Source: Bacteroidales bacterium F22
GTDB taxonomy: Bacteria > Bacteroidota > Bacteroidia > Bacteroidales > Bacteroidaceae
Direction of reading: 5' to 3'
Assembly (NCBI GenBank): GCA_029541985.1
Contig: CP095414.1
Location: 1,488,001-1,552,000, forward strand
DNA: 64,000 nucleotides
The notes below the pieces were generated by a model that was not told the origin of the DNA, searched no databases, and saw nothing but the letters and a program-made list of their open reading frames with translations. The number at the start of each line of letters is the position of its first letter. The stretch's first letter is position 1. A program made the translations under genes and the position numbers. Positions 1-64,000 of the stretch are shown in pieces.

Positions 1-131
1 TTATAATCATAATTCTGACCTGTATGAACTAATATCTGGTCAAAATACGTATCACATTTCTTTATCACTGCGGACAAGCGGATTATCTCCGGTCTTGTTC
101 CGATTATTGTCATTAATTTTAATTTCGCCAT
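1..131 (-). CDS. capG: UDP-N-acetylglucosamine 2-epimerase-type enzyme, N-terminal part (CapG/WecB family), cut by window edge
   Basis: Only the first 43 codons are inside the window; the rest lies to the left. The translation begins MAKLKLMTIIGTRPEIIRLS and continues to an HTGQNYDY motif. Both are hallmarks of the non-hydrolysing UDP-GlcNAc 2-epimerase family. It follows capE and capF in the same direction, 24 bases after the capF stop, so the family member is most likely CapG/FnlC, which performs the last epimerisation that gives UDP-N-acetyl-L-fucosamine. The CapG rather than WecB assignment rests on this gene order, not on the short sequence itself. Confidence 0.85.
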   Translation of the reverse strand, partial: MAKLKLMTIIGTRPEIIRLSAVIKKCDTYFDQILVHTGQNYDY

Positions 132-155
132 TGTTTTATTTTTGAATCATGCTTC

Positions 156-1307
156 CTACACTTCTTGAGCAAAGGTGTCAGGATGCTCAGGATCAAAGCA
201 CTCATTGCACCACATGAAAGTTACCATATCTGTATCTCCTAGATTCTCTATGTTATGGGTATATCCCGTAGGGATATCCACCACTTCCATATTCTCTCCG
301 GAGACGAAGTACTCTAAAGGAGGCAAATCAGGTTCATTCATATTTCTGAAGCGGATAACCCCAGTACCACTCACGACGAGAAATTTCTCATTTTTCGTAT
401 GATGCCAATGTTGTCCTTTAGTAATATGCGGTTTAGATATATTGACAGAGAACTGTCCACGATCTAGGGTACGAATAATCTCAGTAAAACTCCCCCGATT
501 ATCTTTGTGCATCGTGAGCGGATAACTAAATCCATCTACAGGAAGATAAGAAAGATAAGTAGCATACAATTTCTTGGTAAAGGCATCCGACATATCAGCT
601 ACAGAAAGATTCTCCCGACTAGCCTTAAACGAATGAAGCAAATCCACTATCTCACCCAGCGTGGTCTTGTGCACCACCGGTACTTCGCAATAAGCACCAT
701 TACGATGCTCCTTACTCTGTAAAGCCGCAATCAATTCAGCCACCACATCATCGATATACACTAAAGACATCTCATGAGCACGGTCATTTACCTGAATAGG
801 GAAACCATTCGCTATATTATTGCAGAAAGTAGCCACCGCACTATTGTAGTTAGGGCGGCACCACTTACCAAAGACATTAGGAAAGCGGTACACCAAAACC
901 TTGGCTCCCGTTTCCTTAGCGTAATTGAAGAAGAGATCCTCACCCGCCTTCTTAGAAACTCCATACGGATTATCCAATGCCGCCTGAGTGGAAGAAGAAA
1001 GCATCACTGGGCACGTATTCTTTTGTTCCTTAAGTGTGGCAAGTAGTAGCGAGGCGAAACCAAAATTCCCCTTCATAAACGCCTCATCATCCTTAGGACG
1101 ATTTACGCCAGCAAGATTAAAAACAAAATCAGCATTTGCACAATAATCCGTCAAAAGCGTAGGATCAGTATCTATGTCATATTCAAACAATTTCAAGTCA
1201 GCAGATAACCCCGTAGTCTTATCCTTTCCCGCTTGAATATTCTTCAGTTGGGCGACTAGATTTCGTCCCACGAAACCTTTAGCCCCAGTAATCAATATCT
1301 TCAACAT
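156..1307 (-). CDS. capF: CapF-type bifunctional UDP-sugar reductase/epimerase (UDP-L-FucNAc pathway)
   Basis: This 383-residue protein is the middle enzyme of UDP-N-acetyl-L-fucosamine synthesis. In the family it epimerises and then reduces the 4-keto intermediate made by CapE. The N-terminal part is a short-chain dehydrogenase fold (nucleotide-binding ITGAKGFVGRNL at residues 6-17, GVSKKAGE helix near 117-124). The C-terminal part, from about residue 260, is a cupin with the metal-site pattern HWHHTKNEKFLVVSGTG. Length and two-domain order match CapF/FnlB. The start lies two bases after the capE stop codon, so the genes are probably translationally coupled. It acts in the cytoplasm on nucleotide sugars. 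Confidence 0.93.
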   Translation of the reverse strand: MLKILITGAKGFVGRNLVAQLKNIQAGKDKTTGLSADLKLFEYDIDTDPTLLTDYCANADFVFNLAGVNRPKDDEAFMKGNFGFASLLLATLKEQKNTCPVMLSSSTQAALDNPYGVSKKAGEDLFFNYAKETGAKVLVYRFPNVFGKWCRPNYNSAVATFCNNIANGFPIQVNDRAHEMSLVYIDDVVAELIAALQSKEHRNGAYCEVPVVHKTTLGEIVDLLHSFKASRENLSVADMSDAFTKKLYATYLSYLPVDGFSYPLTMHKDNRGSFTEIIRTLDRGQFSVNISKPHITKGQHWHHTKNEKFLVVSGTGVIRFRNMNEPDLPPLEYFVSGENMEVVDIPTGYTHNIENLGDTDMVTFMWCNECFDPEHPDTFAQEV

Positions 1308-1309
1308 AC

Positions 1310-2335
1310 TTAATCCTCTTTTATTACGTCCTCTCTAACCATATCCAGTTTAAGCAACAATTCCTTCATGCCTTCCACGTCAAGACGTTTCGTATTATGA
1401 GAATGATAATCCTCTATCTTAGAAACCTTTTCATCACCCTCTACGAAGAACTTATCATAGTTCAAATCACGACTATCACAAGGGATACGGAAGTAATTAC
1501 CCATATCAATCGCTTTAGCCATCTCTTCACGAGTCACTAATGTCTCGTACAATTTCTCACCATGACGTGTACCAATAACTTTTATTTCTGTATCAGCATG
1601 ATATAACTCTTTCAAAGAATTAGCCAACACATCCAACGTAGCCGATGGTGCTTTCTGAACAAACAAATCACCATTATGACCATGTTCAAAGGCATACATC
1701 ACGAGGTCAACAGCATCATCAAGCGTCATCATGAAACGGCTCATGTTAGGATCTGTAATCGTAATCACTTCATTATTCTTGATTTGGTCAATCCATAAAG
1801 GAATCACAGAACCACGACTAGCCATCACGTTACCATAACGAGTACAGCAAATCGTTGTCTTAGCATCCTCACCTAAGGCACGTCCTTTAGCCGTTGCTAC
1901 CTTCTCCATCATCGCTTTACTAATCCCCATCGCATTGATAGGATAAGCCGCCTTATCAGTAGAAAGCACCACTAAATTCTTCACGCCATGAGCAATAGCA
2001 GAATCAAGTACGTTGTTCGTTCCCTCTACATTCGTACGAACAGCCTCCATAGGGAAGAACTCGCAAGAAGGCACCTGCTTAAGAGCAGCAGCAGAGAACA
2101 CATAATCCACACCAGCCATCACGCCATCCACACTTGAGCGGTCACGTACATTACCAATGTAATACTTTACTTTCGGATTTTGAAGCAAGTGACGCATGTC
2201 ATCTTGTTTCTTTTCATCACGACTAAATATTCTGATTTCTTTGATATCAGAATTGAGGAAACGACGTAATACTGCGTTTCCAAAAGAACCAGTACCTCCT
2301 GTAATAAGGAGGGTTTTATTTTTAAATATTGTCAT
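1310..2335 (-). CDS. capE: UDP-N-acetylglucosamine 4,6-dehydratase/5-epimerase (CapE/FnlA family)
   Basis: A 341-residue short-chain dehydrogenase of the extended type. It has the Rossmann motif GGTGSFGNAVL at residues 12-22, a STDKAAYPINAMG segment containing the catalytic Thr-Asp-Lys region, and a C-terminal HGEKLYE motif typical of polysaccharide-biosynthesis dehydratases. In the CapE/FnlA family it removes water from UDP-GlcNAc with C5 inversion, the first step to UDP-L-FucNAc. CapF and CapG follow directly, which supports this call over the FlaA1/PseB dehydratases of similar sequence. The start is 12 bases after the stop of the upstream glycosyltransferase. Confidence 0.92.
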   Translation of the reverse strand: MTIFKNKTLLITGGTGSFGNAVLRRFLNSDIKEIRIFSRDEKKQDDMRHLLQNPKVKYYIGNVRDRSSVDGVMAGVDYVFSAAALKQVPSCEFFPMEAVRTNVEGTNNVLDSAIAHGVKNLVVLSTDKAAYPINAMGISKAMMEKVATAKGRALGEDAKTTICCTRYGNVMASRGSVIPLWIDQIKNNEVITITDPNMSRFMMTLDDAVDLVMYAFEHGHNGDLFVQKAPSATLDVLANSLKELYHADTEIKVIGTRHGEKLYETLVTREEMAKAIDMGNYFRIPCDSRDLNYDKFFVEGDEKVSKIEDYHSHNTKRLDVEGMKELLLKLDMVREDVIKED

Positions 2336-2347
2336 TAATATATATGA

Positions 2348-3571
2348 TTAGGCATTACTTTTAATCAATTTCTTATAAAGAGATAAATAGTTTAAGAATT
2401 GTCTATCTCTATTATACTTCAAACAAGCTTTTTCTCTACAATGTCTTGAATAAAACTCTTTACCATTAGATAAAACCATTTTAACCTTTTCAAAAAGGTC
2501 ATTAATATCTCCTTGATTCGCTACAAGTCCAACATCAGCGGATACTGATTCGACACTTCCACCAGTAGCATACGTTACAACAGGAGTACCGCAAGCCATT
2601 GCTTCAAGATTAGTTGTAGGGAATGTATCTTCATACGTTGGATTGACAAAGACATCAGCTAACGAATAGAACTGCGCAAGTTCATCAACATTTGCTGTAC
2701 GCTCAATTCCAATTAAATTATCAGGTAAATCTTTTATCTGGTTATTACTTAATCCAATTAAGACGATAGATATATCTTCAGAAAACAAAGCTCTCAATTT
2801 TATAAAATCTCTCAATCCTTTCCGTTCACTCCAAACACCAGCGACTCCTATTATTGTTTTTATACCATTGATTTGAAATTTTTTCCTTACTATATCAAGA
2901 TCAAATCTTGGTTTAAAAACATCAGTATCAATACCATTCTGAATAACATGAATGGGATATCCTTTCAAAAAAGACTGCTGTACAATATCACCTAGCCAAT
3001 AAGAGACAGGAACTATTGTCAACTTATCCACAGAATTAAAAAAACTTTTTTTTAATCCGTAATTTTTCTTACTTCTATCAAGAAAAAGACTTGATGGATA
3101 AGCCTTTGATTGAGGACATGAAAAACAACATGTTTTCCATTTATCACAACCGATAAAATCAAAATGAGAACAATGTCCAGTTAAAGCCCAACAGTCATGC
3201 ATTGTCCAAACCACAGGAATCTGACTCTTACTTAAAAAAGCAAAGAGAAGTGGATAGTTCAAATAATATCCATGAATGTTTTGAAGATGAATGATATCAG
3301 GTTTTATTTGTTCGATTTGCTTGATTAATCTTTTAGTACTCCGAACAGAGCCCAAACCATGTCTATCGAAAAGTCTAGTTTGAATACCATGAAGAAAGGC
3401 TGAAAGATTAGACCCTATTTTGATAGTAACAGATTCCGATTTCTGATAAGATCTTCCATAAGCAACGTAACTTTTCCAGCCATTAGATATAGCCATTTTC
3501 CCGATTTGCTCAGTAATGCGTCCAGTGGATCCAACATTAGATGTTACATTTATTTGAAATAGAATGGGCAT
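2348..3571 (-). CDS. Glycosyltransferase family 4, capsule locus
   Basis: A 407-residue GT-B glycosyltransferase. The N-terminal domain starts PILFQINVTSNVGSTGRITE, a start common to Bacteroidales capsule transferases. The C-terminal domain has the GT4 nucleotide-sugar site: NPTYEDTFPTTNLEAMACGTPVVTY at about residues 312-336, with the conserved Glu-x7-Glu arrangement. A Cys-rich insert at about residues 139-153 (GCDKWKTCCFSCPQ) also occurs in related transferases and may bind a metal. Donor and acceptor cannot be read from sequence. Its place just before capE-capF-capG makes an amino-sugar donor possible but unproven. The gene is AT-rich compared with capE and rmlA. Confidence 0.9.
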   Translation of the reverse strand: MPILFQINVTSNVGSTGRITEQIGKMAISNGWKSYVAYGRSYQKSESVTIKIGSNLSAFLHGIQTRLFDRHGLGSVRSTKRLIKQIEQIKPDIIHLQNIHGYYLNYPLLFAFLSKSQIPVVWTMHDCWALTGHCSHFDFIGCDKWKTCCFSCPQSKAYPSSLFLDRSKKNYGLKKSFFNSVDKLTIVPVSYWLGDIVQQSFLKGYPIHVIQNGIDTDVFKPRFDLDIVRKKFQINGIKTIIGVAGVWSERKGLRDFIKLRALFSEDISIVLIGLSNNQIKDLPDNLIGIERTANVDELAQFYSLADVFVNPTYEDTFPTTNLEAMACGTPVVTYATGGSVESVSADVGLVANQGDINDLFEKVKMVLSNGKEFYSRHCREKACLKYNRDRQFLNYLSLYKKLIKSNA

Positions 3572-3619
3572 ATTTTATAATATTTTTCAGTATTTAATTT
3601 ACTAGGATATTTATCCTTT

Positions 3620-4783
3620 TCACTTAGCTATTGATTTTCTAGCAATATCAGAATATTTAAAATGAATAGATGCTACTTTAGAAGCCTCTTTCATTAAATA
3701 ATATTTTTCAGTAAAAATCAATGAATTTAATTCATTAGTTAATGCTTCTTCATCTTCACCAACAATAAAAGAACAATTACCATTAATATCCACATGATGC
3801 ATTCCATCTCCCCAATCTTTAAAAACGCATGGTAAAGAAAGACCAACGGATTGTTCCCACAAAGTTGAATGCCTTCCAGGGTAACAAGCTAAATCTGAAA
3901 TAGATAGAAATTGCATTACTTGTTCTGAGTCACACCACCCAACATAATGAATGTTTTTAGTTGTCATTAAAGGTTTGAGCTTTCTTTCACAAGAAGAAGT
4001 TATAGATCCAAAAACAATCAAATGCACATTCTTTTTTTCTATTTTCGAAAAAGCATTAATTAGAACATCCGTATTCTTGAACTCATCAAGTTTACCTCCA
4101 GAAATGATAACAAAATCATCTTCATTTATATTTAATTTCTTTCTAATATTATTTCTCAGTTGAGGAATATTTTGAGGAATTTTCTCATCATCAATCCCCA
4201 TAACTAATAAATCAATTTTAGATGATTTCATATGATACATTTCTTTAAGAAACTCACATCTAATAGGAGTAACTCCATAACACTTTTCGATATATGGTTC
4301 AAATTGATTTGCTATGACTCTCCATAATCCTTTGGATAAAACATATTTAGAAAAAAAATTCCTTGCAGTATTAGATAAATCAGCGTGAGAATCAGCAATA
4401 ATACGCACTTCAGGATTTTCTTTTTTATACCTAATTACAAATCTCGAATCCATATAAGTAATCCCATGAGAATAGATAATGTCTGGGCGTTCAGCAACCA
4501 ATATACTATACAAATTATTAAAACGACCTAATTTATCATTGACTTTATTCCAAAATCCTTTACCCTTAGCATCTATGCGATACAACTTATAACCATCTTC
4601 AGCTATTTTATTAAACTCGTGGTCATACATTACTATATCACCACTATCACTAAAATGCCTTAGAGAAGCAACGACAACAGTTTCTAAGCCCATTTTCACA
4701 TAATACTTTGGGAGAATATTGTCCTGATATGAGAAACCTTCAGTAAAGTTACTTTTAAGGCATAGAGATAAAATTTTAGTCAT
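3620..4783 (-). CDS. Glycosyltransferase family 4, capsule locus
   Basis: A GT-B glycosyltransferase of about 387 residues. I place the start at the ATG encoding MTKILSLCLKSNF, five bases after the stop of the upstream dehydrogenase. An in-frame upstream start would overlap that gene by 19 bases and adds only basic residues. The C-terminal domain contains GGKLDEFKNTDVLINAF and a late SISDLACYPGRHSTLWEQSVGLSLPCVFKDW stretch, which occupy the positions of the GT4 donor-binding motifs. The usual E-x7-E is degenerate: a Glu is present in LWEQS, while the region around CVFKDW differs from the consensus. The specific sugar is unknown. Base composition is strongly AT-rich. Confidence 0.85.
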   Translation of the reverse strand: MTKILSLCLKSNFTEGFSYQDNILPKYYVKMGLETVVVASLRHFSDSGDIVMYDHEFNKIAEDGYKLYRIDAKGKGFWNKVNDKLGRFNNLYSILVAERPDIIYSHGITYMDSRFVIRYKKENPEVRIIADSHADLSNTARNFFSKYVLSKGLWRVIANQFEPYIEKCYGVTPIRCEFLKEMYHMKSSKIDLLVMGIDDEKIPQNIPQLRNNIRKKLNINEDDFVIISGGKLDEFKNTDVLINAFSKIEKKNVHLIVFGSITSSCERKLKPLMTTKNIHYVGWCDSEQVMQFLSISDLACYPGRHSTLWEQSVGLSLPCVFKDWGDGMHHVDINGNCSFIVGEDEEALTNELNSLIFTEKYYLMKEASKVASIHFKYSDIARKSIAK

Positions 4784-4788
4784 ATTTA

Positions 4789-6105
4789 TTACTTTCTTCC
4801 TATACAATTATAATTAAATCCGAATAACTTCATCTCATCAGGTTCATACAAATTACGACCATCAAAGATAAGAGGATTATTCATCATTTTAATCATCACT
4901 TTCCAACTAGGCAAACGGAATTGCTTCCATTCAGTTAAGATAAGCAAAGCATCAACATCTTCTAGAGCTTCATACATATCAGCTGCATAAGTAACCTTAT
5001 CGCCTATAATCCGCTTACATTCTTCCATTGCAATAGGATCATAAACGCAGACCTCACAACCTGCTTGAATTAATAAATCAATAGTTACTAAAGAAGTAGC
5101 CTCACGCATATCATCTGTTTCAGCTTTAAAAGATAATCCCCATAGTGCTATTTTTCTGCCCTTCAAAGAATCTCCATAATGTTTCTTTAGTTTTCTGAAA
5201 AGAATGCTTTTCTGATGATTGTTGACCTCTTCAACCGCATTCAAAACACCCATATGATAACCGTGATTATCAGCAGTCTTCACAAGAGCCTTTACATCCT
5301 TCGGGAAACAACTACCACCATATCCACAACCAGGATATAGGAATTTGCCACCAATACGCGTATCTGAACCGATACCTTTTCGAACCATATTTACATCGGC
5401 TCCCACAAGCTCACAAAGATTAGCAATATCATTCATAAAACTAATACGAGTAGCCAACATAGAATTCGCTGCATACTTAATCATCTCTGCAGAAGGGATA
5501 TCCGTAAAGATAACTCTAAAATTATTGAGTAGAAAAGGGCGATATAAACGAGACATCACTTCTTTAGCTTCTTCAGATTCAACGCCAACGACCACACGGT
5601 CAGGACTCATAAAGTCAGAAATAGCCGCTCCCTCCTTAAGAAATTCTGGATTAGAAGAGACATCGAAAGAGATAGATAAACCACGTTTATACAGTTCATC
5701 TTGAATTGCTATCTTTACTTTTTTAGCTGTACCGACAGGAACTGTACTCTTAGTCACAAAGACTAAATAACGATTCATATACTTACCAACCGTACGAGCT
5801 ACTTCGAGTACATACTTAAGATCAGCACTCCCATCTTCATCAGGAGGAGTACCAACAGCACAAAAGACAACTTCCACCTCATCTAAACAAGAAGTGAGAT
5901 CAGTCGTAAAATGCAACCGATTAGCCTTCTGGTTCTTCAGCACTAATTCTTTCAATCCAGGTTCATATATAGGCATTTCGCCTTTCAATAAACCATCTAT
6001 TTTTTCTTTATTTACGTCGACACATGTAACATATACACCCATCTCAGCAAAACATGTTCCTGATACAAGACCTACATAGCCTGTACCTATAATTGCTATA
6101 TTCAT
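4789..6105 (-). CDS. ugd: UDP-glucose 6-dehydrogenase
   Basis: A 438-residue enzyme of the UDP-glucose/GDP-mannose dehydrogenase family, oxidising UDP-glucose to UDP-glucuronate with two NAD+. It starts with the Rossmann motif MNIAIIGTGYVGLVSG. The catalytic cysteine lies in YGGSCFPKDVKAL (about residues 258-270), and the family segments FLKEGAAISDFMSPDRVVVG and WGLSFKAETDDMREA are intact. The length is normal. Its place within the polysaccharide locus suggests the surface polymer contains glucuronic acid or a sugar derived from it. UDP-GlcA-using transferases should lie among the neighbouring GT4 genes. Confidence 0.95.
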   Translation of the reverse strand: MNIAIIGTGYVGLVSGTCFAEMGVYVTCVDVNKEKIDGLLKGEMPIYEPGLKELVLKNQKANRLHFTTDLTSCLDEVEVVFCAVGTPPDEDGSADLKYVLEVARTVGKYMNRYLVFVTKSTVPVGTAKKVKIAIQDELYKRGLSISFDVSSNPEFLKEGAAISDFMSPDRVVVGVESEEAKEVMSRLYRPFLLNNFRVIFTDIPSAEMIKYAANSMLATRISFMNDIANLCELVGADVNMVRKGIGSDTRIGGKFLYPGCGYGGSCFPKDVKALVKTADNHGYHMGVLNAVEEVNNHQKSILFRKLKKHYGDSLKGRKIALWGLSFKAETDDMREATSLVTIDLLIQAGCEVCVYDPIAMEECKRIIGDKVTYAADMYEALEDVDALLILTEWKQFRLPSWKVMIKMMNNPLIFDGRNLYEPDEMKLFGFNYNCIGRK

Positions 6106-6170
6106 ATTATATAAATTAATAGTAAAAGATAAATTTCATTCCCCGACCGATTATTCATAATATTAAAGAG

Positions 6171-7367
6171 TTAATAATAATAATAATAAATTTGTTCTCT
6201 ATCATTATTTTTCTGCATATCTAAAACAGAGTTATATGGATAATAAAGCATATATGTCTTGAACTGAGTTTCTTGGAAAGAACCAAATAAAGAAATCATG
6301 CGTGATGAGAAATATGGTACGAGAAGAAATAACCATATAAAATAGCCTTTCAAAAATATTTTATAGCGCCCAATTCTTATTATTCTAGAGAAGACCAGTT
6401 CCGATATACCTATGAATATAAATAATATAAAATAATTATTTAAACGATACATAATATTTACATGAAAAGAAAGAACTGTAATAATTAGAGATAAACAAAC
6501 TAATGGTTCAATATAATTTATAACAGTATTTTTCTGTCTTTTTAGCAAATAGATTGAGATGTATGGATATAACAGTTTTGAAATAAAGATTAAGACCAAC
6601 CCATAGACACTAGACACACCTCTACCCATTGAAGATAATTCGTAAACTCCAATCTTATCTTGTAGTTTTTGACTTAAAGCAAATAACTTAAAAATATTAA
6701 AAATATAAGGCTGCAAAAGGAAACCTACAAGAAAAATGAAACATAGAAGCACTAATAATCTAGAATTAATTTTTAGAAACCTATCCAGTTTCAACCAATA
6801 TAATAGAGGAATAAAAAGAAAAACTAAAGCTCCATTGTGAAAAAGTGAAGCTAGTATTAGAAAAAGAAAACATTTAATCCATTTCTTTCTTTGTAAATAT
6901 TCACAACCAATAAGAAACATGGATATAGCACAGGATTCCCTCAAAACTTCACACATAAAAATGGGATATATAAAGATAAAATAGAGAAGAACAGCAAAGA
7001 AAACATTCGTAGTATTCCTTTTAATAAACCAAAGTATAGTAATATTTACTATTGTGGCTTGTATCAATTGAAATACCCAAAAACGGTCAGTAAATGTACG
7101 TACTAAACTTGTTAAAAAAAGGAACAAAGGGTCCCAAGCTGAATTTACAAAATCAAGAACAGTAATGTTTAATAATGAAGGAATAGAATTAGTAAATTGC
7201 TCTTCATAAAAAATACTATCTATACCTAAACGATATCTAAGCCCGGCTGTTAATACAAGTAACAATAAAACAAAAAGATAACATAAAGATTTGTTTCTAT
7301 TTTTTTGTTTATAATCAAAATAATAAGAGAAATATAGCAAAACTACAACAATAAAAAGGTACCACAT
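6171..7367 (-). CDS. Wzy/EpsG-type polysaccharide polymerase, integral membrane protein
   Basis: A 398-residue, highly hydrophobic protein with about ten predicted membrane spans. It begins with a span followed by a basic loop and GLRYRLGIDSIFYEEQF, the segment conserved in EpsG-like polymerases. A loop with ILWFIKRNTTN and a CEVLRESCAISMFLIG span also fit that family. Such proteins join lipid-linked repeat units on the outer face of the inner membrane. It is the only polymerase candidate in the window. The gene is very AT-rich. Its 3' end is a run of TAA trinucleotides on the plus strand that encodes five tyrosines before the stop. Confidence 0.8.
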   Translation of the reverse strand: MWYLFIVVVLLYFSYYFDYKQKNRNKSLCYLFVLLLLVLTAGLRYRLGIDSIFYEEQFTNSIPSLLNITVLDFVNSAWDPLFLFLTSLVRTFTDRFWVFQLIQATIVNITILWFIKRNTTNVFFAVLLYFIFIYPIFMCEVLRESCAISMFLIGCEYLQRKKWIKCFLFLILASLFHNGALVFLFIPLLYWLKLDRFLKINSRLLVLLCFIFLVGFLLQPYIFNIFKLFALSQKLQDKIGVYELSSMGRGVSSVYGLVLIFISKLLYPYISIYLLKRQKNTVINYIEPLVCLSLIITVLSFHVNIMYRLNNYFILFIFIGISELVFSRIIRIGRYKIFLKGYFIWLFLLVPYFSSRMISLFGSFQETQFKTYMLYYPYNSVLDMQKNNDREQIYYYYY

Positions 7368-7379
7368 ATAATTATTTTA

Positions 7380-8459
7380 TTATAAGTTTCTAATAGATTC
7401 ATAATAGTCAGTCCACTTCTCTACAAGTTTTGTCTCATCAAGTGATTTTAGTACCAAATCAAGATTATCTAATTTACTTTCCAAACTTAAGGGCTCTAGA
7501 AAATGATCAAAATTATCTTTTATTTCATCACAGCTAAAAACAGTGACACCTAGTCCACGAGAATATTCCAAATTAACTCCATCCAGAACTACTTTTTTTC
7601 CTAGCTTAAGACACGTATTTATGGCACTTAATCCTGTTTGCCTTTTTACTCCACAGATATAAATGTCACATTGATTCATAAAATTAGGATAATCGCACAG
7701 TTTGTAAAATTTTTTTATTACTCTAAAATCATTATCCCAAAGCTTTCTACCTTTAGATAATAGTTTATTATAATCAGGATCATTCTCATCTAAAGAATAT
7801 TGTAACATACAATTAATAGTAACTAAACCTTTATATGGCAATAATAAATCCAGTAAATTAATATATGATTTGATAGAAGATGAATTATTTCCTAAGTAAA
7901 TTATTTTTTTCTTGTTATTTGTCTTATTAGATAAGAGGATTCGTTCTCGATAAAATTCAGGATTATTATTACTACTGCTAAAATAAGAAATAACTCTTGT
8001 ATTATGTAAGTTGAAGCTTTTATCGAGATTTCTTTTATCACTATCTATTAGTGTAACAATAGAATCAAATTTATGATATAAATACTTTTTTAAAAGGAAA
8101 ATAGCAAATGAATTGAAACTTTTATTTAATCTTACCCCAGAACCCCAGTTAATCCAATTAACGTGTTTGTATCCACGTATAAAAAGTTGACAGAAAAATA
8201 AATAAGTACCTGAATGTAATAATATTATACTATCTTTACTTAAAAATTTACTAGACAAAAGGTCCGAAAATGTTCTGAAAAAATCAATCTCCGTAAATCC
8301 ATTCTTTTGTGATAAATTATTGTAAATTCTCCATTTTTCCATTTCATTCCCAATAAATATCAAATGATGACCAACTGGAAACTTAGACATAACAGATTCT
8401 GAGATAGATACAACTAGATGGTCTCTATTTGCATCAAAAATGTGATAGATTATTTTCAT
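7380..8459 (-). CDS. WecF-like GT56 (N-acetylfucosaminyl) glycosyltransferase
   Basis: A 359-residue protein recognised by the pattern of the WecF/GT56 family (TDP-Fuc4NAc:lipid II transferase in enterobacterial common antigen). It starts MKIIYHIFDANRDHLV. It has a central YLGNNSSSIKSYINLLDLL stretch that aligns with the GNSGDPSN-type motif of WecF, and YICGVKRQTGLSAINTCLKLGKKVVLDG, matching the RQxG...G region of the family. Members outside Enterobacterales are common in capsule loci and transfer other 6-deoxy-amino sugars. A 6-deoxy-amino sugar donor made by this locus is therefore plausible, but the donor is an inference. The gene is AT-rich and lies 12 bases from the polymerase gene. Confidence 0.72.
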   Translation of the reverse strand: MKIIYHIFDANRDHLVVSISESVMSKFPVGHHLIFIGNEMEKWRIYNNLSQKNGFTEIDFFRTFSDLLSSKFLSKDSIILLHSGTYLFFCQLFIRGYKHVNWINWGSGVRLNKSFNSFAIFLLKKYLYHKFDSIVTLIDSDKRNLDKSFNLHNTRVISYFSSSNNNPEFYRERILLSNKTNNKKKIIYLGNNSSSIKSYINLLDLLLPYKGLVTINCMLQYSLDENDPDYNKLLSKGRKLWDNDFRVIKKFYKLCDYPNFMNQCDIYICGVKRQTGLSAINTCLKLGKKVVLDGVNLEYSRGLGVTVFSCDEIKDNFDHFLEPLSLESKLDNLDLVLKSLDETKLVEKWTDYYESIRNL

Positions 8460-8570
8460 TGATTATTGCTATATAAATGGTTTTACAAAAAGGCTACAAT
8501 GTTGTTGTACAAAAGTCACTGTGAAAAGCCCTGTTCTTAGATCAAAAAAGCACAAAAAGCAATAGATCTT

Positions 8571-10004
8571 TTATGCCTTTTTTAATAAGCTTATAATGTC
8601 GCGTAATTCTACTGATTTGGACAAGTAAGAAATACAAAGGTAAATAGAAGAACCTACAAAAAAACCGAAAATCAGTTGTTCTACGTTATTATACGCAAAA
8701 GTATTCATCACTACAATTGAAAAATACATTACCAAACTAGAAAATAAAACAGGAAATAAATCTTTCATTTGCATAAAGAAGCCTACCTCTATAAGTTTAC
8801 CAGTATAATAAGTATTCACAAATAACGCTATCAGTGAATTAACTACTTGCCCTATACACAATGCTACTATACCAAAAGGTAAAGTCGAAAATAAAATAAC
8901 TGTTGTCAGAATTTTTTTGTATACCTCTAAACGAAGAAACAGATCAGAACGTCCTTTAACCTGTAATAAATTCAGATTGATGGCATGAATAGGATACCAC
9001 ATCATTGAGCAACATAATATTTGCAAGAGTAAAATACTATCTTCCCATTTGTCAGTTAATAACAATCGTACTAGAGGATCAGCCAATGCTGTTAATCCAA
9101 CCATTAGAGGGAAAATAATAAAAGCGGATAGACGTAGTAGTTTACGGTAATTATTGCGTAACCTTTCTTCATCATCTTGCATTTCACTCAATATGGGGTA
9201 AGTAACACGCTGAATAATGGTTGTAATGGAACTAGCAGGGTATACCGACAAATCTTTACCTTTCGAATAGAATCCCAATAATTGGCTGGAATACAACTTA
9301 CCTATTACAATCAGATAAATATTTTTATATATAGTATCAAGTAATCCAGATGCTAATAATTTAGATCCAAAGCCAAATAATGATTTGAAAGATTTCTTAC
9401 TAAATCTACCTTTGGGTTTCCAACCAACAAGTATCCAAAAGAGAACTGACCTTAGAAATGCAGCTATAACAACTTGCCAAGCTAATGCCCATGCTCCAAA
9501 GCCTTCTGAAGCTAGATAAATAGCTATTCCACCAGAAATTATAACCGAAAACAAGGAGACATAGGTCTGTGTTTTAAAATCAATCTTAATGGTCAGAATT
9601 GCTTGTTGCACGATACATAAAGAATTAAACACAACGCTTAATCCAATTAATTTCGTTATCGAAGCTAACAATGGTATATTATAGAAACTGGCTATTAAGG
9701 GAGCTCCCAAATAAAGCAATCCATAGAATATAACTCCTACTGCTATATTGAAAAGAAATGTAGTTGTGTAATCATTCTCATCTCTATCTAATTTACGTAT
9801 TAGTGCATTAGAAAATCCACTATTGACGAAAGTCTGAGAGATGCCTATAAATATAGTTAACATTGCTATGATTCCATAATCACTAGGAAGCAATAGACGT
9901 GCTAATATTATTTGGATGATAAATTGGACACCTTGAGCAGAAAACCGCTCAATAGCACTCCACTTCATTCCATTCACCGCTTTTTGTTTGAGAGATTCTG
10001 ACAT
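8571..10004 (-). CDS. Wzx-type lipopolysaccharide/capsule flippase (MOP superfamily)
   Basis: About 477 residues with 12 or more hydrophobic segments. The start MSESLKQKAVNGMKWSAIERFSAQGVQFI followed by ILARLLLPSDYGIIAMLTIF is the classic opening of the polysaccharide-transport group of the MOP exporter superfamily. Other family marks are FVNSGFSNALIRK and GFGSKLLASGLL. It would move undecaprenyl-linked repeat units across the inner membrane for the neighbouring polymerase. The chosen ATG skips four extra residues of an upstream alternative start. About 110 bases separate it from the GT56 gene downstream; this stretch holds no recognisable gene. Confidence 0.92.
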   Translation of the reverse strand: MSESLKQKAVNGMKWSAIERFSAQGVQFIIQIILARLLLPSDYGIIAMLTIFIGISQTFVNSGFSNALIRKLDRDENDYTTTFLFNIAVGVIFYGLLYLGAPLIASFYNIPLLASITKLIGLSVVFNSLCIVQQAILTIKIDFKTQTYVSLFSVIISGGIAIYLASEGFGAWALAWQVVIAAFLRSVLFWILVGWKPKGRFSKKSFKSLFGFGSKLLASGLLDTIYKNIYLIVIGKLYSSQLLGFYSKGKDLSVYPASSITTIIQRVTYPILSEMQDDEERLRNNYRKLLRLSAFIIFPLMVGLTALADPLVRLLLTDKWEDSILLLQILCCSMMWYPIHAINLNLLQVKGRSDLFLRLEVYKKILTTVILFSTLPFGIVALCIGQVVNSLIALFVNTYYTGKLIEVGFFMQMKDLFPVLFSSLVMYFSIVVMNTFAYNNVEQLIFGFFVGSSIYLCISYLSKSVELRDIISLLKKA

Positions 10005-10114
10005 ATTTATTATCAATAATCCATGCTTGTAATTCTATTGAATCAAGTATTTGTTATATTTAGCCTAGTGAGACTAGACAATTGCCCAATGTAAAAATAT
10101 AGAGAATAATTTTT

Positions 10115-11116
10115 TCAGTTTAAGAAATCAGTCTTATCCCCCCATAGCCTTTTAAATGGTTCTAACTCCATCTCTTCTTTAAAGTCTAATAAGAGTCTGT
10201 TAAAACTATATTGAGGATTATACCCCAGTTCCATCTTGGCCTTTGTTATATCCAAAACAAATTGAGGAGAAGATGGTTTGTCAGAACAATAAATTATTTT
10301 AGACTTCTTTTCATTTTTAAAAACTTCAGCAATTTCTAGAATTTGATTTTCTATTGATATTGGCTTCCCACAACCTACGTTATAAACTCCACCATCTAAT
10401 TTACTTAAAATACATTTTTCAACTATTTGAACAAAATCCTTGATATAGACCATTTCTTTTTTTGAATCTGGATTACCCCATATTTCTAAAGTATTCCCTT
10501 TAATCGCTTGGTCTATTATATATCTATAGCCCATCCACTTTTGCTTACCATCTACATAGTAAAAGGGATTTGGTTGATATACGTAAATTGTTGGAAGCCT
10601 CAGAATAAATCGCTTTATACCATATTTAAAGAAATAATGTTCAATTAAATTAACCGCAGTATTTTTAGATATAGAATAAACGGAATGATCAGTAGACAAA
10701 GGAAATTTTCTTTCTACGTCATCTTTAATGGGTTTGGTGGTACCAAATTTATAAAGGATATCAGCAATAGATTGTGTGAAAATAATCTTTTTACACTCAC
10801 AAGATCTTGTGTATTCAAGAATATTCAAGGTACCAATAATAATTGAATTAATATATTCATAAGGCTCATAGTTAGACATTCTTGCTGGCATTGCCCCTGC
10901 AAAATGAAGTACAGCATCAACATCTTTAGGTAAAATATCTAAAGATTCTTTTACTTTTATATCCACAGAATAGTATGGAATATTATATTCCAAAAAGAAG
11001 CCATTGTCGTTTTTCCGATGTCCAACCGCTATAACATCATATCCTCTATTTTTCAATTCGACAGAGGTATATACTCCAACTGAACCTGTAGCGCCAAAAA
11101 TAATGATTTTTCCCAT
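10115..11116 (-). CDS. NAD-dependent nucleotide-sugar epimerase/dehydratase (extended SDR)
   Basis: A 333-residue extended short-chain dehydrogenase. The dinucleotide site is IIFGATGSVGVYTSVELKNRG at residues 4-24. An active-site helix VYSISKNTAVNLIEHYF carries a YxxxK-like arrangement (Tyr-Ser-Ile-Ser-Lys), and VYNVGCGKPISI marks the substrate-binding end. Substrate is unknown. Together with rmlA, the DegT aminotransferase and the ATP-grasp enzyme it probably forms or tailors a dTDP-linked amino sugar. It could instead act as a 4-epimerase or 4-reductase. The gene is AT-rich like the transferases downstream. Confidence 0.85.
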   Translation of the reverse strand: MGKIIIFGATGSVGVYTSVELKNRGYDVIAVGHRKNDNGFFLEYNIPYYSVDIKVKESLDILPKDVDAVLHFAGAMPARMSNYEPYEYINSIIIGTLNILEYTRSCECKKIIFTQSIADILYKFGTTKPIKDDVERKFPLSTDHSVYSISKNTAVNLIEHYFFKYGIKRFILRLPTIYVYQPNPFYYVDGKQKWMGYRYIIDQAIKGNTLEIWGNPDSKKEMVYIKDFVQIVEKCILSKLDGGVYNVGCGKPISIENQILEIAEVFKNEKKSKIIYCSDKPSSPQFVLDITKAKMELGYNPQYSFNRLLLDFKEEMELEPFKRLWGDKTDFLN

Positions 11117-11153
11117 TAGTATTTATATTTTATAAAACGACCTTATAGTAATT

Positions 11154-12356
11154 TTAAATAGTTTTTACTGAAAGCCAATCATCAAGATTAACTAAGGCTT
11201 TTTCCAATTCTATTTCTGTTTCAAATCTAAGGACAAGTGTTCCTATTGCATCATTAGCTCCCTTAAAATCGTGAATACTATCACCTCTACTCACCCATAA
11301 ATCAGTCTCATATACGTTCTTTCTGATTTTTTTTGCAATATAAAGAGATGAAAATTTAGCTTCCTTATCTGAATGCAAAATTACCTCTGCCCAATATCCA
11401 TTATAAATAGGTTCACTTATTGGTGTTAACTCCTCTCCTACTGCTGCCTTTATTGAATATTCTATTATATTAAATCCAGTAGAAAGGTGAACCATTTCAG
11501 AAAGGCGATTACCTCCTCCTCGAGGAGAGACTTCCATTATATAAGCCTTACCATCTTGCCCTTCTCTAACTTCAATATTATATATAGACGTACCAAGATT
11601 TAATAATTTCACTAGTCTTTGTAACTCTCTTTTTAATTCTTCCTGGTTAGAACTACTTATAGAAGATGGCCACGAATAAGCTGCTGGAGTAAACGGATTT
11701 GCGACTTTACAATCAAATCGCTGATTTGAGAAAGTAACAAATTCTAAGTGATTATTAATAGAGAAACTATCTGAATCTGATGAATAACCTTTTTGTTCTA
11801 TAAATTCTTCAATAATAAATTCCCCTGAAAGAGATTTTTCTATTGCAAATTTTATAGCTAAATCTAACTTCTCTCTTTTTTCTACTTTCGTGACTCCTTT
11901 ACTTCCTGCTGAATCTGTTGGCTTAACAATGACTGGCCAACTAAATTCACTAGCTGATGCTTTTGCTTCTTCAATATTGTTGTATCCTTTTGCTCGAGGT
12001 ACATTAAATCCATTTTCAGCTAAGAATTGTCTAAATAGTTTTTTGTTCTGCAATATTTTAGCAGATTCGTAGGGTACTCCTGGCAATCCTAATTGCTCGG
12101 CTACATAAGCTGCAGTCAAGACACCTGGGTCTACAGCAAAAGACATAATTCCATCAATATTTAATTGCTTTGCTAGTGCTAAGATTTTATCTTTATCTAA
12201 AATACTTACATTATGATATTCGTCAGAATATTTATGAGCAATATTATCAGGAATATAATCGCACGTAATTACATAATACCCTAGCTTATGTGCGGACTTA
12301 ATCACTGGGATTAGATAGTTTAATCCCCCTAATAATAGAAGTTTCTTTTGTTTCAT
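11154..12356 (-). CDS. ATP-grasp ligase (carboxylate-amine ligase type), capsule locus
   Basis: About 400 residues. An N-terminal Rossmann-like domain (KKLLLLGGLNYLIPVI) is followed by an ATP-grasp fold. The ATP site is seen in FSWPVIVKPTDSAGSKGVTKV (residues near 150) and the metal/phosphate residues in YNIEVREGQDGKAYIMEVSPRGGGNRLSE. I chose the ATG one base after the aminotransferase stop because an earlier in-frame start would overlap it. The family joins a carboxyl group to an amine using ATP. Directly behind a sugar aminotransferase, attaching an amino acid or similar acid to the new sugar amine is a reasonable inference, but no substrate can be read. Confidence 0.85.
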   Translation of the reverse strand: MKQKKLLLLGGLNYLIPVIKSAHKLGYYVITCDYIPDNIAHKYSDEYHNVSILDKDKILALAKQLNIDGIMSFAVDPGVLTAAYVAEQLGLPGVPYESAKILQNKKLFRQFLAENGFNVPRAKGYNNIEEAKASASEFSWPVIVKPTDSAGSKGVTKVEKREKLDLAIKFAIEKSLSGEFIIEEFIEQKGYSSDSDSFSINNHLEFVTFSNQRFDCKVANPFTPAAYSWPSSISSSNQEELKRELQRLVKLLNLGTSIYNIEVREGQDGKAYIMEVSPRGGGNRLSEMVHLSTGFNIIEYSIKAAVGEELTPISEPIYNGYWAEVILHSDKEAKFSSLYIAKKIRKNVYETDLWVSRGDSIHDFKGANDAIGTLVLRFETEIELEKALVNLDDWLSVKTI

Positions 12357-12357
12357 C

Positions 12358-13467
12358 TTATCGTATAATAGCATTAATAACGCTTGTCACACTCTCACTT
12401 CCTAAATCTTTATACATCGGCAAGCAAATTACCTGATCAGCTTTTTGAGTAGCAACGGGTAAGTTACTTGGTGCTGCTGAGGGTAAGCTCTTATAAGTAG
12501 AGAATGTACTTATCAACGGATAGAAATAACGTCGTCCAAATACATTTTTCTCTTGCATCTTATAATAAAGTTCATCACGTGACATACCGAATTTCTCTTT
12601 ATCAACAAAGATAGGGAAATAGGCATAGTTGTGATCTACTCCCTCGATATCTTCGAAGAAAGTGATGCCTTCTACTCCTCGCAAGGCTTCTCTATATTGG
12701 TCAGCAACTTGTTTACGCCAAGCGATGGCTTCATCGACTTGTTTTAAGTTGAGCAAACCATAGGCTGCACGGACTTCATCCATCTTGGCATTGATGCCTG
12801 GAGCGACAATAGTGGTTTCGCCAGAAAAACCGAAGTTTTTAATATAATCAATGCGTTTCTTGGTCTTTTCGTCTTTCATCACTAAAGCACCCCCTTCTAT
12901 GGTGTTGTAGACTTTAGTGGCATGAAAACTGAGGGTGGACATATCACCGGCTTCTAAGATTGATTTTCCATTGACGTTTACCCCAAAAGCATGGGCAGCA
13001 TCATAGATTACTTTTAGACCGTATTTGTCTGCTATTTCTTGTATTGCTTCTGTATCGCAAGGTTGCCCATAGACATGGACAGGCATGATAGCTGTAGTCC
13101 TAGAAGTAATGGCTGCCTCTATCTTTGTTGGATCTAGATTGCATGTTATGGGATCGATATCGACAAAGACGGGTTTGATTCCATTCCACCATAAGGAGTG
13201 GGTCGTAGCTACAAAACTGTAAGGTGTCGTGATGACTTCTCCTGTAATCCGCTCTGCTTGGAGAGCAGCGATGAGTGGAAGGGTTCCATTAGTGAATAGA
13301 CTAATATAAGGAACCTTGAGATATGCTGCTAATGCCTTTTCTAGTTCTTGGTGGAAATGCCCATTGTTTGTGAGCCATTTGCTATCCCAAATTTCTTTTA
13401 AATAAGGAATAAAATCATCCAATTCAGGAAGCAGTGGTGAGGTCACCAAAATCTTTTTATTATCCAT
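12358..13467 (-). CDS. DegT/DnrJ/EryC1/StrS family PLP-dependent sugar aminotransferase
   Basis: A 369-residue fold-type I aminotransferase that converts a keto-sugar nucleotide to an amino sugar. The PLP-binding Asp is in VIYDAAHAFGV, and the Schiff-base lysine in SFHATKVYNTIEGGALV (about residues 180-195). A FGFSGETTIVAPGINAKMDEVRAAYG stretch corresponds to the substrate/dimer loop of the family. It resembles the VioA/FdtB branch acting on dTDP-4-keto- or 3-keto-6-deoxyhexoses, which fits the dTDP-glucose supplied by rmlA just upstream (17 bases apart). A dTDP-glucose dehydratase (rmlB) is not in the window. The exact regiochemistry cannot be decided. Confidence 0.9.
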   Translation of the reverse strand: MDNKKILVTSPLLPELDDFIPYLKEIWDSKWLTNNGHFHQELEKALAAYLKVPYISLFTNGTLPLIAALQAERITGEVITTPYSFVATTHSLWWNGIKPVFVDIDPITCNLDPTKIEAAITSRTTAIMPVHVYGQPCDTEAIQEIADKYGLKVIYDAAHAFGVNVNGKSILEAGDMSTLSFHATKVYNTIEGGALVMKDEKTKKRIDYIKNFGFSGETTIVAPGINAKMDEVRAAYGLLNLKQVDEAIAWRKQVADQYREALRGVEGITFFEDIEGVDHNYAYFPIFVDKEKFGMSRDELYYKMQEKNVFGRRYFYPLISTFSTYKSLPSAAPSNLPVATQKADQVICLPMYKDLGSESVTSVINAIIR

Positions 13468-13484
13468 AATTTGTCGTATTTAGA

Positions 13485-14366
13485 CTATTTCTTTTTCTTC
13501 AATAGGTTCATCAAATAGACTCCGTATTGATTCTTCAACATCGGTTTGGCTACTTTGATGAGTTGCTCATCATCTATCCATCCTGCATTATAGGCGATGG
13601 CTTCGAGACAAGCGACTTTCAACCCTTGACGCTTTTCTATCACTTCGATAAACGTACTTGCTTCACTCAATGAGTCGTGGGTACCGGTATCTAACCAAGC
13701 AAATCCTCGTCCTAGGACTTTGACATTCAGTTGATTTTGCTCTAGATATAGCTGATTGACCGTGGTGATTTCTAATTCTCCGCGGTTACTTGGTTTGATT
13801 TGTTTGGCTATGTGAACTACTGAGTTGGGATAAAAATACAATCCTACAACTGCATAGTTGGATTTAGGCTCAACAGGTTTCTCTTCTAGACTGAGTGCAT
13901 GACCTGACGCATCAAATCCAACCACTCCATAACGTTGAGGGTCTGAAACATAATAGCCAAAGACAGTCGCAGTTTGTTCTGTTTTGGCTTTATTGATTGC
14001 GTCACACAATTGCGGCCTAAAGCGGTCTCCATAGAAGATATTGTCTCCTAAAATCAAACAGACATCATCATCACCTATAAAGGTTTCGCCTATGATGAAG
14101 GCTTGGGCTAAACCATCTGGTGAGGGTTGCTCTGCATAACTCAGATTAATCCCAAATTGAGTGCCATCTCCTAAGAGACGACGAAAACCGGGAAGGTCTT
14201 CGGGAGTAGATATGATAAGTATTTCTCTGATACCTGCTAACATCAAGACAGATAAGGGATAATAAATCATGGGTTTATCATAAACAGGTAGGAGTTGTTT
14301 ACTGACTCCTTTTGTTATAGGATATAAGCGGGTACCTGAACCGCCAGCTAATATTATGCCTTTCAT
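13485..14366 (-). CDS. rmlA: Glucose-1-phosphate thymidylyltransferase
   Basis: A 293-residue nucleotidyltransferase making dTDP-glucose from dTTP and glucose-1-phosphate. It has the signature [37 protein letters not shown] at the N terminus, [11 protein letters not shown] around residue 107, [19 protein letters not shown], and [13 protein letters not shown]. Length and motifs match RmlA/RfbA. It is the first gene of the minus-strand capsule operon. No upxY (NusG-like antiterminator) gene precedes it in the roughly 370 bases to the divergent lipoprotein gene. The leader carries a perfect inverted repeat. Confidence 0.96.
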
Positions 14367-14413
14367 CTTTGATCGCTTTAATTTTGACTTTTACTTTCGA
14401 CCACACGAAAAGT

Positions 14414-14436
14414 CCTTACATTATATACATGTAAGG
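14414..14436 (-). promoter_or_regulatory. Inverted repeat in the rmlA leader
   Basis: A perfect 8-bp inverted repeat (CCTTACAT and ATGTAAGG) with a 7-base spacer, about 50 bases upstream of the rmlA start and inside the predicted untranslated leader. It has no adjacent T-run, so it is not a typical terminator. It could be an operator or an RNA hairpin. Confidence 0.5.
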
Positions 14437-14505
14437 TGTCTGTTATGTCATTTTTCATCCCTCATTAAATCCATAAAAAGGGAAACGTTTTTTTTACCGT
14501 GCCGA

Positions 14506-14513
14506 CAAAGGTA
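14506..14513 (-). promoter_or_regulatory. Predicted -7 promoter element for the capsule operon
   Basis: On the minus strand this reads TACCTTTG, a full match to the Bacteroidota -7 consensus TAnnTTTG. No well-spaced TTTG -33 box is seen; the nearest TTG is about five bases too far. Transcription would start near 14499, giving a leader of about 130 bases before rmlA. Confidence 0.5.
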
Positions 14514-14737
14514 AGTTTTCTAATAGGATTAAAAAAACAATCATAAGCCTTTTTTAGTATGGGATATCGATATAATGAAGATAGATTGCACTTTATTATT
14601 TTAAAGGTTTGCTTTCAATATGCTTTTTATTAAGTTCTTTAGCTCTCTTTCGTTAAATATATTAGCTATTCTAGTGTTAATTTAAAACATTTTTCGTACT
14701 TTCACGCGCTAATTCTAACGATTTAATTATTTTATTT

Positions 14738-16246
14738 ATGAGAAACTTATTTTTAACTTTCACAGTTCTTGCTTTAGCTCTCGGATTCTCGGGTTGTTCG
14801 GATGATGAGGGGGAGACGCCGATATCTATCACGGTATCAAAAGAGGCGATCTCGCTTACAGCTACAGGAACTGCAGCGGCACTGGAGGTGCAAACAAATG
14901 GAGAGGTACTGCGCACAGTAATCCCTCCAACAGCAACTTGGCTTCATTCTACTGTCGAGGATAATATCATTGCTTTTGACGCTGATGAGAATACATCGCT
15001 TCAAGCTCGTTCGGCTGAAGTGAAAATCATGGTGGGCATCGCTCCTAATACGACTACACAAGCGGTCACTGTTTCGCAATTGGCGGGGGATCCGTTTCTT
15101 GTCGTGACGGGAACGTCTCCTGTAGTGTTTGAAGAGAATGCGGCGGAGGCTCAATTGACAGTTAGCACCAATCATGATGCTTGGACGGCAACGGTGACGA
15201 GTGCGGATTCGGATTGGTGCCTCGCTTCTGTAGCTGAGGGGGTATTGACTATCGCTGTGCAGGATTATGCCGTAGAGGCTATCCGTGAAGCGACAGTGAC
15301 CATTTCAGCTGGTAGCGGCGAGACTTTAGTGTCGAAGGATATCACAGTGTCTCAACAGGGCAAAGTGGGTGTCGTGGCAATCAACGTGCCTGCTTCATTT
15401 AGCGACAGCTATGTATATAAGGCATCTTTTGATGGACAGGTCGTGGCATGGATTTGTAAAGAGTATGTTGCTGAGGCGGATGCTCAACAGGTCGTGGCGT
15501 ATCCTTTCGTGGATGGCGTAATCAACCTTACAGCGGGCTTGGTACTCGCAGAGGATGCTGAGGCGGTATATCTCCAGGAGGGCGCACTAATCGCTTCGGG
15601 GGTGACGACGACTCAGGCGACTGTGGTGCCTTTGCTTCTTGAGGATAAACGTCCTGGTGGAGCACACAATTATAAGGTGGTGAAGATTGGCTCTTCGTTA
15701 TGGATGGCGGAGAATCTTCAGGCTAAGGTGTATGCGGATGGCTCTGCTATCGAGGCGTATACGGATAATGATGCGTGGAGTGACAATACTTCTGGGGCAT
15801 GGAAGGCGACTTCGGACGAGGCGGAGTTGTTGGCTATGGATGGCTTGTTCTACAATGGTTATGTATTGACTAATGAGGCGGGAATCGCTCCACAAGAGTG
15901 GACAGTGGCTTCCAAAGCGGATTATACAGCAGCTAAGTCTTTCTTGGGTACTGGTTACGGAACGAAGATGAAACTCAATAATGGTTGGATGGGATCGACT
16001 GCATCGAATCTTAGTGGATTCTCAGCTCCGGCTACGGGGTACTTTAGTACATCGACAGGCAACGAGGGTTCGGGTTCGGATATCTATTACTGGACGAGTT
16101 CTTCGGAGAGTGATTGGTTGACTCGCGAGGATGTCCCTGTGACTGTGCGTTTCAACCAGAGTAGCAGTGGCTTCATCACTTCGACTCATGCACAGGCTTT
16201 CGGCCATTGCATTCGTTGTGTGAAATCGTTAGTTGCGCCGGTATAA
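14738..16246 (+). CDS. Secreted lipoprotein with BACON-like domains and a C-terminal FISUMP domain
   Basis: A 502-residue lipoprotein. The signal peptide ends in a lipobox (GFSGC), and the mature N terminus Cys-Ser-Asp-Asp-Glu resembles the surface-export signal of Bacteroidota lipoproteins. Two beta-sandwich repeats of BACON type span about residues 28-118 and 119-207, each ending in a VSQ motif. The last about 180 residues form a FISUMP (Fibrobacter succinogenes major paralogous) domain: GSSLWMAENLQ near 317, EWTVASKADY, GFSAPATGYF, YYWTSSSES, and final CIRCVKS. The role of FISUMP is unknown; surface adhesion or glycan binding are guesses. It stands alone, divergent from rmlA. Confidence 0.88.
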   Translation: MRNLFLTFTVLALALGFSGCSDDEGETPISITVSKEAISLTATGTAAALEVQTNGEVLRTVIPPTATWLHSTVEDNIIAFDADENTSLQARSAEVKIMVGIAPNTTTQAVTVSQLAGDPFLVVTGTSPVVFEENAAEAQLTVSTNHDAWTATVTSADSDWCLASVAEGVLTIAVQDYAVEAIREATVTISAGSGETLVSKDITVSQQGKVGVVAINVPASFSDSYVYKASFDGQVVAWICKEYVAEADAQQVVAYPFVDGVINLTAGLVLAEDAEAVYLQEGALIASGVTTTQATVVPLLLEDKRPGGAHNYKVVKIGSSLWMAENLQAKVYADGSAIEAYTDNDAWSDNTSGAWKATSDEAELLAMDGLFYNGYVLTNEAGIAPQEWTVASKADYTAAKSFLGTGYGTKMKLNNGWMGSTASNLSGFSAPATGYFSTSTGNEGSGSDIYYWTSSSESDWLTREDVPVTVRFNQSSSGFITSTHAQAFGHCIRCVKSLVAPV

Positions 16247-16249
16247 CTC

Positions 16250-16265
16250 ATAGCGCTTGCGCTAT
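16250..16265. repeat. Short perfect hairpin after the FISUMP gene
   Basis: Seven-base inverted repeat ATAGCGC/GCGCTAT around a TT centre, three bases after the stop codon and just before the larger convergent hairpin. Function unknown; it may help protect or end the transcript. Confidence 0.4.
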
Positions 16266-16279
16266 AACTTTATAAACTG

Positions 16280-16320
16280 ATTAGCCCGTTACTTCACTTT
16301 CCAGTGAGTAACGGGCTAAT
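16280..16320. terminator. Hairpin between convergent transcripts
   Basis: A 14-bp perfect stem (ATTAGCCCGTTACT and its complement) extended by CACT/AGTG after one bulged base, with a TTCC loop. It sits between the stop codons of the plus-strand FISUMP gene and the minus-strand 42-residue gene. There is no clear T-run on either side, so it may be a weak or bidirectional terminator. Confidence 0.65.
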
Positions 16321-16359
16321 ACTGTCTCAAAACGTTTATTGTATAGTAACCTTAACCTT

Positions 16360-16488
16360 CTACGTAGGCCATCCACTTAACAGCGTGGCGGCTTTGGCAC
16401 CTGCTGCTCCTAGTAAGGCACTGAGTACTGCGATGGCTAAACGTAGCCATCCTTCCCATGTGTAATGGGGAAATTTTCCATCTGTCAT
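16360..16488 (-). CDS. 42-residue single-span membrane peptide (smalltalk-like position)
   Basis: A short open frame encoding 42 residues, starting MTDGKFPHYTWEGWLRLAIA and ending AATLLSGWPT. One hydrophobic helix (about residues 15-37, Ala/Leu rich) follows an aromatic N-terminal part. It lies 55 bases after the HU-like gene on the same strand. In many Bacteroides genomes a tiny hydrophobic 'smalltalk' protein follows an HU-family gene in the same way. The sequence is not an obvious match to the usual smalltalk start (a basic Lys-rich stretch), so the link rests on position, size and topology. Codon use looks natural and no other frame is open. Confidence 0.6.
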   Translation of the reverse strand: MTDGKFPHYTWEGWLRLAIAVLSALLGAAGAKAATLLSGWPT

Positions 16489-16543
16489 ATTCTTTAATTT
16501 TTAGGGTTACGCCCTATACGGGCTTACTACTTGTTGGGAGTGA

Positions 16544-17113
16544 CTAGCCTCCGATGGCTGAGTCGTCTCCAGTACCTCCGGTCGAACCGCTATCGTCACC
16601 GATGCCGCTATCGTCGCCGGTACCGCTGTCATCGCCTGAAGGGTTGCTGCCGCTATCACTAGCGTCGGGATCAACCACACCATTGTCTTCGAGAGAGGCT
16701 TCCATATCGGCAAGGGAACGGAAGGTGACTCCGTCATAGAACTTGGTCGTCTTCCCTGAGAACGAAGTACGGGTGTACTCGGGCATGAAACGAATCACCA
16801 GACGATTTATCTGTGAGGCGTTGACGTCTTCTTCTTTCTCTACCCCTTGCTCATTGGAATGGGCTATCACGGTGAATGTTCCGAAACCGTCTAACTTCAC
16901 GGAGTTGGAGTTGAGTAGATGGGTACGCATCGAACTCATCAGGTTGGTGATTACGGAGTGCACGTCTCCAGGAGATACGGCGGATACTTCGGTAATCTCA
17001 CTTGCAATGGTGGACAAATCTACGGTGTCCATCTTAATCAATCGAGGGTGAAAACGTTTCAGACCGTCTTTACTGGCGATTGAACTACGAACGGGTTTGA
17101 AAATTAATGCCAT
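16544..17113 (-). CDS. HU-like DNA-binding protein with acidic Gly/Ser/Asp repeat tail
   Basis: About 189 residues. Residues 1-130 read as the Bacteroidetes HU-like DNA-binding domain: MALIFKPVRSSI at the start, EVSAVSPGDVHSVITNLMSSM helix, then VKLDGFGTFTVIA, the HU 'GFGTF' core. The last about 45 residues are low complexity, with several copies of GDDSG-type units. Members of this family stand in front of a tiny membrane peptide and often an amidase gene; here only the peptide is present. The ATG I use follows a second upstream in-frame start by four codons. It is distinct from the classical 90-residue HU encoded near 48.5 kb. Confidence 0.85.
   Translation of the reverse strand: MALIFKPVRSSIASKDGLKRFHPRLIKMDTVDLSTIASEITEVSAVSPGDVHSVITNLMSSMRTHLLNSNSVKLDGFGTFTVIAHSNEQGVEKEEDVNASQINRLVIRFMPEYTRTSFSGKTTKFYDGVTFRSLADMEASLEDNGVVDPDASDSGSNPSGDDSGTGDDSGIGDDSGSTGGTGDDSAIGG
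16556..16665. repeat. Short coding repeats in the HU-like gene tail
   Basis: Imperfect units of about 12-18 bases encoding Gly-Asp-Asp-Ser-Gly variants are repeated along this stretch (CCGCTATCGTC-type words on the plus strand). They are in frame, so copy-number change would lengthen or shorten the tail without breaking the protein. Confidence 0.5.
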
Positions 17114-17216
17114 AAGTGTTGTCATTTTAAAGGATTAATAACTGGGGAAGGAGATTCGGGTCGTCGCTGTGATCACTTCATATTGCTCGAAGAGAACCTC
17201 GTTCCGATTGACAATG

Positions 17217-17224
17217 CAAATATA
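17217..17224 (-). promoter_or_regulatory. Predicted -7 element for the HU-like gene
   Basis: Reads TATATTTG on the minus strand, a full match to TAnnTTTG, about 104 bases before the start codon. No TTTG is found at the expected -33 distance, so confidence is moderate. Confidence 0.45.
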
Positions 17225-17410
17225 AAGGCCTTTTCTGAGACCTTTGTCGTTAATAGTCGTCAAGCGTCGTTATCCGTTTTTACCTGTCATTTTGAAAAAA
17301 AATTAGCTTTTGTTGGTTATTTTCTTGCATTATTATGACAAAATGCCGAACTTTAGGGCTCAATAATCGTTTATTCTCTAATTAGATAGTTAACCTTATA
17401 AAAAATAAAC

Positions 17411-17435
17411 GTGGAGGCCTCCCAGAGGACTCCAC
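17411..17435 (+). promoter_or_regulatory. Leader hairpin before the unknown 147-residue gene
   Basis: Stem GTGGAG/CTCCAC, one G-A mismatch, inner stem CCTC/GAGG and a CCA loop. It ends 27 bases before the start codon and has no following T-run. An overlapping 10-base palindrome GGAGGCCTCC is also present. It may be an operator or a leader structure. Confidence 0.4.
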
Positions 17436-17462
17436 TATTGTTAAATAAAAACGGAGCATCGT

Positions 17463-17906
17463 ATGATGTTATTTTATGAAAATGAGAGGATGAAAACCCT
17501 CTTACAAAAAATACAAGTAAAAAATACAGCTCGTATCATTATGAACTATTCTAAACGTTCTAATGAGAGTTCTGTAGAACAAGCGAGAAAGATTATCGAA
17601 TTGCAACGAAAATTCGAAAGTGAAGGACCTCAGTTAATTGCATACTACCATTCGGCCAATGGACGAGTGCATGTAGTCAAGGCGGAACTGATAAAAACGG
17701 GACAGTCGCCGTCGCTGTTTATCCCTTTCCATGATTTGCTGGGGGATAAAAACAAGACACTGACCATGCGGATTACCCATTTTCTGGGATTCGTACATAA
17801 GGATGCCGTAAGGCTGCCTGGCCAAGAGACTGAACACGTCATCTATGAGACGACGGAGGGATACGTCGACGGAGAGTTTATCGAACATACACCTGAACTA
17901 GATTAA
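17463..17906 (+). CDS. Hypothetical protein, 147 residues
   Basis: I do not recognise this protein. It is soluble, with no signal peptide or membrane span. The first half is basic and probably helical (KRSNESSVEQARKIIELQRKF). The second half, from about residue 55, reads as alternating strands: LIAYYHSANGRVHVVKAELIKTG, then IPFHDLLGD and MRITHFLGFVHKDAV, and an acidic end. Later in-frame ATGs at about codons 10 and 27 are possible starts; I keep the first because a GGAG lies about seven bases before it. It precedes a DUF4248-like gene by seven bases and is likely cotranscribed with it, so a role linked to that cassette is possible. Confidence 0.65.
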   Translation: MMLFYENERMKTLLQKIQVKNTARIIMNYSKRSNESSVEQARKIIELQRKFESEGPQLIAYYHSANGRVHVVKAELIKTGQSPSLFIPFHDLLGDKNKTLTMRITHFLGFVHKDAVRLPGQETEHVIYETTEGYVDGEFIEHTPELD

Positions 17907-17913
17907 GCGCCTT

Positions 17914-18147
17914 ATGGATCATTCATATTATGATGAGGTGTTTAGCCATATGATGGATAGAAGAGATTTTGCTTCTTGTTATTATCCGGATATATCTAGT
18001 ACTAAAGCCGTGAGAAAACTCAAAGATCTGATTAAAGTTGCAACAGACTTTCATGAGGAGTTGCACAAAGCGGGTTACAGAAAATGTTCAAGAACCCTTA
18101 CTCCTCCTGTAATGGCTGTATTAGTCAAGATTCTAGGATACCCTTAA
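17914..18147 (+). CDS. DUF4248-like small protein, 77 residues
   Basis: A 77-residue protein that follows the DUF4248 pattern: an N-terminal helix ending in a Tyr-Pro-Asp (SCYYPDIS), then a basic helix with Ala-x-x-Lys-Leu-Lys (KAVRKLKDLIK), a Leu-x-x-x-Gly-Tyr (LHKAGYRKCSR), and a C-terminal L/FTP-x-x-V/M segment closing with LVKILGYP where the family has IVE-x-LGEP. DUF4248 genes are regular neighbours of HU-like and smalltalk genes in Bacteroides, which matches the genes just across the divergent promoter. The function of the family is unknown; DNA or RNA binding is a guess. Confidence 0.65.
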   Translation: MDHSYYDEVFSHMMDRRDFASCYYPDISSTKAVRKLKDLIKVATDFHEELHKAGYRKCSRTLTPPVMAVLVKILGYP

Positions 18148-18196
18148 CCTAATGATTAAATCATGATGGTTTCTTTCGCATCGTAGCGAAGGAATG

Positions 18197-18259
18197 AGAG
18201 GATAATCTGGTATAAATATGTAATCCATTGCATTTTTATATCGATTGTCCTCTTTTTTT
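18197..18259 (+). terminator. Rho-independent terminator after the DUF4248-like gene
   Basis: AGAGGATAATC (18197-18207) pairs with GATTGTCCTCT (18243-18253) with one G-U pair. A further inner stem of about nine pairs follows, and then a run of seven T. It lies 50 bases after the stop codon. Confidence 0.75.
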
Positions 18260-18532
18260 GTCTGGTATCGATGGGGGATTACCAAACAGGGACTTTGTCT
18301 TTAGCATAGGAGGACTGAAGATTTACTTTACTAAAGGGGGGTGGTTACTGAAAATATCGGATAGTTGTCGCTGAAATCAAAATAGAACTGATTTAAAGCG
18401 AGTTTATCGCCTTCTTTTTTCTCGCTGAATCATGCCCTCACTCGCGTGTCGTATAAGGCGCTAGATGAGTGTATATTTATACGACAGTGCGTTTGGATTT
18501 GTTTAGTGAATAAGCGGGGACAGCGCATAAAA

Positions 18533-18560
18533 AAACCCGAGTTCCTAAGAACTCGGGTTT
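18533..18560 (-). terminator. Rho-independent terminator of pckA
   Basis: A perfect 12-bp stem (AAACCCGAGTTC and complement) with a CTAA loop. On the minus strand it is followed by a run of T. It lies 48 bases after the pckA stop. Confidence 0.9.
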
Positions 18561-18608
18561 CTAGTTAGTTTGCTCTATCACTCATCTTACGATGCGTGAA
18601 CGAAACAA

Positions 18609-20207
18609 TTACAATTTTGGTCCTGCTGCAACAAGTGCTTTACCATGCTCGTTTCCTGTGAACTTAGAGAAGTTCTTGATGAAACGTGCTGACAAGTCTT
18701 CTGCTTTCTTGTTCCACTCTGACGCGTCTGCGTAAGTATCACGTGGGTCTAAGATTGCTGAATCTACTCCGTGAAGTTCTGTTGGAACCTTGAAGTCGAA
18801 GTAAGGAATTTGTTTGGTTGGCGCTTTGTCGATTGATCCGTCTAGGATAGCATCGATGATACCTCTAGTGTCTTTGATAGAGATACGTTTGCCTGTTCCA
18901 TTCCATCCTGTATTTACTAAGTAAGCGGTTGCTCCGTTTGCTTTCATCTTCTTTACCAATTCCTCACCGTATTTTGTTGGGTGAAGTGATAGGAAGGCTG
19001 CACCGAAACATGCTGAGAAAGTAGGTTGTGGAGATGTTACACCACGCTCTGTTCCTGCTAGCTTAGCTGTAAATCCTGATAGGAAGTAATATTGTGTTTG
19101 CTCTTCATCCAAGATAGATACTGGAGGCAATACTCCGAAAGCATCTGCAGACAAGAAAATAACTTTCTTAGCTGATGGAGCTTTTGAACCTTTCTGGATG
19201 TTCTTGATGTGATAGATAGGATAAGATACACGAGTGTTCTCTGTTACAGAGTTGTCTGTGAAGTCAATCTTACCATCTGAAGCTACAGTTACGTTCTCTA
19301 ATAGAGCGTCACGTTTGATCGCTTGGTAGATGTCTGGCTCACTTTCCTTATCTAGGTTGATAACCTTAGCATAGCATCCACCTTCGAAGTTGAATACGCC
19401 TTCGTCATCCCATCCGTGCTCGTCATCACCGATTAGCTGACGTTTTGGATCTGTTGACAAGGTAGTCTTACCTGTACCTGACAAACCGAAGAAGATAGCT
19501 GTCTCACCTTTATCATTGGTATTTGCTGAACAGTGCATTGCAGCCATACCACGACGTGGCAAGAAGTAGTTCATGATAGTGAAGATACCTTTCTTCATCT
19601 CACCACCGTACCATGTGTTAAGAATAACTTGCTCTCTAGTCTCTAGGTTAAATACAGCAGCTGTCTCTGAATGAAGACCTAGCTCTTTGTAATTGTCTAC
19701 CTTCGCTTTTGAAGCATTGAAAGATACGAAATCTGGCTCGTAAGTCTCTAGCTCTTCTGCTGTTGGACGGATAAACATGTTTGTCACGAAATGTGCTTGC
19801 CATGCTACCTCCATGATGAAACGTACTTTTAGACGAGAATTCTCGTTCGCACCACAATAAGTATCTACTACGTACAATTTCTTGCCTGATAGTTGGTTTA
19901 CTGCTTTGCTACGAAGATCTGTCCATGCAGCTTCTGTACATGGTTTGTTGTCATTTGCATATTCGTCTGATGTCCACCATACTGAATCCTCAGAGGCTGC
20001 ATTCTTAACGAAAAATTTATCTTTAGGTGAACGTCCTGTATAGATACCTGTCATTACGTTGACTGCACCTAGTTCTGTCACTTGTCCTTTTTCAAAACCT
20101 TTAAGTTCTGGTTTAGTCTCTTCTTCGAATAGTTTGTCGTAAGAAGGGTTGTGGATAATCTCAACGGGATCTACGATACCGTACTTTGTCAAATCTAATT
20201 TTGCCAT
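18609..20207 (-). CDS. pckA: Phosphoenolpyruvate carboxykinase (ATP)
   Basis: A 532-residue ATP-dependent PEP carboxykinase that interconverts oxaloacetate and PEP plus CO2. In Bacteroidales it mostly runs towards oxaloacetate in the succinate branch of fermentation, and it also serves gluconeogenesis. Key motifs are intact: [14 protein letters not shown] near residue 55, [27 protein letters not shown] with the kinase-1a P-loop near 240-250, [23 protein letters not shown], and [10 protein letters not shown]. Length is normal. It is a single-gene unit with its own promoter region shared divergently with upp and a strong terminator. Confidence 0.97.
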
Positions 20208-20261
20208 TGTCCTTAATCTTTTTAAGTTGATGTATAATTAATTGCCTTTATTTGAATACCA

Positions 20262-20269
20262 CAAATATA
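20262..20269 (-). promoter_or_regulatory. Predicted -7 element for pckA
   Basis: Reads TATATTTG on the minus strand, a full match to TAnnTTTG, 55 bases before the start codon. No -33 TTTG is found at 19-20 bases. The divergent upp promoter lies about 95 bases away. Confidence 0.5.
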
Positions 20270-20361
20270 CTACATACGAATCAATTGGACGAAGAAAATA
20301 GGGAAATATTTCTTTAATACCCCCCATTTTATACCTTGTTTACAAAAAATGTAATCTTTGG

Positions 20362-20392
20362 TTTGCAATCTGTTCATTATTTATTTACTTTG
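20362..20392 (+). promoter_or_regulatory. Promoter of upp-comF
   Basis: TTTG at 20362-20365, a 19-base spacer, and TTACTTTG at 20385-20392 (seven of eight to TAnnTTTG). Transcription should start near 20398, giving a leader of about 65 bases. Confidence 0.6.
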
Positions 20393-20462
20393 TACCCGAT
20401 TTAGGGTATTCTAAATCTGGACTTTATAAGTAACCCCATTTAAGTTTTATAAAAAGGCAACA

Positions 20463-21116
20463 ATGAAAATCATAAACCTAAGCGAGACGAACTCTGTACT
20501 GAACCAGTATCTTGCAGAAATCAGAGATGTAGAAATCCAAAAAGACCGCTTGCGATTCAGACGCAACATCGAACGAATCGGTGAAATCATGGCTTACGAG
20601 ATGAGTAAGACATTCGACTATTCTAATAAGGAGGTGAAGACCCCTCTCGGAACGGCTGTCGTGGCTACATGTGACAATGAAGTGGTTCTTAGTACTATCC
20701 TCAGAGCGGGACTTCCATTCCATCAGGGATTCCTTCAGTATTTTGATAATGCAGAGAATACTTTTGTTTCTGCTTACAGAAAATATAAGGATACACTCAA
20801 ATTTGATATTCATGTCGAGTATATCGCTTCACCACGAATCGATGGCAAGACTTTCGTCCTTACAGATCCTATGTTGGCTACGGGCTCGTCTATGGAATTG
20901 AGCTACAAGGCGGTATTGACTAAGGGAACACCGAAGGAGATTCATGTGGCGTGTATCATCGCTAGCCAAAAGGCAGTGGATTATATCAAGGAGGTATTTC
21001 CGGAAGAGAATACTACGATATGGTGTGCTGTGATTGATCCTGAAGTGAATGACCACTCGTATATCGTACCGGGACTCGGGGATGTGGGTGACTTAGCATA
21101 TGGTGAAAAAGAATAA
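20463..21116 (+). CDS. upp: Uracil phosphoribosyltransferase
   Basis: A 217-residue type I phosphoribosyltransferase that makes UMP from uracil and PRPP in pyrimidine salvage. It has a conserved RFRRNIERIGEIMAYEMSK start region, STILRAGLPFHQGFLQYFDNAENTFVSAYRKY, the PRPP loop VLTDPMLATGSSMELSYKAV at about residues 137-155, and the uracil-contacting VIDPEVNDHSYIVPGLGDVGDLAYG at the end. The length is usual. The start is the first ATG after the promoter. The comF-family gene follows seven bases after the stop and is likely cotranscribed. Confidence 0.96.
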   Translation: MKIINLSETNSVLNQYLAEIRDVEIQKDRLRFRRNIERIGEIMAYEMSKTFDYSNKEVKTPLGTAVVATCDNEVVLSTILRAGLPFHQGFLQYFDNAENTFVSAYRKYKDTLKFDIHVEYIASPRIDGKTFVLTDPMLATGSSMELSYKAVLTKGTPKEIHVACIIASQKAVDYIKEVFPEENTTIWCAVIDPEVNDHSYIVPGLGDVGDLAYGEKE

Positions 21117-21122
21117 CGTGTG

Positions 21123-21854
21123 ATGCGTCGCTTTTCGTTGAACAAGATTGTCGTGAGATTGTACAACGGAGGGAGAAATATAATCCTGCCTAGATGGTGC
21201 TGTGCTTGCAATGCAAGACTGCCTGATAGGCGGGATTTGTTGTGTCTGGACTGCTGGGATAAGATGCCACTACGACTGGGTATCATGTCTCAGCGGGATG
21301 TGGAGGCGCTGTTCTGGGGACGGTTCCCTATCGTACAGGCTTGGGCGTTGTGTGTCTTCGAACCTAAGGGGGTGTCGGGAACGCTGATTCATCATATCAA
21401 GTATCGGCATCGGAAGGATTTGGCATATTCCTTGGGACGACTCATGGCGGAACAATGGCGCACACAGGGGCTCATGATGGATGTGGACCTCATCGTGCCG
21501 GTACCGCTGCATTGGCGTAGACAGTGGATGAGGGGCTACAATCAGAGTCATGAGATTGCTAAGGGTATCGCACAGGTGATGGGAATCCCTATCGCTGCGA
21601 AGGCGGTTCGACGACGCCAGAATAATCGCTCGCAGACGAAACTCTCACATGATCAGCGGTGGAACAATGTAGCGGGCTTGTTTGCCTTGGCTAGTGGGGC
21701 CAAAGGGGCCCAAGCCTTGGCAGGGAAGCATGTCTTGCTGGTGGATGATGTGATTACCACGGGGGCTACCCTCGCCGCATTGGGAAGCCTCATCGCTCGA
21801 GAAGTACCGGGGGTACGGATTTCGGTCGCTGCCGCAGCGAGGCCGGTTTTTTAA
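21123..21854 (+). CDS. comF: ComF family phosphoribosyltransferase-like protein
   Basis: A 243-residue protein with the ComF layout. An N-terminal zinc-ribbon region has paired cysteines (WCCACNARLPDRRDLLCLDCW), the middle has IKYRHRKDLAYSLGRLMAE and VDLIVPVPLHWRRQWMRGYNQSHEIAKG, and a C-terminal PRPP-type loop reads HVLLVDDVITTGATLAAL. In transformable bacteria ComF helps DNA uptake; in Bacteroidales its role is not settled. A GTG codon directly before the ATG is an alternative start. The first hairpin element begins nine bases after the stop codon. Confidence 0.92.
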   Translation: MRRFSLNKIVVRLYNGGRNIILPRWCCACNARLPDRRDLLCLDCWDKMPLRLGIMSQRDVEALFWGRFPIVQAWALCVFEPKGVSGTLIHHIKYRHRKDLAYSLGRLMAEQWRTQGLMMDVDLIVPVPLHWRRQWMRGYNQSHEIAKGIAQVMGIPIAAKAVRRRQNNRSQTKLSHDQRWNNVAGLFALASGAKGAQALAGKHVLLVDDVITTGATLAALGSLIAREVPGVRISVAAAARPVF

Positions 21855-21862
21855 CTTTTCTA

Positions 21863-22043
21863 CCCTATTTCTTTTGTTCCAACAAAAGAAGTAGGGGAAA
21901 GAAAAATGGCCAGCTGAACAAATTCGGGGGCGGACGGGCTCTTTTTTGCTGGGCTGCGGAACTCGCTCCGCTCAAACAGTCCTCGCCCCGGGCGCAAAAA
22001 AGAGACCGCCCACTGTTCCCCGAATTTGATAGGCTGGACCTAA
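21863..22043 (+). repeat. Double-hairpin dispersed element, copy A
   Basis: Two successive hairpins and a purine-rich linker. Hairpin 1 (21863-21896) has the stem TTCTTTTGTT/AACAAAAGAA extended by CCCTAT/GTAGGG. The linker contains AAAGAAAAAT. Hairpin 2 has an outer stem AAATTCGGGG (21920-21929) with CCCCGAATTT (22018-22027), GGGCGG with CCGCCC, and CTCTTTTTTGC (21939-21949) with GCAAAAAAGAG (21994-22004). These enclose a 41-nt core at 21950-21990 that starts TGGGCTGCGG and ends CCTCGCCCCG. Copy B, in the opposite orientation, shares 40 of 41 core bases but has different arms. Ends are approximate. Confidence 0.8.
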
Positions 22044-22046
22044 CTA

Positions 22047-22071
22047 AAAAAGAGGCGTCGAGCCTCTTTTT
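22047..22071 (+). terminator. Terminator after comF/element A
   Basis: Ten-base stem AAAAAGAGGC/GCCTCTTTTT with a GTCGA loop, T-rich on both strands, so it may work in both directions. Confidence 0.8.
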
Positions 22072-22102
22072 CGTTTATAGCGTGCACTGCTTGTTTTACT
22101 TA

Positions 22103-22327
22103 CTGCTTGACTTACAGACTGGTAGACTTGCATGTAGCTTAATTACTATTACAGACTGCTTGACTTACAGACTGGTGGACTTGCATGTAGCTTAATTACT
22201 ATTACAGACTGCTTGACTTACAGACTGGTAGACTTACATGTAGCTTAATTACTATTACAGACTGCTTGACTTACAGACTGGTGGTCTTACATGTAGCTTA
22301 ATTACTATTACAGACTGGTGGTCTCCG
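22103..22327. repeat. Four direct copies of a 53-bp repeat plus a fragment
   Basis: Units begin at 22103, 22156, 22209 and 22262, each exactly 53 bases, starting CTGCTTGACTTACAGACTGG and ending ATTACAGA. A shortened fifth copy begins at 22315, missing the CTTGACTTACAGA stretch. The copies differ mainly at four positions near the middle (TAGACTTGC, TGGACTTGC, TAGACTTAC, TGGTCTTAC). Each unit itself holds two TTACAGACTG words. There is no open frame through the array and no unique spacer. Confidence 0.9.
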
Positions 22328-22345
22328 TACTCCGTATACATAAAA

Positions 22346-22380
22346 AACGGGAGAGTAGGTTCGATACCTACTCTCCCGTT
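22346..22380 (-). terminator. Terminator of the korAB operon
   Basis: A perfect 15-bp stem (AACGGGAGAGTAGGT and complement) with a TCGAT loop. On the minus strand it is followed by TTTT. It lies beyond element B, about 180 bases after the korB stop. Confidence 0.8.
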
Positions 22381-22384
22381 ATTC

Positions 22385-22560
22385 TCGGCCTAACCAATTT
22401 GGGGGATTCAAGCAATGGATTAGAAGAGCGTCTCGGGGCGAGGACTGTTTGAGCGTAGCGAGTTCCGCAGCCCAGCTCTTCTAATTCATTGCGCCCCCAA
22501 ATTCGTGAAGCCCAATTTTTCTTTGCTTCGTTTCTTTTGTTTGGACAAAAGAAATGAAGA
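22385..22560 (-). repeat. Double-hairpin dispersed element, copy B (inverted)
   Basis: Read on the minus strand it has the same layout as copy A. Hairpin 1 has the stem CTTC, TTTCTTTTGT with ACAAAAGAAA, GAAG. The linker contains AAAGAAAAAT. Hairpin 2 has arms that differ from copy A but still pair. On the plus strand AATTTGGGGG (22396-22405) pairs with CCCCCAAATT (22494-22503). The 18-base arm at 22412-22429 pairs with 22475-22492 except at one position. The 41-nt core is at 22434-22474. The element begins at the stop codon of korB. Ends are approximate. Confidence 0.8.
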
Positions 22561-23577
22561 TTATGAGATCCTCCAAGTCTTCCCAGCAAGGATCAACTCA
22601 CGAAGGGTTCTTTTTCCTTTCTTAGCGGTTACCTCAGCGATTTGCTGATACACTGCTTCGTTGTAAGTAATCTTCTTCACATCACGAATCACACCTAGTG
22701 CTACGGGGAAGTCAGGCCCTTCCATGAGGGCTAGTTTGTTCTGAAGGGTGCTATCCACACAAGTGGCATCATGCACGAGGATGTCGTCTAGGGTAACTCC
22801 ATTCTCACCTATCTTCACGACCTTGAGACCGAAGCCTTCTTGCATCAAGCCATATTCACGGTTCACACCGAATACCATCGGCTTCCCATGTTCGAGGTAG
22901 ATGGCATGTTCCGCACGTCCTTGCTTGGTGGATACGGCACTTTGTGAGCCATTGTTGAAGATCACACAGTTCTGGAGTACTTCCACTACGGCAGCGCCTT
23001 TGTGACGTGCTGCAGCTTCCATACAGCTTGCTTCATGTACGATATCGACATCGACACAACGAGCGAAGAATTCACCACGAGCACCGAAGACGAGTTCCGC
23101 TGGACGGAAAGGGTCTTCTACTGTCCCATAAGGAGAGGATTTGGAAACGAATCCACGAGGGGATGTAGGAGAATATTGTCCTTTGGTCAAGCCATAGATA
23201 CGGTTATTGAGCAGGATGATATTCAGGTCCATGTTACGACGAAGCGTATGGATGAAATGGTTTCCTCCGATAGCTAAGCAATCCCCATCACCGGTGATTT
23301 GCCATACTGCGAGTTTCGGGTTTGCCACTTTCACGCCAGAAGCGATGGCAGCACCACGACCATGAATCGTATGAAAACCGTACGTACCCATATAATAAGG
23401 CAATCGTGAGGAACAGCCGATACCGGATATCACTGCTGTATCTTCAGGCGCTGTGCCTAGACTAGCCATCGCACGCAATAAGGCATTGAGGATGGCATGG
23501 TCGCCACAACCAGGGCACCAACGTACATACTGATCACTTTTGAAATCTGTTGTTGTGAATTTATTGTCTATCATCAT
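22561..23577 (-). CDS. korB: 2-oxoacid:ferredoxin oxidoreductase, beta (TPP-binding) subunit
   Basis: A 338-residue thiamine-diphosphate subunit. It has VRWCPGCGDHAILNALLRAMASLG near the N terminus, SGIGCSSRLPYYMGTYGFHTIHGR, and the TPP/Mg motif QITGDGDCLAIGGNHFIHTLRRNMDLNIILLNNRIYGLTKGQYSPT. These match the KorB/OorB branch, which together with the alpha subunit converts 2-oxoglutarate (or another 2-oxoacid) and CoA to the acyl-CoA with reduction of ferredoxin. It follows the alpha subunit by three bases. The substrate is inferred from family resemblance and not certain. The gene ends directly at a double-hairpin element. Confidence 0.92.
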   Translation of the reverse strand: MMIDNKFTTTDFKSDQYVRWCPGCGDHAILNALLRAMASLGTAPEDTAVISGIGCSSRLPYYMGTYGFHTIHGRGAAIASGVKVANPKLAVWQITGDGDCLAIGGNHFIHTLRRNMDLNIILLNNRIYGLTKGQYSPTSPRGFVSKSSPYGTVEDPFRPAELVFGARGEFFARCVDVDIVHEASCMEAAARHKGAAVVEVLQNCVIFNNGSQSAVSTKQGRAEHAIYLEHGKPMVFGVNREYGLMQEGFGLKVVKIGENGVTLDDILVHDATCVDSTLQNKLALMEGPDFPVALGVIRDVKKITYNEAVYQQIAEVTAKKGKRTLRELILAGKTWRIS

Positions 23578-23580
23578 ATC

Positions 23581-25431
23581 CTATTCCTCCATCATTTTAG
23601 TGAATTCCTCAACCAAACTATGGACATTGAATGGTTGTCCTTCCACACGGTTATACTGTTTGATATCTACTCCCTGCACTTTGCTACGAAGCAAAAGCGC
23701 AAATTGACCTAGGTTCTGCTCAGCAACCACGACATGCTTGAAACGGCGAACCACTTCTTCTGTATTCGCTGGCATCGGGTTGATAAATTGGAAATGAGCA
23801 AAAGCGACTTTCTTACCTGCACTGCGCAAGGTATCCATCGCGGTATGAAGATGGCCATAGGTGCCGCCCCAACCTACGATGAGGAAGTCAGCATCGGCAT
23901 CGCCCTCTACGGTTAATGGAGGGATGCAAGTACCGATATAATCGATTTTCGCTTGACGCGTCTCTGTCATCAATTGATGGTTGTCCGCATCGGTAGATAT
24001 CGCTGCACTGTCATTGTCTTTCTCGAGGCCACCCAGACGGTGCTCGAAGCCTTTCGTGCCTGGAAGTGCCCAACCCCGTACCTTCGATACGGCATCGCGC
24101 TTGGTAGGTGTCCATCCCTCTTGCATCTCAGGAGTCACAAAAGGAGGTTTTATCGTTGGGAAGTCTGCTGCATCTGGGATACGCCATGAAGCAGAACCGT
24201 TTGCGATATATGCATCGGTCAATAGAATCACTGGCGTCATGTGCTCGAGCGCAATCTTGGCTGCCATATAAGCAGCATCGAAACAATTCGTAGGCGACGT
24301 AGCAGCCATCACTACGAGAGGACTCTCACCGTTACGACCATATACCGCTTGAATCAAATCCGTCTGCTCACTCTTCGTAGGAAGACCCGTAGAAGGCCCT
24401 CCACGTTGTACATTCACAATCACGAGTGGGAGTTCAGCTATCACGGCTAAGTTTATCGCCTCACTCTTCAGACAGATACCAGGCCCTGAGGTAGACGTCA
24501 CGGCTAAGTTCCCCGCAAAGGAAGCACCGATAGCGGAACAGCATCCAGAAATCTCGTCTTCACACTGTACGGTGACCACTCCCAAGTCCTTCATCTTAGA
24601 TAAGGTATGAAGGATGTCGGTAGCTGGCGTAATCGGATACGACCCTAGGTAGAGTTGCAAGCCCGCTTGTTCTGCTGCAGCAACCAAGCCATAAGACGTA
24701 GCTACATTGCCACTCACATCAGTATATAATCCAGGAGTCTTCTTCTCTGTTCCCTCGATGCGATAGGTAGAGACGATGGTATGGGTATTGTGTCCATAAT
24801 TGTATCCATCGGTCATGACTTTGATATTCGCTTCAGCGATAGATGGCTTGCGAGAGAATTTCTCATTGAGCATCTGCATCGCCTTCTCCAAAGGACGGTC
24901 AAAAAGCCAACAGACGATACCCAAGGCGAACATATTCTTACAACGAATCATACTCTTGTTGTCCATGCCGCTATCTTTCAAACTCGCTTTGGTCATCGTA
25001 GTTATCGGTGCGGACACCACTTGATTGTGAATCCCCAATTCCGTGAACGGGTCATTGGTCTTATAAAGCGCTTTCTTAAACTCTTTCTCATTCAACGTAT
25101 CTTCATCGATGATGATGATTGTAGAAGGACTCAGAAATTTCGTATTTGTCTTCAGCGCTGCCGGGTTCATCGCCACGAGCACATCGCATTTGTCACCTGA
25201 AGTGAAGACACGATCACCTCCTACATGTACTTGATAACCTGATACTCCGCCTATTGTGCCTTGAGGGGCACGAATCTCTGCAGGATAATCTGGGCATGTT
25301 GCTATATCATTACCCAACTCTGCTGATACGTTTGAAAAGATACTGCCGGCAAGTTGCATTCCATCTCCAGAATCTCCAGAGAAGCGGATAACAACATCGC
25401 GCAAGGCTTTAGCCTCCATTTTGTTACTCAT
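23581..25431 (-). CDS. korA: 2-oxoacid:ferredoxin oxidoreductase, alpha subunit (fused gamma-alpha)
   Basis: About 616 residues from the ATG I favour, MSNKMEAKALRDVVIRFSGDSGDGMQLAGS. An in-frame upstream extension of 32 codons would run into the promoter region and lacks family likeness. The N-terminal 190 residues are the gamma-type domain (FSGDSGDGMQ, PDYPAEIRAPQGTIGGVSGYQVHVG). The remainder is the pyrimidine-binding alpha domain (GLVAAAEQAGLQLYLGSYPITPATDILHTLSK, GPSTGLPTKSEQTDL) plus a C-terminal VGWGGTYGHLHTAMD region. This fused layout is usual for KorA. Expression probably depends on the promoter near 25533-25564 and may be controlled through the 24-bp palindrome in the leader. Confidence 0.93.
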   Translation of the reverse strand: MSNKMEAKALRDVVIRFSGDSGDGMQLAGSIFSNVSAELGNDIATCPDYPAEIRAPQGTIGGVSGYQVHVGGDRVFTSGDKCDVLVAMNPAALKTNTKFLSPSTIIIIDEDTLNEKEFKKALYKTNDPFTELGIHNQVVSAPITTMTKASLKDSGMDNKSMIRCKNMFALGIVCWLFDRPLEKAMQMLNEKFSRKPSIAEANIKVMTDGYNYGHNTHTIVSTYRIEGTEKKTPGLYTDVSGNVATSYGLVAAAEQAGLQLYLGSYPITPATDILHTLSKMKDLGVVTVQCEDEISGCCSAIGASFAGNLAVTSTSGPGICLKSEAINLAVIAELPLVIVNVQRGGPSTGLPTKSEQTDLIQAVYGRNGESPLVVMAATSPTNCFDAAYMAAKIALEHMTPVILLTDAYIANGSASWRIPDAADFPTIKPPFVTPEMQEGWTPTKRDAVSKVRGWALPGTKGFEHRLGGLEKDNDSAAISTDADNHQLMTETRQAKIDYIGTCIPPLTVEGDADADFLIVGWGGTYGHLHTAMDTLRSAGKKVAFAHFQFINPMPANTEEVVRRFKHVVVAEQNLGQFALLLRSKVQGVDIKQYNRVEGQPFNVHSLVEEFTKMMEE

Positions 25432-25464
25432 AAAGCATAAATGTTTAATCGATGTAAGTAATAA

Positions 25465-25488
25465 GGGCAAAAAGATATCTTTTTGCCC
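25465..25488 (-). promoter_or_regulatory. 24-bp perfect palindrome in the korA leader
   Basis: GGGCAAAAAGAT joined directly to its complement ATCTTTTTGCCC, with no loop, 34 bases before the korA start and about 40 bases downstream of the predicted transcription start. A dyad of this length without a loop suits a dimeric repressor better than a terminator, and no T-run follows on the minus strand beyond the stem. Confidence 0.6.
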
Positions 25489-25532
25489 CGAAAAGTAAGG
25501 TTTAGGTGATTTATTGTCCGACGACAATACGA

Positions 25533-25564
25533 CAAAGTTCTAAAAGTTTTTTTACATATCCAAA
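25533..25564 (-). promoter_or_regulatory. Promoter of korAB
   Basis: On the minus strand TTTG (25564-25561), a 20-base spacer, and GAACTTTG (25540-25533), seven of eight to TAnnTTTG. It lies back to back with the tRNA-Arg promoter. Confidence 0.5.
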
Positions 25565-25569
25565 TCTAA

Positions 25570-25601
25570 ATTGGTTTATTCTTTAGAAACTCTTATATTT
25601 G
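25570..25601 (+). promoter_or_regulatory. Promoter of tRNA-Arg
   Basis: ATTG at 25570-25573, a 20-base spacer, and TATATTTG at 25594-25601 (full -7 match). Transcription would begin near 25608, about 20 bases before the mature tRNA. Confidence 0.6.
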
Positions 25602-25628
25602 CACCTCAATTAGGAGACTAAAGACCCT

Positions 25629-25700
25629 GCCCTCATAGTTCAACGGATAGAACATCCGCCTCCTAAGCAGAAGATGCAAGTTCGATTCTCGCTGGGGGTA
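25629..25700 (+). tRNA. tRNA-Arg (anticodon CCT)
   Basis: A 72-base cloverleaf read by hand. The acceptor stem GCCCTCA/TGGGGGT closes with a G-U pair. D stem is GTTC/GAAC with GG in the loop, and the anticodon loop CTCCTAA has CCT at 25662-25664. The T loop is TTCGATT. The anticodon stem (TCCGC/GCAGA) and T stem (GCAAG/CTCGC) each contain one A-C mismatch. The discriminator is A, and CCA is not encoded. A promoter lies just upstream and a strong terminator just downstream, so the gene is probably active. Confidence 0.88.
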
Positions 25701-25706
25701 CTGTCG

Positions 25707-25743
25707 AAGAGCCTCTCTAGCATATGGCTAGAGAGGCTCTTTT
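25707..25743 (+). terminator. Terminator of tRNA-Arg
   Basis: Fourteen-base perfect stem AGAGCCTCTCTAGC/GCTAGAGAGGCTCT with an ATATG loop followed by TTT, seven bases after the tRNA. Confidence 0.9.
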
Positions 25744-25800
25744 GTTTGAATTAAATCATTATATTCATTATATTTGTCCCAAGAACACTAAGAGATAGAG

Positions 25801-27264
25801 ATGGAAAAGACAATCAACATGGAGTTATTGCTCAGATGGTACAGCGAAATCGTCGGAGAGGACGCTCAAGAGGTGACGGTGCTCCCCCAAGCGGGTTCCT
25901 CCAGAACCTATGTCCGCCTGCAAGGCTCACGCCCACTGATAGGGGTATACGGAGCATCCGCAGAAGAGAATAAGAGTTTCATCACCCTAAGCAAGCACTT
26001 CCGCCAGGCGCACTTGCCGGTGCCAAAGGTGTATAGGGTATCTGACGATGGGCATCATTACTTGCAAGAAGACTTAGGCACGGTATCGCTCTTCGAAGCC
26101 TTGGCCGAAGCACGCACTTCAGGGCACTTCACAGCGAACGATGTGTCGCTATTGCGCAAGACCATCGAGTGGCTCCCTGCCTTGCAATTCGATGGAGACA
26201 AGGGCTTGGATTATGACGTCTGCTACCCGCAAGCGACATTCAATGCCCGTTCCGTTAACTGGGACCTCAATTACTTCAAATATGCTTATCTCAAGGCCGT
26301 GGCGGTAGAGTTTCAAGAAGACCGCTTGGAGGATGACTTCCAACAACTCACGACAGATCTCTTGGAGATAGGACCCCACGCCTTCTTATACCGGGATTTT
26401 CAGTCACGCAATGTGCTATTGCGACAAGGAGAACCCTGGTTCATCGATTTCCAAGGAGGACGCAAAGGGCCTATCCACTACGATGTGGTCTCCTTCCTCT
26501 GGCAAGCCAAGGCGCGTATCCCTCGCGCAATCAAAACATCTCTCATCACCGCTTATCTAGATAAGGTGGAGGCCTATGTCCCTATTGACCGTGAGAAATT
26601 TACCGCACAACTCCGACTCTTCGTGCTCTTCCGTTCCTTGCAAGTCCTCGGAGCATATGGATTCAGAGGATACTTCGAACGTAAAGCGCACTTCTTAGAG
26701 AGCATCCCTTTTGCCTTAGAAAACGTACAAGAGTTGCTCAGTGAAGACTGCTCATTAGTTTCGCGATATCCAGAATTGACGGCAACACTCCGACGAATAA
26801 TTAACAAAAAAATAGCATGTAAAGAGAAGTCCAAAACAGAAACGAGCAATTCTAGACTATCGCATCAAGAATTAACGATACAAATCACTAGTTTCTCGTT
26901 TAAACGAGGGATTCCATCAGATGAGTCCCCCAATGGGGGTGGATTTGTCTTTGACTGCCGAGCCATTCACAATCCGGGTCGTTATGCTGAGTATAAGACG
27001 CTCACGGGGATGGACCAACCGGTGATTGCCTTCTTGGATAAGGAACCGGCGATGGCTTCGTTTCTCGAACAGGTATATGCCTTGGTGGATGAATCGGTCA
27101 ATACATATCTCCGACGCGGCTTTGACCATCTCATGGTGAGTTTCGGATGCACGGGCGGACAACACCGGTCGGTCTATGCAGCGGAACACTTGGCAGCGCA
27201 TCTGCAGCAGGTGCCTGGAGTAAGCGTGAAGCTCGTTCACCGAGAGCAACAGAAACATTCTTAA
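25801..27264 (+). CDS. AmgK-like sugar kinase fused to a RapZ C-terminal-like domain
   Basis: A 487-residue two-domain protein. Residues about 15-330 are an aminoglycoside-phosphotransferase-type kinase: the catalytic loop is YRDFQSRN (Asp199, Asn204) and the metal-binding motif FIDFQGGRKGP. Its nearest named relatives are anomeric MurNAc/GlcNAc kinases (AmgK). Residues about 355-487 match the C-terminal domain of the RNase adaptor RapZ (SFSFKRGIP, VFDCRAIHNPGRY, MVSFGCTGGQHRSVYAAEHLA), a domain known to bind glucosamine-6-phosphate. The P-loop N-terminal half of true RapZ is absent. The MurU-like gene follows 11 bases downstream, so a cell-wall amino-sugar salvage role is likely; control by an amino-sugar ligand is an inference. 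Confidence 0.85.
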   Translation: MEKTINMELLLRWYSEIVGEDAQEVTVLPQAGSSRTYVRLQGSRPLIGVYGASAEENKSFITLSKHFRQAHLPVPKVYRVSDDGHHYLQEDLGTVSLFEALAEARTSGHFTANDVSLLRKTIEWLPALQFDGDKGLDYDVCYPQATFNARSVNWDLNYFKYAYLKAVAVEFQEDRLEDDFQQLTTDLLEIGPHAFLYRDFQSRNVLLRQGEPWFIDFQGGRKGPIHYDVVSFLWQAKARIPRAIKTSLITAYLDKVEAYVPIDREKFTAQLRLFVLFRSLQVLGAYGFRGYFERKAHFLESIPFALENVQELLSEDCSLVSRYPELTATLRRIINKKIACKEKSKTETSNSRLSHQELTIQITSFSFKRGIPSDESPNGGGFVFDCRAIHNPGRYAEYKTLTGMDQPVIAFLDKEPAMASFLEQVYALVDESVNTYLRRGFDHLMVSFGCTGGQHRSVYAAEHLAAHLQQVPGVSVKLVHREQQKHS

Positions 27265-27275
27265 ATACGAATCAG

Positions 27276-28028
27276 ATGAAAGCATTTATCTTTGCTGCGG
27301 GATTAGGAACCCGCTTGAAACCCATCACCGATACCCTACCCAAGGCATTGGTGAAGGTGGGCGGTACCCCCCTACTCGAGTTATTAATCGCGAAACTCAA
27401 ACGTGCAGGGTTTGAACACCTCATCATCAATGTGCATCATTTTGGAGACCAAATCATGGATTTCGTAGCGGCACATGAGGCCTTCGGAATGGATATCACC
27501 TTCTCCGATGAACGGAATCGCTTGCTCGATACCGGGGGCGCACTCAAGCATGCACGCCAATGGATTGGGCATGACGAGCCTTTCCTGATTCATAATGTGG
27601 ATATCTTGTCCAACGTGGATTTGAGGGCCTTGTACCAACAGCATCTGACGAGTACTGCGGATGCTACCTTGGTGGTCAGTCAACGGGACACGCAACGCTA
27701 TCTGCTCTTTGACCAGCAGCAGCGCTTGACTGGATGGCATAATATCGCTACGGGAGAGGTCAAGACGATTTATGACCCTCAGGTGGTGCTCACTCATCAG
27801 CATCTGGCCTTCAGTGGCATACATATGGTATCGCCTCAGGTGATTGATGCCATGGAGGATTGGCCTACGGTATTTCCAATCACGCCATTCTATCTGCAGT
27901 CATGCAAGGCCTTATGCATCAAGGGCACGCAAGTAGCGGGACTCCGTATGATGGATGTGGGTAAGGTGGGGTCCTTGCCACAGGCTGCTGCTTTTCTCAA
28001 GTCTATTTCTTCAATACCCGGTTCTTGA
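27276..28028 (+). CDS. murU: MurU-like nucleotidyltransferase (sugar-1-phosphate uridylyltransferase)
   Basis: About 250 residues from the ATG of MKAFIFAAGLGTRLKPITDT; an in-frame extension upstream would overlap the kinase gene and is not conserved-looking. The NTP-binding signature GLGTRLKPITDTLPKALVKVGGTPLLELLI, the IHNVDILSNVDL metal site and a TFSDERNRLLDTGGALKHA stretch are those of NDP-sugar pyrophosphorylases of the MurU/MPG1 group. Paired with an AmgK-like kinase it would turn MurNAc-1-phosphate into UDP-MurNAc, bypassing de novo synthesis. The sugar is inferred from the pair. Its 3' end overlaps the convergent flippase-like gene by 26 bases. Confidence 0.82.
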   Translation: MKAFIFAAGLGTRLKPITDTLPKALVKVGGTPLLELLIAKLKRAGFEHLIINVHHFGDQIMDFVAAHEAFGMDITFSDERNRLLDTGGALKHARQWIGHDEPFLIHNVDILSNVDLRALYQQHLTSTADATLVVSQRDTQRYLLFDQQQRLTGWHNIATGEVKTIYDPQVVLTHQHLAFSGIHMVSPQVIDAMEDWPTVFPITPFYLQSCKALCIKGTQVAGLRMMDVGKVGSLPQAAAFLKSISSIPGS

Positions 28029-29100
28029 ACCATGCTGGCAAGAGGACGAAGCCCCCGATGAGGTAGAGATAATATGTGGCCACGCGCCACAGTAGGGCTA
28101 GTATCATGGTCATCCCGCCAGGTATCATGTCGGAATAGTATTCCTTGAACAGGTATTCACTGAAGCCACTCCCCCCAGGCGTAGGCGACACGGTCATCAC
28201 GATCCAGCACATCAATTGACGAGCCAAGACGAGCCATTGGTCTCCCCACGCAATGAAGGGGAAGAGCAGGGCGCAGACCACTGCGAAACGGGAAGTCCAA
28301 GCCACGGCAGTGGTGCCGAAGGCTTTGAGCCAGAAGCGAATCGGAAGCCCTTTCATCTGACGAGAACTCAGCAAGAGGTTGTCCCCAAATTCTTCGAGAC
28401 CCGTACGGATGCGCTTGAGCCAACGGCGTGCGGCGAGCCAATGAAGGAGTCGTCGTACATGGGCTGGCGCATAGAAGAGCGCACAGAACAGGATAGTGGT
28501 CCACAAGAGAATCAGCAGGTACACGCCTTTCAATACCGTCTCCACTTCCACGGCGATGCCTTGATTTGCGCCCCAGAGTTGTGACTCATGGAAGCATAAG
28601 AACAAGAGCGGACAGGCCACTACGAAGAAGAGTTCGTCTAGAAAGAGGGCGGAAATCATCACGGAGATGCCGCGCCCAGCGGAAATCCCTTCTACCTTGA
28701 AGAATACGGCGACGAGACTCGACCCGCCGACCGCGGAGGGCGTGACGGCGCTAGTAAATTCACACAGCAGGTTTATCCGAAAGGCTTGCATCCATGAGAG
28801 GTGCTCAGGACTCGTCAAGAGACGAAAGCGATAGATATTGCAGAAGTCCCGTAGAAACATCAGCAATACGGCGGGGATGAGGGTGAGTAAAGTGCCCAGT
28901 GTAAAGGATACACGGGAGATGTCTTTGTCTGAAAATTCTTGATAAAAGAGATAAGCCGTCACCAGTAAACCGATCACCACGGGGATAATCAGTTTGATAG
29001 GACTAAAGGACTTCATCGCTTGGGAATCGATCTCCTTGGGAGTCATTGCTTGGGGATTTGTCTCCTCAGGAGAGGGATGCTCATTGGTTGTTTGCGCCAT
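28003..29100 (-). CDS. YbhN/UPF0104-type flippase-like membrane protein
   Basis: A 365-residue integral membrane protein with about eight spans. The first 45 residues are polar; the membrane part then starts with KLIIPVVIGLLVTAYLFY. The family pattern includes RDFCNIYRFRLLT, a conserved TPSAVGGSSLVAVFFKVEGISAGRG motif and the C-terminal MTVSPTPGGSGFSEYLF. These are seen in the lysylphosphatidylglycerol synthase membrane region and in YbhN-like proteins proposed to move or modify lipids. Its start overlaps the upstream GT4 gene by 20 bases, so the two are coupled, and a shared role in a glycolipid or lipid-linked glycan is plausible. The exact activity is unknown. Confidence 0.85.
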   Translation of the reverse strand: MAQTTNEHPSPEETNPQAMTPKEIDSQAMKSFSPIKLIIPVVIGLLVTAYLFYQEFSDKDISRVSFTLGTLLTLIPAVLLMFLRDFCNIYRFRLLTSPEHLSWMQAFRINLLCEFTSAVTPSAVGGSSLVAVFFKVEGISAGRGISVMISALFLDELFFVVACPLLFLCFHESQLWGANQGIAVEVETVLKGVYLLILLWTTILFCALFYAPAHVRRLLHWLAARRWLKRIRTGLEEFGDNLLLSSRQMKGLPIRFWLKAFGTTAVAWTSRFAVVCALLFPFIAWGDQWLVLARQLMCWIVMTVSPTPGGSGFSEYLFKEYYSDMIPGGMTMILALLWRVATYYLYLIGGFVLLPAWFKNRVLKK

Positions 29101-30295
29101 GGGGTATAATTAATTGTGCATCGGGATTCTTGCGGTGGATCACATGATTGTATCTGTCTATCACTTCGGTAGAGATGTCTTCCCAAGAACGAACTAAGGT
29201 ATGTGAGGCTTTGGCGCCCACAGTGGCCATAAGTTGAAAGTCTTGAGCGACTTCTTCTATCCGCGAGGCAAAGGCCCGCAAGTCATCGGTTGCCACGAAG
29301 GCATCGCTACCGTCTGTGACGATATCGGCTGTGGTGGACCCTGCAAGGAGTACCGATGGCGTATGCATGGCAGCGGCTTCGCGCATCACCAATGGGGCAT
29401 TGTCATAGCGCGATGGAAAGAGGAAGAGGTCTGCCGCAGCATAATAGGTCTTGAGGTCTTCACGCACATAAATCGGTCCCATAAACTTCACTTTGTTCTG
29501 AAGACCCAGACGAGTCACTTGTGTCTTGAGTTGTTCCTCGGCATAGCCTGTGCCGACGAAACGCATCTGGAAGGGGATGTCTTTGATTAGGGATAGGGCT
29601 TCAATCAAGAAGGGCAGGTTCTTCTGCAGGATATGCTGTCCCACAAACAGAAATAAGGGTTCTTCCGGGGCGATGCCTAGTTCCGCGCGGGCTGCTGTAT
29701 GCACCTGTTGGTAATCGGCATCGGCAATCTTGAGATCACTTCCGTTGGGCACTACTTCGATAGCACCTTTATAGCCATAACTGGTGAGCACATCGGCTAC
29801 GGCAGCTTGTGGCACCCATACCTCATCGGCTGCTTCGAAGAAGGAAACTACGTTCTTGATGATATGGTTCACTACCCGGTCCGAAGGGATGGACTGCCGG
29901 AAGTCATCGCGGTATTTGGAATGAAAAGTGGCTATCAACGGGATTTGTTGCCGTCTGGCTATCCGACGGGCCACCTTGCCCGATGAGAAGGGACAGTGTG
30001 CATGAACCAGTCCGAAGTCACGACGACGAACGGTCTGCTGGAAATGACGGTCTAGACGCGCAAGTCCCATGCGGTATGGCTTGCGCTGTGGCACGGGAAG
30101 AGAGAAGTAAGGTAGCACCTCATAAGGGTGGTCATATATATGATTGGGGGCTTGCGGAGTAATGACACTTACTTGGCCGGTCTTGTGATACAGCCAATGA
30201 GCATAGTTCTCTACACACACTGCCACGCCATCCATGATGGGTGGAAATACATCATTAAAGAGCCCGATTCGGGGGTTATCTAATTCGTCTTTCAT
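29081..30295 (-). CDS. Glycosyltransferase family 4, PimB/mannosyltransferase-like
   Basis: About 404 residues from the ATG of MKDELDNPRIGLFNDVFPP. An upstream extension in frame would cross the promoter. The N-terminal GT-B domain shows PIMDGVAVCVENYAHWL and LVHAHCPFSSGKVARRIA. The donor site is LFLFVGQHILQKNLPFLIEAL and FLFPSRYDNAPLVMREAAAMHTPSVLL near residues 305-330, with the usual E-x7-E partly replaced (REAAAMHTP). This branch includes diacylglycerol-glucosyl and phosphoinositide-mannosyl transferases. Coupling to the flippase-like gene suggests it makes a lipid-linked or membrane glycolipid. Confidence 0.88.
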   Translation of the reverse strand: MKDELDNPRIGLFNDVFPPIMDGVAVCVENYAHWLYHKTGQVSVITPQAPNHIYDHPYEVLPYFSLPVPQRKPYRMGLARLDRHFQQTVRRRDFGLVHAHCPFSSGKVARRIARRQQIPLIATFHSKYRDDFRQSIPSDRVVNHIIKNVVSFFEAADEVWVPQAAVADVLTSYGYKGAIEVVPNGSDLKIADADYQQVHTAARAELGIAPEEPLFLFVGQHILQKNLPFLIEALSLIKDIPFQMRFVGTGYAEEQLKTQVTRLGLQNKVKFMGPIYVREDLKTYYAAADLFLFPSRYDNAPLVMREAAAMHTPSVLLAGSTTADIVTDGSDAFVATDDLRAFASRIEEVAQDFQLMATVGAKASHTLVRSWEDISTEVIDRYNHVIHRKNPDAQLIIPHGANNQ

Positions 30296-30342
30296 TTTTA
30301 TGGTCCTTTGAATATGGGGACTTATTGCTGTCCGATATAGGA

Positions 30343-30350
30343 CAAAGATA
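30343..30350 (-). promoter_or_regulatory. Predicted -7 element for the GT4/flippase-like pair
   Basis: TATCTTTG on the minus strand, a full match to TAnnTTTG, 47 bases before the start. It lies only ten bases from the divergent trpB -33 box, so the two promoters nearly overlap. No -33 box of its own is clear. Confidence 0.5.
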
Positions 30351-30359
30351 AACATATTG

Positions 30360-30390
30360 TTTGCAAAATCATCTAGATGAGTTATATTTG
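30360..30390 (+). promoter_or_regulatory. Promoter of trpB
   Basis: TTTG at 30360-30363, exactly 19 bases, and TATATTTG at 30383-30390, both perfect consensus boxes. The leader would be about 40 bases. Confidence 0.75.
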
Positions 30391-30435
30391 TGATTATTGA
30401 CTAGATTATTCACCTCAATTATACCCTTTTATTTT

Positions 30436-31659
30436 ATGGCTAAAGATTATTTTAAGCAATACCCTGATGAGAACGGGTTTTATCAAAATTATGGCGGGTC
30501 GTTCATTCCACCCGAATTGCAGAAGGAAATGGATAAGATTACGCAAGCGTATTTTGAAATCAGTAAGTCGCATCAGTTCATCTCTGAACTCAGAAGCATC
30601 CGTAAGCATTATCAGGGACGCCCTACTCCGGTGTATTTCTGTAATCGATTGAGCCAGAAGTATGGCGGGCGTATCTACCTCAAGCGGGAGGACTTGAATC
30701 ACTCAGGTGCTCATAAGTTGAACCATTGTATGGGAGAGGCTTTGCTCGCCAAGTATATGGGGAAGAAGAAATTGATTGCTGAGACCGGAGCGGGACAGCA
30801 TGGAGTGGCTCTGGCGACTGCAGCAGCGTATTTCGGACTCGAATGTGAGATTCATATGGGCGAAGTAGATATCGCTAAGCAGCATCCCAATGTGGTCCGT
30901 ATGGAGATCCTCGGAGCAACCGTGGTGCCGGTGACTCATGGACTGAAGACCCTCAAGGAGGCGGTAGATTCTGCTTTTGAGGCGTATCTCAAAGACCCTG
31001 TCAATTCGATTTATTGTATCGGCTCGGTCGTGGGCCCTCATCCATTTCCGATGATGGTGCGTGACTTCCAACGGGTCATCGGTATCGAGGCGCGAGAACA
31101 GTTTCTCGAGATGACGGGCGAATTGCCAGACAATGTGGTGGCATGTGTCGGGGGTGGAAGCAATGCCATGGGCATCTTCAGTGCCTTCTTGGATGATGAG
31201 GATAGTACCTTATATGGTGTCGAACCAGGCGGCTTGTCTATGGATTATGGACAGCATGCAGCGACCGCTACCTTGGGTACACCGGGCATGATACATGGTT
31301 TCAAGTGCTATCTCTTACAAGATGAGCAAGGAGGTCCAGCACCGGTTTATTCTGTGGCTTCGGGATTGGATTATCCTGGAGTGGGACCGGAACATAGTAT
31401 GCTTAAGGATATCGATAAGGTGAAGTATGTGACTATATCTGATAAGGAGTGCATCGATGCCTTCTATGAATTGAGTCGCCTCGAGGGCATCATCCCTGCC
31501 TTGGAGAGTGCACATGCCGTTGCCTATGCCATCAAGTTGGCCCAATTGGAACCACATCGTCAGATTCTGGTCAACCTAAGTGGCCGTGGGGATAAGGATA
31601 TTGATTTCGTATATGACAAGTATCCAGTGCCTGCACTAGGCAAATCGAAATGTGACTAA
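30436..31659 (+). CDS. trpB: Tryptophan synthase beta chain
   Basis: About 407 residues from the ATG of [16 protein letters not shown]; a non-canonical in-frame start 13 codons earlier adds a hydrophobic stretch and is rejected. It joins indole and serine to tryptophan with PLP. The PLP lysine is in HSGAHKLNH (Lys94 by this start). The catalytic Glu is in [11 protein letters not shown], the phosphate loop in [10 protein letters not shown], and the C-terminal [11 protein letters not shown] is present. Most TrpB proteins have Asn or Gln after HKxN, while this one has His. No trpA or other trp gene is in the window, so it is a stand-alone copy with its own promoter. Confidence 0.92.
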
Positions 31660-31682
31660 GTCACCCCATCCTAACGAATCAA

Positions 31683-31717
31683 AAAGCCCTGCCAGTACGA
31701 TGTACTAGCAGGGCTTT
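31683..31717. terminator. Bidirectional terminator between trpB and the SusD gene
   Basis: AAAGCCCTGC pairs with GCAGGGCTTT, and inside AGTAC pairs with GTACT around a GAT loop with a single C-A mismatch. Minus-strand readers meet TTTTT right after the stem. Confidence 0.85.
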
Positions 31718-31765
31718 AACTATAAGTATCAATCTACCTAGCTATCCAGCTAAGTCGTGGGGTCT

Positions 31766-33406
31766 TTAGAAATTACTTCCATCGACATCCCACCATAGGT
31801 TCGTTGCGATATTATCGTCGCCACCTAAGAGTTGAAGACCTGTCAAATAACCTTGTTTGTTTGCATTCTTTTCTTTGTCACAGAAAGGAAGACGTTTGAT
31901 GAAGTCACCTTCTGCGATAAGACCACCACTTAGATTCTTCACTAGTGGGAACAACTTAGGATAACCTGTTCTACGGAACATAGCCCATCCTTCAGTTCCC
32001 TCTGGGAAGTTGGCAATCCAACGTTGAGTGATGATACGTTGCAATTTCTGCTCGTTTGTAGCTGCTGCATCCCATGCCACTGGCACGTCATTCATCCCTG
32101 CAATGTTGTTTGCTGGATCGTGTGGATCTACGTAGTCAGCGGCAGTAGTGGTTCCTGCGATATAAGTATCGTAAGCACTAGCATCTAGACCATATTTGTT
32201 GAATGAAACTTCGATACCTTGTTTGTACAAGCTCTCTGCAGTTCCGCCCATGTTCCAACCGCGCAATGCACCTTCAGCACGTAGGAAGAAAGCTTCAGCA
32301 CAACGAAGGATAGGAAGTGGGTAAGCATCTGAATAGATAGAACCTGTCGTAGTAGAAGAGATGATAGAGAACATGTTGTATTCGCTCTTATCGCTCATGT
32401 CTGTTCCGTTACGGATACCATGAATCTCTCCTTCACTGTTAGTAGGGTTACCGTCTAGGTCTTTGATGTCACCTTTACCACCCCAACCTACAGGAAGAAC
32501 CATCTCAGCAAGACGTGGATCGTTATATCCTTTCAAGATAGACTCGAAAGAAGCACCGATGTTACAGTCATTGTAGTTAGTAGAGATTTCCAATAGTGGA
32601 TTCTTTACATTGGCATATTTAGCCATGATATCTGGGTCTGAGTCATCCATCACGCCGTCAGCATAGGCTGCTTCACAAGCTTCTTTAGCTGCAGCAGGAT
32701 CTACATTGACCATACGCATAGCGACACGCATACGAAGGGTATTGCAAAAATGCAACCAAGTCGTTTGGCTATTGCCACACATCAAGTCGAAAGATAGACG
32801 AGAAGCGTCATCGCCACCATTCTCTGCAAGGAAATTCTTCAAACGAGCTGAAGCATCTGCCAAGTCTTCTAGGAATGACTTGTAAATCGCTTCTTCGCTA
32901 TCATAGTCTACGAAAAGACCACCTTGCATCGTCTTAGAGTAAGGGATAGGTCCGTAAGTGTCGACTACCTTGAGGACACCTGCTACACGCAATACTTTCG
33001 CGATAGCTACCAAGTCATCCGCCTCAGTAGATTCGAGAATGCTCGCTACTGGTTTGAGGACATGAAGGTTTGTATTCTCGAGAAGAAGACTGTTCCAACC
33101 GTCGGTCATAGAGTACTTGCTATTGTTAGTTCCTCCATTGAATGGAGTAGGTACAGCGAAGTATCCTGAGTAAAGGTCAGCGTTGAGGTTCTGCATCAAC
33201 TGGTAAGCCCAGTTGCTATTGTCCGGGTTGAAGTAGATAGAGAGTTCGGCATCTTTGAAATAATCGCCAAAAGGAACATCGCTAGTCTCAACTCCATAAG
33301 GGTCGGTATTTGTACTCTCGAAACCATCAGTACAAGAAGAAATGGTTCCTGTAGTCATTGCGGCTGCAGCAAGTAACAATACGCTATTTTTTATATTTAT
33401 TTTCAT
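31766..33406 (-). CDS. SusD/RagB-like outer-membrane lipoprotein (SusD-like 2 type)
   Basis: About 546 residues from the ATG of MKINIKNSVLLLAAAAMT; a TTG three codons upstream is the alternative. The signal peptide ends at TISSC, a lipobox, and the mature part begins CTDGFESTNTDPYG, as in the SusD-like 2 group. It is helix-rich with TPR-like repeats such as PLPILRCAEAFFLRAEGALRGW and a final WWDVD. SusD-like proteins form the lid over the paired TonB-dependent SusC channel and bind the nutrient. No glycosidase or peptidase gene belongs to this unit, so the ligand is unknown. It follows susC by 25 bases. Confidence 0.9.
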   Translation of the reverse strand: MKINIKNSVLLLAAAAMTTGTISSCTDGFESTNTDPYGVETSDVPFGDYFKDAELSIYFNPDNSNWAYQLMQNLNADLYSGYFAVPTPFNGGTNNSKYSMTDGWNSLLLENTNLHVLKPVASILESTEADDLVAIAKVLRVAGVLKVVDTYGPIPYSKTMQGGLFVDYDSEEAIYKSFLEDLADASARLKNFLAENGGDDASRLSFDLMCGNSQTTWLHFCNTLRMRVAMRMVNVDPAAAKEACEAAYADGVMDDSDPDIMAKYANVKNPLLEISTNYNDCNIGASFESILKGYNDPRLAEMVLPVGWGGKGDIKDLDGNPTNSEGEIHGIRNGTDMSDKSEYNMFSIISSTTTGSIYSDAYPLPILRCAEAFFLRAEGALRGWNMGGTAESLYKQGIEVSFNKYGLDASAYDTYIAGTTTAADYVDPHDPANNIAGMNDVPVAWDAAATNEQKLQRIITQRWIANFPEGTEGWAMFRRTGYPKLFPLVKNLSGGLIAEGDFIKRLPFCDKEKNANKQGYLTGLQLLGGDDNIATNLWWDVDGSNF

Positions 33407-33431
33407 TGTATTCAATTTTACTTGTTAGGGA

Positions 33432-36400
33432 TTAGAATGTAGCTTTGATATTCACACCAAATGAACGGGTAGAAGGGACAGACATGTTGTTATATCCACT
33501 ACTTCCGTTTCCTGTTCCTGTAATTTGCTCAGGATCTGAATCACCATCTTTGTATAGGAAGAATAAGTTACGACCTACGGCATTGATAGTCAAGTTCTTA
33601 GATACTCCGAATACATTGCGGAAAGTATAACCCAAAGACAACTCACGCATTCTGAAGTTTGTCGCACTGTTTAGGTACTCAGAGGCTACAGAGTTTGCTT
33701 TGTTGTAATATGTTTGAGCATCAATCATAGTACCGTCACCTGCGTCGATACCACCGTTGTCACGAGCAGTCGCAGAAGCTTGAGTGACACCCCAGCTATC
33801 AAGACTCATCTGTGTAACATCTAGGTAGTCTCCACCGATGCTTCCGTTGAATAAGAAATATAATTGCCAGTTTTTGTAATCAAAACGGTTACTCCAACCT
33901 ACACTCCATTTAGGATTTACATTTCCTACTTTTTCGTACTCTGAAGAAATCGTAGGTGCGCCATCTTCATCTAGCACGAGGACACCATCAGCATCACGTA
34001 CAAAGACTTTAGAATAAACATCACCATAAGAACCGCCTTCGACAAGTCTCATTGACATCCCGTTAGTGTTACCAATCTCAGCATAGTCCAAACGATCTTC
34101 GTCTAGGATACCTGAACGGTCATCCAATTTCTTAATCTCATTTTGGTTCCAGCTCATGTTAGCTCCAGTCTTCCAAGTGATGTTATCACCTAGCATCATA
34201 GAATAATCGATAGAAGCCTCGATACCCATATTCTGGATATTACCTGCATTGAAGTAATATTTGCTATAACCAGTTCCACTAGGAGCTGACATAGAGAAGT
34301 ATTGGTTGGTATTGTTGGTCTTGTAGAAAGTCACATCCATGTTGATACGGTTATTCAACAATGACAAGTCGAAACCAGCCTCTAATGAACGCATCTTCTC
34401 TGGTTCCATCTCTGAGAATGGACTAGTGGTATTGAATTGAACTTGACCTAACTTGAGGGTATTCATCGGATAAGTAATGTATGCTGGCATACCGTTACCT
34501 ACGATAGAGTAGCTACCACGTACCTTGAACAAGTTAATCAATTCTGGCATCTCTACCATGTCGCTGATGACTGCTGTCAAACCAACTGATGGGTAGAAGA
34601 ATGATTCATTGTTTGTAAAGGCCAAAGTAGAAGACCAGTCATTACGACCTGTAATGTCCAAGAAAAGCATGTCCTTGTAACCAAATTGAGCGGTTGCAAA
34701 CGCTGAGTTTAGACGCTCTTTGGATGCTGACTCACCGTCTTTTTGTTTCTCGATATTTTGTTTTGCAAAAATATTAGGAACAACTAAGTCGCCTCGGATA
34801 CTGTTTGAATAAGTCTCTTGGTCTGTGAAACTGATACCAGCAGATGCAGATACAGTGAAGTCCTCTAAGAACTTCGTATTGTAATTGGCCATCAAGTCAC
34901 CATAGAATTGACTATGAGTGAACAATCTGTTTTCATAACCTCCGTTAGCACCAACGATAGTCTGGCTAGTAGAAGCATAAGAATTGCGATTGTAAGTATC
35001 TTCTGAACGGTCATAAGACAAACGTCCTTGGATATTCAAGTTGTCTAGGATGTCATAACGAACGATTCCAGAAGCAATCGTACGACGACGATATTCTTCA
35101 GTCTTGTTCTTATTGATAGTCCAATAAGGGTTGTTACTTTCGTGTGTGTTGGTATCCATGTACCAGTTCTGTACATCGTAGTTCTTCGCACTATCAAAGT
35201 TTGAATAGTTGTCTTTATAAGCACTGAAATCACCGTTTGCAGGGAAACGATACAAACCAGCTAGTGGATTGTAATACATACCTGATGCAGGACGATTCTG
35301 TACTTTCTGTACGATATAGTTCAAGCTAACATCTACGTGTAGTTTGCCATCTAGTCCAAGCATGCTTTCCTTTAAAGTCATGTTGTGGCGACTAAATTCG
35401 TTGTTTGGCACGACACCTGATGAAGTCGTATTGGCATAAGATGCAAAAGTCTGTGCATTCTTAGTACCTCCACTTAGGGATACAGAATTGATAAAGGTAG
35501 AACCTGTCTGGAAGAAATCGTCTACACGGTTAGCTCCCTTTTTGCTATCGCTGTCTGTTAGTTTTTCACCCCAACTCTGAGAAGATAAAGAGCCATCGTT
35601 GTTGACTACTGCTCCGTAAGTATCTTGAAGATTAGGATAAGAACTGATTTGGTCAAAAGTAAGACTACTAGAGAAGTCGATTCTGATCTTTCCTTCACGA
35701 CCTTTTTTAGTAGTAATCAAAATCACACCGTTAGAAGCCATGCTACCGTAAAGAGCAGCTGCAGAAGCCCCTTTCAATACGTTGATGCTTGCGATGTCAT
35801 CTGGATTGATATTTGATAACGCGTCACCACCATCACGGTCAGAGAAGCCGTCACCACCCTGAGATGAAGAATAGTTACTCATAGGCATACCGTCAAGAAC
35901 AATCAATGGTTGGTTATTACCTTGAGCTGACTTGTTACCACGAATCACGATTTTAGCAGAACCACCTGCACCTGAAGCACTAGTAGTAATGTTTACACCT
36001 GCTGATTTTCCTTGCAAGCTATTAATCATATTCGTTTCTTTGGCACGAGTTAATTCGTTACCTCCTACGCGTTGAGTAGCATAAGTCAATGATTTAGATT
36101 TACGTTTGATACCCATCGCAGTAACTACGACTTCGTCAATCTTTACTCCATCATTTTTCATATCCACATCAATCACACTACGTTTACCTACAGTAATCTC
36201 TTGAGTGTCCAAACCAATGTATGAGAAGACAAGCACGTCATCTTCATTTGCTTGAATCGTATACTTACCGTCAAAGTCAGTAATTACACCTACAGTGGTA
36301 CCTTTTATAAGTACAGTGGCACCGATCAATGGCTCATTTACAGAAGTGTCTGTGACAGTTCCTGTAATGGTCTTTTGAGCCCAAACATTTGCACATGTCC

Positions 36401-36440
36401 CTATGATGAGGAACAGCAATACATAAATGTTTTTCTTCAT
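33432..36440 (-). CDS. SusC/RagA family TonB-linked outer-membrane transporter
   Basis: About 1002 residues from the ATG of MKKNIYVLLFLIIGTCANVWAQ, whose signal peptide would be cut after AQ; an upstream extension of 16 codons is unlikely. Residues about 24-110 are the carboxypeptidase-regulatory-like domain (TITGTVTDTSVNEPLIGATVLIKGT), followed by the plug (KIDEVVVTAMGIKRK, LIVLDGMPMSN, DIASINVLKGASAAALYGSMASNGVILITTKKG) and a long beta-barrel ending in aromatic FGVNIKATF. It forms a nutrient-import complex with the SusD-like protein downstream, energised by TonB. The pair stands alone without sensor or enzyme genes. Confidence 0.94.
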   Translation of the reverse strand: MKKNIYVLLFLIIGTCANVWAQKTITGTVTDTSVNEPLIGATVLIKGTTVGVITDFDGKYTIQANEDDVLVFSYIGLDTQEITVGKRSVIDVDMKNDGVKIDEVVVTAMGIKRKSKSLTYATQRVGGNELTRAKETNMINSLQGKSAGVNITTSASGAGGSAKIVIRGNKSAQGNNQPLIVLDGMPMSNYSSSQGGDGFSDRDGGDALSNINPDDIASINVLKGASAAALYGSMASNGVILITTKKGREGKIRIDFSSSLTFDQISSYPNLQDTYGAVVNNDGSLSSQSWGEKLTDSDSKKGANRVDDFFQTGSTFINSVSLSGGTKNAQTFASYANTTSSGVVPNNEFSRHNMTLKESMLGLDGKLHVDVSLNYIVQKVQNRPASGMYYNPLAGLYRFPANGDFSAYKDNYSNFDSAKNYDVQNWYMDTNTHESNNPYWTINKNKTEEYRRRTIASGIVRYDILDNLNIQGRLSYDRSEDTYNRNSYASTSQTIVGANGGYENRLFTHSQFYGDLMANYNTKFLEDFTVSASAGISFTDQETYSNSIRGDLVVPNIFAKQNIEKQKDGESASKERLNSAFATAQFGYKDMLFLDITGRNDWSSTLAFTNNESFFYPSVGLTAVISDMVEMPELINLFKVRGSYSIVGNGMPAYITYPMNTLKLGQVQFNTTSPFSEMEPEKMRSLEAGFDLSLLNNRINMDVTFYKTNNTNQYFSMSAPSGTGYSKYYFNAGNIQNMGIEASIDYSMMLGDNITWKTGANMSWNQNEIKKLDDRSGILDEDRLDYAEIGNTNGMSMRLVEGGSYGDVYSKVFVRDADGVLVLDEDGAPTISSEYEKVGNVNPKWSVGWSNRFDYKNWQLYFLFNGSIGGDYLDVTQMSLDSWGVTQASATARDNGGIDAGDGTMIDAQTYYNKANSVASEYLNSATNFRMRELSLGYTFRNVFGVSKNLTINAVGRNLFFLYKDGDSDPEQITGTGNGSSGYNNMSVPSTRSFGVNIKATF

Positions 36441-36931
36441 AAATTTTAATATTAAAGTTAGTATTAGAGAGTAGATGAAACTATACAAAGGACCTATACC
36501 TCCATCTTTTCTTTTTTACAGTATTAAACCGCCATTAACAAGTAGTAACGATTTAGTTAATTAGTTCAGTTGTTATACTTTCATATGAAAGGCGTATTTT
36601 TCGCTTTTATCCTTTTATATACAGAGCATAACTTTTACGGCACAAATATCCGTCTTTTTTTTTTAGTAAATAACTACTTCTTTTACGTTCAAAAGAATAA
36701 ATATTATGCTATTGCGATATGTAACAGAATTGTATCAATTTACAATGCTAATATATTAGATTTGATGAAGATTTTTTCACATTTGAACTTCCGAAAAGAG
36801 GCCATCTAATAGTCCTTATGGGAGTAATATACAAAAAAGAGCCTATCCCCAAGCAGGAATAGGCTCTTTTCGTTAACTATATTGTTAACTATATCTTCGA
36901 TAAGCTAACAGACTTAATGCTATCTTATTTA
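36441..36931. other. Intergenic region between susC and proS
   Basis: About 490 AT-rich bases. It contains the proS terminator at 36835-36870 and, on the minus strand, a weak -7-like GATATTTG at 36643-36650 (seven of eight) that could serve susC with a long leader of about 195 bases. A 79-codon plus-strand frame here is AT-driven and not believed. No other structure is evident. Confidence 0.5.
36835..36870 (-). terminator. Terminator of proS
   Basis: A 12-bp stem AAAAGAGCCTAT/ATAGGCTCTTTT. On the minus strand it is followed by T-rich sequence, and it lies about 62 bases after the proS stop. Confidence 0.85.
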
Positions 36932-38413
36932 TTAATAGGCTCTAGCAAAGATCACGCGCTGTGCAGATGGTTTACCGGTCACCATGCATTTACCTGGTGT
37001 CTTGTCGCCATCCAATGGGATACAACGAATCGTTGCTTTGGTTTCATTTTTGATTTTCTCTTCGGTCTCTGCGGTGCCGTCCCAATGACAAAGGAAGAAT
37101 CCCCCGCCCTCGATTTTCTCTTTAAATTCATCGTAGCTATCTACTTCTTGTGTCATGGCTGCTCGTTGGTCGAGTGCCTTCTGGAAGATGTTGGCTTGGA
37201 TGTCTTCTAGGAGTTGTGCGACATGGGCTTCGATACCCTCGACAGGAAGGTTTGTCTTCTCCAAGGTATCACGACGCATCACCTCGATGGTTCCGTTCTC
37301 TAAGTCACGGGCACCGATAACGAGACGAACAGGGACGCCCTTGAGTTCATAGTCAGCGAATTTGAATCCAGCTCGTTTGTTGTCCGAGTCATCATATTTC
37401 ACGGAGATGCCCATGGATTTGAGTTGTGCTACGATGGCATTGGCCTTTTCACTTACTTTCGCTAATTGCTCTTCTCCTTTATATATAGGGATGATGACTA
37501 CTTGGATAGGCGCCAACTTAGGAGGAAGCACGAGTCCGTTGTCATCGGAGTGTGTCATGATGAGTGCCCCCATCAGACGAGTAGAAACACCCCATGAGGA
37601 AGCCCATACATAATCCATCTTGTTCTCACGATTGGAGAATTGTACGTCGAAGGCTTTGGCGAAGTTCTGTCCGAGGAAGTGAGAAGTTCCACTCTGCAAG
37701 GCTTTTCCGTCTTGCATCATGGCTTCTATGGTATAGGTATCTAGGGCTCCTGCGAAACGCTCGGTAGCACTCTTGACCCCTTTGATGACGGGCATGGCCA
37801 TATATTGTTCAGCGAAGTCGCCGTATAGGTTAATCATCCGTACGGTCTCGGCTTCTGCTTCTTGACGGGTCTCGTGAGCGGTATGTCCTTCTTGCCATAG
37901 GAATTCGGCAGTTCGCAAGAACATGCGGGTACGCATCTCCCAACGCATGACATTGGCCCATTGGTTACATAGGATAGGCAGGTCACGATACGAGGTAATC
38001 CAATTGCGGTAGGTATTCCAGATGATGGTCTCAGAAGTAGGTCGTATGATGAGTTCTTCTTCTAGTTTCGCTGAGGGGTCTACCACGACACCTGTCCCGT
38101 TAGGGTCTTGCATCAAACGATGATGAGTCACTACGGCACATTCTTTTGCAAATCCTTCTACATGTTCGGCTTCTTTACTGAGGAAAGATTTTGGAATCAA
38201 GAGTGGAAAATAAGCATTGACGTGTCCGGTTTCTTTAAACATGTCATCCAACTGACGCTGTATCTTCTCCCAGATGGCGTAGCCATAAGGTTTGATGACC
38301 ATGCATCCACGTACTGCAGATTGTTCTGCTAGGTTTGCTTTGAGTACTAAATCATTGTACCACTGAGAGTAGCTCTCGCTGCGCTTGGTTAGATTTTTGA
38401 GTTGTTTTGCCAT
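36932..38413 (-). CDS. proS: Prolyl-tRNA synthetase (archaeal/eukaryotic-type, short form)
   Basis: A 493-residue class II synthetase that charges tRNA-Pro. It lacks the editing insertion of the long bacterial enzyme. Seen are [35 protein letters not shown] at the N terminus, [36 protein letters not shown] (motif 2), and [12 protein letters not shown]. The anticodon-binding domain follows, with the C-terminal end [18 protein letters not shown]. Length and features match the short form common in Bacteroidota. The gene is monocistronic and divergent from the NUDIX-TPR gene. Confidence 0.96.
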
Positions 38414-38454
38414 TTATATGTCTTATTTTATAATTATTCACTACATTGAAGGGG

Positions 38455-38462
38455 CAAAAGTA
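38455..38462 (-). promoter_or_regulatory. Predicted -7 element for proS
   Basis: TACTTTTG on the minus strand, a full match to TAnnTTTG, 42 bases upstream of the start. No clear -33 box. Confidence 0.5.
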
Positions 38463-38481
38463 GTGATTTTCATTGACATTG

Positions 38482-38513
38482 ATTGCACCAGAAAAGCAAA
38501 AACTGTATTTTTG
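38482..38513 (+). promoter_or_regulatory. Promoter of the NUDIX-TPR gene
   Basis: ATTG at 38482-38485, 20 bases, then TATTTTTG at 38506-38513 (full -7 match). The leader would be very short, about 12 bases before the ATG. Confidence 0.5.
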
Positions 38514-38531
38514 TCCAAAACAAGAAGTAAT

Positions 38532-41500
38532 ATGACTCATCCTTTGACCCTTTTTAAATATTGTCCCAAATGTGGCTCGTCCCATTTCGAGGTGCGTAAT
38601 GCGAAAGCAAAAGTATGTACGGACTGTGGCTTCGTGTATTATTTTAATCCGAGTGCTGCGGTGGTGGCATTGATTGTCAATCCTAGCGGGGAACTCTTGG
38701 TCACCCGCAGGGCTCATGACCCGGCCAAAGGCACGATGGATTTGGTGGGAGGCTTCGTGGATGCTGACGAGACGGTGGAACAGGCTGTGGCTCGTGAGGT
38801 GATGGAGGAGACGGATATGCGGGTGACAAAAACCGAGTATCTCTTCTCGATTCCAAATATCTATCCTTATAAAGGTTTCGAGGTGCATACCACAGATCTT
38901 TTCTTTCGCTGCGAGGTGGAGGATTATGATACCTTCGCTCCGCATGATGATGTGACTAACTTGTTCTATGTGCCGGTGCAGCAGTTGGATGCGCATCAGT
39001 TCGGCTTGGCGTCTATCAAACAGGGCATCAAGCGATTGGTGACCAATTCGAAGCAATGGCTACTCAAGGGGGCACTGCTGCTCTTGATGTGCGGCCCATT
39101 GGTACCGCAGATGGCTACTCCTGTATCGGCTCAAAGCAGTTGGCAACTGTCGCCCAAGAGCAGTTATACCGCTGCGGCAACGGCGTTCTCACGCGAGAGC
39201 AAGGGGGCGTATGACTTATTGCAAAAGCATCTCCAGGAGTATCCTGACTCTCCATATAAGAATACAGTATTTGCGATGTTGGGCGCTATCGACACCCAGC
39301 AAGGACGCTATGCCCAAGCGGCGTCTTGGTTCGCCAAGAGCCAACTGACTCGCTTGCCTAGAGACCAACGGCAGTACTTATCGCTGATGGCAGCCATCAG
39401 TATGATTCAGGAGAATAAGTTGGATGATGCTCAGGTGGTGCTGAACCGCATGATGAAATATGGTCATGACTATGAATCGGACTACACCTATTATATAGGG
39501 TACATCGATTATGTACGTGGAGACTATGCACAGGCGGAAGCGAAATTCGACTTGCTGGTCAGAGATGCGACCTATGGGGAGATCGTTCCTTATTATATAG
39601 GTGAGATGGCACTGGTCAATGGCGATTATGCCAAGGCGTATGCTTCGGCAACGGAGTTTCTGGATAGGTATCCTGAGTCTTCGGACCGCACGGAGAATTA
39701 CCGTATCCACGGGATGGCGGCGTATCATCTGAATAAGTTGGCTGAGACCACGCGGGCACTCAAGAGGTATCGTGAGCAAAGCAAGCAACCGCGATTGGAT
39801 GCGATGTATATCTACGGACTAGCGGCGTATAAACAACGGGAGTATAGTTTGGCACTGCCTCTTTTTACGGAGGCAACCAAGAGTAAAGATATGGCGCTGG
39901 TGGCAAACAGTTATCTCCAACGGGGGATGTGTCTGTTGCAGTTGAACCGCAAGGAAGAGGCGCAACAGGCGTTTGCACAAGCGAGTAAACAAGGCCCTAA
40001 AGGGGTGGCAGAGAAGGCGCAGTACAATTATGCGGTGGCGATTCAAGCGGCAGCTCCCAAGGAGACGACGACTTGGATTCCGTTGATGACTGCTTTTCTC
40101 AAGGAGTATCCGCAGACGGTTTACAAAGATGAAATCAATGAGTATCTGGCGGATGGGTATATCCTCGAAGAGGCGTATGCACAAGCACTGACGCATATCA
40201 ATCGTATCGCCAAGCCGAGTAAACAGTTGCTAGTGGCCAAGGCGAATATCTTGGTGGAGATGGCGGCACAAGCGGTCAGTGAGAAGGCGTATCAAAAGGC
40301 GGATGCGTATCTAGCAGAGATTCGTTCGCTCAAGAGTATCAACCCGCAAGCAGCACTCAAAGGAGGGTATTGGCAGGGCGAGATTTACCAGAAGCAGGAG
40401 AAGATAGAAGCGGCACAAAAGGCGTATGTGAGTTATCTCGAAAGTCAACCGCCATTGGGGGATAAGTTGCGCGCACGAGCACTGTATAACTTGGGCTATT
40501 GTTCGTTCAATACCAAGGATTATGACCGGGCAAAGGGGTACTTCACGGCATTTCTTGCATTGCCGAACTTGAAAGATGCCTTTACTCAGGGCGATGCGTA
40601 TAACCGCTTGGGGGATTGTGCCTTTTACAAGCGGGATTTTGCACAAGCGAAAGTGGAATATACTCATGCAGCGAAGGTGGCTGCGGATGAAACCACGGCG
40701 TATGCACTGTATCAACAGGGCATCATCGCGGGTTTACAACAGCAGTTTGAACTTAAGGAGACGCTGATGCATCGGGTCAGAAATGACTTCCCTCACTCTG
40801 AACAGGCGTCGCCTGCTTATTATCAGGAAGCGAGAGCGCTGGTGGACCAGAAGAAGAATGAACAGGCGATTTGGGTGCTTCAGGATTTGCGGGTGACGGA
40901 TAAGACGAGTCAATGGGGACGCAAGGCGGCAGCGGAGATTGCGCTGTTGTATTATCAGGATAAACGCTACGCGGAGGCGATTGAGGCGTATAAGGATGTG
41001 CTGGTGAATTATCCGGGTACGGATGAGGCGACGATGTCTTTACAGGATTTGCGGTCTATTTATGTGGATAGGAATCAGGTGAGTGCTTTTGCTGAATTGG
41101 TCAAGACGCTGCCCAATGTGGAGGCGATTTCGGCTACTGAGCAGGATTCGTTGCTTTTCGTGGCGGCAAAATCATGCTACTTGCGCAAGGAATGGAAGCA
41201 GGCGGAGAGTAGCTTCAAGCAATATGTCAAGAAGGTATCTGGAGGAGAACAGCATCTCGAGAGTCTCTTCTATCTGTATCAAATCAGCCGACGTCAAGGG
41301 GATGTGAAGGGGCAGATTTCTTGGCTCAAGTTGCTGTCTCAAAAGGCGGATAATAAGTATACGACGGAGACGTGGGATGCTTTGGCGCATCTGTATGAAC
41401 AACAAAAGAAATATAATGACGCGGCATCGGCTTATGAGGTGTTGGCTACCCGTACGGCATCTCTCCAGGAGGAGGCGAAGCGTCATCTAATGGCACAACA

Positions 41501-42035
41501 AGGGGTGGTCAATAATGGGTATCCTGCGGGGAGGTATCCGCTAGTGATTGGCTATGCGCGTGAATTGCTTCAGACCAAGGGCTTGTCGCAAGGGATGCAG
41601 ACCAAGGTGCGCTATTTGCTTGCGAAGTCATTACTCAATAATCGACAACCGAAAGGGGCACTGACTGAATTTTCTGTGCTTGCCAAGGATACACAGAATA
41701 AATATGGGGCCGAGGCGAAGTTCCAAGTGGCGCAATTGAACTACCAAGCGAAACAAACGAAGCTGGCGGAAGAGACTATACAGGACTTTATCGCTAAGGG
41801 AACTCCGTATAATTATTGGCTCGCAAGGGCAATGATTCTGGAGGTGGATATCTTGACTGAGAAAGGTGACTTACTCAATGCACAGAGTTATATCGAGGGA
41901 CTCCGAGATGGCTATCAAGGGGATGATGACATCTCTGAGATGCTTCTTCAGCGTATGGATAAGCTAAATGCATTGCGACAAGCGCAAGACAAGAAAAAGA
42001 ATACGGAAGTGAAGACGCAGAAAAAGAATGACTAA
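38532..42035 (+). CDS. NUDIX hydrolase fused in frame to a signal-anchored TPR protein
   Basis: One open frame of 1167 residues from the ATG of MTHPLTLFKYCPKCG. Residues 1-170 form a complete small NUDIX enzyme: a Cys4 zinc ribbon (CPKCG and CTDCG) and the NUDIX box GGFVDADETVEQAVAREVMEETD near 80-103, with the usual Gly of EExG replaced by Asp. At about residues 175-203 follows WLLKGALLLLMCGPLVP and TPVSAQSS, a typical signal peptide. The remaining 960 residues are TPR repeats of the cell-envelope type. Bacteroidales relatives usually have separate NUDIX and TPR genes. In-frame TTG (39036) and GTG (39039) codons could start a separate TPR protein. An outer-membrane barrel gene follows. Confidence 0.85.
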   Translation: MTHPLTLFKYCPKCGSSHFEVRNAKAKVCTDCGFVYYFNPSAAVVALIVNPSGELLVTRRAHDPAKGTMDLVGGFVDADETVEQAVAREVMEETDMRVTKTEYLFSIPNIYPYKGFEVHTTDLFFRCEVEDYDTFAPHDDVTNLFYVPVQQLDAHQFGLASIKQGIKRLVTNSKQWLLKGALLLLMCGPLVPQMATPVSAQSSWQLSPKSSYTAAATAFSRESKGAYDLLQKHLQEYPDSPYKNTVFAMLGAIDTQQGRYAQAASWFAKSQLTRLPRDQRQYLSLMAAISMIQENKLDDAQVVLNRMMKYGHDYESDYTYYIGYIDYVRGDYAQAEAKFDLLVRDATYGEIVPYYIGEMALVNGDYAKAYASATEFLDRYPESSDRTENYRIHGMAAYHLNKLAETTRALKRYREQSKQPRLDAMYIYGLAAYKQREYSLALPLFTEATKSKDMALVANSYLQRGMCLLQLNRKEEAQQAFAQASKQGPKGVAEKAQYNYAVAIQAAAPKETTTWIPLMTAFLKEYPQTVYKDEINEYLADGYILEEAYAQALTHINRIAKPSKQLLVAKANILVEMAAQAVSEKAYQKADAYLAEIRSLKSINPQAALKGGYWQGEIYQKQEKIEAAQKAYVSYLESQPPLGDKLRARALYNLGYCSFNTKDYDRAKGYFTAFLALPNLKDAFTQGDAYNRLGDCAFYKRDFAQAKVEYTHAAKVAADETTAYALYQQGIIAGLQQQFELKETLMHRVRNDFPHSEQASPAYYQEARALVDQKKNEQAIWVLQDLRVTDKTSQWGRKAAAEIALLYYQDKRYAEAIEAYKDVLVNYPGTDEATMSLQDLRSIYVDRNQVSAFAELVKTLPNVEAISATEQDSLLFVAAKSCYLRKEWKQAESSFKQYVKKVSGGEQHLESLFYLYQISRRQGDVKGQISWLKLLSQKADNKYTTETWDALAHLYEQQKKYNDAASAYEVLATRTASLQEEAKRHLMAQQGVVNNGYPAGRYPLVIGYARELLQTKGLSQGMQTKVRYLLAKSLLNNRQPKGALTEFSVLAKDTQNKYGAEAKFQVAQLNYQAKQTKLAEETIQDFIAKGTPYNYWLARAMILEVDILTEKGDLLNAQSYIEGLRDGYQGDDDISEMLLQRMDKLNALRQAQDKKKNTEVKTQKKND

Positions 42036-42052
42036 GAAATATAACAATAATA

Positions 42053-43684
42053 ATGATGATGAAGAATCTAATTTTTACTGTAGGCCTAGGCCTTATCGTA
42101 TGTGCTCCTACATGGGCACAAGTACCAGCCAAACGAGATACGATCAAAGCTCGAGTGGTGGAAGTAGAACAAGAGTACACACCGGTTACAAGTGCTAAGA
42201 ATCGGGTCGTGGTGAGACATCAGAAACAAGCGGTGGCCAATTCGGGTAAACGCAATGCGTATGACACTTCGGCTAGCCAGAGTACCTTTGTCACTAAAGG
42301 GGAGATGCCATCGTTTCGGGCGAGCCAGGTGGGACCTAACGGGACGGCGATGAATTCCCTTCGTATGGGTGCTGGTAACAATGGTAATTTGTTGGGTATC
42401 GGTACGTTTAGCAGTCAGCTGAACAGTACGAATCAATTGGATGGATTCGTCAATTTCCTTGGAGAGAATTGGGATACTCGTGACTACAAGACAAAGGTGG
42501 GTATGAATTTCTTGCATCAGTATGATGACTTCGACTTGTATCTTGGAGGTCAGGTGTCGAACCGAGTATTTAATTATCGCGTCATGCCGATTACTACGAC
42601 AGAGAGCATCATCGAACCTAATCAACAGTATCTCGGAAGCCAATGGGTCGTGGGGGCTAAGTCTCATGATGAAGGATGGGATATCGGTTTCAATAACCAA
42701 TTGCGCTTGACGACTTTCAAGGAGGGACATGCCTTGTACAATGATAAACGTATGTCGGAGGTGAGATTACAACTCCAAGGGGGTGTCTTCGCTGATGTGG
42801 ACGACATGAATCACGTACAGATCAATTATGATGTGAATAACTTCCAGTATGAGGATAATGAGAACGATTATCTCAATGTTAATTTGAATCCTTACTATCA
42901 GTACAAAAATGACCAGTGGTTGATTCATCTAGGGGCAACCATGGATATGAGTTTCGACTATGGCACATTCTATCGTGTGGCTCCGGATATGTTTGCTGAA
43001 TATAGAATCAATAATGATTTCGTCCTTTATGCCAAGGCTACGGGAGGAAAACAAATCAATGATTACAGAACAATGCTTGCTATCAATCCTTTTGCATCAC
43101 TCGTGAATCGCTATAAGGATAGTTATGAACAACTCAATACGGCTATCGGTATCAAGGGGTCACCGGCTATCGGCTTGTGGTTGCATGCTGCCGTAGGATA
43201 TAAGATGGTGACTGATGATTTGCTTCAATCGAGCTTCTTGTCGTATGAGACTATCGTCCCTACGATGTTTGTCGATGACACACAACGGTTGTACGTGAAG
43301 TTCGAGGGTAGTTACGATACGCCTAGTTGTGGTAACTTCCACTGGACAGCTACGGTATATAACAATGATGCGGACCATAAAGTGTCTAAGGACATGATGG
43401 AGAAAGCGACAGTTACTGCGGGCATCAATGCTTATCTAAGTGACCGATTGACGATGAATCTGGACTATGAATATGGGGTAAAAGATGACCAAAAGACGCC
43501 AGGAACTGATCCTATCAATGCGAAAGATATTAATAACTTGACTTTCGGTTTGGCGTATCAGTTTCTACCTAATATCTCCATTTGGGGGGAAGGTCGAAAC
43601 TTGTTTGACTGCCAATACACACGCTATACTTCACACGAAGAACAAGGGATAAATGTGTTGGGAGGAATCACTATTAAGTTCTAA
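42053..43684 (+). CDS. Outer-membrane beta-barrel protein (TonB-receptor-like barrel)
   Basis: A 543-residue exported protein. The signal peptide (MMMKNLIFTVGLGLIVCAPTWAQ) is cut after AQ, and three successive ATG codons make the exact start uncertain by two residues. The mature part starts with a VVEVEQEYTPVTS segment and then shows repeated amphipathic strands ending in aromatic residues, such as YNDKRMSEVRLQLQGGVFADV and FGLAYQFLPNISIWGEGRNLFD. It ends GGITIKF, a typical barrel C terminus. It lacks a TonB plug domain. It follows the TPR gene by 17 bases and is probably cotranscribed, suggesting that the two envelope proteins work together. Confidence 0.8.
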   Translation: MMMKNLIFTVGLGLIVCAPTWAQVPAKRDTIKARVVEVEQEYTPVTSAKNRVVVRHQKQAVANSGKRNAYDTSASQSTFVTKGEMPSFRASQVGPNGTAMNSLRMGAGNNGNLLGIGTFSSQLNSTNQLDGFVNFLGENWDTRDYKTKVGMNFLHQYDDFDLYLGGQVSNRVFNYRVMPITTTESIIEPNQQYLGSQWVVGAKSHDEGWDIGFNNQLRLTTFKEGHALYNDKRMSEVRLQLQGGVFADVDDMNHVQINYDVNNFQYEDNENDYLNVNLNPYYQYKNDQWLIHLGATMDMSFDYGTFYRVAPDMFAEYRINNDFVLYAKATGGKQINDYRTMLAINPFASLVNRYKDSYEQLNTAIGIKGSPAIGLWLHAAVGYKMVTDDLLQSSFLSYETIVPTMFVDDTQRLYVKFEGSYDTPSCGNFHWTATVYNNDADHKVSKDMMEKATVTAGINAYLSDRLTMNLDYEYGVKDDQKTPGTDPINAKDINNLTFGLAYQFLPNISIWGEGRNLFDCQYTRYTSHEEQGINVLGGITIKF

Positions 43685-43744
43685 CCTCCATTGTTAAAAA
43701 TGCAAAAATCTATATATATAGGGAGAGCGCGTCTGCTTTTTTTA

Positions 43745-43752
43745 TACTTTTG
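43745..43752 (+). promoter_or_regulatory. Predicted -7 element for topA
   Basis: TACTTTTG, a full match to TAnnTTTG, 31 bases before the topA start. A short TA-repeat lies about 25 bases upstream in place of a clear -33 box. Confidence 0.5.
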
Positions 43753-43783
43753 TAAATGTAAATCTCACTATTAGAGTAAAATT

Positions 43784-46306
43784 ATGCAGAACAATCTCGT
43801 CATCGTCGAGTCACCAGCAAAGGCAAAAACTATTCAAAAATTCTTAGGAACGGATTTCAAAGTGCTGTCTAGCTATGGTCATATTCGCGATTTAAATAAA
43901 AAACATGCAGGTATCGATGTGGAAAATGATTTCACACCTAATTATGAAGTACCGGCTGATAAAAAAAATATAGTAGCTGAACTCAAACGTGAAGCAAAGA
44001 AAGCAAGTATCGTCTGGTTAGCATCCGATGAGGACCGCGAGGGGGAGGCTATCTCATGGCATCTCTCCGAAGTTCTTAAACTCAAACCGGAGCAGACAAA
44101 ACGTATTGTCTTTCATGAAATAACTAAATCGGCGATTCTAGACGCTATCAATAATCCTAGAGAAATAGATATTAATCTGGTCGACGCACAGCAAGCAAGA
44201 CGTATCTTAGATCGATTGGTCGGCTTCGAACTCTCTCCTGTATTATGGAAGAAGGTGAAGCCTTCGCTTTCCGCAGGACGGGTGCAGTCAGTGGCTGTAC
44301 GCCTGATTGTGGAACGGGAACGAGAAATCAGAAATTTCAAACCCGAAGCTAGTTACCGCGTGGTGGCTGTCTTTAAGGTGCCGGAAGAGAATGGTAGAAC
44401 CGTGGAGCTGAAGGCGGAACTCAATAAACGTATCCCTACGTATGCTCAGGCTAAAGAGTTGCTAGAGCATTGTGCATCGAAACTCTTCACTATTAAGGAT
44501 ATCAAAAAGAGTCCTTTGAAGAAGAATCCTGCTCCTCCTTTTACGACGTCTACATTGCAACAGGAGGCGGCACGAAAACTAGGATTTCCTGTAGCACGAA
44601 CCATGATGGTGGCTCAGAAGTTATATGAGTCGGGACGAATTACTTATATGCGTACCGATTCCGTGAATCTTTCGGGATTGGCTATCAATGCAAGTAAGGA
44701 GACTATCTTGGATAAGATGGGAGAGAAATATCTGAAGATACGTAAATTTACGACCAAGTCTAAAGGGGCTCAAGAGGCACATGAGGCCATTCGCCCTACG
44801 GATATGCATACGACTGCTATCACTGGAAGCGCACAGGAGAAGAAGTTATATGACTTAATCTGGAAGAGAACAATCGCTTCGCAGATGGCTGAAGCGCAAC
44901 TGGAAAAGACTAACGTACATATCTCTATCGATGGTGTCGATGGGTATCATTTCGTCGCTACGGGTGAGGTCATCAAATTTGATGGTTTCCTCAAGGTGTA
45001 TAGAGAATCTTTCGATAATCATCAAGATGAGGAAGAGGTGCCTGAATTGCCTACTGATGCGAATATGCTTCCTCCGATGAAGGTCGGAGAGGTACTCCCG
45101 TTCGCTAACATATCTGCTACTGAACGGTTTACCTTACAACCCCCTAGATATACGGAGGCTAGTTTGGTACGTAAACTCGAGGAATTGGGTATCGGACGTC
45201 CTTCTACTTATGCCCCTACTATCTCTACTATACAGAATCGTGGTTACGTGGTTCGTGGTGACTCGGAGGGCGAGACACGGGTGTTCAAACGCATCGTGCT
45301 AACGGGTGATGGGCTCGGTGAAGAGACTGACACAGAATCATTTGGAAGTAACAAAGGGCGATTGGTCTCTACAGATATAGGAACTGTCGTCAATGATTTC
45401 TTGATGGCGTATTTCCCAAATGTGATGAATTACAATTTTACTGCGGACATCGAACTTACTTTCGATGAGATTGCTGCTGGAAATAAGAAGTGGACGGAAG
45501 TGCTTCGTAATTTCTATACTAAATTTCATCCTAATGTGGTGAGTGTAGAGAATATGAAGATGGAGCATCGCGTCGGTGAACGGATATTGGGTAATGATGC
45601 AGAGACGGGATTACCTATCTCTGTGAAAATCGGACGCTATGGACCTGTCGTACAGATGGGAGACCCTGACGCTGAGGAGAAGCCTCGATTCGCTCAATTA
45701 CAGAAAGGACAATCCATCGAAACACTGACCTTGGAAGAGGCACATGACTTGTTTAAGTTGCCTCGCATCGCTGGTGAATACGAAGATTTGACTGTCAAGA
45801 TTGGTGTAGGTCGCTTTGGTCCCTATATCTATCATCATGGCAAGTATGTCTCTATACCTAAGACTGAGGATCCGCTTAAGATTTCTCTTGACACGTGTAT
45901 CGAACTAATCGAAGCTAAACGTAAGGCGGATATAGAGAAACATATCAAGTCGTTTGATGAAGAACCAGAATTGGAAATCCTTAATGGACGATGGGGACCG
46001 TATATCAGTTACCAGAAATCAAACTATAAGATTCCTAAGTCAGTAGAAGATCCTAAGTTGTTGTCTCTGGAGGAGTGCTTGGAATTGATTAAGAAGCAGG
46101 AGAAGGGCACGGCTGGTAAGAGAAAAGCTAATGCTAGAGCAGCAGCTAATAAGAAGAAGGCTAAGACGGCGACGAAGAAAAAAGCTACTACAAAAAAAGC
46201 AGCTGCAAAGAAGACGACGACTAAAAAGACGGCTGCAAAGAAGACAGCTGCTAAGAAGGTGGTTGCCAAGAAGGTGGTTGCCAAGGCAGATACTACCAAA
46301 GAGTAG
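43784..46306 (+). CDS. topA: DNA topoisomerase I
   Basis: An 840-residue type IA topoisomerase that relaxes negative supercoils. The TOPRIM domain begins NLVIVESPAKAKTIQKFLG and has the acidic DEDREGEAISWHL. The active-site tyrosine is in ESGRITYMRTDSVNLSG (Tyr288). C-terminal topoisomerase-repeat units occur at about 600-760 (IGRYGPVVQMGD, IGVGRFGPYIYHHGKYVSIP, LNGRWGPYISYQKSNYKIP). The last about 65 residues are a Lys/Ala/Thr tail. No CxxC zinc fingers are seen, so the tail likely takes over non-specific DNA contact. Downstream is a strong bidirectional terminator shared with argS. Confidence 0.97.
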   Translation: MQNNLVIVESPAKAKTIQKFLGTDFKVLSSYGHIRDLNKKHAGIDVENDFTPNYEVPADKKNIVAELKREAKKASIVWLASDEDREGEAISWHLSEVLKLKPEQTKRIVFHEITKSAILDAINNPREIDINLVDAQQARRILDRLVGFELSPVLWKKVKPSLSAGRVQSVAVRLIVEREREIRNFKPEASYRVVAVFKVPEENGRTVELKAELNKRIPTYAQAKELLEHCASKLFTIKDIKKSPLKKNPAPPFTTSTLQQEAARKLGFPVARTMMVAQKLYESGRITYMRTDSVNLSGLAINASKETILDKMGEKYLKIRKFTTKSKGAQEAHEAIRPTDMHTTAITGSAQEKKLYDLIWKRTIASQMAEAQLEKTNVHISIDGVDGYHFVATGEVIKFDGFLKVYRESFDNHQDEEEVPELPTDANMLPPMKVGEVLPFANISATERFTLQPPRYTEASLVRKLEELGIGRPSTYAPTISTIQNRGYVVRGDSEGETRVFKRIVLTGDGLGEETDTESFGSNKGRLVSTDIGTVVNDFLMAYFPNVMNYNFTADIELTFDEIAAGNKKWTEVLRNFYTKFHPNVVSVENMKMEHRVGERILGNDAETGLPISVKIGRYGPVVQMGDPDAEEKPRFAQLQKGQSIETLTLEEAHDLFKLPRIAGEYEDLTVKIGVGRFGPYIYHHGKYVSIPKTEDPLKISLDTCIELIEAKRKADIEKHIKSFDEEPELEILNGRWGPYISYQKSNYKIPKSVEDPKLLSLEECLELIKKQEKGTAGKRKANARAAANKKKAKTATKKKATTKKAAAKKTTTKKTAAKKTAAKKVVAKKVVAKADTTKE

Positions 46307-46323
46307 AAGTAACCAACAATAAA

Positions 46324-46363
46324 AAAAATCGGATATATCCTTCATGGGATATATCCGATTTTT
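46324..46363. terminator. Bidirectional terminator between topA and argS
   Basis: A perfect 17-bp stem AAAAATCGGATATATCC with its complement, loop TTCATG. A/T-rich flanks on both strands suit both convergent genes. Confidence 0.92.
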
Positions 46364-46412
46364 GTTTCTCAGGATTGCATGCAATCTAATGGACTACATG
46401 CCATCGAGTTTA

Positions 46413-48209
46413 TTACATACGGTCTGGGACTTCAATTCCTAATAAAGCCATACCCAATTTGACTATCTTACCGACATTGGTAGAAAGCATCAATCGCATC
46501 TTCTTGATTTGTTCATTCTCCTCACGTAGAATAGAATAATCGTGGTAGAATTGATTGTATTCTTTGACTAGGTCATAGATGTAATTCGCAATTCCAGATG
46601 GATTGTAGTCTGCACCTGCTTCTTGAATGACTTGTGCAAATTTGGCTATCGACTGGATCAACTCTTCTTCTTTTAGATTGAGCGGAGTATCTAACACGAG
46701 TGTATCTGTCATCTCTATACCGGCTTGAGCTGCCTTGCGCAATACTGATTGGATACGTGCATAGGTATATTGTATGAACGGCCCTGTATTTCCATTAAAG
46801 TCGATAGACTCCTTCGGATTGAATGTCATATTCTTACGAGCATCTACCTTGAGAATAAAGTATTTCAATGCACCCATTCCGACGATACGAGAGATTTCAT
46901 CTGCTTCTTCGGGAGTACACTCGTCTAATTTACCCATCTCGGTTGATGTCTCTTTTGCTGTCTGGATGATGTCAGCCATCAAGTCATCAGCATCTACGAC
47001 TGTTCCTTCACGACTCTTCATCTTTCCTTCTGGCAATTCGACCATACCGTAAGAGAAATGGACGAGGTCTTTGCCCCACTTAAATCCTAATTTGTCTAAT
47101 AGGATGGAGAGCACTTGGAAGTGATAGTTCTGCTCGTTTCCTACTACATAAATCATCTTGTCGATTGGATAGTCAGCGAAACGCATCTTGGCAGTACCAA
47201 TATCTTGAGTCATATATACTGAGGTGCCATCTCCACGAAGAAGTAACTTCTGGTCTAAGCCATCTCCACTGAGGTCTGCCCATACTGATTGGTCTTCTTT
47301 GCGGAAGAAAAGGCCTTTCTCAAGTCCTTCCATGACTTTTTCTTTTCCTTCTAGATAAGTGTCTGACTCGTAATAAATCTTATCAAAAGAAACACCCATC
47401 TGACGATAAGTCTCATCAAATCCAGCATAAACCCATTCATTCATTTGTTTCCACAAAGCACGAACCTCAGGATCTCCTTGCTCCCACAAGCGAAGCATCT
47501 GACGAGCTTCTTGCATCAAGGTAGAGGCTTGCTCTGCTTCCTCTTGGGTCATCTGCTGGTTATCCATCAGGTCTTTGAGTTCTGCCTTGTAGTGCTTGTC
47601 AAATGAGACATAGTAGTCTCCTACTAAGTGGTCACCTTTCTTACCGCTAGACTCAGGAGTCTCTCCTTGTCCATATTTCTTCCATGCAAGCATCGATTTG
47701 CAAATATGAATACCTCTATCATTGACGATATTTGTCTTGACGACTTTGTTTCCACATGCTTCCATCACTCGTGCTAATGATGAACCTAAGAGATTATTAC
47801 GGACGTGCCCTAAGTGAAGAGGTTTATTGGTATTGGGAGATGAGTACTCAATCATGGCGAGAGGAGATGCATCAGTCACAGGGACATATCCATAATGCTC
47901 ATCGCTGTTTACTTCGAGGAGTAACTGCATCCAAGCGGTTGAACTAATCGTAATATTAAGGAATCCTTTGATTACATTGAATGCTGCCACTTCGGAGGTA
48001 TTCGCTAGCATGTACTCTCCAATCTCTTGAGCAGTATCTTCAGGCTTTTTATGGGACATTCTTGTAAATGGAAATACTACAAGAGTCAGATGTCCCTCGA
48101 ATTCACGCTTGGTTTGTTGCAACTGAATCATCTTGTCAGTCACTTCAGCACTATATAAGTGTGCCACTGCTTTTTGTACAGCCTCAGTAAGTGTAGTCTG
48201 AATAGTCAT
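46413..48209 (-). CDS. argS: Arginyl-tRNA synthetase
   Basis: About 598 residues from the ATG of MTIQTTLTEAVQKAVAHLYSAE, which is preceded by a perfect promoter. A 39-codon upstream extension would cover that promoter. It is a class I synthetase: the HIGH-type signature is PNTNKPLHLGHVRNNLLG near residue 125, and the KMSKS-equivalent region reads GKMKSREGTVVDADDL. The C-terminal anticodon-binding DALR domain ends IVKLGMALLGIEVPDRM. Length is usual. It is a single-gene unit convergent with topA. Confidence 0.97.
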   Translation of the reverse strand: MTIQTTLTEAVQKAVAHLYSAEVTDKMIQLQQTKREFEGHLTLVVFPFTRMSHKKPEDTAQEIGEYMLANTSEVAAFNVIKGFLNITISSTAWMQLLLEVNSDEHYGYVPVTDASPLAMIEYSSPNTNKPLHLGHVRNNLLGSSLARVMEACGNKVVKTNIVNDRGIHICKSMLAWKKYGQGETPESSGKKGDHLVGDYYVSFDKHYKAELKDLMDNQQMTQEEAEQASTLMQEARQMLRLWEQGDPEVRALWKQMNEWVYAGFDETYRQMGVSFDKIYYESDTYLEGKEKVMEGLEKGLFFRKEDQSVWADLSGDGLDQKLLLRGDGTSVYMTQDIGTAKMRFADYPIDKMIYVVGNEQNYHFQVLSILLDKLGFKWGKDLVHFSYGMVELPEGKMKSREGTVVDADDLMADIIQTAKETSTEMGKLDECTPEEADEISRIVGMGALKYFILKVDARKNMTFNPKESIDFNGNTGPFIQYTYARIQSVLRKAAQAGIEMTDTLVLDTPLNLKEEELIQSIAKFAQVIQEAGADYNPSGIANYIYDLVKEYNQFYHDYSILREENEQIKKMRLMLSTNVGKIVKLGMALLGIEVPDRM

Positions 48210-48264
48210 ATTGTTTATTTTTGTCTTTGACCTGTTTGTTCTAGCAAATTTGTTTGTATCGCTG

Positions 48265-48295
48265 CAAATATAGTTCTTTTTCATTGAACCACAAA
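48265..48295 (-). promoter_or_regulatory. Promoter of argS
   Basis: On the minus strand TTTG (48295-48292), exactly 19 bases, and TATATTTG (48272-48265); both boxes are perfect. The leader would be about 50 bases. Confidence 0.8.
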
Positions 48296-48298
48296 AGA

Positions 48299-48334
48299 AA
48301 AGAGGGATGCACCACCACGGATACATCCCTCTTT
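48299..48334 (-). terminator. Terminator of the hup gene
   Basis: Stem AAAGAGGGATG/CATCCCTCTTT with a 14-base loop, followed on the minus strand by a T-rich run. It overlaps the upstream edge of the argS promoter. A second 9-bp hairpin (ACAAATCTC/GAGATTTGT) lies closer to the hup stop at 48353-48383. Confidence 0.65.
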
Positions 48335-48397
48335 CTATTTCTTTTTGCTACCACAAATCTCGCTTCTAAGAAAAGAGATTTGTCGATAACCCTGTTC

Positions 48398-48670
48398 TTA
48401 GTTTACAGAAGCTGCAAGTTCAGCACCTGCTTTGAATTTAACCACTTTTTTGGCTGCGATTTGTATTGGCTGCTTTGTAGATGGATTGATTCCTGTACGT
48501 GCTGCTCTCTCATTTACAGAGAATGTACCGAAACCAACGAGTGCAAGTTTCTCTCCTGCTTTCATACTTTCTGTTACTGACTCAACAAAAGCTTCAAGAG
48601 CCTTTTTAGATTCTGCTTTGGTAAGGCCTGCTTTTTCGGCCATTTTACTGATAAGTTCTGACTTATTCAT
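48398..48670 (-). CDS. hup: HU family DNA-binding protein (classical, 90 residues)
   Basis: A 90-residue histone-like protein that bends and compacts DNA as a dimer. It starts MNKSELISKMAEKAGLTKAESKKALEAF, has the core KLALVGFGTFSVNERAARTGINPSTKQPI with the DNA-intercalating Asn-Pro region of the arm, and ends KVVKFKAGAELAASVN. Length and all signatures are normal. Its promoter is a perfect Bacteroidota type with a leader of about 115 bases. It differs clearly from the longer HU-like protein near 16.5 kb. Confidence 0.96.
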   Translation of the reverse strand: MNKSELISKMAEKAGLTKAESKKALEAFVESVTESMKAGEKLALVGFGTFSVNERAARTGINPSTKQPIQIAAKKVVKFKAGAELAASVN

Positions 48671-48790
48671 TTGACTAACGGTTAAAATTGATATTATAGT
48701 TGATTAAAATAAATATAACTTTAATTAAGGATGTCAACTTGTCGCCTACTCCTTAAAAATCATATGCATTGCCTTTTACAGCTGATATGA

Positions 48791-48821
48791 CAAATATAAC
48801 TCTTAGATTCCACTTAACAAA
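48791..48821 (-). promoter_or_regulatory. Promoter of hup
   Basis: On the minus strand TTTG (48821-48818), exactly 19 bases, and TATATTTG (48798-48791). Both boxes are perfect. Confidence 0.8.
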
Positions 48822-48902
48822 CAAATTACGAAAAAAATACATTCCATTCAGCAAAAAAAGGCAAACAAAGCTTGTTTATGAGGTAAAAACCAATTAAATG
48901 AC

Positions 48903-48910
48903 TATTTTTG
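48903..48910 (+). promoter_or_regulatory. Predicted -7 element for the rhomboid operon
   Basis: TATTTTTG, a full match to TAnnTTTG, 65 bases before the first rhomboid gene. The -33 box is not clear. Confidence 0.5.
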
Positions 48911-48974
48911 CAAGTAGTAAAAAGGAGATAATCCTCCTATTTCTCACATAAATGCAATTAAACAGTATATATCG

Positions 48975-49661
48975 ATGAATAATTTCCCTAAAGTCACCAG
49001 ACATTTGCTAATGCTCAACGTATTAATGTTTATTATTACCACTATCCTCAAAACTCGTGGAATAGATTTGACAGATTACCTTGGGCTTCATTTTATATTA
49101 GCCGACCGGTTCAATCCAGCTCAACTCGTCACTTACCTCTTCATGCATGCTAATTTTTCTCATCTTTTCTTCAACATGCTTGCTGTGTTTATGTTCGGTA
49201 GATGGATAGAGGGCACTTGGGGAGTTAAACGCTATATCATATTTTATCTCATTTGTGGTATAGGAGCTGGCATGATTCAAGAGTTATCCCAATACATTTA
49301 TTATGTATCGGAACTAAAACAATACACTCAAGTAGATATAGGCAATAATCTCGTCATTCCTATGAAAGAATATCTTAATAGATTAAATACCATAGGAGCT
49401 TCAGGAGCCGTCTTCGGTGTGCTGCTTGGTTTCGGGATGACATGGCCAAATATCAAAATATTCATGTTCCCTATTCCTGTTCCAGTAAAATCAATCTATT
49501 TAGTAGTAGGATATGCCTTGATTGAATTGATTTCTGGAGTGAGTAACAATGCTAATGATTATGTGGCACATTTTGCACACTTAGGAGGCATGTTGATTGG
49601 GTTAATTCTTATATTGTACTGGCGTAAAAAAGATAATGGACATGAGCTATATCATAACTAA
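48975..49661 (+). CDS. Rhomboid family intramembrane serine protease
   Basis: A 228-residue, six-span membrane protease. The catalytic serine is in TIGASGAVFG (Ser143, GxSG motif). The catalytic histidine is in the last span, YVAHFAHLGGMLIG. The first loop contains HANFSHLFFNMLAVFMFGRWIEGTWG, also conserved in the family. Rhomboids cut membrane-spanning substrates; the target here is unknown. The downstream rhomboid gene starts inside its last 26 bases, so the two are translationally coupled and form an operon with the EEP-family gene. Confidence 0.94.
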   Translation: MNNFPKVTRHLLMLNVLMFIITTILKTRGIDLTDYLGLHFILADRFNPAQLVTYLFMHANFSHLFFNMLAVFMFGRWIEGTWGVKRYIIFYLICGIGAGMIQELSQYIYYVSELKQYTQVDIGNNLVIPMKEYLNRLNTIGASGAVFGVLLGFGMTWPNIKIFMFPIPVPVKSIYLVVGYALIELISGVSNNANDYVAHFAHLGGMLIGLILILYWRKKDNGHELYHN

Positions 49662-50550
49662 CATTCGTGATCGTTTCACTTCTGCTGACATGACGATGAA
49701 ATTGATTTTCATCAATGCAGGAGTATATGTATTTCTTGCTTTCCTGCAGGTATTTGCTAAGATAACTGGACTTCATGGGTTCATGCTAGACCAATGGGTT
49801 GCTTTGCCATCGGATTGGCATCTGGTATTGATGCATCCTTGGACACTGATTACTTATTCATTTGTCCATGCTAATTTCTTACATCTACTATTTAATATGT
49901 TATGGCTATACTTCTTCGGGCCAATATTTGAATATCTATATAGTGCTCGGGCTATGGTCGGATTGTATATCGTAGGAGAAATCTTCGGAGCGGTATTTTT
50001 CATCTTGATGTACAATACTATCCCTTATTTCATGACCAATTATGCCACACTAGTAGGTGCTTCGGCAGCCATATTGGCATTGGTACTTGCTGTATCTACT
50101 GCCCAGCCCAATCGCGTGATACGGCTACTCTTCATCGGTGATGTAAAATTTAAGTACCTTGCTATCGGACTTATCGTAATGGATGTCCTACTGCTGACAG
50201 ATAACAATGGAGGAGGACACTTAGCGCATCTAGGAGGAGCTTTGGCTGGTTATCTATTTGCTCTTCAGATGAGTAGAGGTAGAGATATCACTAACTGGGT
50301 CAATTGGCTCATCGACCGAGTGGTCAATCTATCTAAGATATTTAAGCATACTCCACATATCAAGGTTTCACGAGGAGGTAAATTCGACCAGAAGCCTTAC
50401 AACAAGCATAAGGACGACCTGAATTACAATGAGCATAAGAAAGCAAATGAAGCTTCAATCGATAAGATTCTAGATAAGGTACGTAAGTCAGGGTACAATA
50501 ATCTGACCGATAAAGAAAAAAGACAGCTATTTGATGCAAGCAAACAGTAG
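49636..50550 (+). CDS. Second rhomboid-like membrane protein
   Basis: A 304-residue rhomboid-fold protein with six spans (about residues 20-205) and a basic, soluble C-terminal tail of about 90 residues. The loop HANFLHLLFNMLWLYFFGPIFEYLYSA is conserved. The serine is kept in LVGASAAILAL (Ser143), but the usual GxSG reads GASA. The histidine is in GGHLAHLGGALAGYLFA. It may be an active protease with a variant motif or a modified partner of the first rhomboid. The EEP-family gene begins immediately after the stop codon. Confidence 0.9.
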   Translation: MDMSYIITNIRDRFTSADMTMKLIFINAGVYVFLAFLQVFAKITGLHGFMLDQWVALPSDWHLVLMHPWTLITYSFVHANFLHLLFNMLWLYFFGPIFEYLYSARAMVGLYIVGEIFGAVFFILMYNTIPYFMTNYATLVGASAAILALVLAVSTAQPNRVIRLLFIGDVKFKYLAIGLIVMDVLLLTDNNGGGHLAHLGGALAGYLFALQMSRGRDITNWVNWLIDRVVNLSKIFKHTPHIKVSRGGKFDQKPYNKHKDDLNYNEHKKANEASIDKILDKVRKSGYNNLTDKEKRQLFDASKQ

Positions 50551-51678
50551 ATGAAACCAGACGACGAGAAAAACGGAAAGAGCCCATTGAGTCGATTTCT
50601 TAAGAAGTTGATTACACTAGTCAATATATTATTTGTATTGGCATTGCTTCTTTCGGCTTGGAGTCAACGAATCAGTCCTGAGACTGTCTCGTGGAGTAAT
50701 CTTATGGGCCTCATCTTTCCTATACTTATCATCACTAATGGCTTATGGGTACTGGCTTGGATACTCCAATTCAATGTTCGATTCTTAATCTCTGCCGTTG
50801 CTCTCTTCATCTGCTGGGGAGAAGTGCAGACTTATTGCCCGATGAATGATACGACAGATACGGGAGTATATGAGGAAGTTCCCAAGACACTTAAATTCAA
50901 ATTGCTATCGTACAATGTCATGGGCTGGAATACAAATAAGAAAGTCAATGGACATAACGAGTCGGTAGATTTGATTCAAGATATCAATGCGGACATCGTT
51001 TGTATCCAAGAAAGTGGATATACCAAAAACAAAAAATACCTAACGACTGAAGACATACACAATCAACTAAGTCAATATAAATATATCCAAGACAATCCAA
51101 GACAAGGAGGGTTAGTTCTTTTCTCCAAATTTCCGATTGTCAAGTCATGGTATAAGCGAGGAACCACTAACCTCAGACAGACTGTGTTCTATGCGCTCAA
51201 TATGGGTACAGATACGCTCATTGTCATCAACAATCATCTCGTCTCTACAGGACTGAGTGCCAATAACCGGATTGTCTTTGATTCCATCAGCCATCTCAGA
51301 AACTCCACGGGGGAATTAGCTAATGCGATTGAGATTCCGAAGAAGTTAGTCAAAAGGTCTCAGGTTCGAGCACAACAAATCGAAGAGTTATGTACCGAGA
51401 TAGACCTATTAAAACAAAGATACCGCTATGTCATCTTATGTGGAGATTTAAATGATAGTCCCATCTCCTATACCCATTACAGACTGCATCAGCTATTGAA
51501 TGATGCCTATGTGGACAAAGGCAGAGGTCCTGGCATCTCTTACAATAAGAACCGTCTTTGGGTCAGGATAGACCATATCATGCCTTGTGACCATCTCGAA
51601 ACTACAAGGTGTGCGGTCATTCATAAGACCAGAAACTCAGACCATTATCCCATTGTTGCTAATATACTATTGAAATAA
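50551..51678 (+). CDS. Membrane-anchored endonuclease/exonuclease/phosphatase (EEP) family protein
   Basis: A 375-residue protein. Three hydrophobic segments (about residues 20-95) anchor the N terminus, and the EEP catalytic domain follows from about residue 113. Motifs are LSYNVMGWNTN, DIVCIQESGY (metal-binding Glu), VINNHLVSTGLS, VILCGDLNDSPISYTHYRL, and the final DHYPIVANILL with the catalytic Asp-His. The family cuts phosphodiester bonds in nucleic acids or phospholipids; the substrate is unknown. It completes the rhomboid operon with no spacer base, a gene order that recurs in Bacteroidota. Confidence 0.9.
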   Translation: MKPDDEKNGKSPLSRFLKKLITLVNILFVLALLLSAWSQRISPETVSWSNLMGLIFPILIITNGLWVLAWILQFNVRFLISAVALFICWGEVQTYCPMNDTTDTGVYEEVPKTLKFKLLSYNVMGWNTNKKVNGHNESVDLIQDINADIVCIQESGYTKNKKYLTTEDIHNQLSQYKYIQDNPRQGGLVLFSKFPIVKSWYKRGTTNLRQTVFYALNMGTDTLIVINNHLVSTGLSANNRIVFDSISHLRNSTGELANAIEIPKKLVKRSQVRAQQIEELCTEIDLLKQRYRYVILCGDLNDSPISYTHYRLHQLLNDAYVDKGRGPGISYNKNRLWVRIDHIMPCDHLETTRCAVIHKTRNSDHYPIVANILLK

Positions 51679-51718
51679 CCAACTGCAGATACTATTAATT
51701 AATAAAGTAAAAAGACAA

Positions 51719-53812
51719 ATGAACAAATTATTAAACATGACCCTTCTAGCGACGGCGCTCACCATCACGATGAGTAGTTGTTCGCCGAAGGTTGAAAAAA
51801 ATCCATTTATGGAAGCATTTAATACTCCTGAGGGAGCTCCTGCATTTGACCAAATCAAGTTTAAGGATTACGAACCAGCATTCGACGCAGGAATCGAAGA
51901 ACAAAACAAGAATATCGAAGCAATCACCTCTAATCCTGCAGCGCCTACATTTGACAATACTATCGTAGCACTTGATGAGAGTAGTCCTATTCTTGACCGA
52001 GTATCAGGTGTTTTCTTCAATCTTACAGAATCTGACACCAACGAACAGATGACTGCTCTTGCACAAAAACTAGCTCCTCTATTGTCAGAACATGGAGATA
52101 ACATTCGTCTCAACGCAGCCTTGTACAAGCGAGTAGCTGCCATCTATAACCAACGCAAGAGTTTAGATTTGACTTCCGAACAAACGAGACTACTTGAAGA
52201 TACTTTTAAAGGTTTCGTACGGAGTGGAGCTGCTCTTAATCAAGCAGACAAAGACCAACTTCGCAAGATAAACAGTCAGTTATCTACCTTGACTTTATCA
52301 TTCAGTAACCATCTACTCAAGGAAGTAAACCGTTTCCAATTGGAAGTAAAAGACAGTGCTCGTTTGAGTGGTATCCCAGCATGGTTAGTTGAAGCCGCAG
52401 CAAAAGAAGCAGCCAAAGCAAACAAACCAGGAGAATGGATCTTCACTCTTCAGACCTCTAATAGAATTCCAATCTTGCAATATGCTGATGATAGAAACAT
52501 CCGTCGAGAGATGTATGAAGCTTATACTACAAAAGGCAATCACAATGATGAATTAGATAACAAGAAGATTCTAAAAGATATCATCTCCTTAAGACTTCAA
52601 AAAGCCAAATTACTCGGTTTCGAAAGTTATGCTGATTATATCCTAGACAACAATATGGCCAAGACTCCAGAAGCAGCAATGAATCTCCTAACTCAAGTAT
52701 GGGAATATGCCTTACCAAAAGCGAAAGAAGAACGCAAAGCACTTCAGAAACTAATGGACCGTGACCATAAAGGACAAAAGATTGCTGCATGGGACTGGTG
52801 GTACTATACTGAGAAATTACGGGCTGAGAAATTCGCGTTGAATGAAGATGACTTGAAACCCTATTTGACACTTGATAATGTACGTAACGGAGCCTTCATG
52901 TGTGCTCATAAATTGTACGGTATCAACATCGAACCAGCAAAAGATATCCCAGTATATACAGATGGCGTAGATGCCTACAGAGTAAAAGATGCTGATGGCA
53001 GTTTGCTCGGCGTATTCTACACAGATTACTTCCCTAGAGCAGGTAAGCGTGGTGGAGCGTGGATGAATAACTTCCGCGCACAAAAAGCAGGAGTTCGTCC
53101 TGTGATTGTCAACGTATGCAGCATGACTCCTCCCGTAGGAGATAAGCCATCTATGCTTACAATAGACGAAGTAGAAACTATCTTCCATGAATTTGGACAT
53201 GCACTACACGGACTTTTGTCACAATGTCAGTACAAAGGGACATCAGGTACTTCAGTAGCTCGTGACTTCGTCGAGTTGCCTTCACAAATAAACGAACACT
53301 GGGCACTCAACCCTACGGTATTGAAGATGTATGCTAAGAACTATAAGACCGGAGAAGTCATCCCCGACTCGTTGATTGCAAAGATTGAAAGTACTCATGG
53401 CTTCAACCAAGGATTCAATGTCACTGAATTGATTGCTGCATCTATCTTAGATATGAAACTCCATATGCTTACTGACACCAGCAATCTTGATATAGAGCAG
53501 TTTGAAAAAGAAACGATGAATAATATTGGTCTAATCCCTGAGATAGCTCCACGATACAGATTGACCTACTTCAATCATATCATGGGTGGATATGATGCTG
53601 GCTACTATGCTTACACATGGGCAAAAGTACTCGACTGTGATGCCTTTGCTTCATTTGAGAAAAACGGTATCTTTGATACTAAGACAGCTACCAGCTTCCG
53701 GAAGAATATCCTTGAGAAAGGAAATAGTGAAGACCAAATGGTATTGTATAAGAAGTTCAAAGGAGCAGCACCTAGTGTAGAACCGATGCTTCGCATGAGT
53801 GGTCTAAAATAG
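51719..53812 (+). CDS. dcp: M3 family metallopeptidase, peptidyl-dipeptidase (Dcp-like) lipoprotein
   Basis: A 697-residue zinc peptidase that removes C-terminal dipeptides or cuts short peptides. The signal peptide ends TITMSSC, a lipobox, so the enzyme is likely a periplasmic or surface lipoprotein. The zinc site is ETIFHEFGHALHGLLS (HExGH), with the distal Glu in ELPSQINEHWAL. Other family segments are YFPRAGKRGGAWMNNF and NHIMGGYDAGYYAYTWAKV. Length is usual for Dcp. It follows the EEP gene by 40 bases and ends in a strong terminator. Confidence 0.95.
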   Translation: MNKLLNMTLLATALTITMSSCSPKVEKNPFMEAFNTPEGAPAFDQIKFKDYEPAFDAGIEEQNKNIEAITSNPAAPTFDNTIVALDESSPILDRVSGVFFNLTESDTNEQMTALAQKLAPLLSEHGDNIRLNAALYKRVAAIYNQRKSLDLTSEQTRLLEDTFKGFVRSGAALNQADKDQLRKINSQLSTLTLSFSNHLLKEVNRFQLEVKDSARLSGIPAWLVEAAAKEAAKANKPGEWIFTLQTSNRIPILQYADDRNIRREMYEAYTTKGNHNDELDNKKILKDIISLRLQKAKLLGFESYADYILDNNMAKTPEAAMNLLTQVWEYALPKAKEERKALQKLMDRDHKGQKIAAWDWWYYTEKLRAEKFALNEDDLKPYLTLDNVRNGAFMCAHKLYGINIEPAKDIPVYTDGVDAYRVKDADGSLLGVFYTDYFPRAGKRGGAWMNNFRAQKAGVRPVIVNVCSMTPPVGDKPSMLTIDEVETIFHEFGHALHGLLSQCQYKGTSGTSVARDFVELPSQINEHWALNPTVLKMYAKNYKTGEVIPDSLIAKIESTHGFNQGFNVTELIAASILDMKLHMLTDTSNLDIEQFEKETMNNIGLIPEIAPRYRLTYFNHIMGGYDAGYYAYTWAKVLDCDAFASFEKNGIFDTKTATSFRKNILEKGNSEDQMVLYKKFKGAAPSVEPMLRMSGLK

Positions 53813-53835
53813 ATGACTACGCTAAATATCACAGA

Positions 53836-53874
53836 CGAGCCTCTATCAATAGATTGATAGAGGCTCGTTTTTTT
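53836..53874 (+). terminator. Terminator of the M3 peptidase gene
   Basis: A perfect 15-bp stem CGAGCCTCTATCAAT with its complement, AG loop, followed by seven T. Confidence 0.93.
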
Positions 53875-53887
53875 GTTGTAAGTGTGA

Positions 53888-55204
53888 TTAGGATTTCACT
53901 TCGATTGGAATGGATAGGATAAATCGAGCACCATCCTTATAAGATTCATCTAGATGAAGGGTTCCTTTACGTCCCTCAACCACTTGCTTGGCAATAAATA
54001 GACCAGCTCCAGCACCCAATTCGTAACCATTCTCCTTAAAAAAGAGATTAAAAATCTTATCTGCAGCCTCAGTACTCACCCCGACGCCTGTATCTTCTAT
54101 CACAATAACCAAAGAAGATTTTGAATGGTCCAAATAAGACTCTAGGCTGATAGTACCCTTCTCCGTATATTTCACGGCATTACTAATCAACGTATCAAGA
54201 AGCAGATGAGCAGCCTTATAACGCATAAGCATGGAGAAGCTATTCGATAAAGAAGAACGATAACAGATTTCTACTCCTGGATGTGTCTTAGATCTAAATT
54301 TAGAAACGATCTCATTCATCAGGGCATTTACTCTATGTATTGTAAAATCCTCTTCGAGGATTTCGCTCTGTAATTTAGATACATTGAGTATACCTGAAAT
54401 AATATCATCCAATTTATTACCACTATCTTTGATGACATCAAGATATTGATGCACCTCTTCGTTTTCAGGATGCATGTCATGTAACTTGTTGGAGAAACGA
54501 ATAATTAGTTGGAGTGGTGATTGAATCTGATTAGATATATGATTCATGAAATTATCCTTCACCCGTACCCCCTCATTCGCTTTAGTCAAAGCTCGTTTTA
54601 ATCGATTATTATATTCATGCAATCGGTGATGAGTATGAATACAATAGATGAGTAGAACCAAGAGCAATGTTCCAATCGTATTGAGTGCTATGGTAGCCAC
54701 TGATAAAGTAGAATTTTGACTTTCTTCTAATTTACGTTCCATATCACCTGCGGACAGTTGAGCGTGTATAACATCTTTAGATAGCCTTTGTTCGAGAGTC
54801 ATTTTGCTCAAGACAACAGTATTGAGTGATTCTCTTTGTTCTATAAATTCAGAATAATAACGACTAGCCTTCTTAAATTCCCCTTCAAGATGACACAGAT
54901 GAGCGCGCGTCAACTGCAGATTAATCAAAGCCGTTGTTTCTCCATTCTGTTGATACAAATTGGCAAGAGTATCTGCGAATAACAAGGCCTGTTCATACTC
55001 GTGAAGAGATTCATACTGATGAATCTTCTTCTCATAAAACACTTCATTGATAGTCTTAGCTTCAGACGTTAAATCGCCACTTCTTTCATACGTGGCTGCA
55101 GGAGCTGAATCACAAGAAACACATACACTGACAACAGTGACTATAAAGAAAAGAAGTACAGTAGATACGCTAGAATCTATCTTTTCTAAAAAGGATAATC
55201 GCAT
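53888..55204 (-). CDS. TPR sensor kinase paralogue with Asn in place of the phosphoacceptor His
   Basis: A 438-residue membrane sensor. A hydrophobic N-terminal segment with FIVTVVSVCVSC is followed by a short TPR-like periplasmic part, a membrane span at about 165-190 and a histidine-kinase core. The phosphoacceptor helix reads FMNHISNQIQSPLQLIIRF: the invariant His of the H-box is Asn225 and the following Glu is Gln. The ATP-binding region is intact (TLISNAVKYT, DTGVGV, GAGAGLFIAKQVVEG). It lies 24 bases after, and resembles, the complete kinase upstream, so it is a duplicated copy that probably cannot autophosphorylate and may regulate or dimerise with its neighbour. Confidence 0.85.
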   Translation of the reverse strand: MRLSFLEKIDSSVSTVLLFFIVTVVSVCVSCDSAPAATYERSGDLTSEAKTINEVFYEKKIHQYESLHEYEQALLFADTLANLYQQNGETTALINLQLTRAHLCHLEGEFKKASRYYSEFIEQRESLNTVVLSKMTLEQRLSKDVIHAQLSAGDMERKLEESQNSTLSVATIALNTIGTLLLVLLIYCIHTHHRLHEYNNRLKRALTKANEGVRVKDNFMNHISNQIQSPLQLIIRFSNKLHDMHPENEEVHQYLDVIKDSGNKLDDIISGILNVSKLQSEILEEDFTIHRVNALMNEIVSKFRSKTHPGVEICYRSSLSNSFSMLMRYKAAHLLLDTLISNAVKYTEKGTISLESYLDHSKSSLVIVIEDTGVGVSTEAADKIFNLFFKENGYELGAGAGLFIAKQVVEGRKGTLHLDESYKDGARFILSIPIEVKS

Positions 55205-55228
55205 GTTTATAATTTTAGATCTAGAAAA

Positions 55229-57313
55229 TTAGAATTCTAAGGGTAGTGTAAGAATAAAACGAGCACCTTCTTTATATTCCTTATCGTAAATAAGTGTACC
55301 ACCGTGTCCCTCTGCTACTTGTTGGGAAACAAAAAGTCCGATTCCCCCTCCTAGTTCATATTTGTTCTCTTTGAAAAATAGATTGAAAATATTATCTGCA
55401 TCCGACTCGTCAACCCCGATTCCAGTATCTTCGACAATTAATATTAAGTTCGTATTTGTTTCATCTAGTTCATCCTTAATCAATATTGTTCCAGACTTAG
55501 TATATTTCACCGCATTGCCTATAATTCCATTCAAGAGCATCGTTATACTATCTAAACGAATAGACATCTTGAAGTCATCAGGAAGTGTTGATTCGTATTT
55601 TATTTCTGTATTCGAAGAAACTTTAGGACGGAAATTATCTATTATTCTAGTCACAATATCAGATATATTATAGTGAACAAAAGCCTCACTAATCATCGTG
55701 TTCTGAAGATCTGATGCATTTAGGATACCTGTGATGACATCAATCAATTTCTGCCCATTTTCATTGATTACACTAAGGTATTGATGCATCCCCTTATCCT
55801 CTGGATACATCTCATCGATGATACTTGAGAAACCAATAATTGCATTGAGTGGCGTACGGACTTCATGAGAGATATGATGCATGAAATTCTCTTTCACCCG
55901 AACCCCCTCCTCAGCACGGTTCAACGCCACCTTAAGTTTGGCATTGTACTCTTTCAAACGATACTGATTTTTCACATAATAGGTCAAAAGGAAAAGTAAT
56001 AAGGCACCAATCAACAATAGACCAACAACAAAAACCCACAGCGTTATATTCTGGTTCTCAGCTAACTTCTGTTTCACCTCACCCTCAGCCAACTGAGCAT
56101 CAGCCACCTCTTTACTAGACTGCATCGCGATAGCTTGTTTTTGTAAATTAGCCGTATCCAATGAATCCTTAGACAAGATATACGCAGCATAGTTTGCACT
56201 TGCAGCCTTATAATTTCCCAATTTATTATTCAATCGTGCCTGAATCAATTGAGCATTACCTACACGTCTGGACGCTTGTTCCTGTTGATAGAATTGAAGT
56301 AAGGTATCACTATAAGCCAAGGCCTTTTCATAGTTCCCCACAAATTCATTATATCTAATTTCGGTCTCATAATTCAAATGGTTAGAGACTATATTCTTGT
56401 TATACATATCGCGCATATTCTCAATATAAATCTCAGCGCTATCCTTATTGCTCTTCTTTAAGAAATAGTTTGCCTTGAGCGCATTCCATACAGCGATTGT
56501 TCCAGTAAGATGACCAGTAAAGTGCTCGTTATTCATCAGACTATCAAATAAGATTAATTCTTCATTCATCTTTTCGTAATTACCAACAAAGAAATTAATC
56601 TCAGCCAAGGCGTTGATATCATTATATATCCCCGTATCAGGATGAGTAGCCTCTTTTGCTATCTCTATATACTTTTCATAAGCAGGAATAGCCAACGAAT
56701 ACATTTGTATCTCTTTGTATATAGTAGCAGACAGTTCATAACAACGTCCAACATTTTCTTTTGAACCAGAGGCCTTGGCCAATCCCAAATAATATTGACA
56801 ACGGTTCAACGCTTCTTTGGTTTGATTCTGTCTGATTAACATCAGAAGATAATACGTAGGAAGTGTATAAGCTGCTTTCTCTTTACCGTGAGTGACAAAA
56901 TACTCAAACGCCTTATTTAGATACACACGTGCACTATCTGCATTGCCTACAGTTACATAATGATAGTAAATCAATTCATGCACATTGATATTATAGATTT
57001 CATTATCTAGCAGTTCGACTCGCTTCTTAAAATGATTGTAGTTATCCATAAAAGAAGGGGTTCCCAACGAACTAAAGCTCCGCCTCAACCAAATGACAGC
57101 GATAGCATCATCCTCCTGTTTATCTTTTACGACAAGAGAAGAATGCTCTTCAGCCATGTCAGTTCGAAGCAAAGAGTTCAACTTATTACTATCTTTTGAA
57201 AGGGACGAGTGAGTCGCTCTGTTTGGGCTACACGAAGAAAGCACAAGCAGTAAAATCGGCATGAATAATATGGCCGTAAATAAAGAAGAAAACCTTCTAA
57301 CTATTATATTCAT
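55229..57313 (-). CDS. TPR-containing sensor histidine kinase (lipoprotein-type N terminus)
   Basis: A 694-residue sensor. The signal sequence ends LLVLSSC, a possible lipobox, followed by about 370 residues of TPR repeats facing the periplasm (for example YSLAIPAYEKYIEIAKEA). One membrane span lies at about 422-445, followed by a coiled region and the kinase core. The H-box is complete (FMHHISHEVRTPLNAIIGF, His483), as are the N-box (GIIGNAVKYT), DTGIGV and GGGIGLFVSQQVAEG. No receiver domain or response-regulator gene is near. TPR kinases of this build are common in Bacteroidota; the signal is unknown. It has a perfect promoter and probably shares its transcript with the degenerate paralogue. 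Confidence 0.92.
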   Translation of the reverse strand: MNIIVRRFSSLFTAILFMPILLLVLSSCSPNRATHSSLSKDSNKLNSLLRTDMAEEHSSLVVKDKQEDDAIAVIWLRRSFSSLGTPSFMDNYNHFKKRVELLDNEIYNINVHELIYYHYVTVGNADSARVYLNKAFEYFVTHGKEKAAYTLPTYYLLMLIRQNQTKEALNRCQYYLGLAKASGSKENVGRCYELSATIYKEIQMYSLAIPAYEKYIEIAKEATHPDTGIYNDINALAEINFFVGNYEKMNEELILFDSLMNNEHFTGHLTGTIAVWNALKANYFLKKSNKDSAEIYIENMRDMYNKNIVSNHLNYETEIRYNEFVGNYEKALAYSDTLLQFYQQEQASRRVGNAQLIQARLNNKLGNYKAASANYAAYILSKDSLDTANLQKQAIAMQSSKEVADAQLAEGEVKQKLAENQNITLWVFVVGLLLIGALLLFLLTYYVKNQYRLKEYNAKLKVALNRAEEGVRVKENFMHHISHEVRTPLNAIIGFSSIIDEMYPEDKGMHQYLSVINENGQKLIDVITGILNASDLQNTMISEAFVHYNISDIVTRIIDNFRPKVSSNTEIKYESTLPDDFKMSIRLDSITMLLNGIIGNAVKYTKSGTILIKDELDETNTNLILIVEDTGIGVDESDADNIFNLFFKENKYELGGGIGLFVSQQVAEGHGGTLIYDKEYKEGARFILTLPLEF

Positions 57314-57393
57314 ATTGATGTATCTATCAGAAATACCTTCTATTTATTCTTAACAATTTAGAAAAGTACTCAAGTAATGTAACCTCTATTTCA

Positions 57394-57424
57394 CAAAAAT
57401 AGAATAAAAGAAGGACGATACAAA
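57394..57424 (-). promoter_or_regulatory. Promoter of the two sensor kinase genes
   Basis: On the minus strand TTTG (57424-57421), exactly 19 bases, and TATTTTTG (57401-57394). Both boxes are perfect. The leader is about 75 bases. Confidence 0.75.
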
Positions 57425-57441
57425 AAATAGTTCATCCTTCT
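57409..57441 (-). terminator. Weak terminator of the transglutaminase-like gene
   Basis: Seven-base stem AGAAGGA/TCCTTCT with a 19-base loop and T-rich sequence beyond on the minus strand. It overlaps the -33 box of the kinase promoter. Confidence 0.5.
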
Positions 57442-57492
57442 TCTAATCTTTAATATTTATGGCCAATGAGTCAACTAAGTGTTAATTAAATG

Positions 57493-60204
57493 TTAATTGT
57501 TAACTAATTTCACTATTTGTTCACCCACGCCTATAGTATAACCATGAGTTTCGAAATAAATAGATCCATCGCCATTAGCTACTATGAGCAAAGGCAATTG
57601 AACGTTATCACTCAACTTCAAGTTCGCCTTTATACGTGATTGAATCTTATTATCGGAATCTAAACCGTACATCACATGGTCAGGAAGTTGACCGAATTCA
57701 TAAGGTCTAAATTTACGAGCATCAGACATATTGGGGAATAAGAAAAGGATTGGTCGATCAATCTGATTGAACTGGTCCCTCATCTTCGCTATATCACGAA
57801 GCACATGATTAGTTGGTTCTTGATTGACTCCAAGAATTGCTAGTATATAATCCCCCTTAGCTATTTTTTTGCTCAACAAAGTAGGTTTGCTCTCATCAGA
57901 AGGTGTGATGAAACAATCAGTAACCGCCGTTTTGCGCTCTTTATCGATAGACAACGGAATATAATCCAATTGGGTAGACAAAGAACCTATCGCCTGACGG
58001 TTTAAGATATCATCACGCATGACCAACTCAGTATGAGTCGTTTGGTTAGGCTCCACATTGAGAAATTGCAAATGAGCCAACACCTTACCACTAGGAAGCC
58101 GAGTACCTGAAAGAAGCAAGTAATAACCAGCATCTACCGACGTACCTTTCTGCAACAAGTTCTTCCATGAAGCCCCCTGTCCCATATCGACTTCACCCTC
58201 ATCATAACTGAGTAGATAAGGGAAACCATCATCACGGATTTGAGCAATCGTAAAATGACTGTAGTAAGTTGGATTAGTTAGTTTAGCATTGGCATTATAA
58301 TCCGCTTGCATGATTCCCTTGCCCGACGATTGGTCGACGTTATTATCAAAAGAGACATCAGTATACGAAGTGTCATCGCCAGACTTATATTGAATCTTAC
58401 CCGTTACATAATCCCTTCGCGCATCGATACCACAACTTCGTGCAGCAGCGACAAAACAAATGTCGCGCGAGCGTATATCAGCTAGTTTGCTCTCCCAGAC
58501 ACCACGAGGAGAGATGCTGATACGTTGAGGAGCAAGCGGGTCAGTGAGTGTGACATGCTCATTTACAGCTTGGACGAGCATCTCCGGATTCTGTTTGAAG
58601 ACCGCTCGTTGTGCAGCCGAGAAGACAGTTTGGAAATACCCCTTATATGGCGTAAGCATTTCATTTTCTACACGAGGATTAAGAAAAGCATCCTCATGGT
58701 CAAAACTATCATCCAGCACCGCAGCAGTGACATCGCGCAAGTCCTTATTAGAGAGTGCATCGAGCAAATCAAAGGCCCGTTGTGATTGCTTTGCATGTTT
58801 CATCAAGAAATCAGCTATCACCCGATGATTCCCACGCGAAGCCGTTAGGAATCGGCTTGCCTTCAGAGGATCTATCCCCCACTCCTTAGCTAGTTCAGTA
58901 GCCCGTTCTGTAGTGATAAACGTCGCTACATAAGCATTGCGAATGCTGTCTTCTATAGCTAAGAGTCTATTATTTTCAGCCCGTTGTTCTTTCGTTACAG
59001 CAGGTATATTATCAGATGCTGGTGGAGGAGTCAAATCCATATCCATAGCATAGCCATCACCATACTTAGCATCCAATTTGATTGTTATATCTTTCATCTG
59101 GCCGAAAGACAATTTTTTGAAGCCAAACTGTCCATCTTTAGCTGCCCATACGACCATATCTCCCATACCAGAAGTCAAGAAAGTATTTCCTTGAGCGTCG
59201 GCTATTTTAGTAGCAACAGGATGAAATTCAGCATAATTGTAAATCATAAATTTAACCACCGCTTCTCCAGCAGGGGTGCCATCAGCATGAACGATATGCA
59301 CAGCTGCTTTGGCCGTTTTAGCATAATTGTCTATGACATTAATCTCAGTAAAATTGATTGTGCGACGCATCACCTCTTCCGGTCCATTATAGTCTCCAAA
59401 GACACGAGTATGCATCAGCATACCTCTGCTTGCAGGTACATTAAACCACCCCAGATTCAATACTGGTTCTGGTTCACAAGCGCCAAAGAAATACCATTTT
59501 CCATCAGCCCAAGCCTCTACCCATGCATGATTATCATCTGTATGTGCCCACCGTGGCGTATACACCTGACGGGCAGGTATACCTACACTTCGCAGAGCAG
59601 CTACAGTAAACGTAGATTCCTCTCCACAGCGACCGAAAGCCGTTTTGATAGAAGCTAACGGACTACTAGTTCGTGCATCACTAGGAGTGTACACCACTTT
59701 TTCGTGACACCAATGATTCACACGCTGTATAGCCTCCTTCATGGTCAGCCCTTTGAGCAAAGGAGCCACCATATCGTGAATAACCCATCTAGATTCATCT
59801 AAATTCTCATTATTTATACGTATAGGTAAGACGAAGTGGCGGAATAAGAGTTCAGGGATTTTCTCTCCCCACGGCATCTCATCTCGAGTAGCAAAAGTAC
59901 TCCGCACATTGTGAAGATAATAATCGGTAGGAAGATCTATCATATCCCCATCTGGCATGTAGGCATATAGGAAATGCAAAGCTTCAAGTTCGGGTTTTGT
60001 CAAAGAATCATTAGATACATCAAAGTATTGTTCACCCACTCGATCAACTTTATAATTGAAAGCTTCTTCTACTCGTTGTCGATAGACACGGTCTTTAATG
60101 AAATGTTCAGAGAAATCATTAGCACAAGAGTCAAGCCCTAGCAAGATGATGGGAAACAAAAATCCAAATAGATAGATTTTTCTTGAAAGATGATATTTCT
60201 TCAT
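57493..60204 (-). CDS. Lipoprotein with transglutaminase-like (papain-fold) core
   Basis: A 903-residue exported lipoprotein (lipobox GLDSC). The transglutaminase-like core is near residues 160-260: catalytic Cys193 in FGRCGEESTF, the His in TDDNHAWVEAW, and an acidic segment GACEPEP that may supply the third residue. A beta-rich region with TVHIVHADGTPAGEAVVKFMIYNYAEFHP and a C-terminal domain of about 350 residues follow. Such large proteins are secreted peptidase-like enzymes in Bacteroidota, but the substrate is not known. Its neighbours on the right are carbohydrate enzymes, so processing of glycoproteins is possible. It is a monocistronic unit. Confidence 0.85.
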   Translation of the reverse strand: MKKYHLSRKIYLFGFLFPIILLGLDSCANDFSEHFIKDRVYRQRVEEAFNYKVDRVGEQYFDVSNDSLTKPELEALHFLYAYMPDGDMIDLPTDYYLHNVRSTFATRDEMPWGEKIPELLFRHFVLPIRINNENLDESRWVIHDMVAPLLKGLTMKEAIQRVNHWCHEKVVYTPSDARTSSPLASIKTAFGRCGEESTFTVAALRSVGIPARQVYTPRWAHTDDNHAWVEAWADGKWYFFGACEPEPVLNLGWFNVPASRGMLMHTRVFGDYNGPEEVMRRTINFTEINVIDNYAKTAKAAVHIVHADGTPAGEAVVKFMIYNYAEFHPVATKIADAQGNTFLTSGMGDMVVWAAKDGQFGFKKLSFGQMKDITIKLDAKYGDGYAMDMDLTPPPASDNIPAVTKEQRAENNRLLAIEDSIRNAYVATFITTERATELAKEWGIDPLKASRFLTASRGNHRVIADFLMKHAKQSQRAFDLLDALSNKDLRDVTAAVLDDSFDHEDAFLNPRVENEMLTPYKGYFQTVFSAAQRAVFKQNPEMLVQAVNEHVTLTDPLAPQRISISPRGVWESKLADIRSRDICFVAAARSCGIDARRDYVTGKIQYKSGDDTSYTDVSFDNNVDQSSGKGIMQADYNANAKLTNPTYYSHFTIAQIRDDGFPYLLSYDEGEVDMGQGASWKNLLQKGTSVDAGYYLLLSGTRLPSGKVLAHLQFLNVEPNQTTHTELVMRDDILNRQAIGSLSTQLDYIPLSIDKERKTAVTDCFITPSDESKPTLLSKKIAKGDYILAILGVNQEPTNHVLRDIAKMRDQFNQIDRPILFLFPNMSDARKFRPYEFGQLPDHVMYGLDSDNKIQSRIKANLKLSDNVQLPLLIVANGDGSIYFETHGYTIGVGEQIVKLVNN

Positions 60205-60241
60205 GATTCTAAAATTTAATGTTTAAACATAGACTTCAAAA

Positions 60242-60272
60242 CAAAGTTACTCAGAAATATCATCAATGCCAA
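60242..60272 (-). promoter_or_regulatory. Promoter of the transglutaminase-like gene
   Basis: TAACTTTG on the minus strand (60249-60242, full -7 match) with a TTG 20 bases upstream (60272-60270). Confidence 0.55.
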
Positions 60273-60374
60273 CATAAATAAACGACATTATACAATAACA
60301 ATAAAATATATACGCTAATCCGTAATAATTCTATTGTATTTAGATAATAAAGGGGATAAAGTGCTCAATTTTAG

Positions 60375-60382
60375 TACCTTTG
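60375..60382 (+). promoter_or_regulatory. Predicted -7 element for the GH92 gene
   Basis: TACCTTTG, a full match to TAnnTTTG, 29 bases before the GH92 start. No convincing -33 box. Confidence 0.5.
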
Positions 60383-60410
60383 GTTAGATAAAAAACAGCT
60401 AATTACATTT

Positions 60411-62588
60411 ATGAAACATCTTACTCAACTTTTCTGCACAGTACTCGCAGCTACCGCATTATGCTGCTCATGCTCGCAAAATCAAGACAGTAACCAATAT
60501 GCTCAGTTAGTCAATCCGTTCATAGGGACTGACTATGTAGGCAACACCTATCCCGGTGCACAGGTACCTTTTGGGATGGTCCAACTAAGTCCTGACAATG
60601 GACTACCTGGTTGGGACCGTATTGCAGGTTATTTTTACCCAGACAGTACGATTGCAGGATTTAGTCACACTCATCTCTCAGGGACGGGAGCAGGAGACCT
60701 ATATGATATTTCCTTCCTCCCGACCACGGACCCATTGAAAAAAGACAAAGCCCCTCTTGGTATCTACAGCAAGTTCGCACATGACGAAGAAAGTGCCCAT
60801 GCAGGATATTATCGTGTATTGCTCCAAGATTATGGCATTGACGTAGAACTCACTGCTGCACTTCGGACAGGCATTCAGCGCTATACCTTCCATCGAACGC
60901 AAGGAGCAGCCGTGCGTATCAACTTGACTAAGTCAATGAACTGGGATAGCACACAGAGTGCCGCTATCACCCCACAGAATAAAGACCTCTTGACAGGACA
61001 TCGTCACAGCAATGGATGGGCCAGAGACCAACATCTCTATTTTGCTACTCGCGTATCTAAGCCGTGGGATAGCATCGAGATGGACACCACTATTTTGAGC
61101 AATAAGCAACGCTCAGTAGACGCCGTATTGCATTACAATTCACTACAAAAAGATGAAACAGTAATCATATATACCGCCCTATCTGCGACAAGTGAAGAAG
61201 CGGCATTGAAAAATCTTCAAGCTGACACCAAAGGAAAGATAGGTCAATTTGACTCATTCGTACAACAAGCCGAAGGACTATGGAATGCAGAACTCAGCAA
61301 AATCAAGGTTACCTCTGATGACCATGATAAGATAGTCACATTCTACACAGCATTGTATCACACGATGCTAGCGCCAGTCGTTTATGACAATAAAGACAGA
61401 ACCTATAGAGGTCCAGATAGCAAGACCCACAAACTCTCACCAAATAATCTACATCACTATAGCCGCTTCTCGCTATGGGATACTTATCGTGCAGCACAAC
61501 CACTCTACACCTTATTATTTCCACAGCGTGTAGGCGATATGGTAGAATCATTCGTAGACTTCTACAAACAACATGGCAGAATCCCCGTATGGAATATGCA
61601 AGGAAGCGAGACAGACATGATGATTGGTTACCACAGCGCTCCCGTGATAGCAGATGCTTATCTCAAAGGGATGCGAGGTTTCGACCCTGAAGAAGCCCTC
61701 GAAGCATGTGTCAATACAGCCAATGATGACAACTACCGAGGGATAGGACTATACAAGAAATACGGGTATATGCCGAGTGATTTAGAAGGAGAGTCATTAT
61801 CCAAAACCTTAGAATACGCCTTTGATGATTACGCTATCTATCGCATGGCCGATGCCATGGGCAAAGACAGCCTAGCTACTGTATTCAAGAAACGAAGCGA
61901 GTCCTATAAGAATCTATATAATGAAGCGACTGGGTTCTTTCAGCCAAGAGATAGCAAAGGAGACTTTGTAGAACCGTTTGATCCGAAAGCCTATACCAAA
62001 GATATTACAGAAAGCAATGCTTGGCAATACCTATGGAATGTACCTCAAGACGTACCTAGAATGATCGACACCTTCGGGGGAAAAGAAGATTTCACAGCTA
62101 AGTTAGACCGCTTCTTCACCCTATCTTCAGGGCAAGACGAGGAATTGCCCCTTTTCAGCACAGGTATGATAGGACAATATGCACATGGAAACGAACCTAG
62201 CCACCATGTTGCGTATCTTTACAACTGGACAGACAAACCCGAACAAGGGCATAAGATTATCCATCAAATAATGGATGACTTCTACACCAATACGCCAGGA
62301 GGACTTTGTGGAAATGAAGACTGTGGACAGATGTCTGCATGGTACATCTTCTCAGCTATGGGGTTTTATCCTGTCAATCCAGTAGGAGGCGTCTTCGAAT
62401 TGGGTGTTCCTTACTTTGACCAGATGCAGTTAACTCTTCCAAACGGGAAGAAGCTAACGATTAGTCAACAAGGATCAACAGCCAACGATAACATTAGAGA
62501 GATACGACTAAATAATAAAATTCTTACCGGACATACCATCACCTATCAACAAATAATGCAAGGTGGAAAACTGGTATTCATCCGATAA
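60411..62588 (+). CDS. GH92 family alpha-mannosidase lipoprotein
   Basis: A 725-residue exo-acting glycosidase of family 92, which removes alpha-mannose with calcium. The signal peptide ends in a Cys-Ser-Cys lipobox region (ALCCSCSQN). The family opening is unmistakable: YAQLVNPFIGTDYVGNTYPGAQVPFGMVQLSPDNG, then GFSHTHLSGTGAGD. Other marks are FSLWDTYRAAQPLYTLLFPQ, GSETDMMIGYHSAPVIADAYLKG, GNEPSHHVAYLYNW, and GLCGNEDCGQMSAWYIFSAMGFYPVNP near the C terminus. Linkage specificity cannot be read. Its next neighbours are a convergent CBM9-like gene and a GHL10-like gene, suggesting a role in degrading host or diet glycoprotein mannans. Confidence 0.95.
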   Translation: MKHLTQLFCTVLAATALCCSCSQNQDSNQYAQLVNPFIGTDYVGNTYPGAQVPFGMVQLSPDNGLPGWDRIAGYFYPDSTIAGFSHTHLSGTGAGDLYDISFLPTTDPLKKDKAPLGIYSKFAHDEESAHAGYYRVLLQDYGIDVELTAALRTGIQRYTFHRTQGAAVRINLTKSMNWDSTQSAAITPQNKDLLTGHRHSNGWARDQHLYFATRVSKPWDSIEMDTTILSNKQRSVDAVLHYNSLQKDETVIIYTALSATSEEAALKNLQADTKGKIGQFDSFVQQAEGLWNAELSKIKVTSDDHDKIVTFYTALYHTMLAPVVYDNKDRTYRGPDSKTHKLSPNNLHHYSRFSLWDTYRAAQPLYTLLFPQRVGDMVESFVDFYKQHGRIPVWNMQGSETDMMIGYHSAPVIADAYLKGMRGFDPEEALEACVNTANDDNYRGIGLYKKYGYMPSDLEGESLSKTLEYAFDDYAIYRMADAMGKDSLATVFKKRSESYKNLYNEATGFFQPRDSKGDFVEPFDPKAYTKDITESNAWQYLWNVPQDVPRMIDTFGGKEDFTAKLDRFFTLSSGQDEELPLFSTGMIGQYAHGNEPSHHVAYLYNWTDKPEQGHKIIHQIMDDFYTNTPGGLCGNEDCGQMSAWYIFSAMGFYPVNPVGGVFELGVPYFDQMQLTLPNGKKLTISQQGSTANDNIREIRLNNKILTGHTITYQQIMQGGKLVFIR

Positions 62589-62619
62589 GAATAATAGAAT
62601 AAGAGACACGTGTAGGGTT

Positions 62620-63432
62620 CTAGCGAGCAAAATAGACAAAGCCCCATAGACTTGGGCGATGGATATCGACCACGCCTGTTGGAGCCCACACCCAGTTCTC
62701 TTCATTACCAGACCCCTCGGTACCAGGACGTTTGACATATTTACCATCCTTGACATCAACCTTAAGCCACTCTACTCTGGAGAAATTCATCCGCCAGATG
62801 GTTTTATTTTTGATAGATACATTAAGCGATTTGAAAGGTATGCGTATTTCTACTGTCCAATAATCGTCAGTATCACTTGGGTCATTAAGTGTTCCTTGAA
62901 TATGTACTGCATTTTGTAGTCCCTTGATATCGAAGCCATTGAGAAACGTACCACCCTGATAGTAAGGCTTGGTCATGAGTAAATCCCAAGGCGTATTTTG
63001 AGCATTCATCTCATATTCAAAGTAGCAACGTCCTGTGCCATGAGGATCGATGAATACCTCAAAATCATTGTCCCAGTAAATGGTTGCATCGCGCTCACTC
63101 ACGGTACTCCAGATATTTGGTTCGATGAGTTTGGCTGCTATATACAACGCCTCATCATCCCATACCATCTTGAAGCGAGTATCATACTTTGGTTTAGGCT
63201 TGGAATCGCCTACTATATCTACAAATGAATGACTCCATGGAGCAGATTCCCATACCGCTTCATCGAGTTTTCCATCTACCGTAATAGCCGACGTCGTATG
63301 ATGGCAAGTATAAGAAGGAAAGACAATATCCTTCGGGACATCAAGCCCCTTGGGTTCACTAGCAGATGCGGGTAAGCAAATCCCCGACAACGTGAACAGA
63401 CATAGGCTTAGAGATAAAATACGGTTGTTCAT
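62620..63432 (-). CDS. Secreted CBM9-like (family 9 carbohydrate-binding-type) protein
   Basis: A 270-residue exported protein (signal peptide to about SASA). One beta-sandwich domain of the CBM9-like type fills most of it: ITVDGKLDEAVWESAPW at the start, FKMVWDDEALYIAAKLIEPNIWS, IYWDNDFEVFIDPHGTGRCYFEYEMNAQ, and WRMNFSRVEW. The C-terminal WVWAPTGVVDIHRPSLWGFVYF is also part of the family. It is the single-domain form, with no catalytic module. It lies divergent to the GHL10-like gene, 77 bases apart, and is a likely partner. The stop is close to the GH92 stop (31 bases), with no clear terminator between. Confidence 0.88.
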   Translation of the reverse strand: MNNRILSLSLCLFTLSGICLPASASEPKGLDVPKDIVFPSYTCHHTTSAITVDGKLDEAVWESAPWSHSFVDIVGDSKPKPKYDTRFKMVWDDEALYIAAKLIEPNIWSTVSERDATIYWDNDFEVFIDPHGTGRCYFEYEMNAQNTPWDLLMTKPYYQGGTFLNGFDIKGLQNAVHIQGTLNDPSDTDDYWTVEIRIPFKSLNVSIKNKTIWRMNFSRVEWLKVDVKDGKYVKRPGTEGSGNEENWVWAPTGVVDIHRPSLWGFVYFAR

Positions 63433-63472
63433 AACGAAAAGATTTAAATGATTAATTTGTTTAATGAAAAAA

Positions 63473-63480
63473 CAAAGATA
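63473..63480 (-). promoter_or_regulatory. Predicted -7 element for the CBM9-like gene
   Basis: TATCTTTG on the minus strand, a full match to TAnnTTTG, 40 bases before the start. No -33 box at the expected distance. Confidence 0.45.
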
Positions 63481-63509
63481 TAAATAACAATGTATAACTA
63501 AAACTGAAG

Positions 63510-64000
63510 ATGATGAAAAAACATTTATTTATGATGCTCTGCATGTTTATGATGTGCGTGCAAGGAACTTTTGGACAAGCCCGATTTCTCACTTGGGGAG
63601 GCTATCCTAAAGACGGAAATCTAGACAAGTATTTCAAAGAAATGCATGACGTGGGATTAGATGGTATCCTAGCCAACTCATCCGTAGAAAATCTGAAGAA
63701 GATGATTCCTGTAGCTAATAAGTATGGAATAGAAGTACACGCATGGCGTGAGATTCTCAGCAACGGAGCCATCGCTAAGAAACATCCTGAATGGTTAGAT
63801 TATAACCGCCTAGGTCAATCTATGATGCACAAGAAAGCTTATGTAGACTATTATAAATTTCTTAACCCAATCATCCCAGGGGTACAAAAAGCCATCCTGA
63901 AACAATTAGAACCGTATGCTGAAATCGAAGGACTAGCAAGTATCAGTCTTGACTATTGCCGCTATGTAGATGCCATACTCCCAACTACACTATGGAAGAA
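63510..64000 (+). CDS. GHL10-like (family 10-type) glycosyl hydrolase, N-terminal part, cut by window edge
   Basis: Only the first 163 codons are inside the window. A signal peptide with Met-rich start (two ATG codons in a row; the second at 63513 is equally possible) ends at about FGQ. The mature part, ARFLTWGGYPKDGNLDKYF, followed by MHDVGLDGILANSS, NKYGIEVHAWREILSNGA and a SLDYCRYVDA segment, follows the TIM-barrel pattern of the glycosyl-hydrolase-like 10 group in Bacteroidota. The catalytic region is partly out of view, so activity is unknown. The divergent CBM9-like gene supports a secreted carbohydrate role. Confidence 0.72.
   Translation, partial: MMKKHLFMMLCMFMMCVQGTFGQARFLTWGGYPKDGNLDKYFKEMHDVGLDGILANSSVENLKKMIPVANKYGIEVHAWREILSNGAIAKKHPEWLDYNRLGQSMMHKKAYVDYYKFLNPIIPGVQKAILKQLEPYAEIEGLASISLDYCRYVDAILPTTLWK

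Follow-up and report, generated by a model that had tools for sequence, protein, structure and literature searches.

REP sequences are dispersed, extragenic and palindromic, occur in multiple copies and sometimes as inverted pairs, and fold in a strand-specific manner; each is a short hairpin whose loop has 2-5 nt and whose foot reads GT[AG]G (PMC6006769). In integrons, the attC site lies behind a gene and its bottom strand is the folded one (PMC2727003). Here we describe a non-coding, dispersed element of about 170-200 bp, two copies of which are found in a 64,000-nt stretch (hereafter the window) of the genome of Bacteroidales bacterium F22 (contig CP095414.1).

Copies A (21863-22043) and B (22385-22560) are inverted relative to each other and have a common core of 43 nt, identical at 42 positions (21948-21990 and 22434-22476). 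Both had been noticed from the letters of the window alone (below, the sequence-only reading), with a core of 41 nt. A 34-nt core pattern matched twice in the window against 0 expected, and A and B are the only copies in the window's own genome, which is one 2.89-Mb contig. Each follows a stop codon in the direction of the gene, as also described from the letters: the hairpin of A begins 14 nt past the stop of a comF-like gene (21854), B begins directly at the stop of a porB-like gene (22561), and the gene 5' of each copy reads toward it. We take the first product to be ComF-like and the second to be the beta subunit of a 2-oxoacid oxidoreductase, names that go beyond the Pfam domains. The arms of A are unlike those of B, yet they are complementary inside each copy, the inner ones at 16 of 18 positions in A and 17 of 18 in B, and self-pairing outer arms are present in both as well (Table 1); the variable, self-complementary arms of the sequence-only reading are thereby borne out. 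Between the two copies (22096-22360) lies a 53-bp tandem repeat of four units, the last of them degenerate.

Table 1. Features of element copies A and B, in window coordinates.
Feature	Position	Strand	Basis
Copy A, pseudoknot stem 1: S 21869-21878, loop X 21879-21880, S' 21881-21890	21869-21890	+	
Copy A, S'' = third copy of the purine strand (AAAGAAAAA, 21898-21906); X' TGG 21907-21909	21898-21909	+	
Copy A, long imperfect hairpin: outer arms 21910-21929 / 22018-22037, inner arms 21932-21949 / 21994-22011	21910-22037	+	inverted repeats, fold
Copy A, invariant 19-nt apical loop AACTCGCTCCGCTCAAACA	21960-21978	+	
Terminator-like hairpin 3' of copy A (AAAAAAGAGGC...GCCTCTTTTT)	22046-22071	+	
Terminator-like hairpin 3' of copy B	22343-22383	-	inverted repeat
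Copy B, long imperfect hairpin: outer arms 22387-22405 / 22494-22512, inner arms 22412-22429 / 22475-22492	22387-22512	-	inverted repeats, fold
Copy B, invariant 19-nt apical loop AACTCGCTACGCTCAAACA	22446-22464	-	
Copy B, S'' (AAAGAAAAA, 22516-22524) and X' (TTGG, 22512-22515)	22512-22524	-	
Copy B, pseudoknot stem 1: S 22545-22554, X CCAA 22541-22544, S' 22531-22540	22531-22554	-	

An exact 31-nt core pattern matched 84 loci in bacterial genomes, assigned to Bacteroidota, Pseudomonadota, Nitrospirota, Nitrospinota, Campylobacterota, Bacillota (Lachnospiraceae), Patescibacteria including Saccharibacteria, and one Gastranaerophilales genome; a plasmid collection adds Fusobacteriota and further Bacillota. 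The family turns up sporadically in at least nine phyla, usually with several copies per carrier; many of these carriers are metagenome bins, for which single phylum assignments may be contaminated, and isolates and complete records are also included. Its distribution is patchy: the window's order has 17 carriers among 247 genomes, and the phylum to which one proteobacterial carrier belongs has 7 among 200. That a single hairpin was simply duplicated in place, in inverted orientation, would account for there being only two copies in the window's genome. This reading is refuted by the recurrence of the same loop and architecture, with independent arms, in at least nine phyla, and we give it practically no chance. 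The sequence-only reading had set a dispersed family against a core confined to two sites without covariation; the own genome does hold only two copies, but they belong to a wide, covarying family.

Copies having other closing stems revealed that the constant part of the element is a 19-nt apical loop, RACTCGCTNCGCTCARACA. The constant core proposed earlier is thus common to A and B, but only these 19 nt are invariant across bacteria, the remainder being one common closing stem. With one mismatch allowed, the 19-mer occurs 1-48 times per genome in 40 carriers, and the backwards control pattern found one site. Three mismatches (11 carriers) brought few new types, and among the matches listed almost all were exact or differed at position 1 or 16 only. 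E. coli gave no match at the sensitivity used. Rfam 15 gave none reaching the curated cut-off on either strand, on which ground the "skipping-rope" RNA and other known RNA motifs were rejected. In the open-access library searched, no paper on bacterial repeats contains the core string and no bacterial paper the loop or pseudoknot strings; subscription papers could still describe the element.

The 19-mer is also found in viral contigs. In L207, L210 and similar ones it lies inside an open frame (NSLRSNKPLE), lacks complementary arms and looks like a chance or unrelated match; representatives of these Campylobacter-like contigs were left out of the first stem tests. A group of Inovirus-like contigs with AACTCGCTNCGCTCAAACACTGGCGC (L219, L233, L245, L252, L274 and similar) changes at that point in the left flank and stays constant in the right, a switch that resembles a junction between phage and host or between modules; by eye, L233 was seen to encode a Zot-like protein. 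Viral contig L255 contains three tandem 60-bp units at 4147-4285, with one 19-mer in each.

Unlike the loop, the arms flanking the core are unrelated between lineages. In 75 of 90 dereplicated elements the element's own arms nevertheless pair better than 95% of swapped combinations, and in 61 they pair best of all. Where the closing stem is simple (29 elements), all four Watson-Crick pairs occur at the stem positions adjacent to the loop. The stems therefore covary, which supports the earlier proposal that the fold is under selection. Many Bacteroidota copies, L353-L375 included, have a recurrent internal loop of GCTA opposite TTAACGC, up to twice per hairpin; in some lineages the two sides trade places, as expected of a structural motif that can be read from both directions.

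Which strand folds was approached through mismatches flanked on both sides by two Watson-Crick pairs and read on the gene-sense strand. We counted 43 A·C against 15 G·T and 42 C·T against 14 A·G, at many positions and in many contexts, where base composition predicts ratios of 1.02:1 (p=3e-4) and 1.26:1 (p=0.004), respectively. The A·C excess persists in either half of the data, for both closing-stem classes and when the flanks are chosen more strictly (21:3); swapped arms show less of it (19:12). Since each A·C mismatch appears as G·T when the opposite strand is read, these mismatches are tolerated wobble pairs on the strand complementary to the gene, and it is this strand, not the mRNA, that appears to be selected to fold. 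Folding energies point the same way, the antisense strand folding better than the sense strand in 82 of 97 elements with DNA parameters and in 86 of 97 with RNA parameters; this set includes some viral duplicates (for example, one A·C site in L210 and two sites in L246), too few to alter the counts. More generally, the polarity of A·C versus G·T mismatches offers a way to tell the functional strand of a palindromic repeat. The polarity is alike for single-stranded DNA and antisense RNA and does not separate the two. On the antisense strand the loop reads TGTYTGAGCGNAGCGAGTT, and its centre, GCGNAGC, resembles the d(GCGAAGC) mini-hairpin, a well-known and very stable DNA structure whose stability generalises to GNA loops. 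Tails rich in TTTGCTTCGCTCG and CTCGCTTTCAGCAT words were seen 3' of elements L369-L372 (G031) and in L331 (Variovorax); their other strand reads GCGAAGC again.

The gene upstream of the element, in element orientation, reads toward it in 61 cases and away in 17; tandem contexts are sense in 26 and antisense in 6, and convergent contexts exceed divergent ones 27:6, all by simple ORF calls and with copies within one genome not fully independent. The preceding genes are unrelated to each other. A position directly behind genes in sense orientation is what would be expected of an element that, folded within the 3' UTR, governs the 3' end of the preceding gene's mRNA or how stable this mRNA is, and terminator-like hairpins do follow both window copies. 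Across the family such hairpins are not clearly enriched (13 of 69 on the sense strand versus 8 on the antisense), so that a following terminator was rejected as a general rule; moreover, the mismatch polarity favours the other strand, and a terminator or stabiliser has no need of an invariant 19-nt loop. The RNA 3'-end element among the earlier candidates is weakened by the wobble pairs on the strand complementary to the mRNA, and we regard it as clearly unlikely.

Upstream of the long hairpin, the sequence-only reading had recognised a hairpin and a linker. Both are present, but the AAAGAAAAAT linker repeats the purine strand of the hairpin a third time and, together with the TTTCTTTTGT hairpin, forms an H-type pseudoknot of the order S-X-S'-S''-X', in which S and S' make a hairpin with loop X, S'' is a further copy of S' and X' is complementary to X. 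A Parabacteroides example reads ACTTTTGG-CTTGAC-CCAAAAGT-AA-CCAAAAG-GTCAAG. In window copy B, X (CCAA) is complementary to X' (TTGG); in copy A, X' can pair with CCA at 21879-21881, making X:X' only 3 bp. The S/S'/S'' pattern is present in 49 of 87 real sequences and in none of 87 shuffled ones. When modules were swapped between elements, the own S'' copy (z=7.7) and the own X:X' pairing (z=5.6) stood out. S'' beats swaps both as a direct and as a mirror copy (z 8.3 and 10.6), neither being preferred (18:13). The module is missing from some copies, e.g., in Patescibacteria.

These third-strand relations bear on the main rival to a DNA element, namely that the strand opposite the gene is transcribed into a structured RNA, with the hairpin and a telomerase-type triple-helix (pyrimidine-purine-pyrimidine) pseudoknot, which acts on the adjacent gene or is itself selfish. 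In telomerase-type pseudoknots a pyrimidine-rich loop strand lies over a pyrimidine:purine stem, and the antisense strand of the element has this order, with both third-strand relations beating swaps. The wobble polarity falls on that strand too, and its energy advantage exceeds the shuffled control with RNA parameters and not with DNA parameters. Against such an RNA, we know of no promoter or transcript for the antisense strand of the element, tandem contexts provide no neighbour that would transcribe it, the adjoining genes are unrelated, and neither strand matches Rfam. On balance, we consider the antisense RNA rather unlikely.

Copy numbers differ sharply between relatives. Genome G031, from the window's family, carries 14 copies that resemble one another, of which nine lie within 24 kb, versus none in its congener G002, whose intergenic gaps are shorter at the places orthologous to the G031 elements. 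Genome G009, of the same family, has 17 copies in two gene-poor clusters (L394, 3135-10484, and L395, 2633-10391), nearly all on one strand and spaced by some hundreds of bases to a few kb, often 360-450 bp; the clusters look like a BIME-like array. Judged from the sequences, these patterns are amplification and turnover. Empty sites come only from a congener 70-78% identical, in which no exact insertion junction or target duplication could be read.

Sites behind genes, with a mismatch polarity consistent with a folded bottom strand, share the geometry of integron attC recombination sites (PMC2727003). However, the copies follow housekeeping genes, and neither the G031 nor the G009 clusters are gene-cassette arrays; for G031 an array was rejected on its Pfam neighbours (dnaN, dbpA, Fic, AAA and HU-type genes). 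Sites of the attC type conserve their R boxes and vary in their terminal structure, and the element is the reverse: its terminal loop is constant, its stem bases vary, and the family does not share a GCCTAAC-like word present at the base of copy B. An attC-like site is accordingly highly improbable.

A REP-like element moved by a RAYT or Y1 transposase would agree with the dispersed, extragenic, palindromic and multicopy character, the occasional inverted pairs and the strand-specific fold known from REPs (PMC6006769), and in a loose sense REP-like traits are all there: multiple copies, similar copies at unrelated loci and presence or absence between relatives (14 in G031 versus 0 in G002). 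Yet no Y1_Tnp (PF01797) was found in G000, G009, G461, G467, G478 or G486, with 2-22 copies each, a search that could miss a very divergent enzyme; G461 is a single contig with 14 copies. The loop has 19 nt versus 2-5 nt, the conserved part is the loop here and the stem within a REP family, and by eye no GT[AG]G foot was seen at the hairpin foot of 14 aligned G031 copies. A REP-type transposase target, another of the earlier candidates, consequently loses its support, since neither the window's genome nor carriers with 14-22 copies have the profile and REP features are missing, and we rate such a reading very unlikely. The element works like a REP-type dispersed palindrome and, by the features tested, is not a member of the REP family. 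Reverse transcriptase (PF00078) was likewise not found in G009, G451, G461, G464, G465, G467, G478 or G664. With both profiles absent from several carriers, a genome need not have a RAYT or a reverse transcriptase of its own to carry the element; both were rejected as mobiliser, and the Y1 and reverse transcriptase profiles revealed no mobilising enzyme in these carriers, though one acting from outside could still serve.

The reading we prefer, at a probability of roughly 45%, is that the element is dispersed and non-autonomous, that it persists and spreads as single-stranded DNA folded from the gene-complementary strand, and that it is recognised by its loop; a non-autonomous mobile element was also the best of the three candidates offered by the sequence-only reading. 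The element, a pseudoknot module followed by a long imperfect hairpin topped by the invariant loop, sits behind a gene, and the strand complementary to that gene's mRNA appears to be the one kept foldable. As folded single-stranded DNA it would spread and be kept, a trans-acting factor reading the loop and structure and not the stem sequence. Its handling may be akin to that of integron attC sites or IS200/REP hairpins, by a different enzyme. The computations show the family, its covariation, the pairing of the pseudoknot, the third-strand copy, the polarity of the strands, the bias in orientation and the differing copy numbers of congeners. The single-stranded step, the recognising factor and transposition itself are what we infer here, and close opposite-strand pairs argue against strict lagging-strand insertion. 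Somewhat more tentatively, we suggest a previously undescribed class of single-stranded DNA (or antisense-RNA) parasite, in which a trans-acting or universal host factor would recognise the 19-nt tip and the third-strand pseudoknot, so that palindromes under no other constraint could multiply and endure behind genes across bacterial phyla, small Patescibacteria genomes included. A near-constant 19-nt loop from Patescibacteria to Bacteroidota, on stems of up to about 60 bp that are free to vary, implies that something in very different cells reads the tip; finding this reader would expose a new single-strand mobilisation system or a new class of structured nucleic acid.

Compared with known systems, the element shares with telomerase-type H-pseudoknots of RNA the stem-loop-stem order and the pyrimidine-rich strand over a pyrimidine:purine stem, on the antisense strand and with triple pairing as a candidate, but comes without a known telomerase or reverse transcriptase partner. 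Like the end hairpins of IS200/IS605 and their MITE-like derivatives, it is a single-strand hairpin with bulges that may exist as non-autonomous copies; unlike them, it shows no defined ends or target duplication, and several carriers lack the Y1 transposase. With attC it has in common the place behind a gene and variable stems read by structure, and it differs in having no cassette array, a constant terminal loop and an added pseudoknot. The RAYT-associated REP, REPIN and BIME sequences are also extragenic dispersed palindromes with multiple copies, local clusters, inverted pairs and presence or absence between relatives. In contrast to these, several carriers of the element have no RAYT, its 19-nt loop is conserved while its stems are free, it bears a pseudoknot module, and the same loop recurs across phyla.
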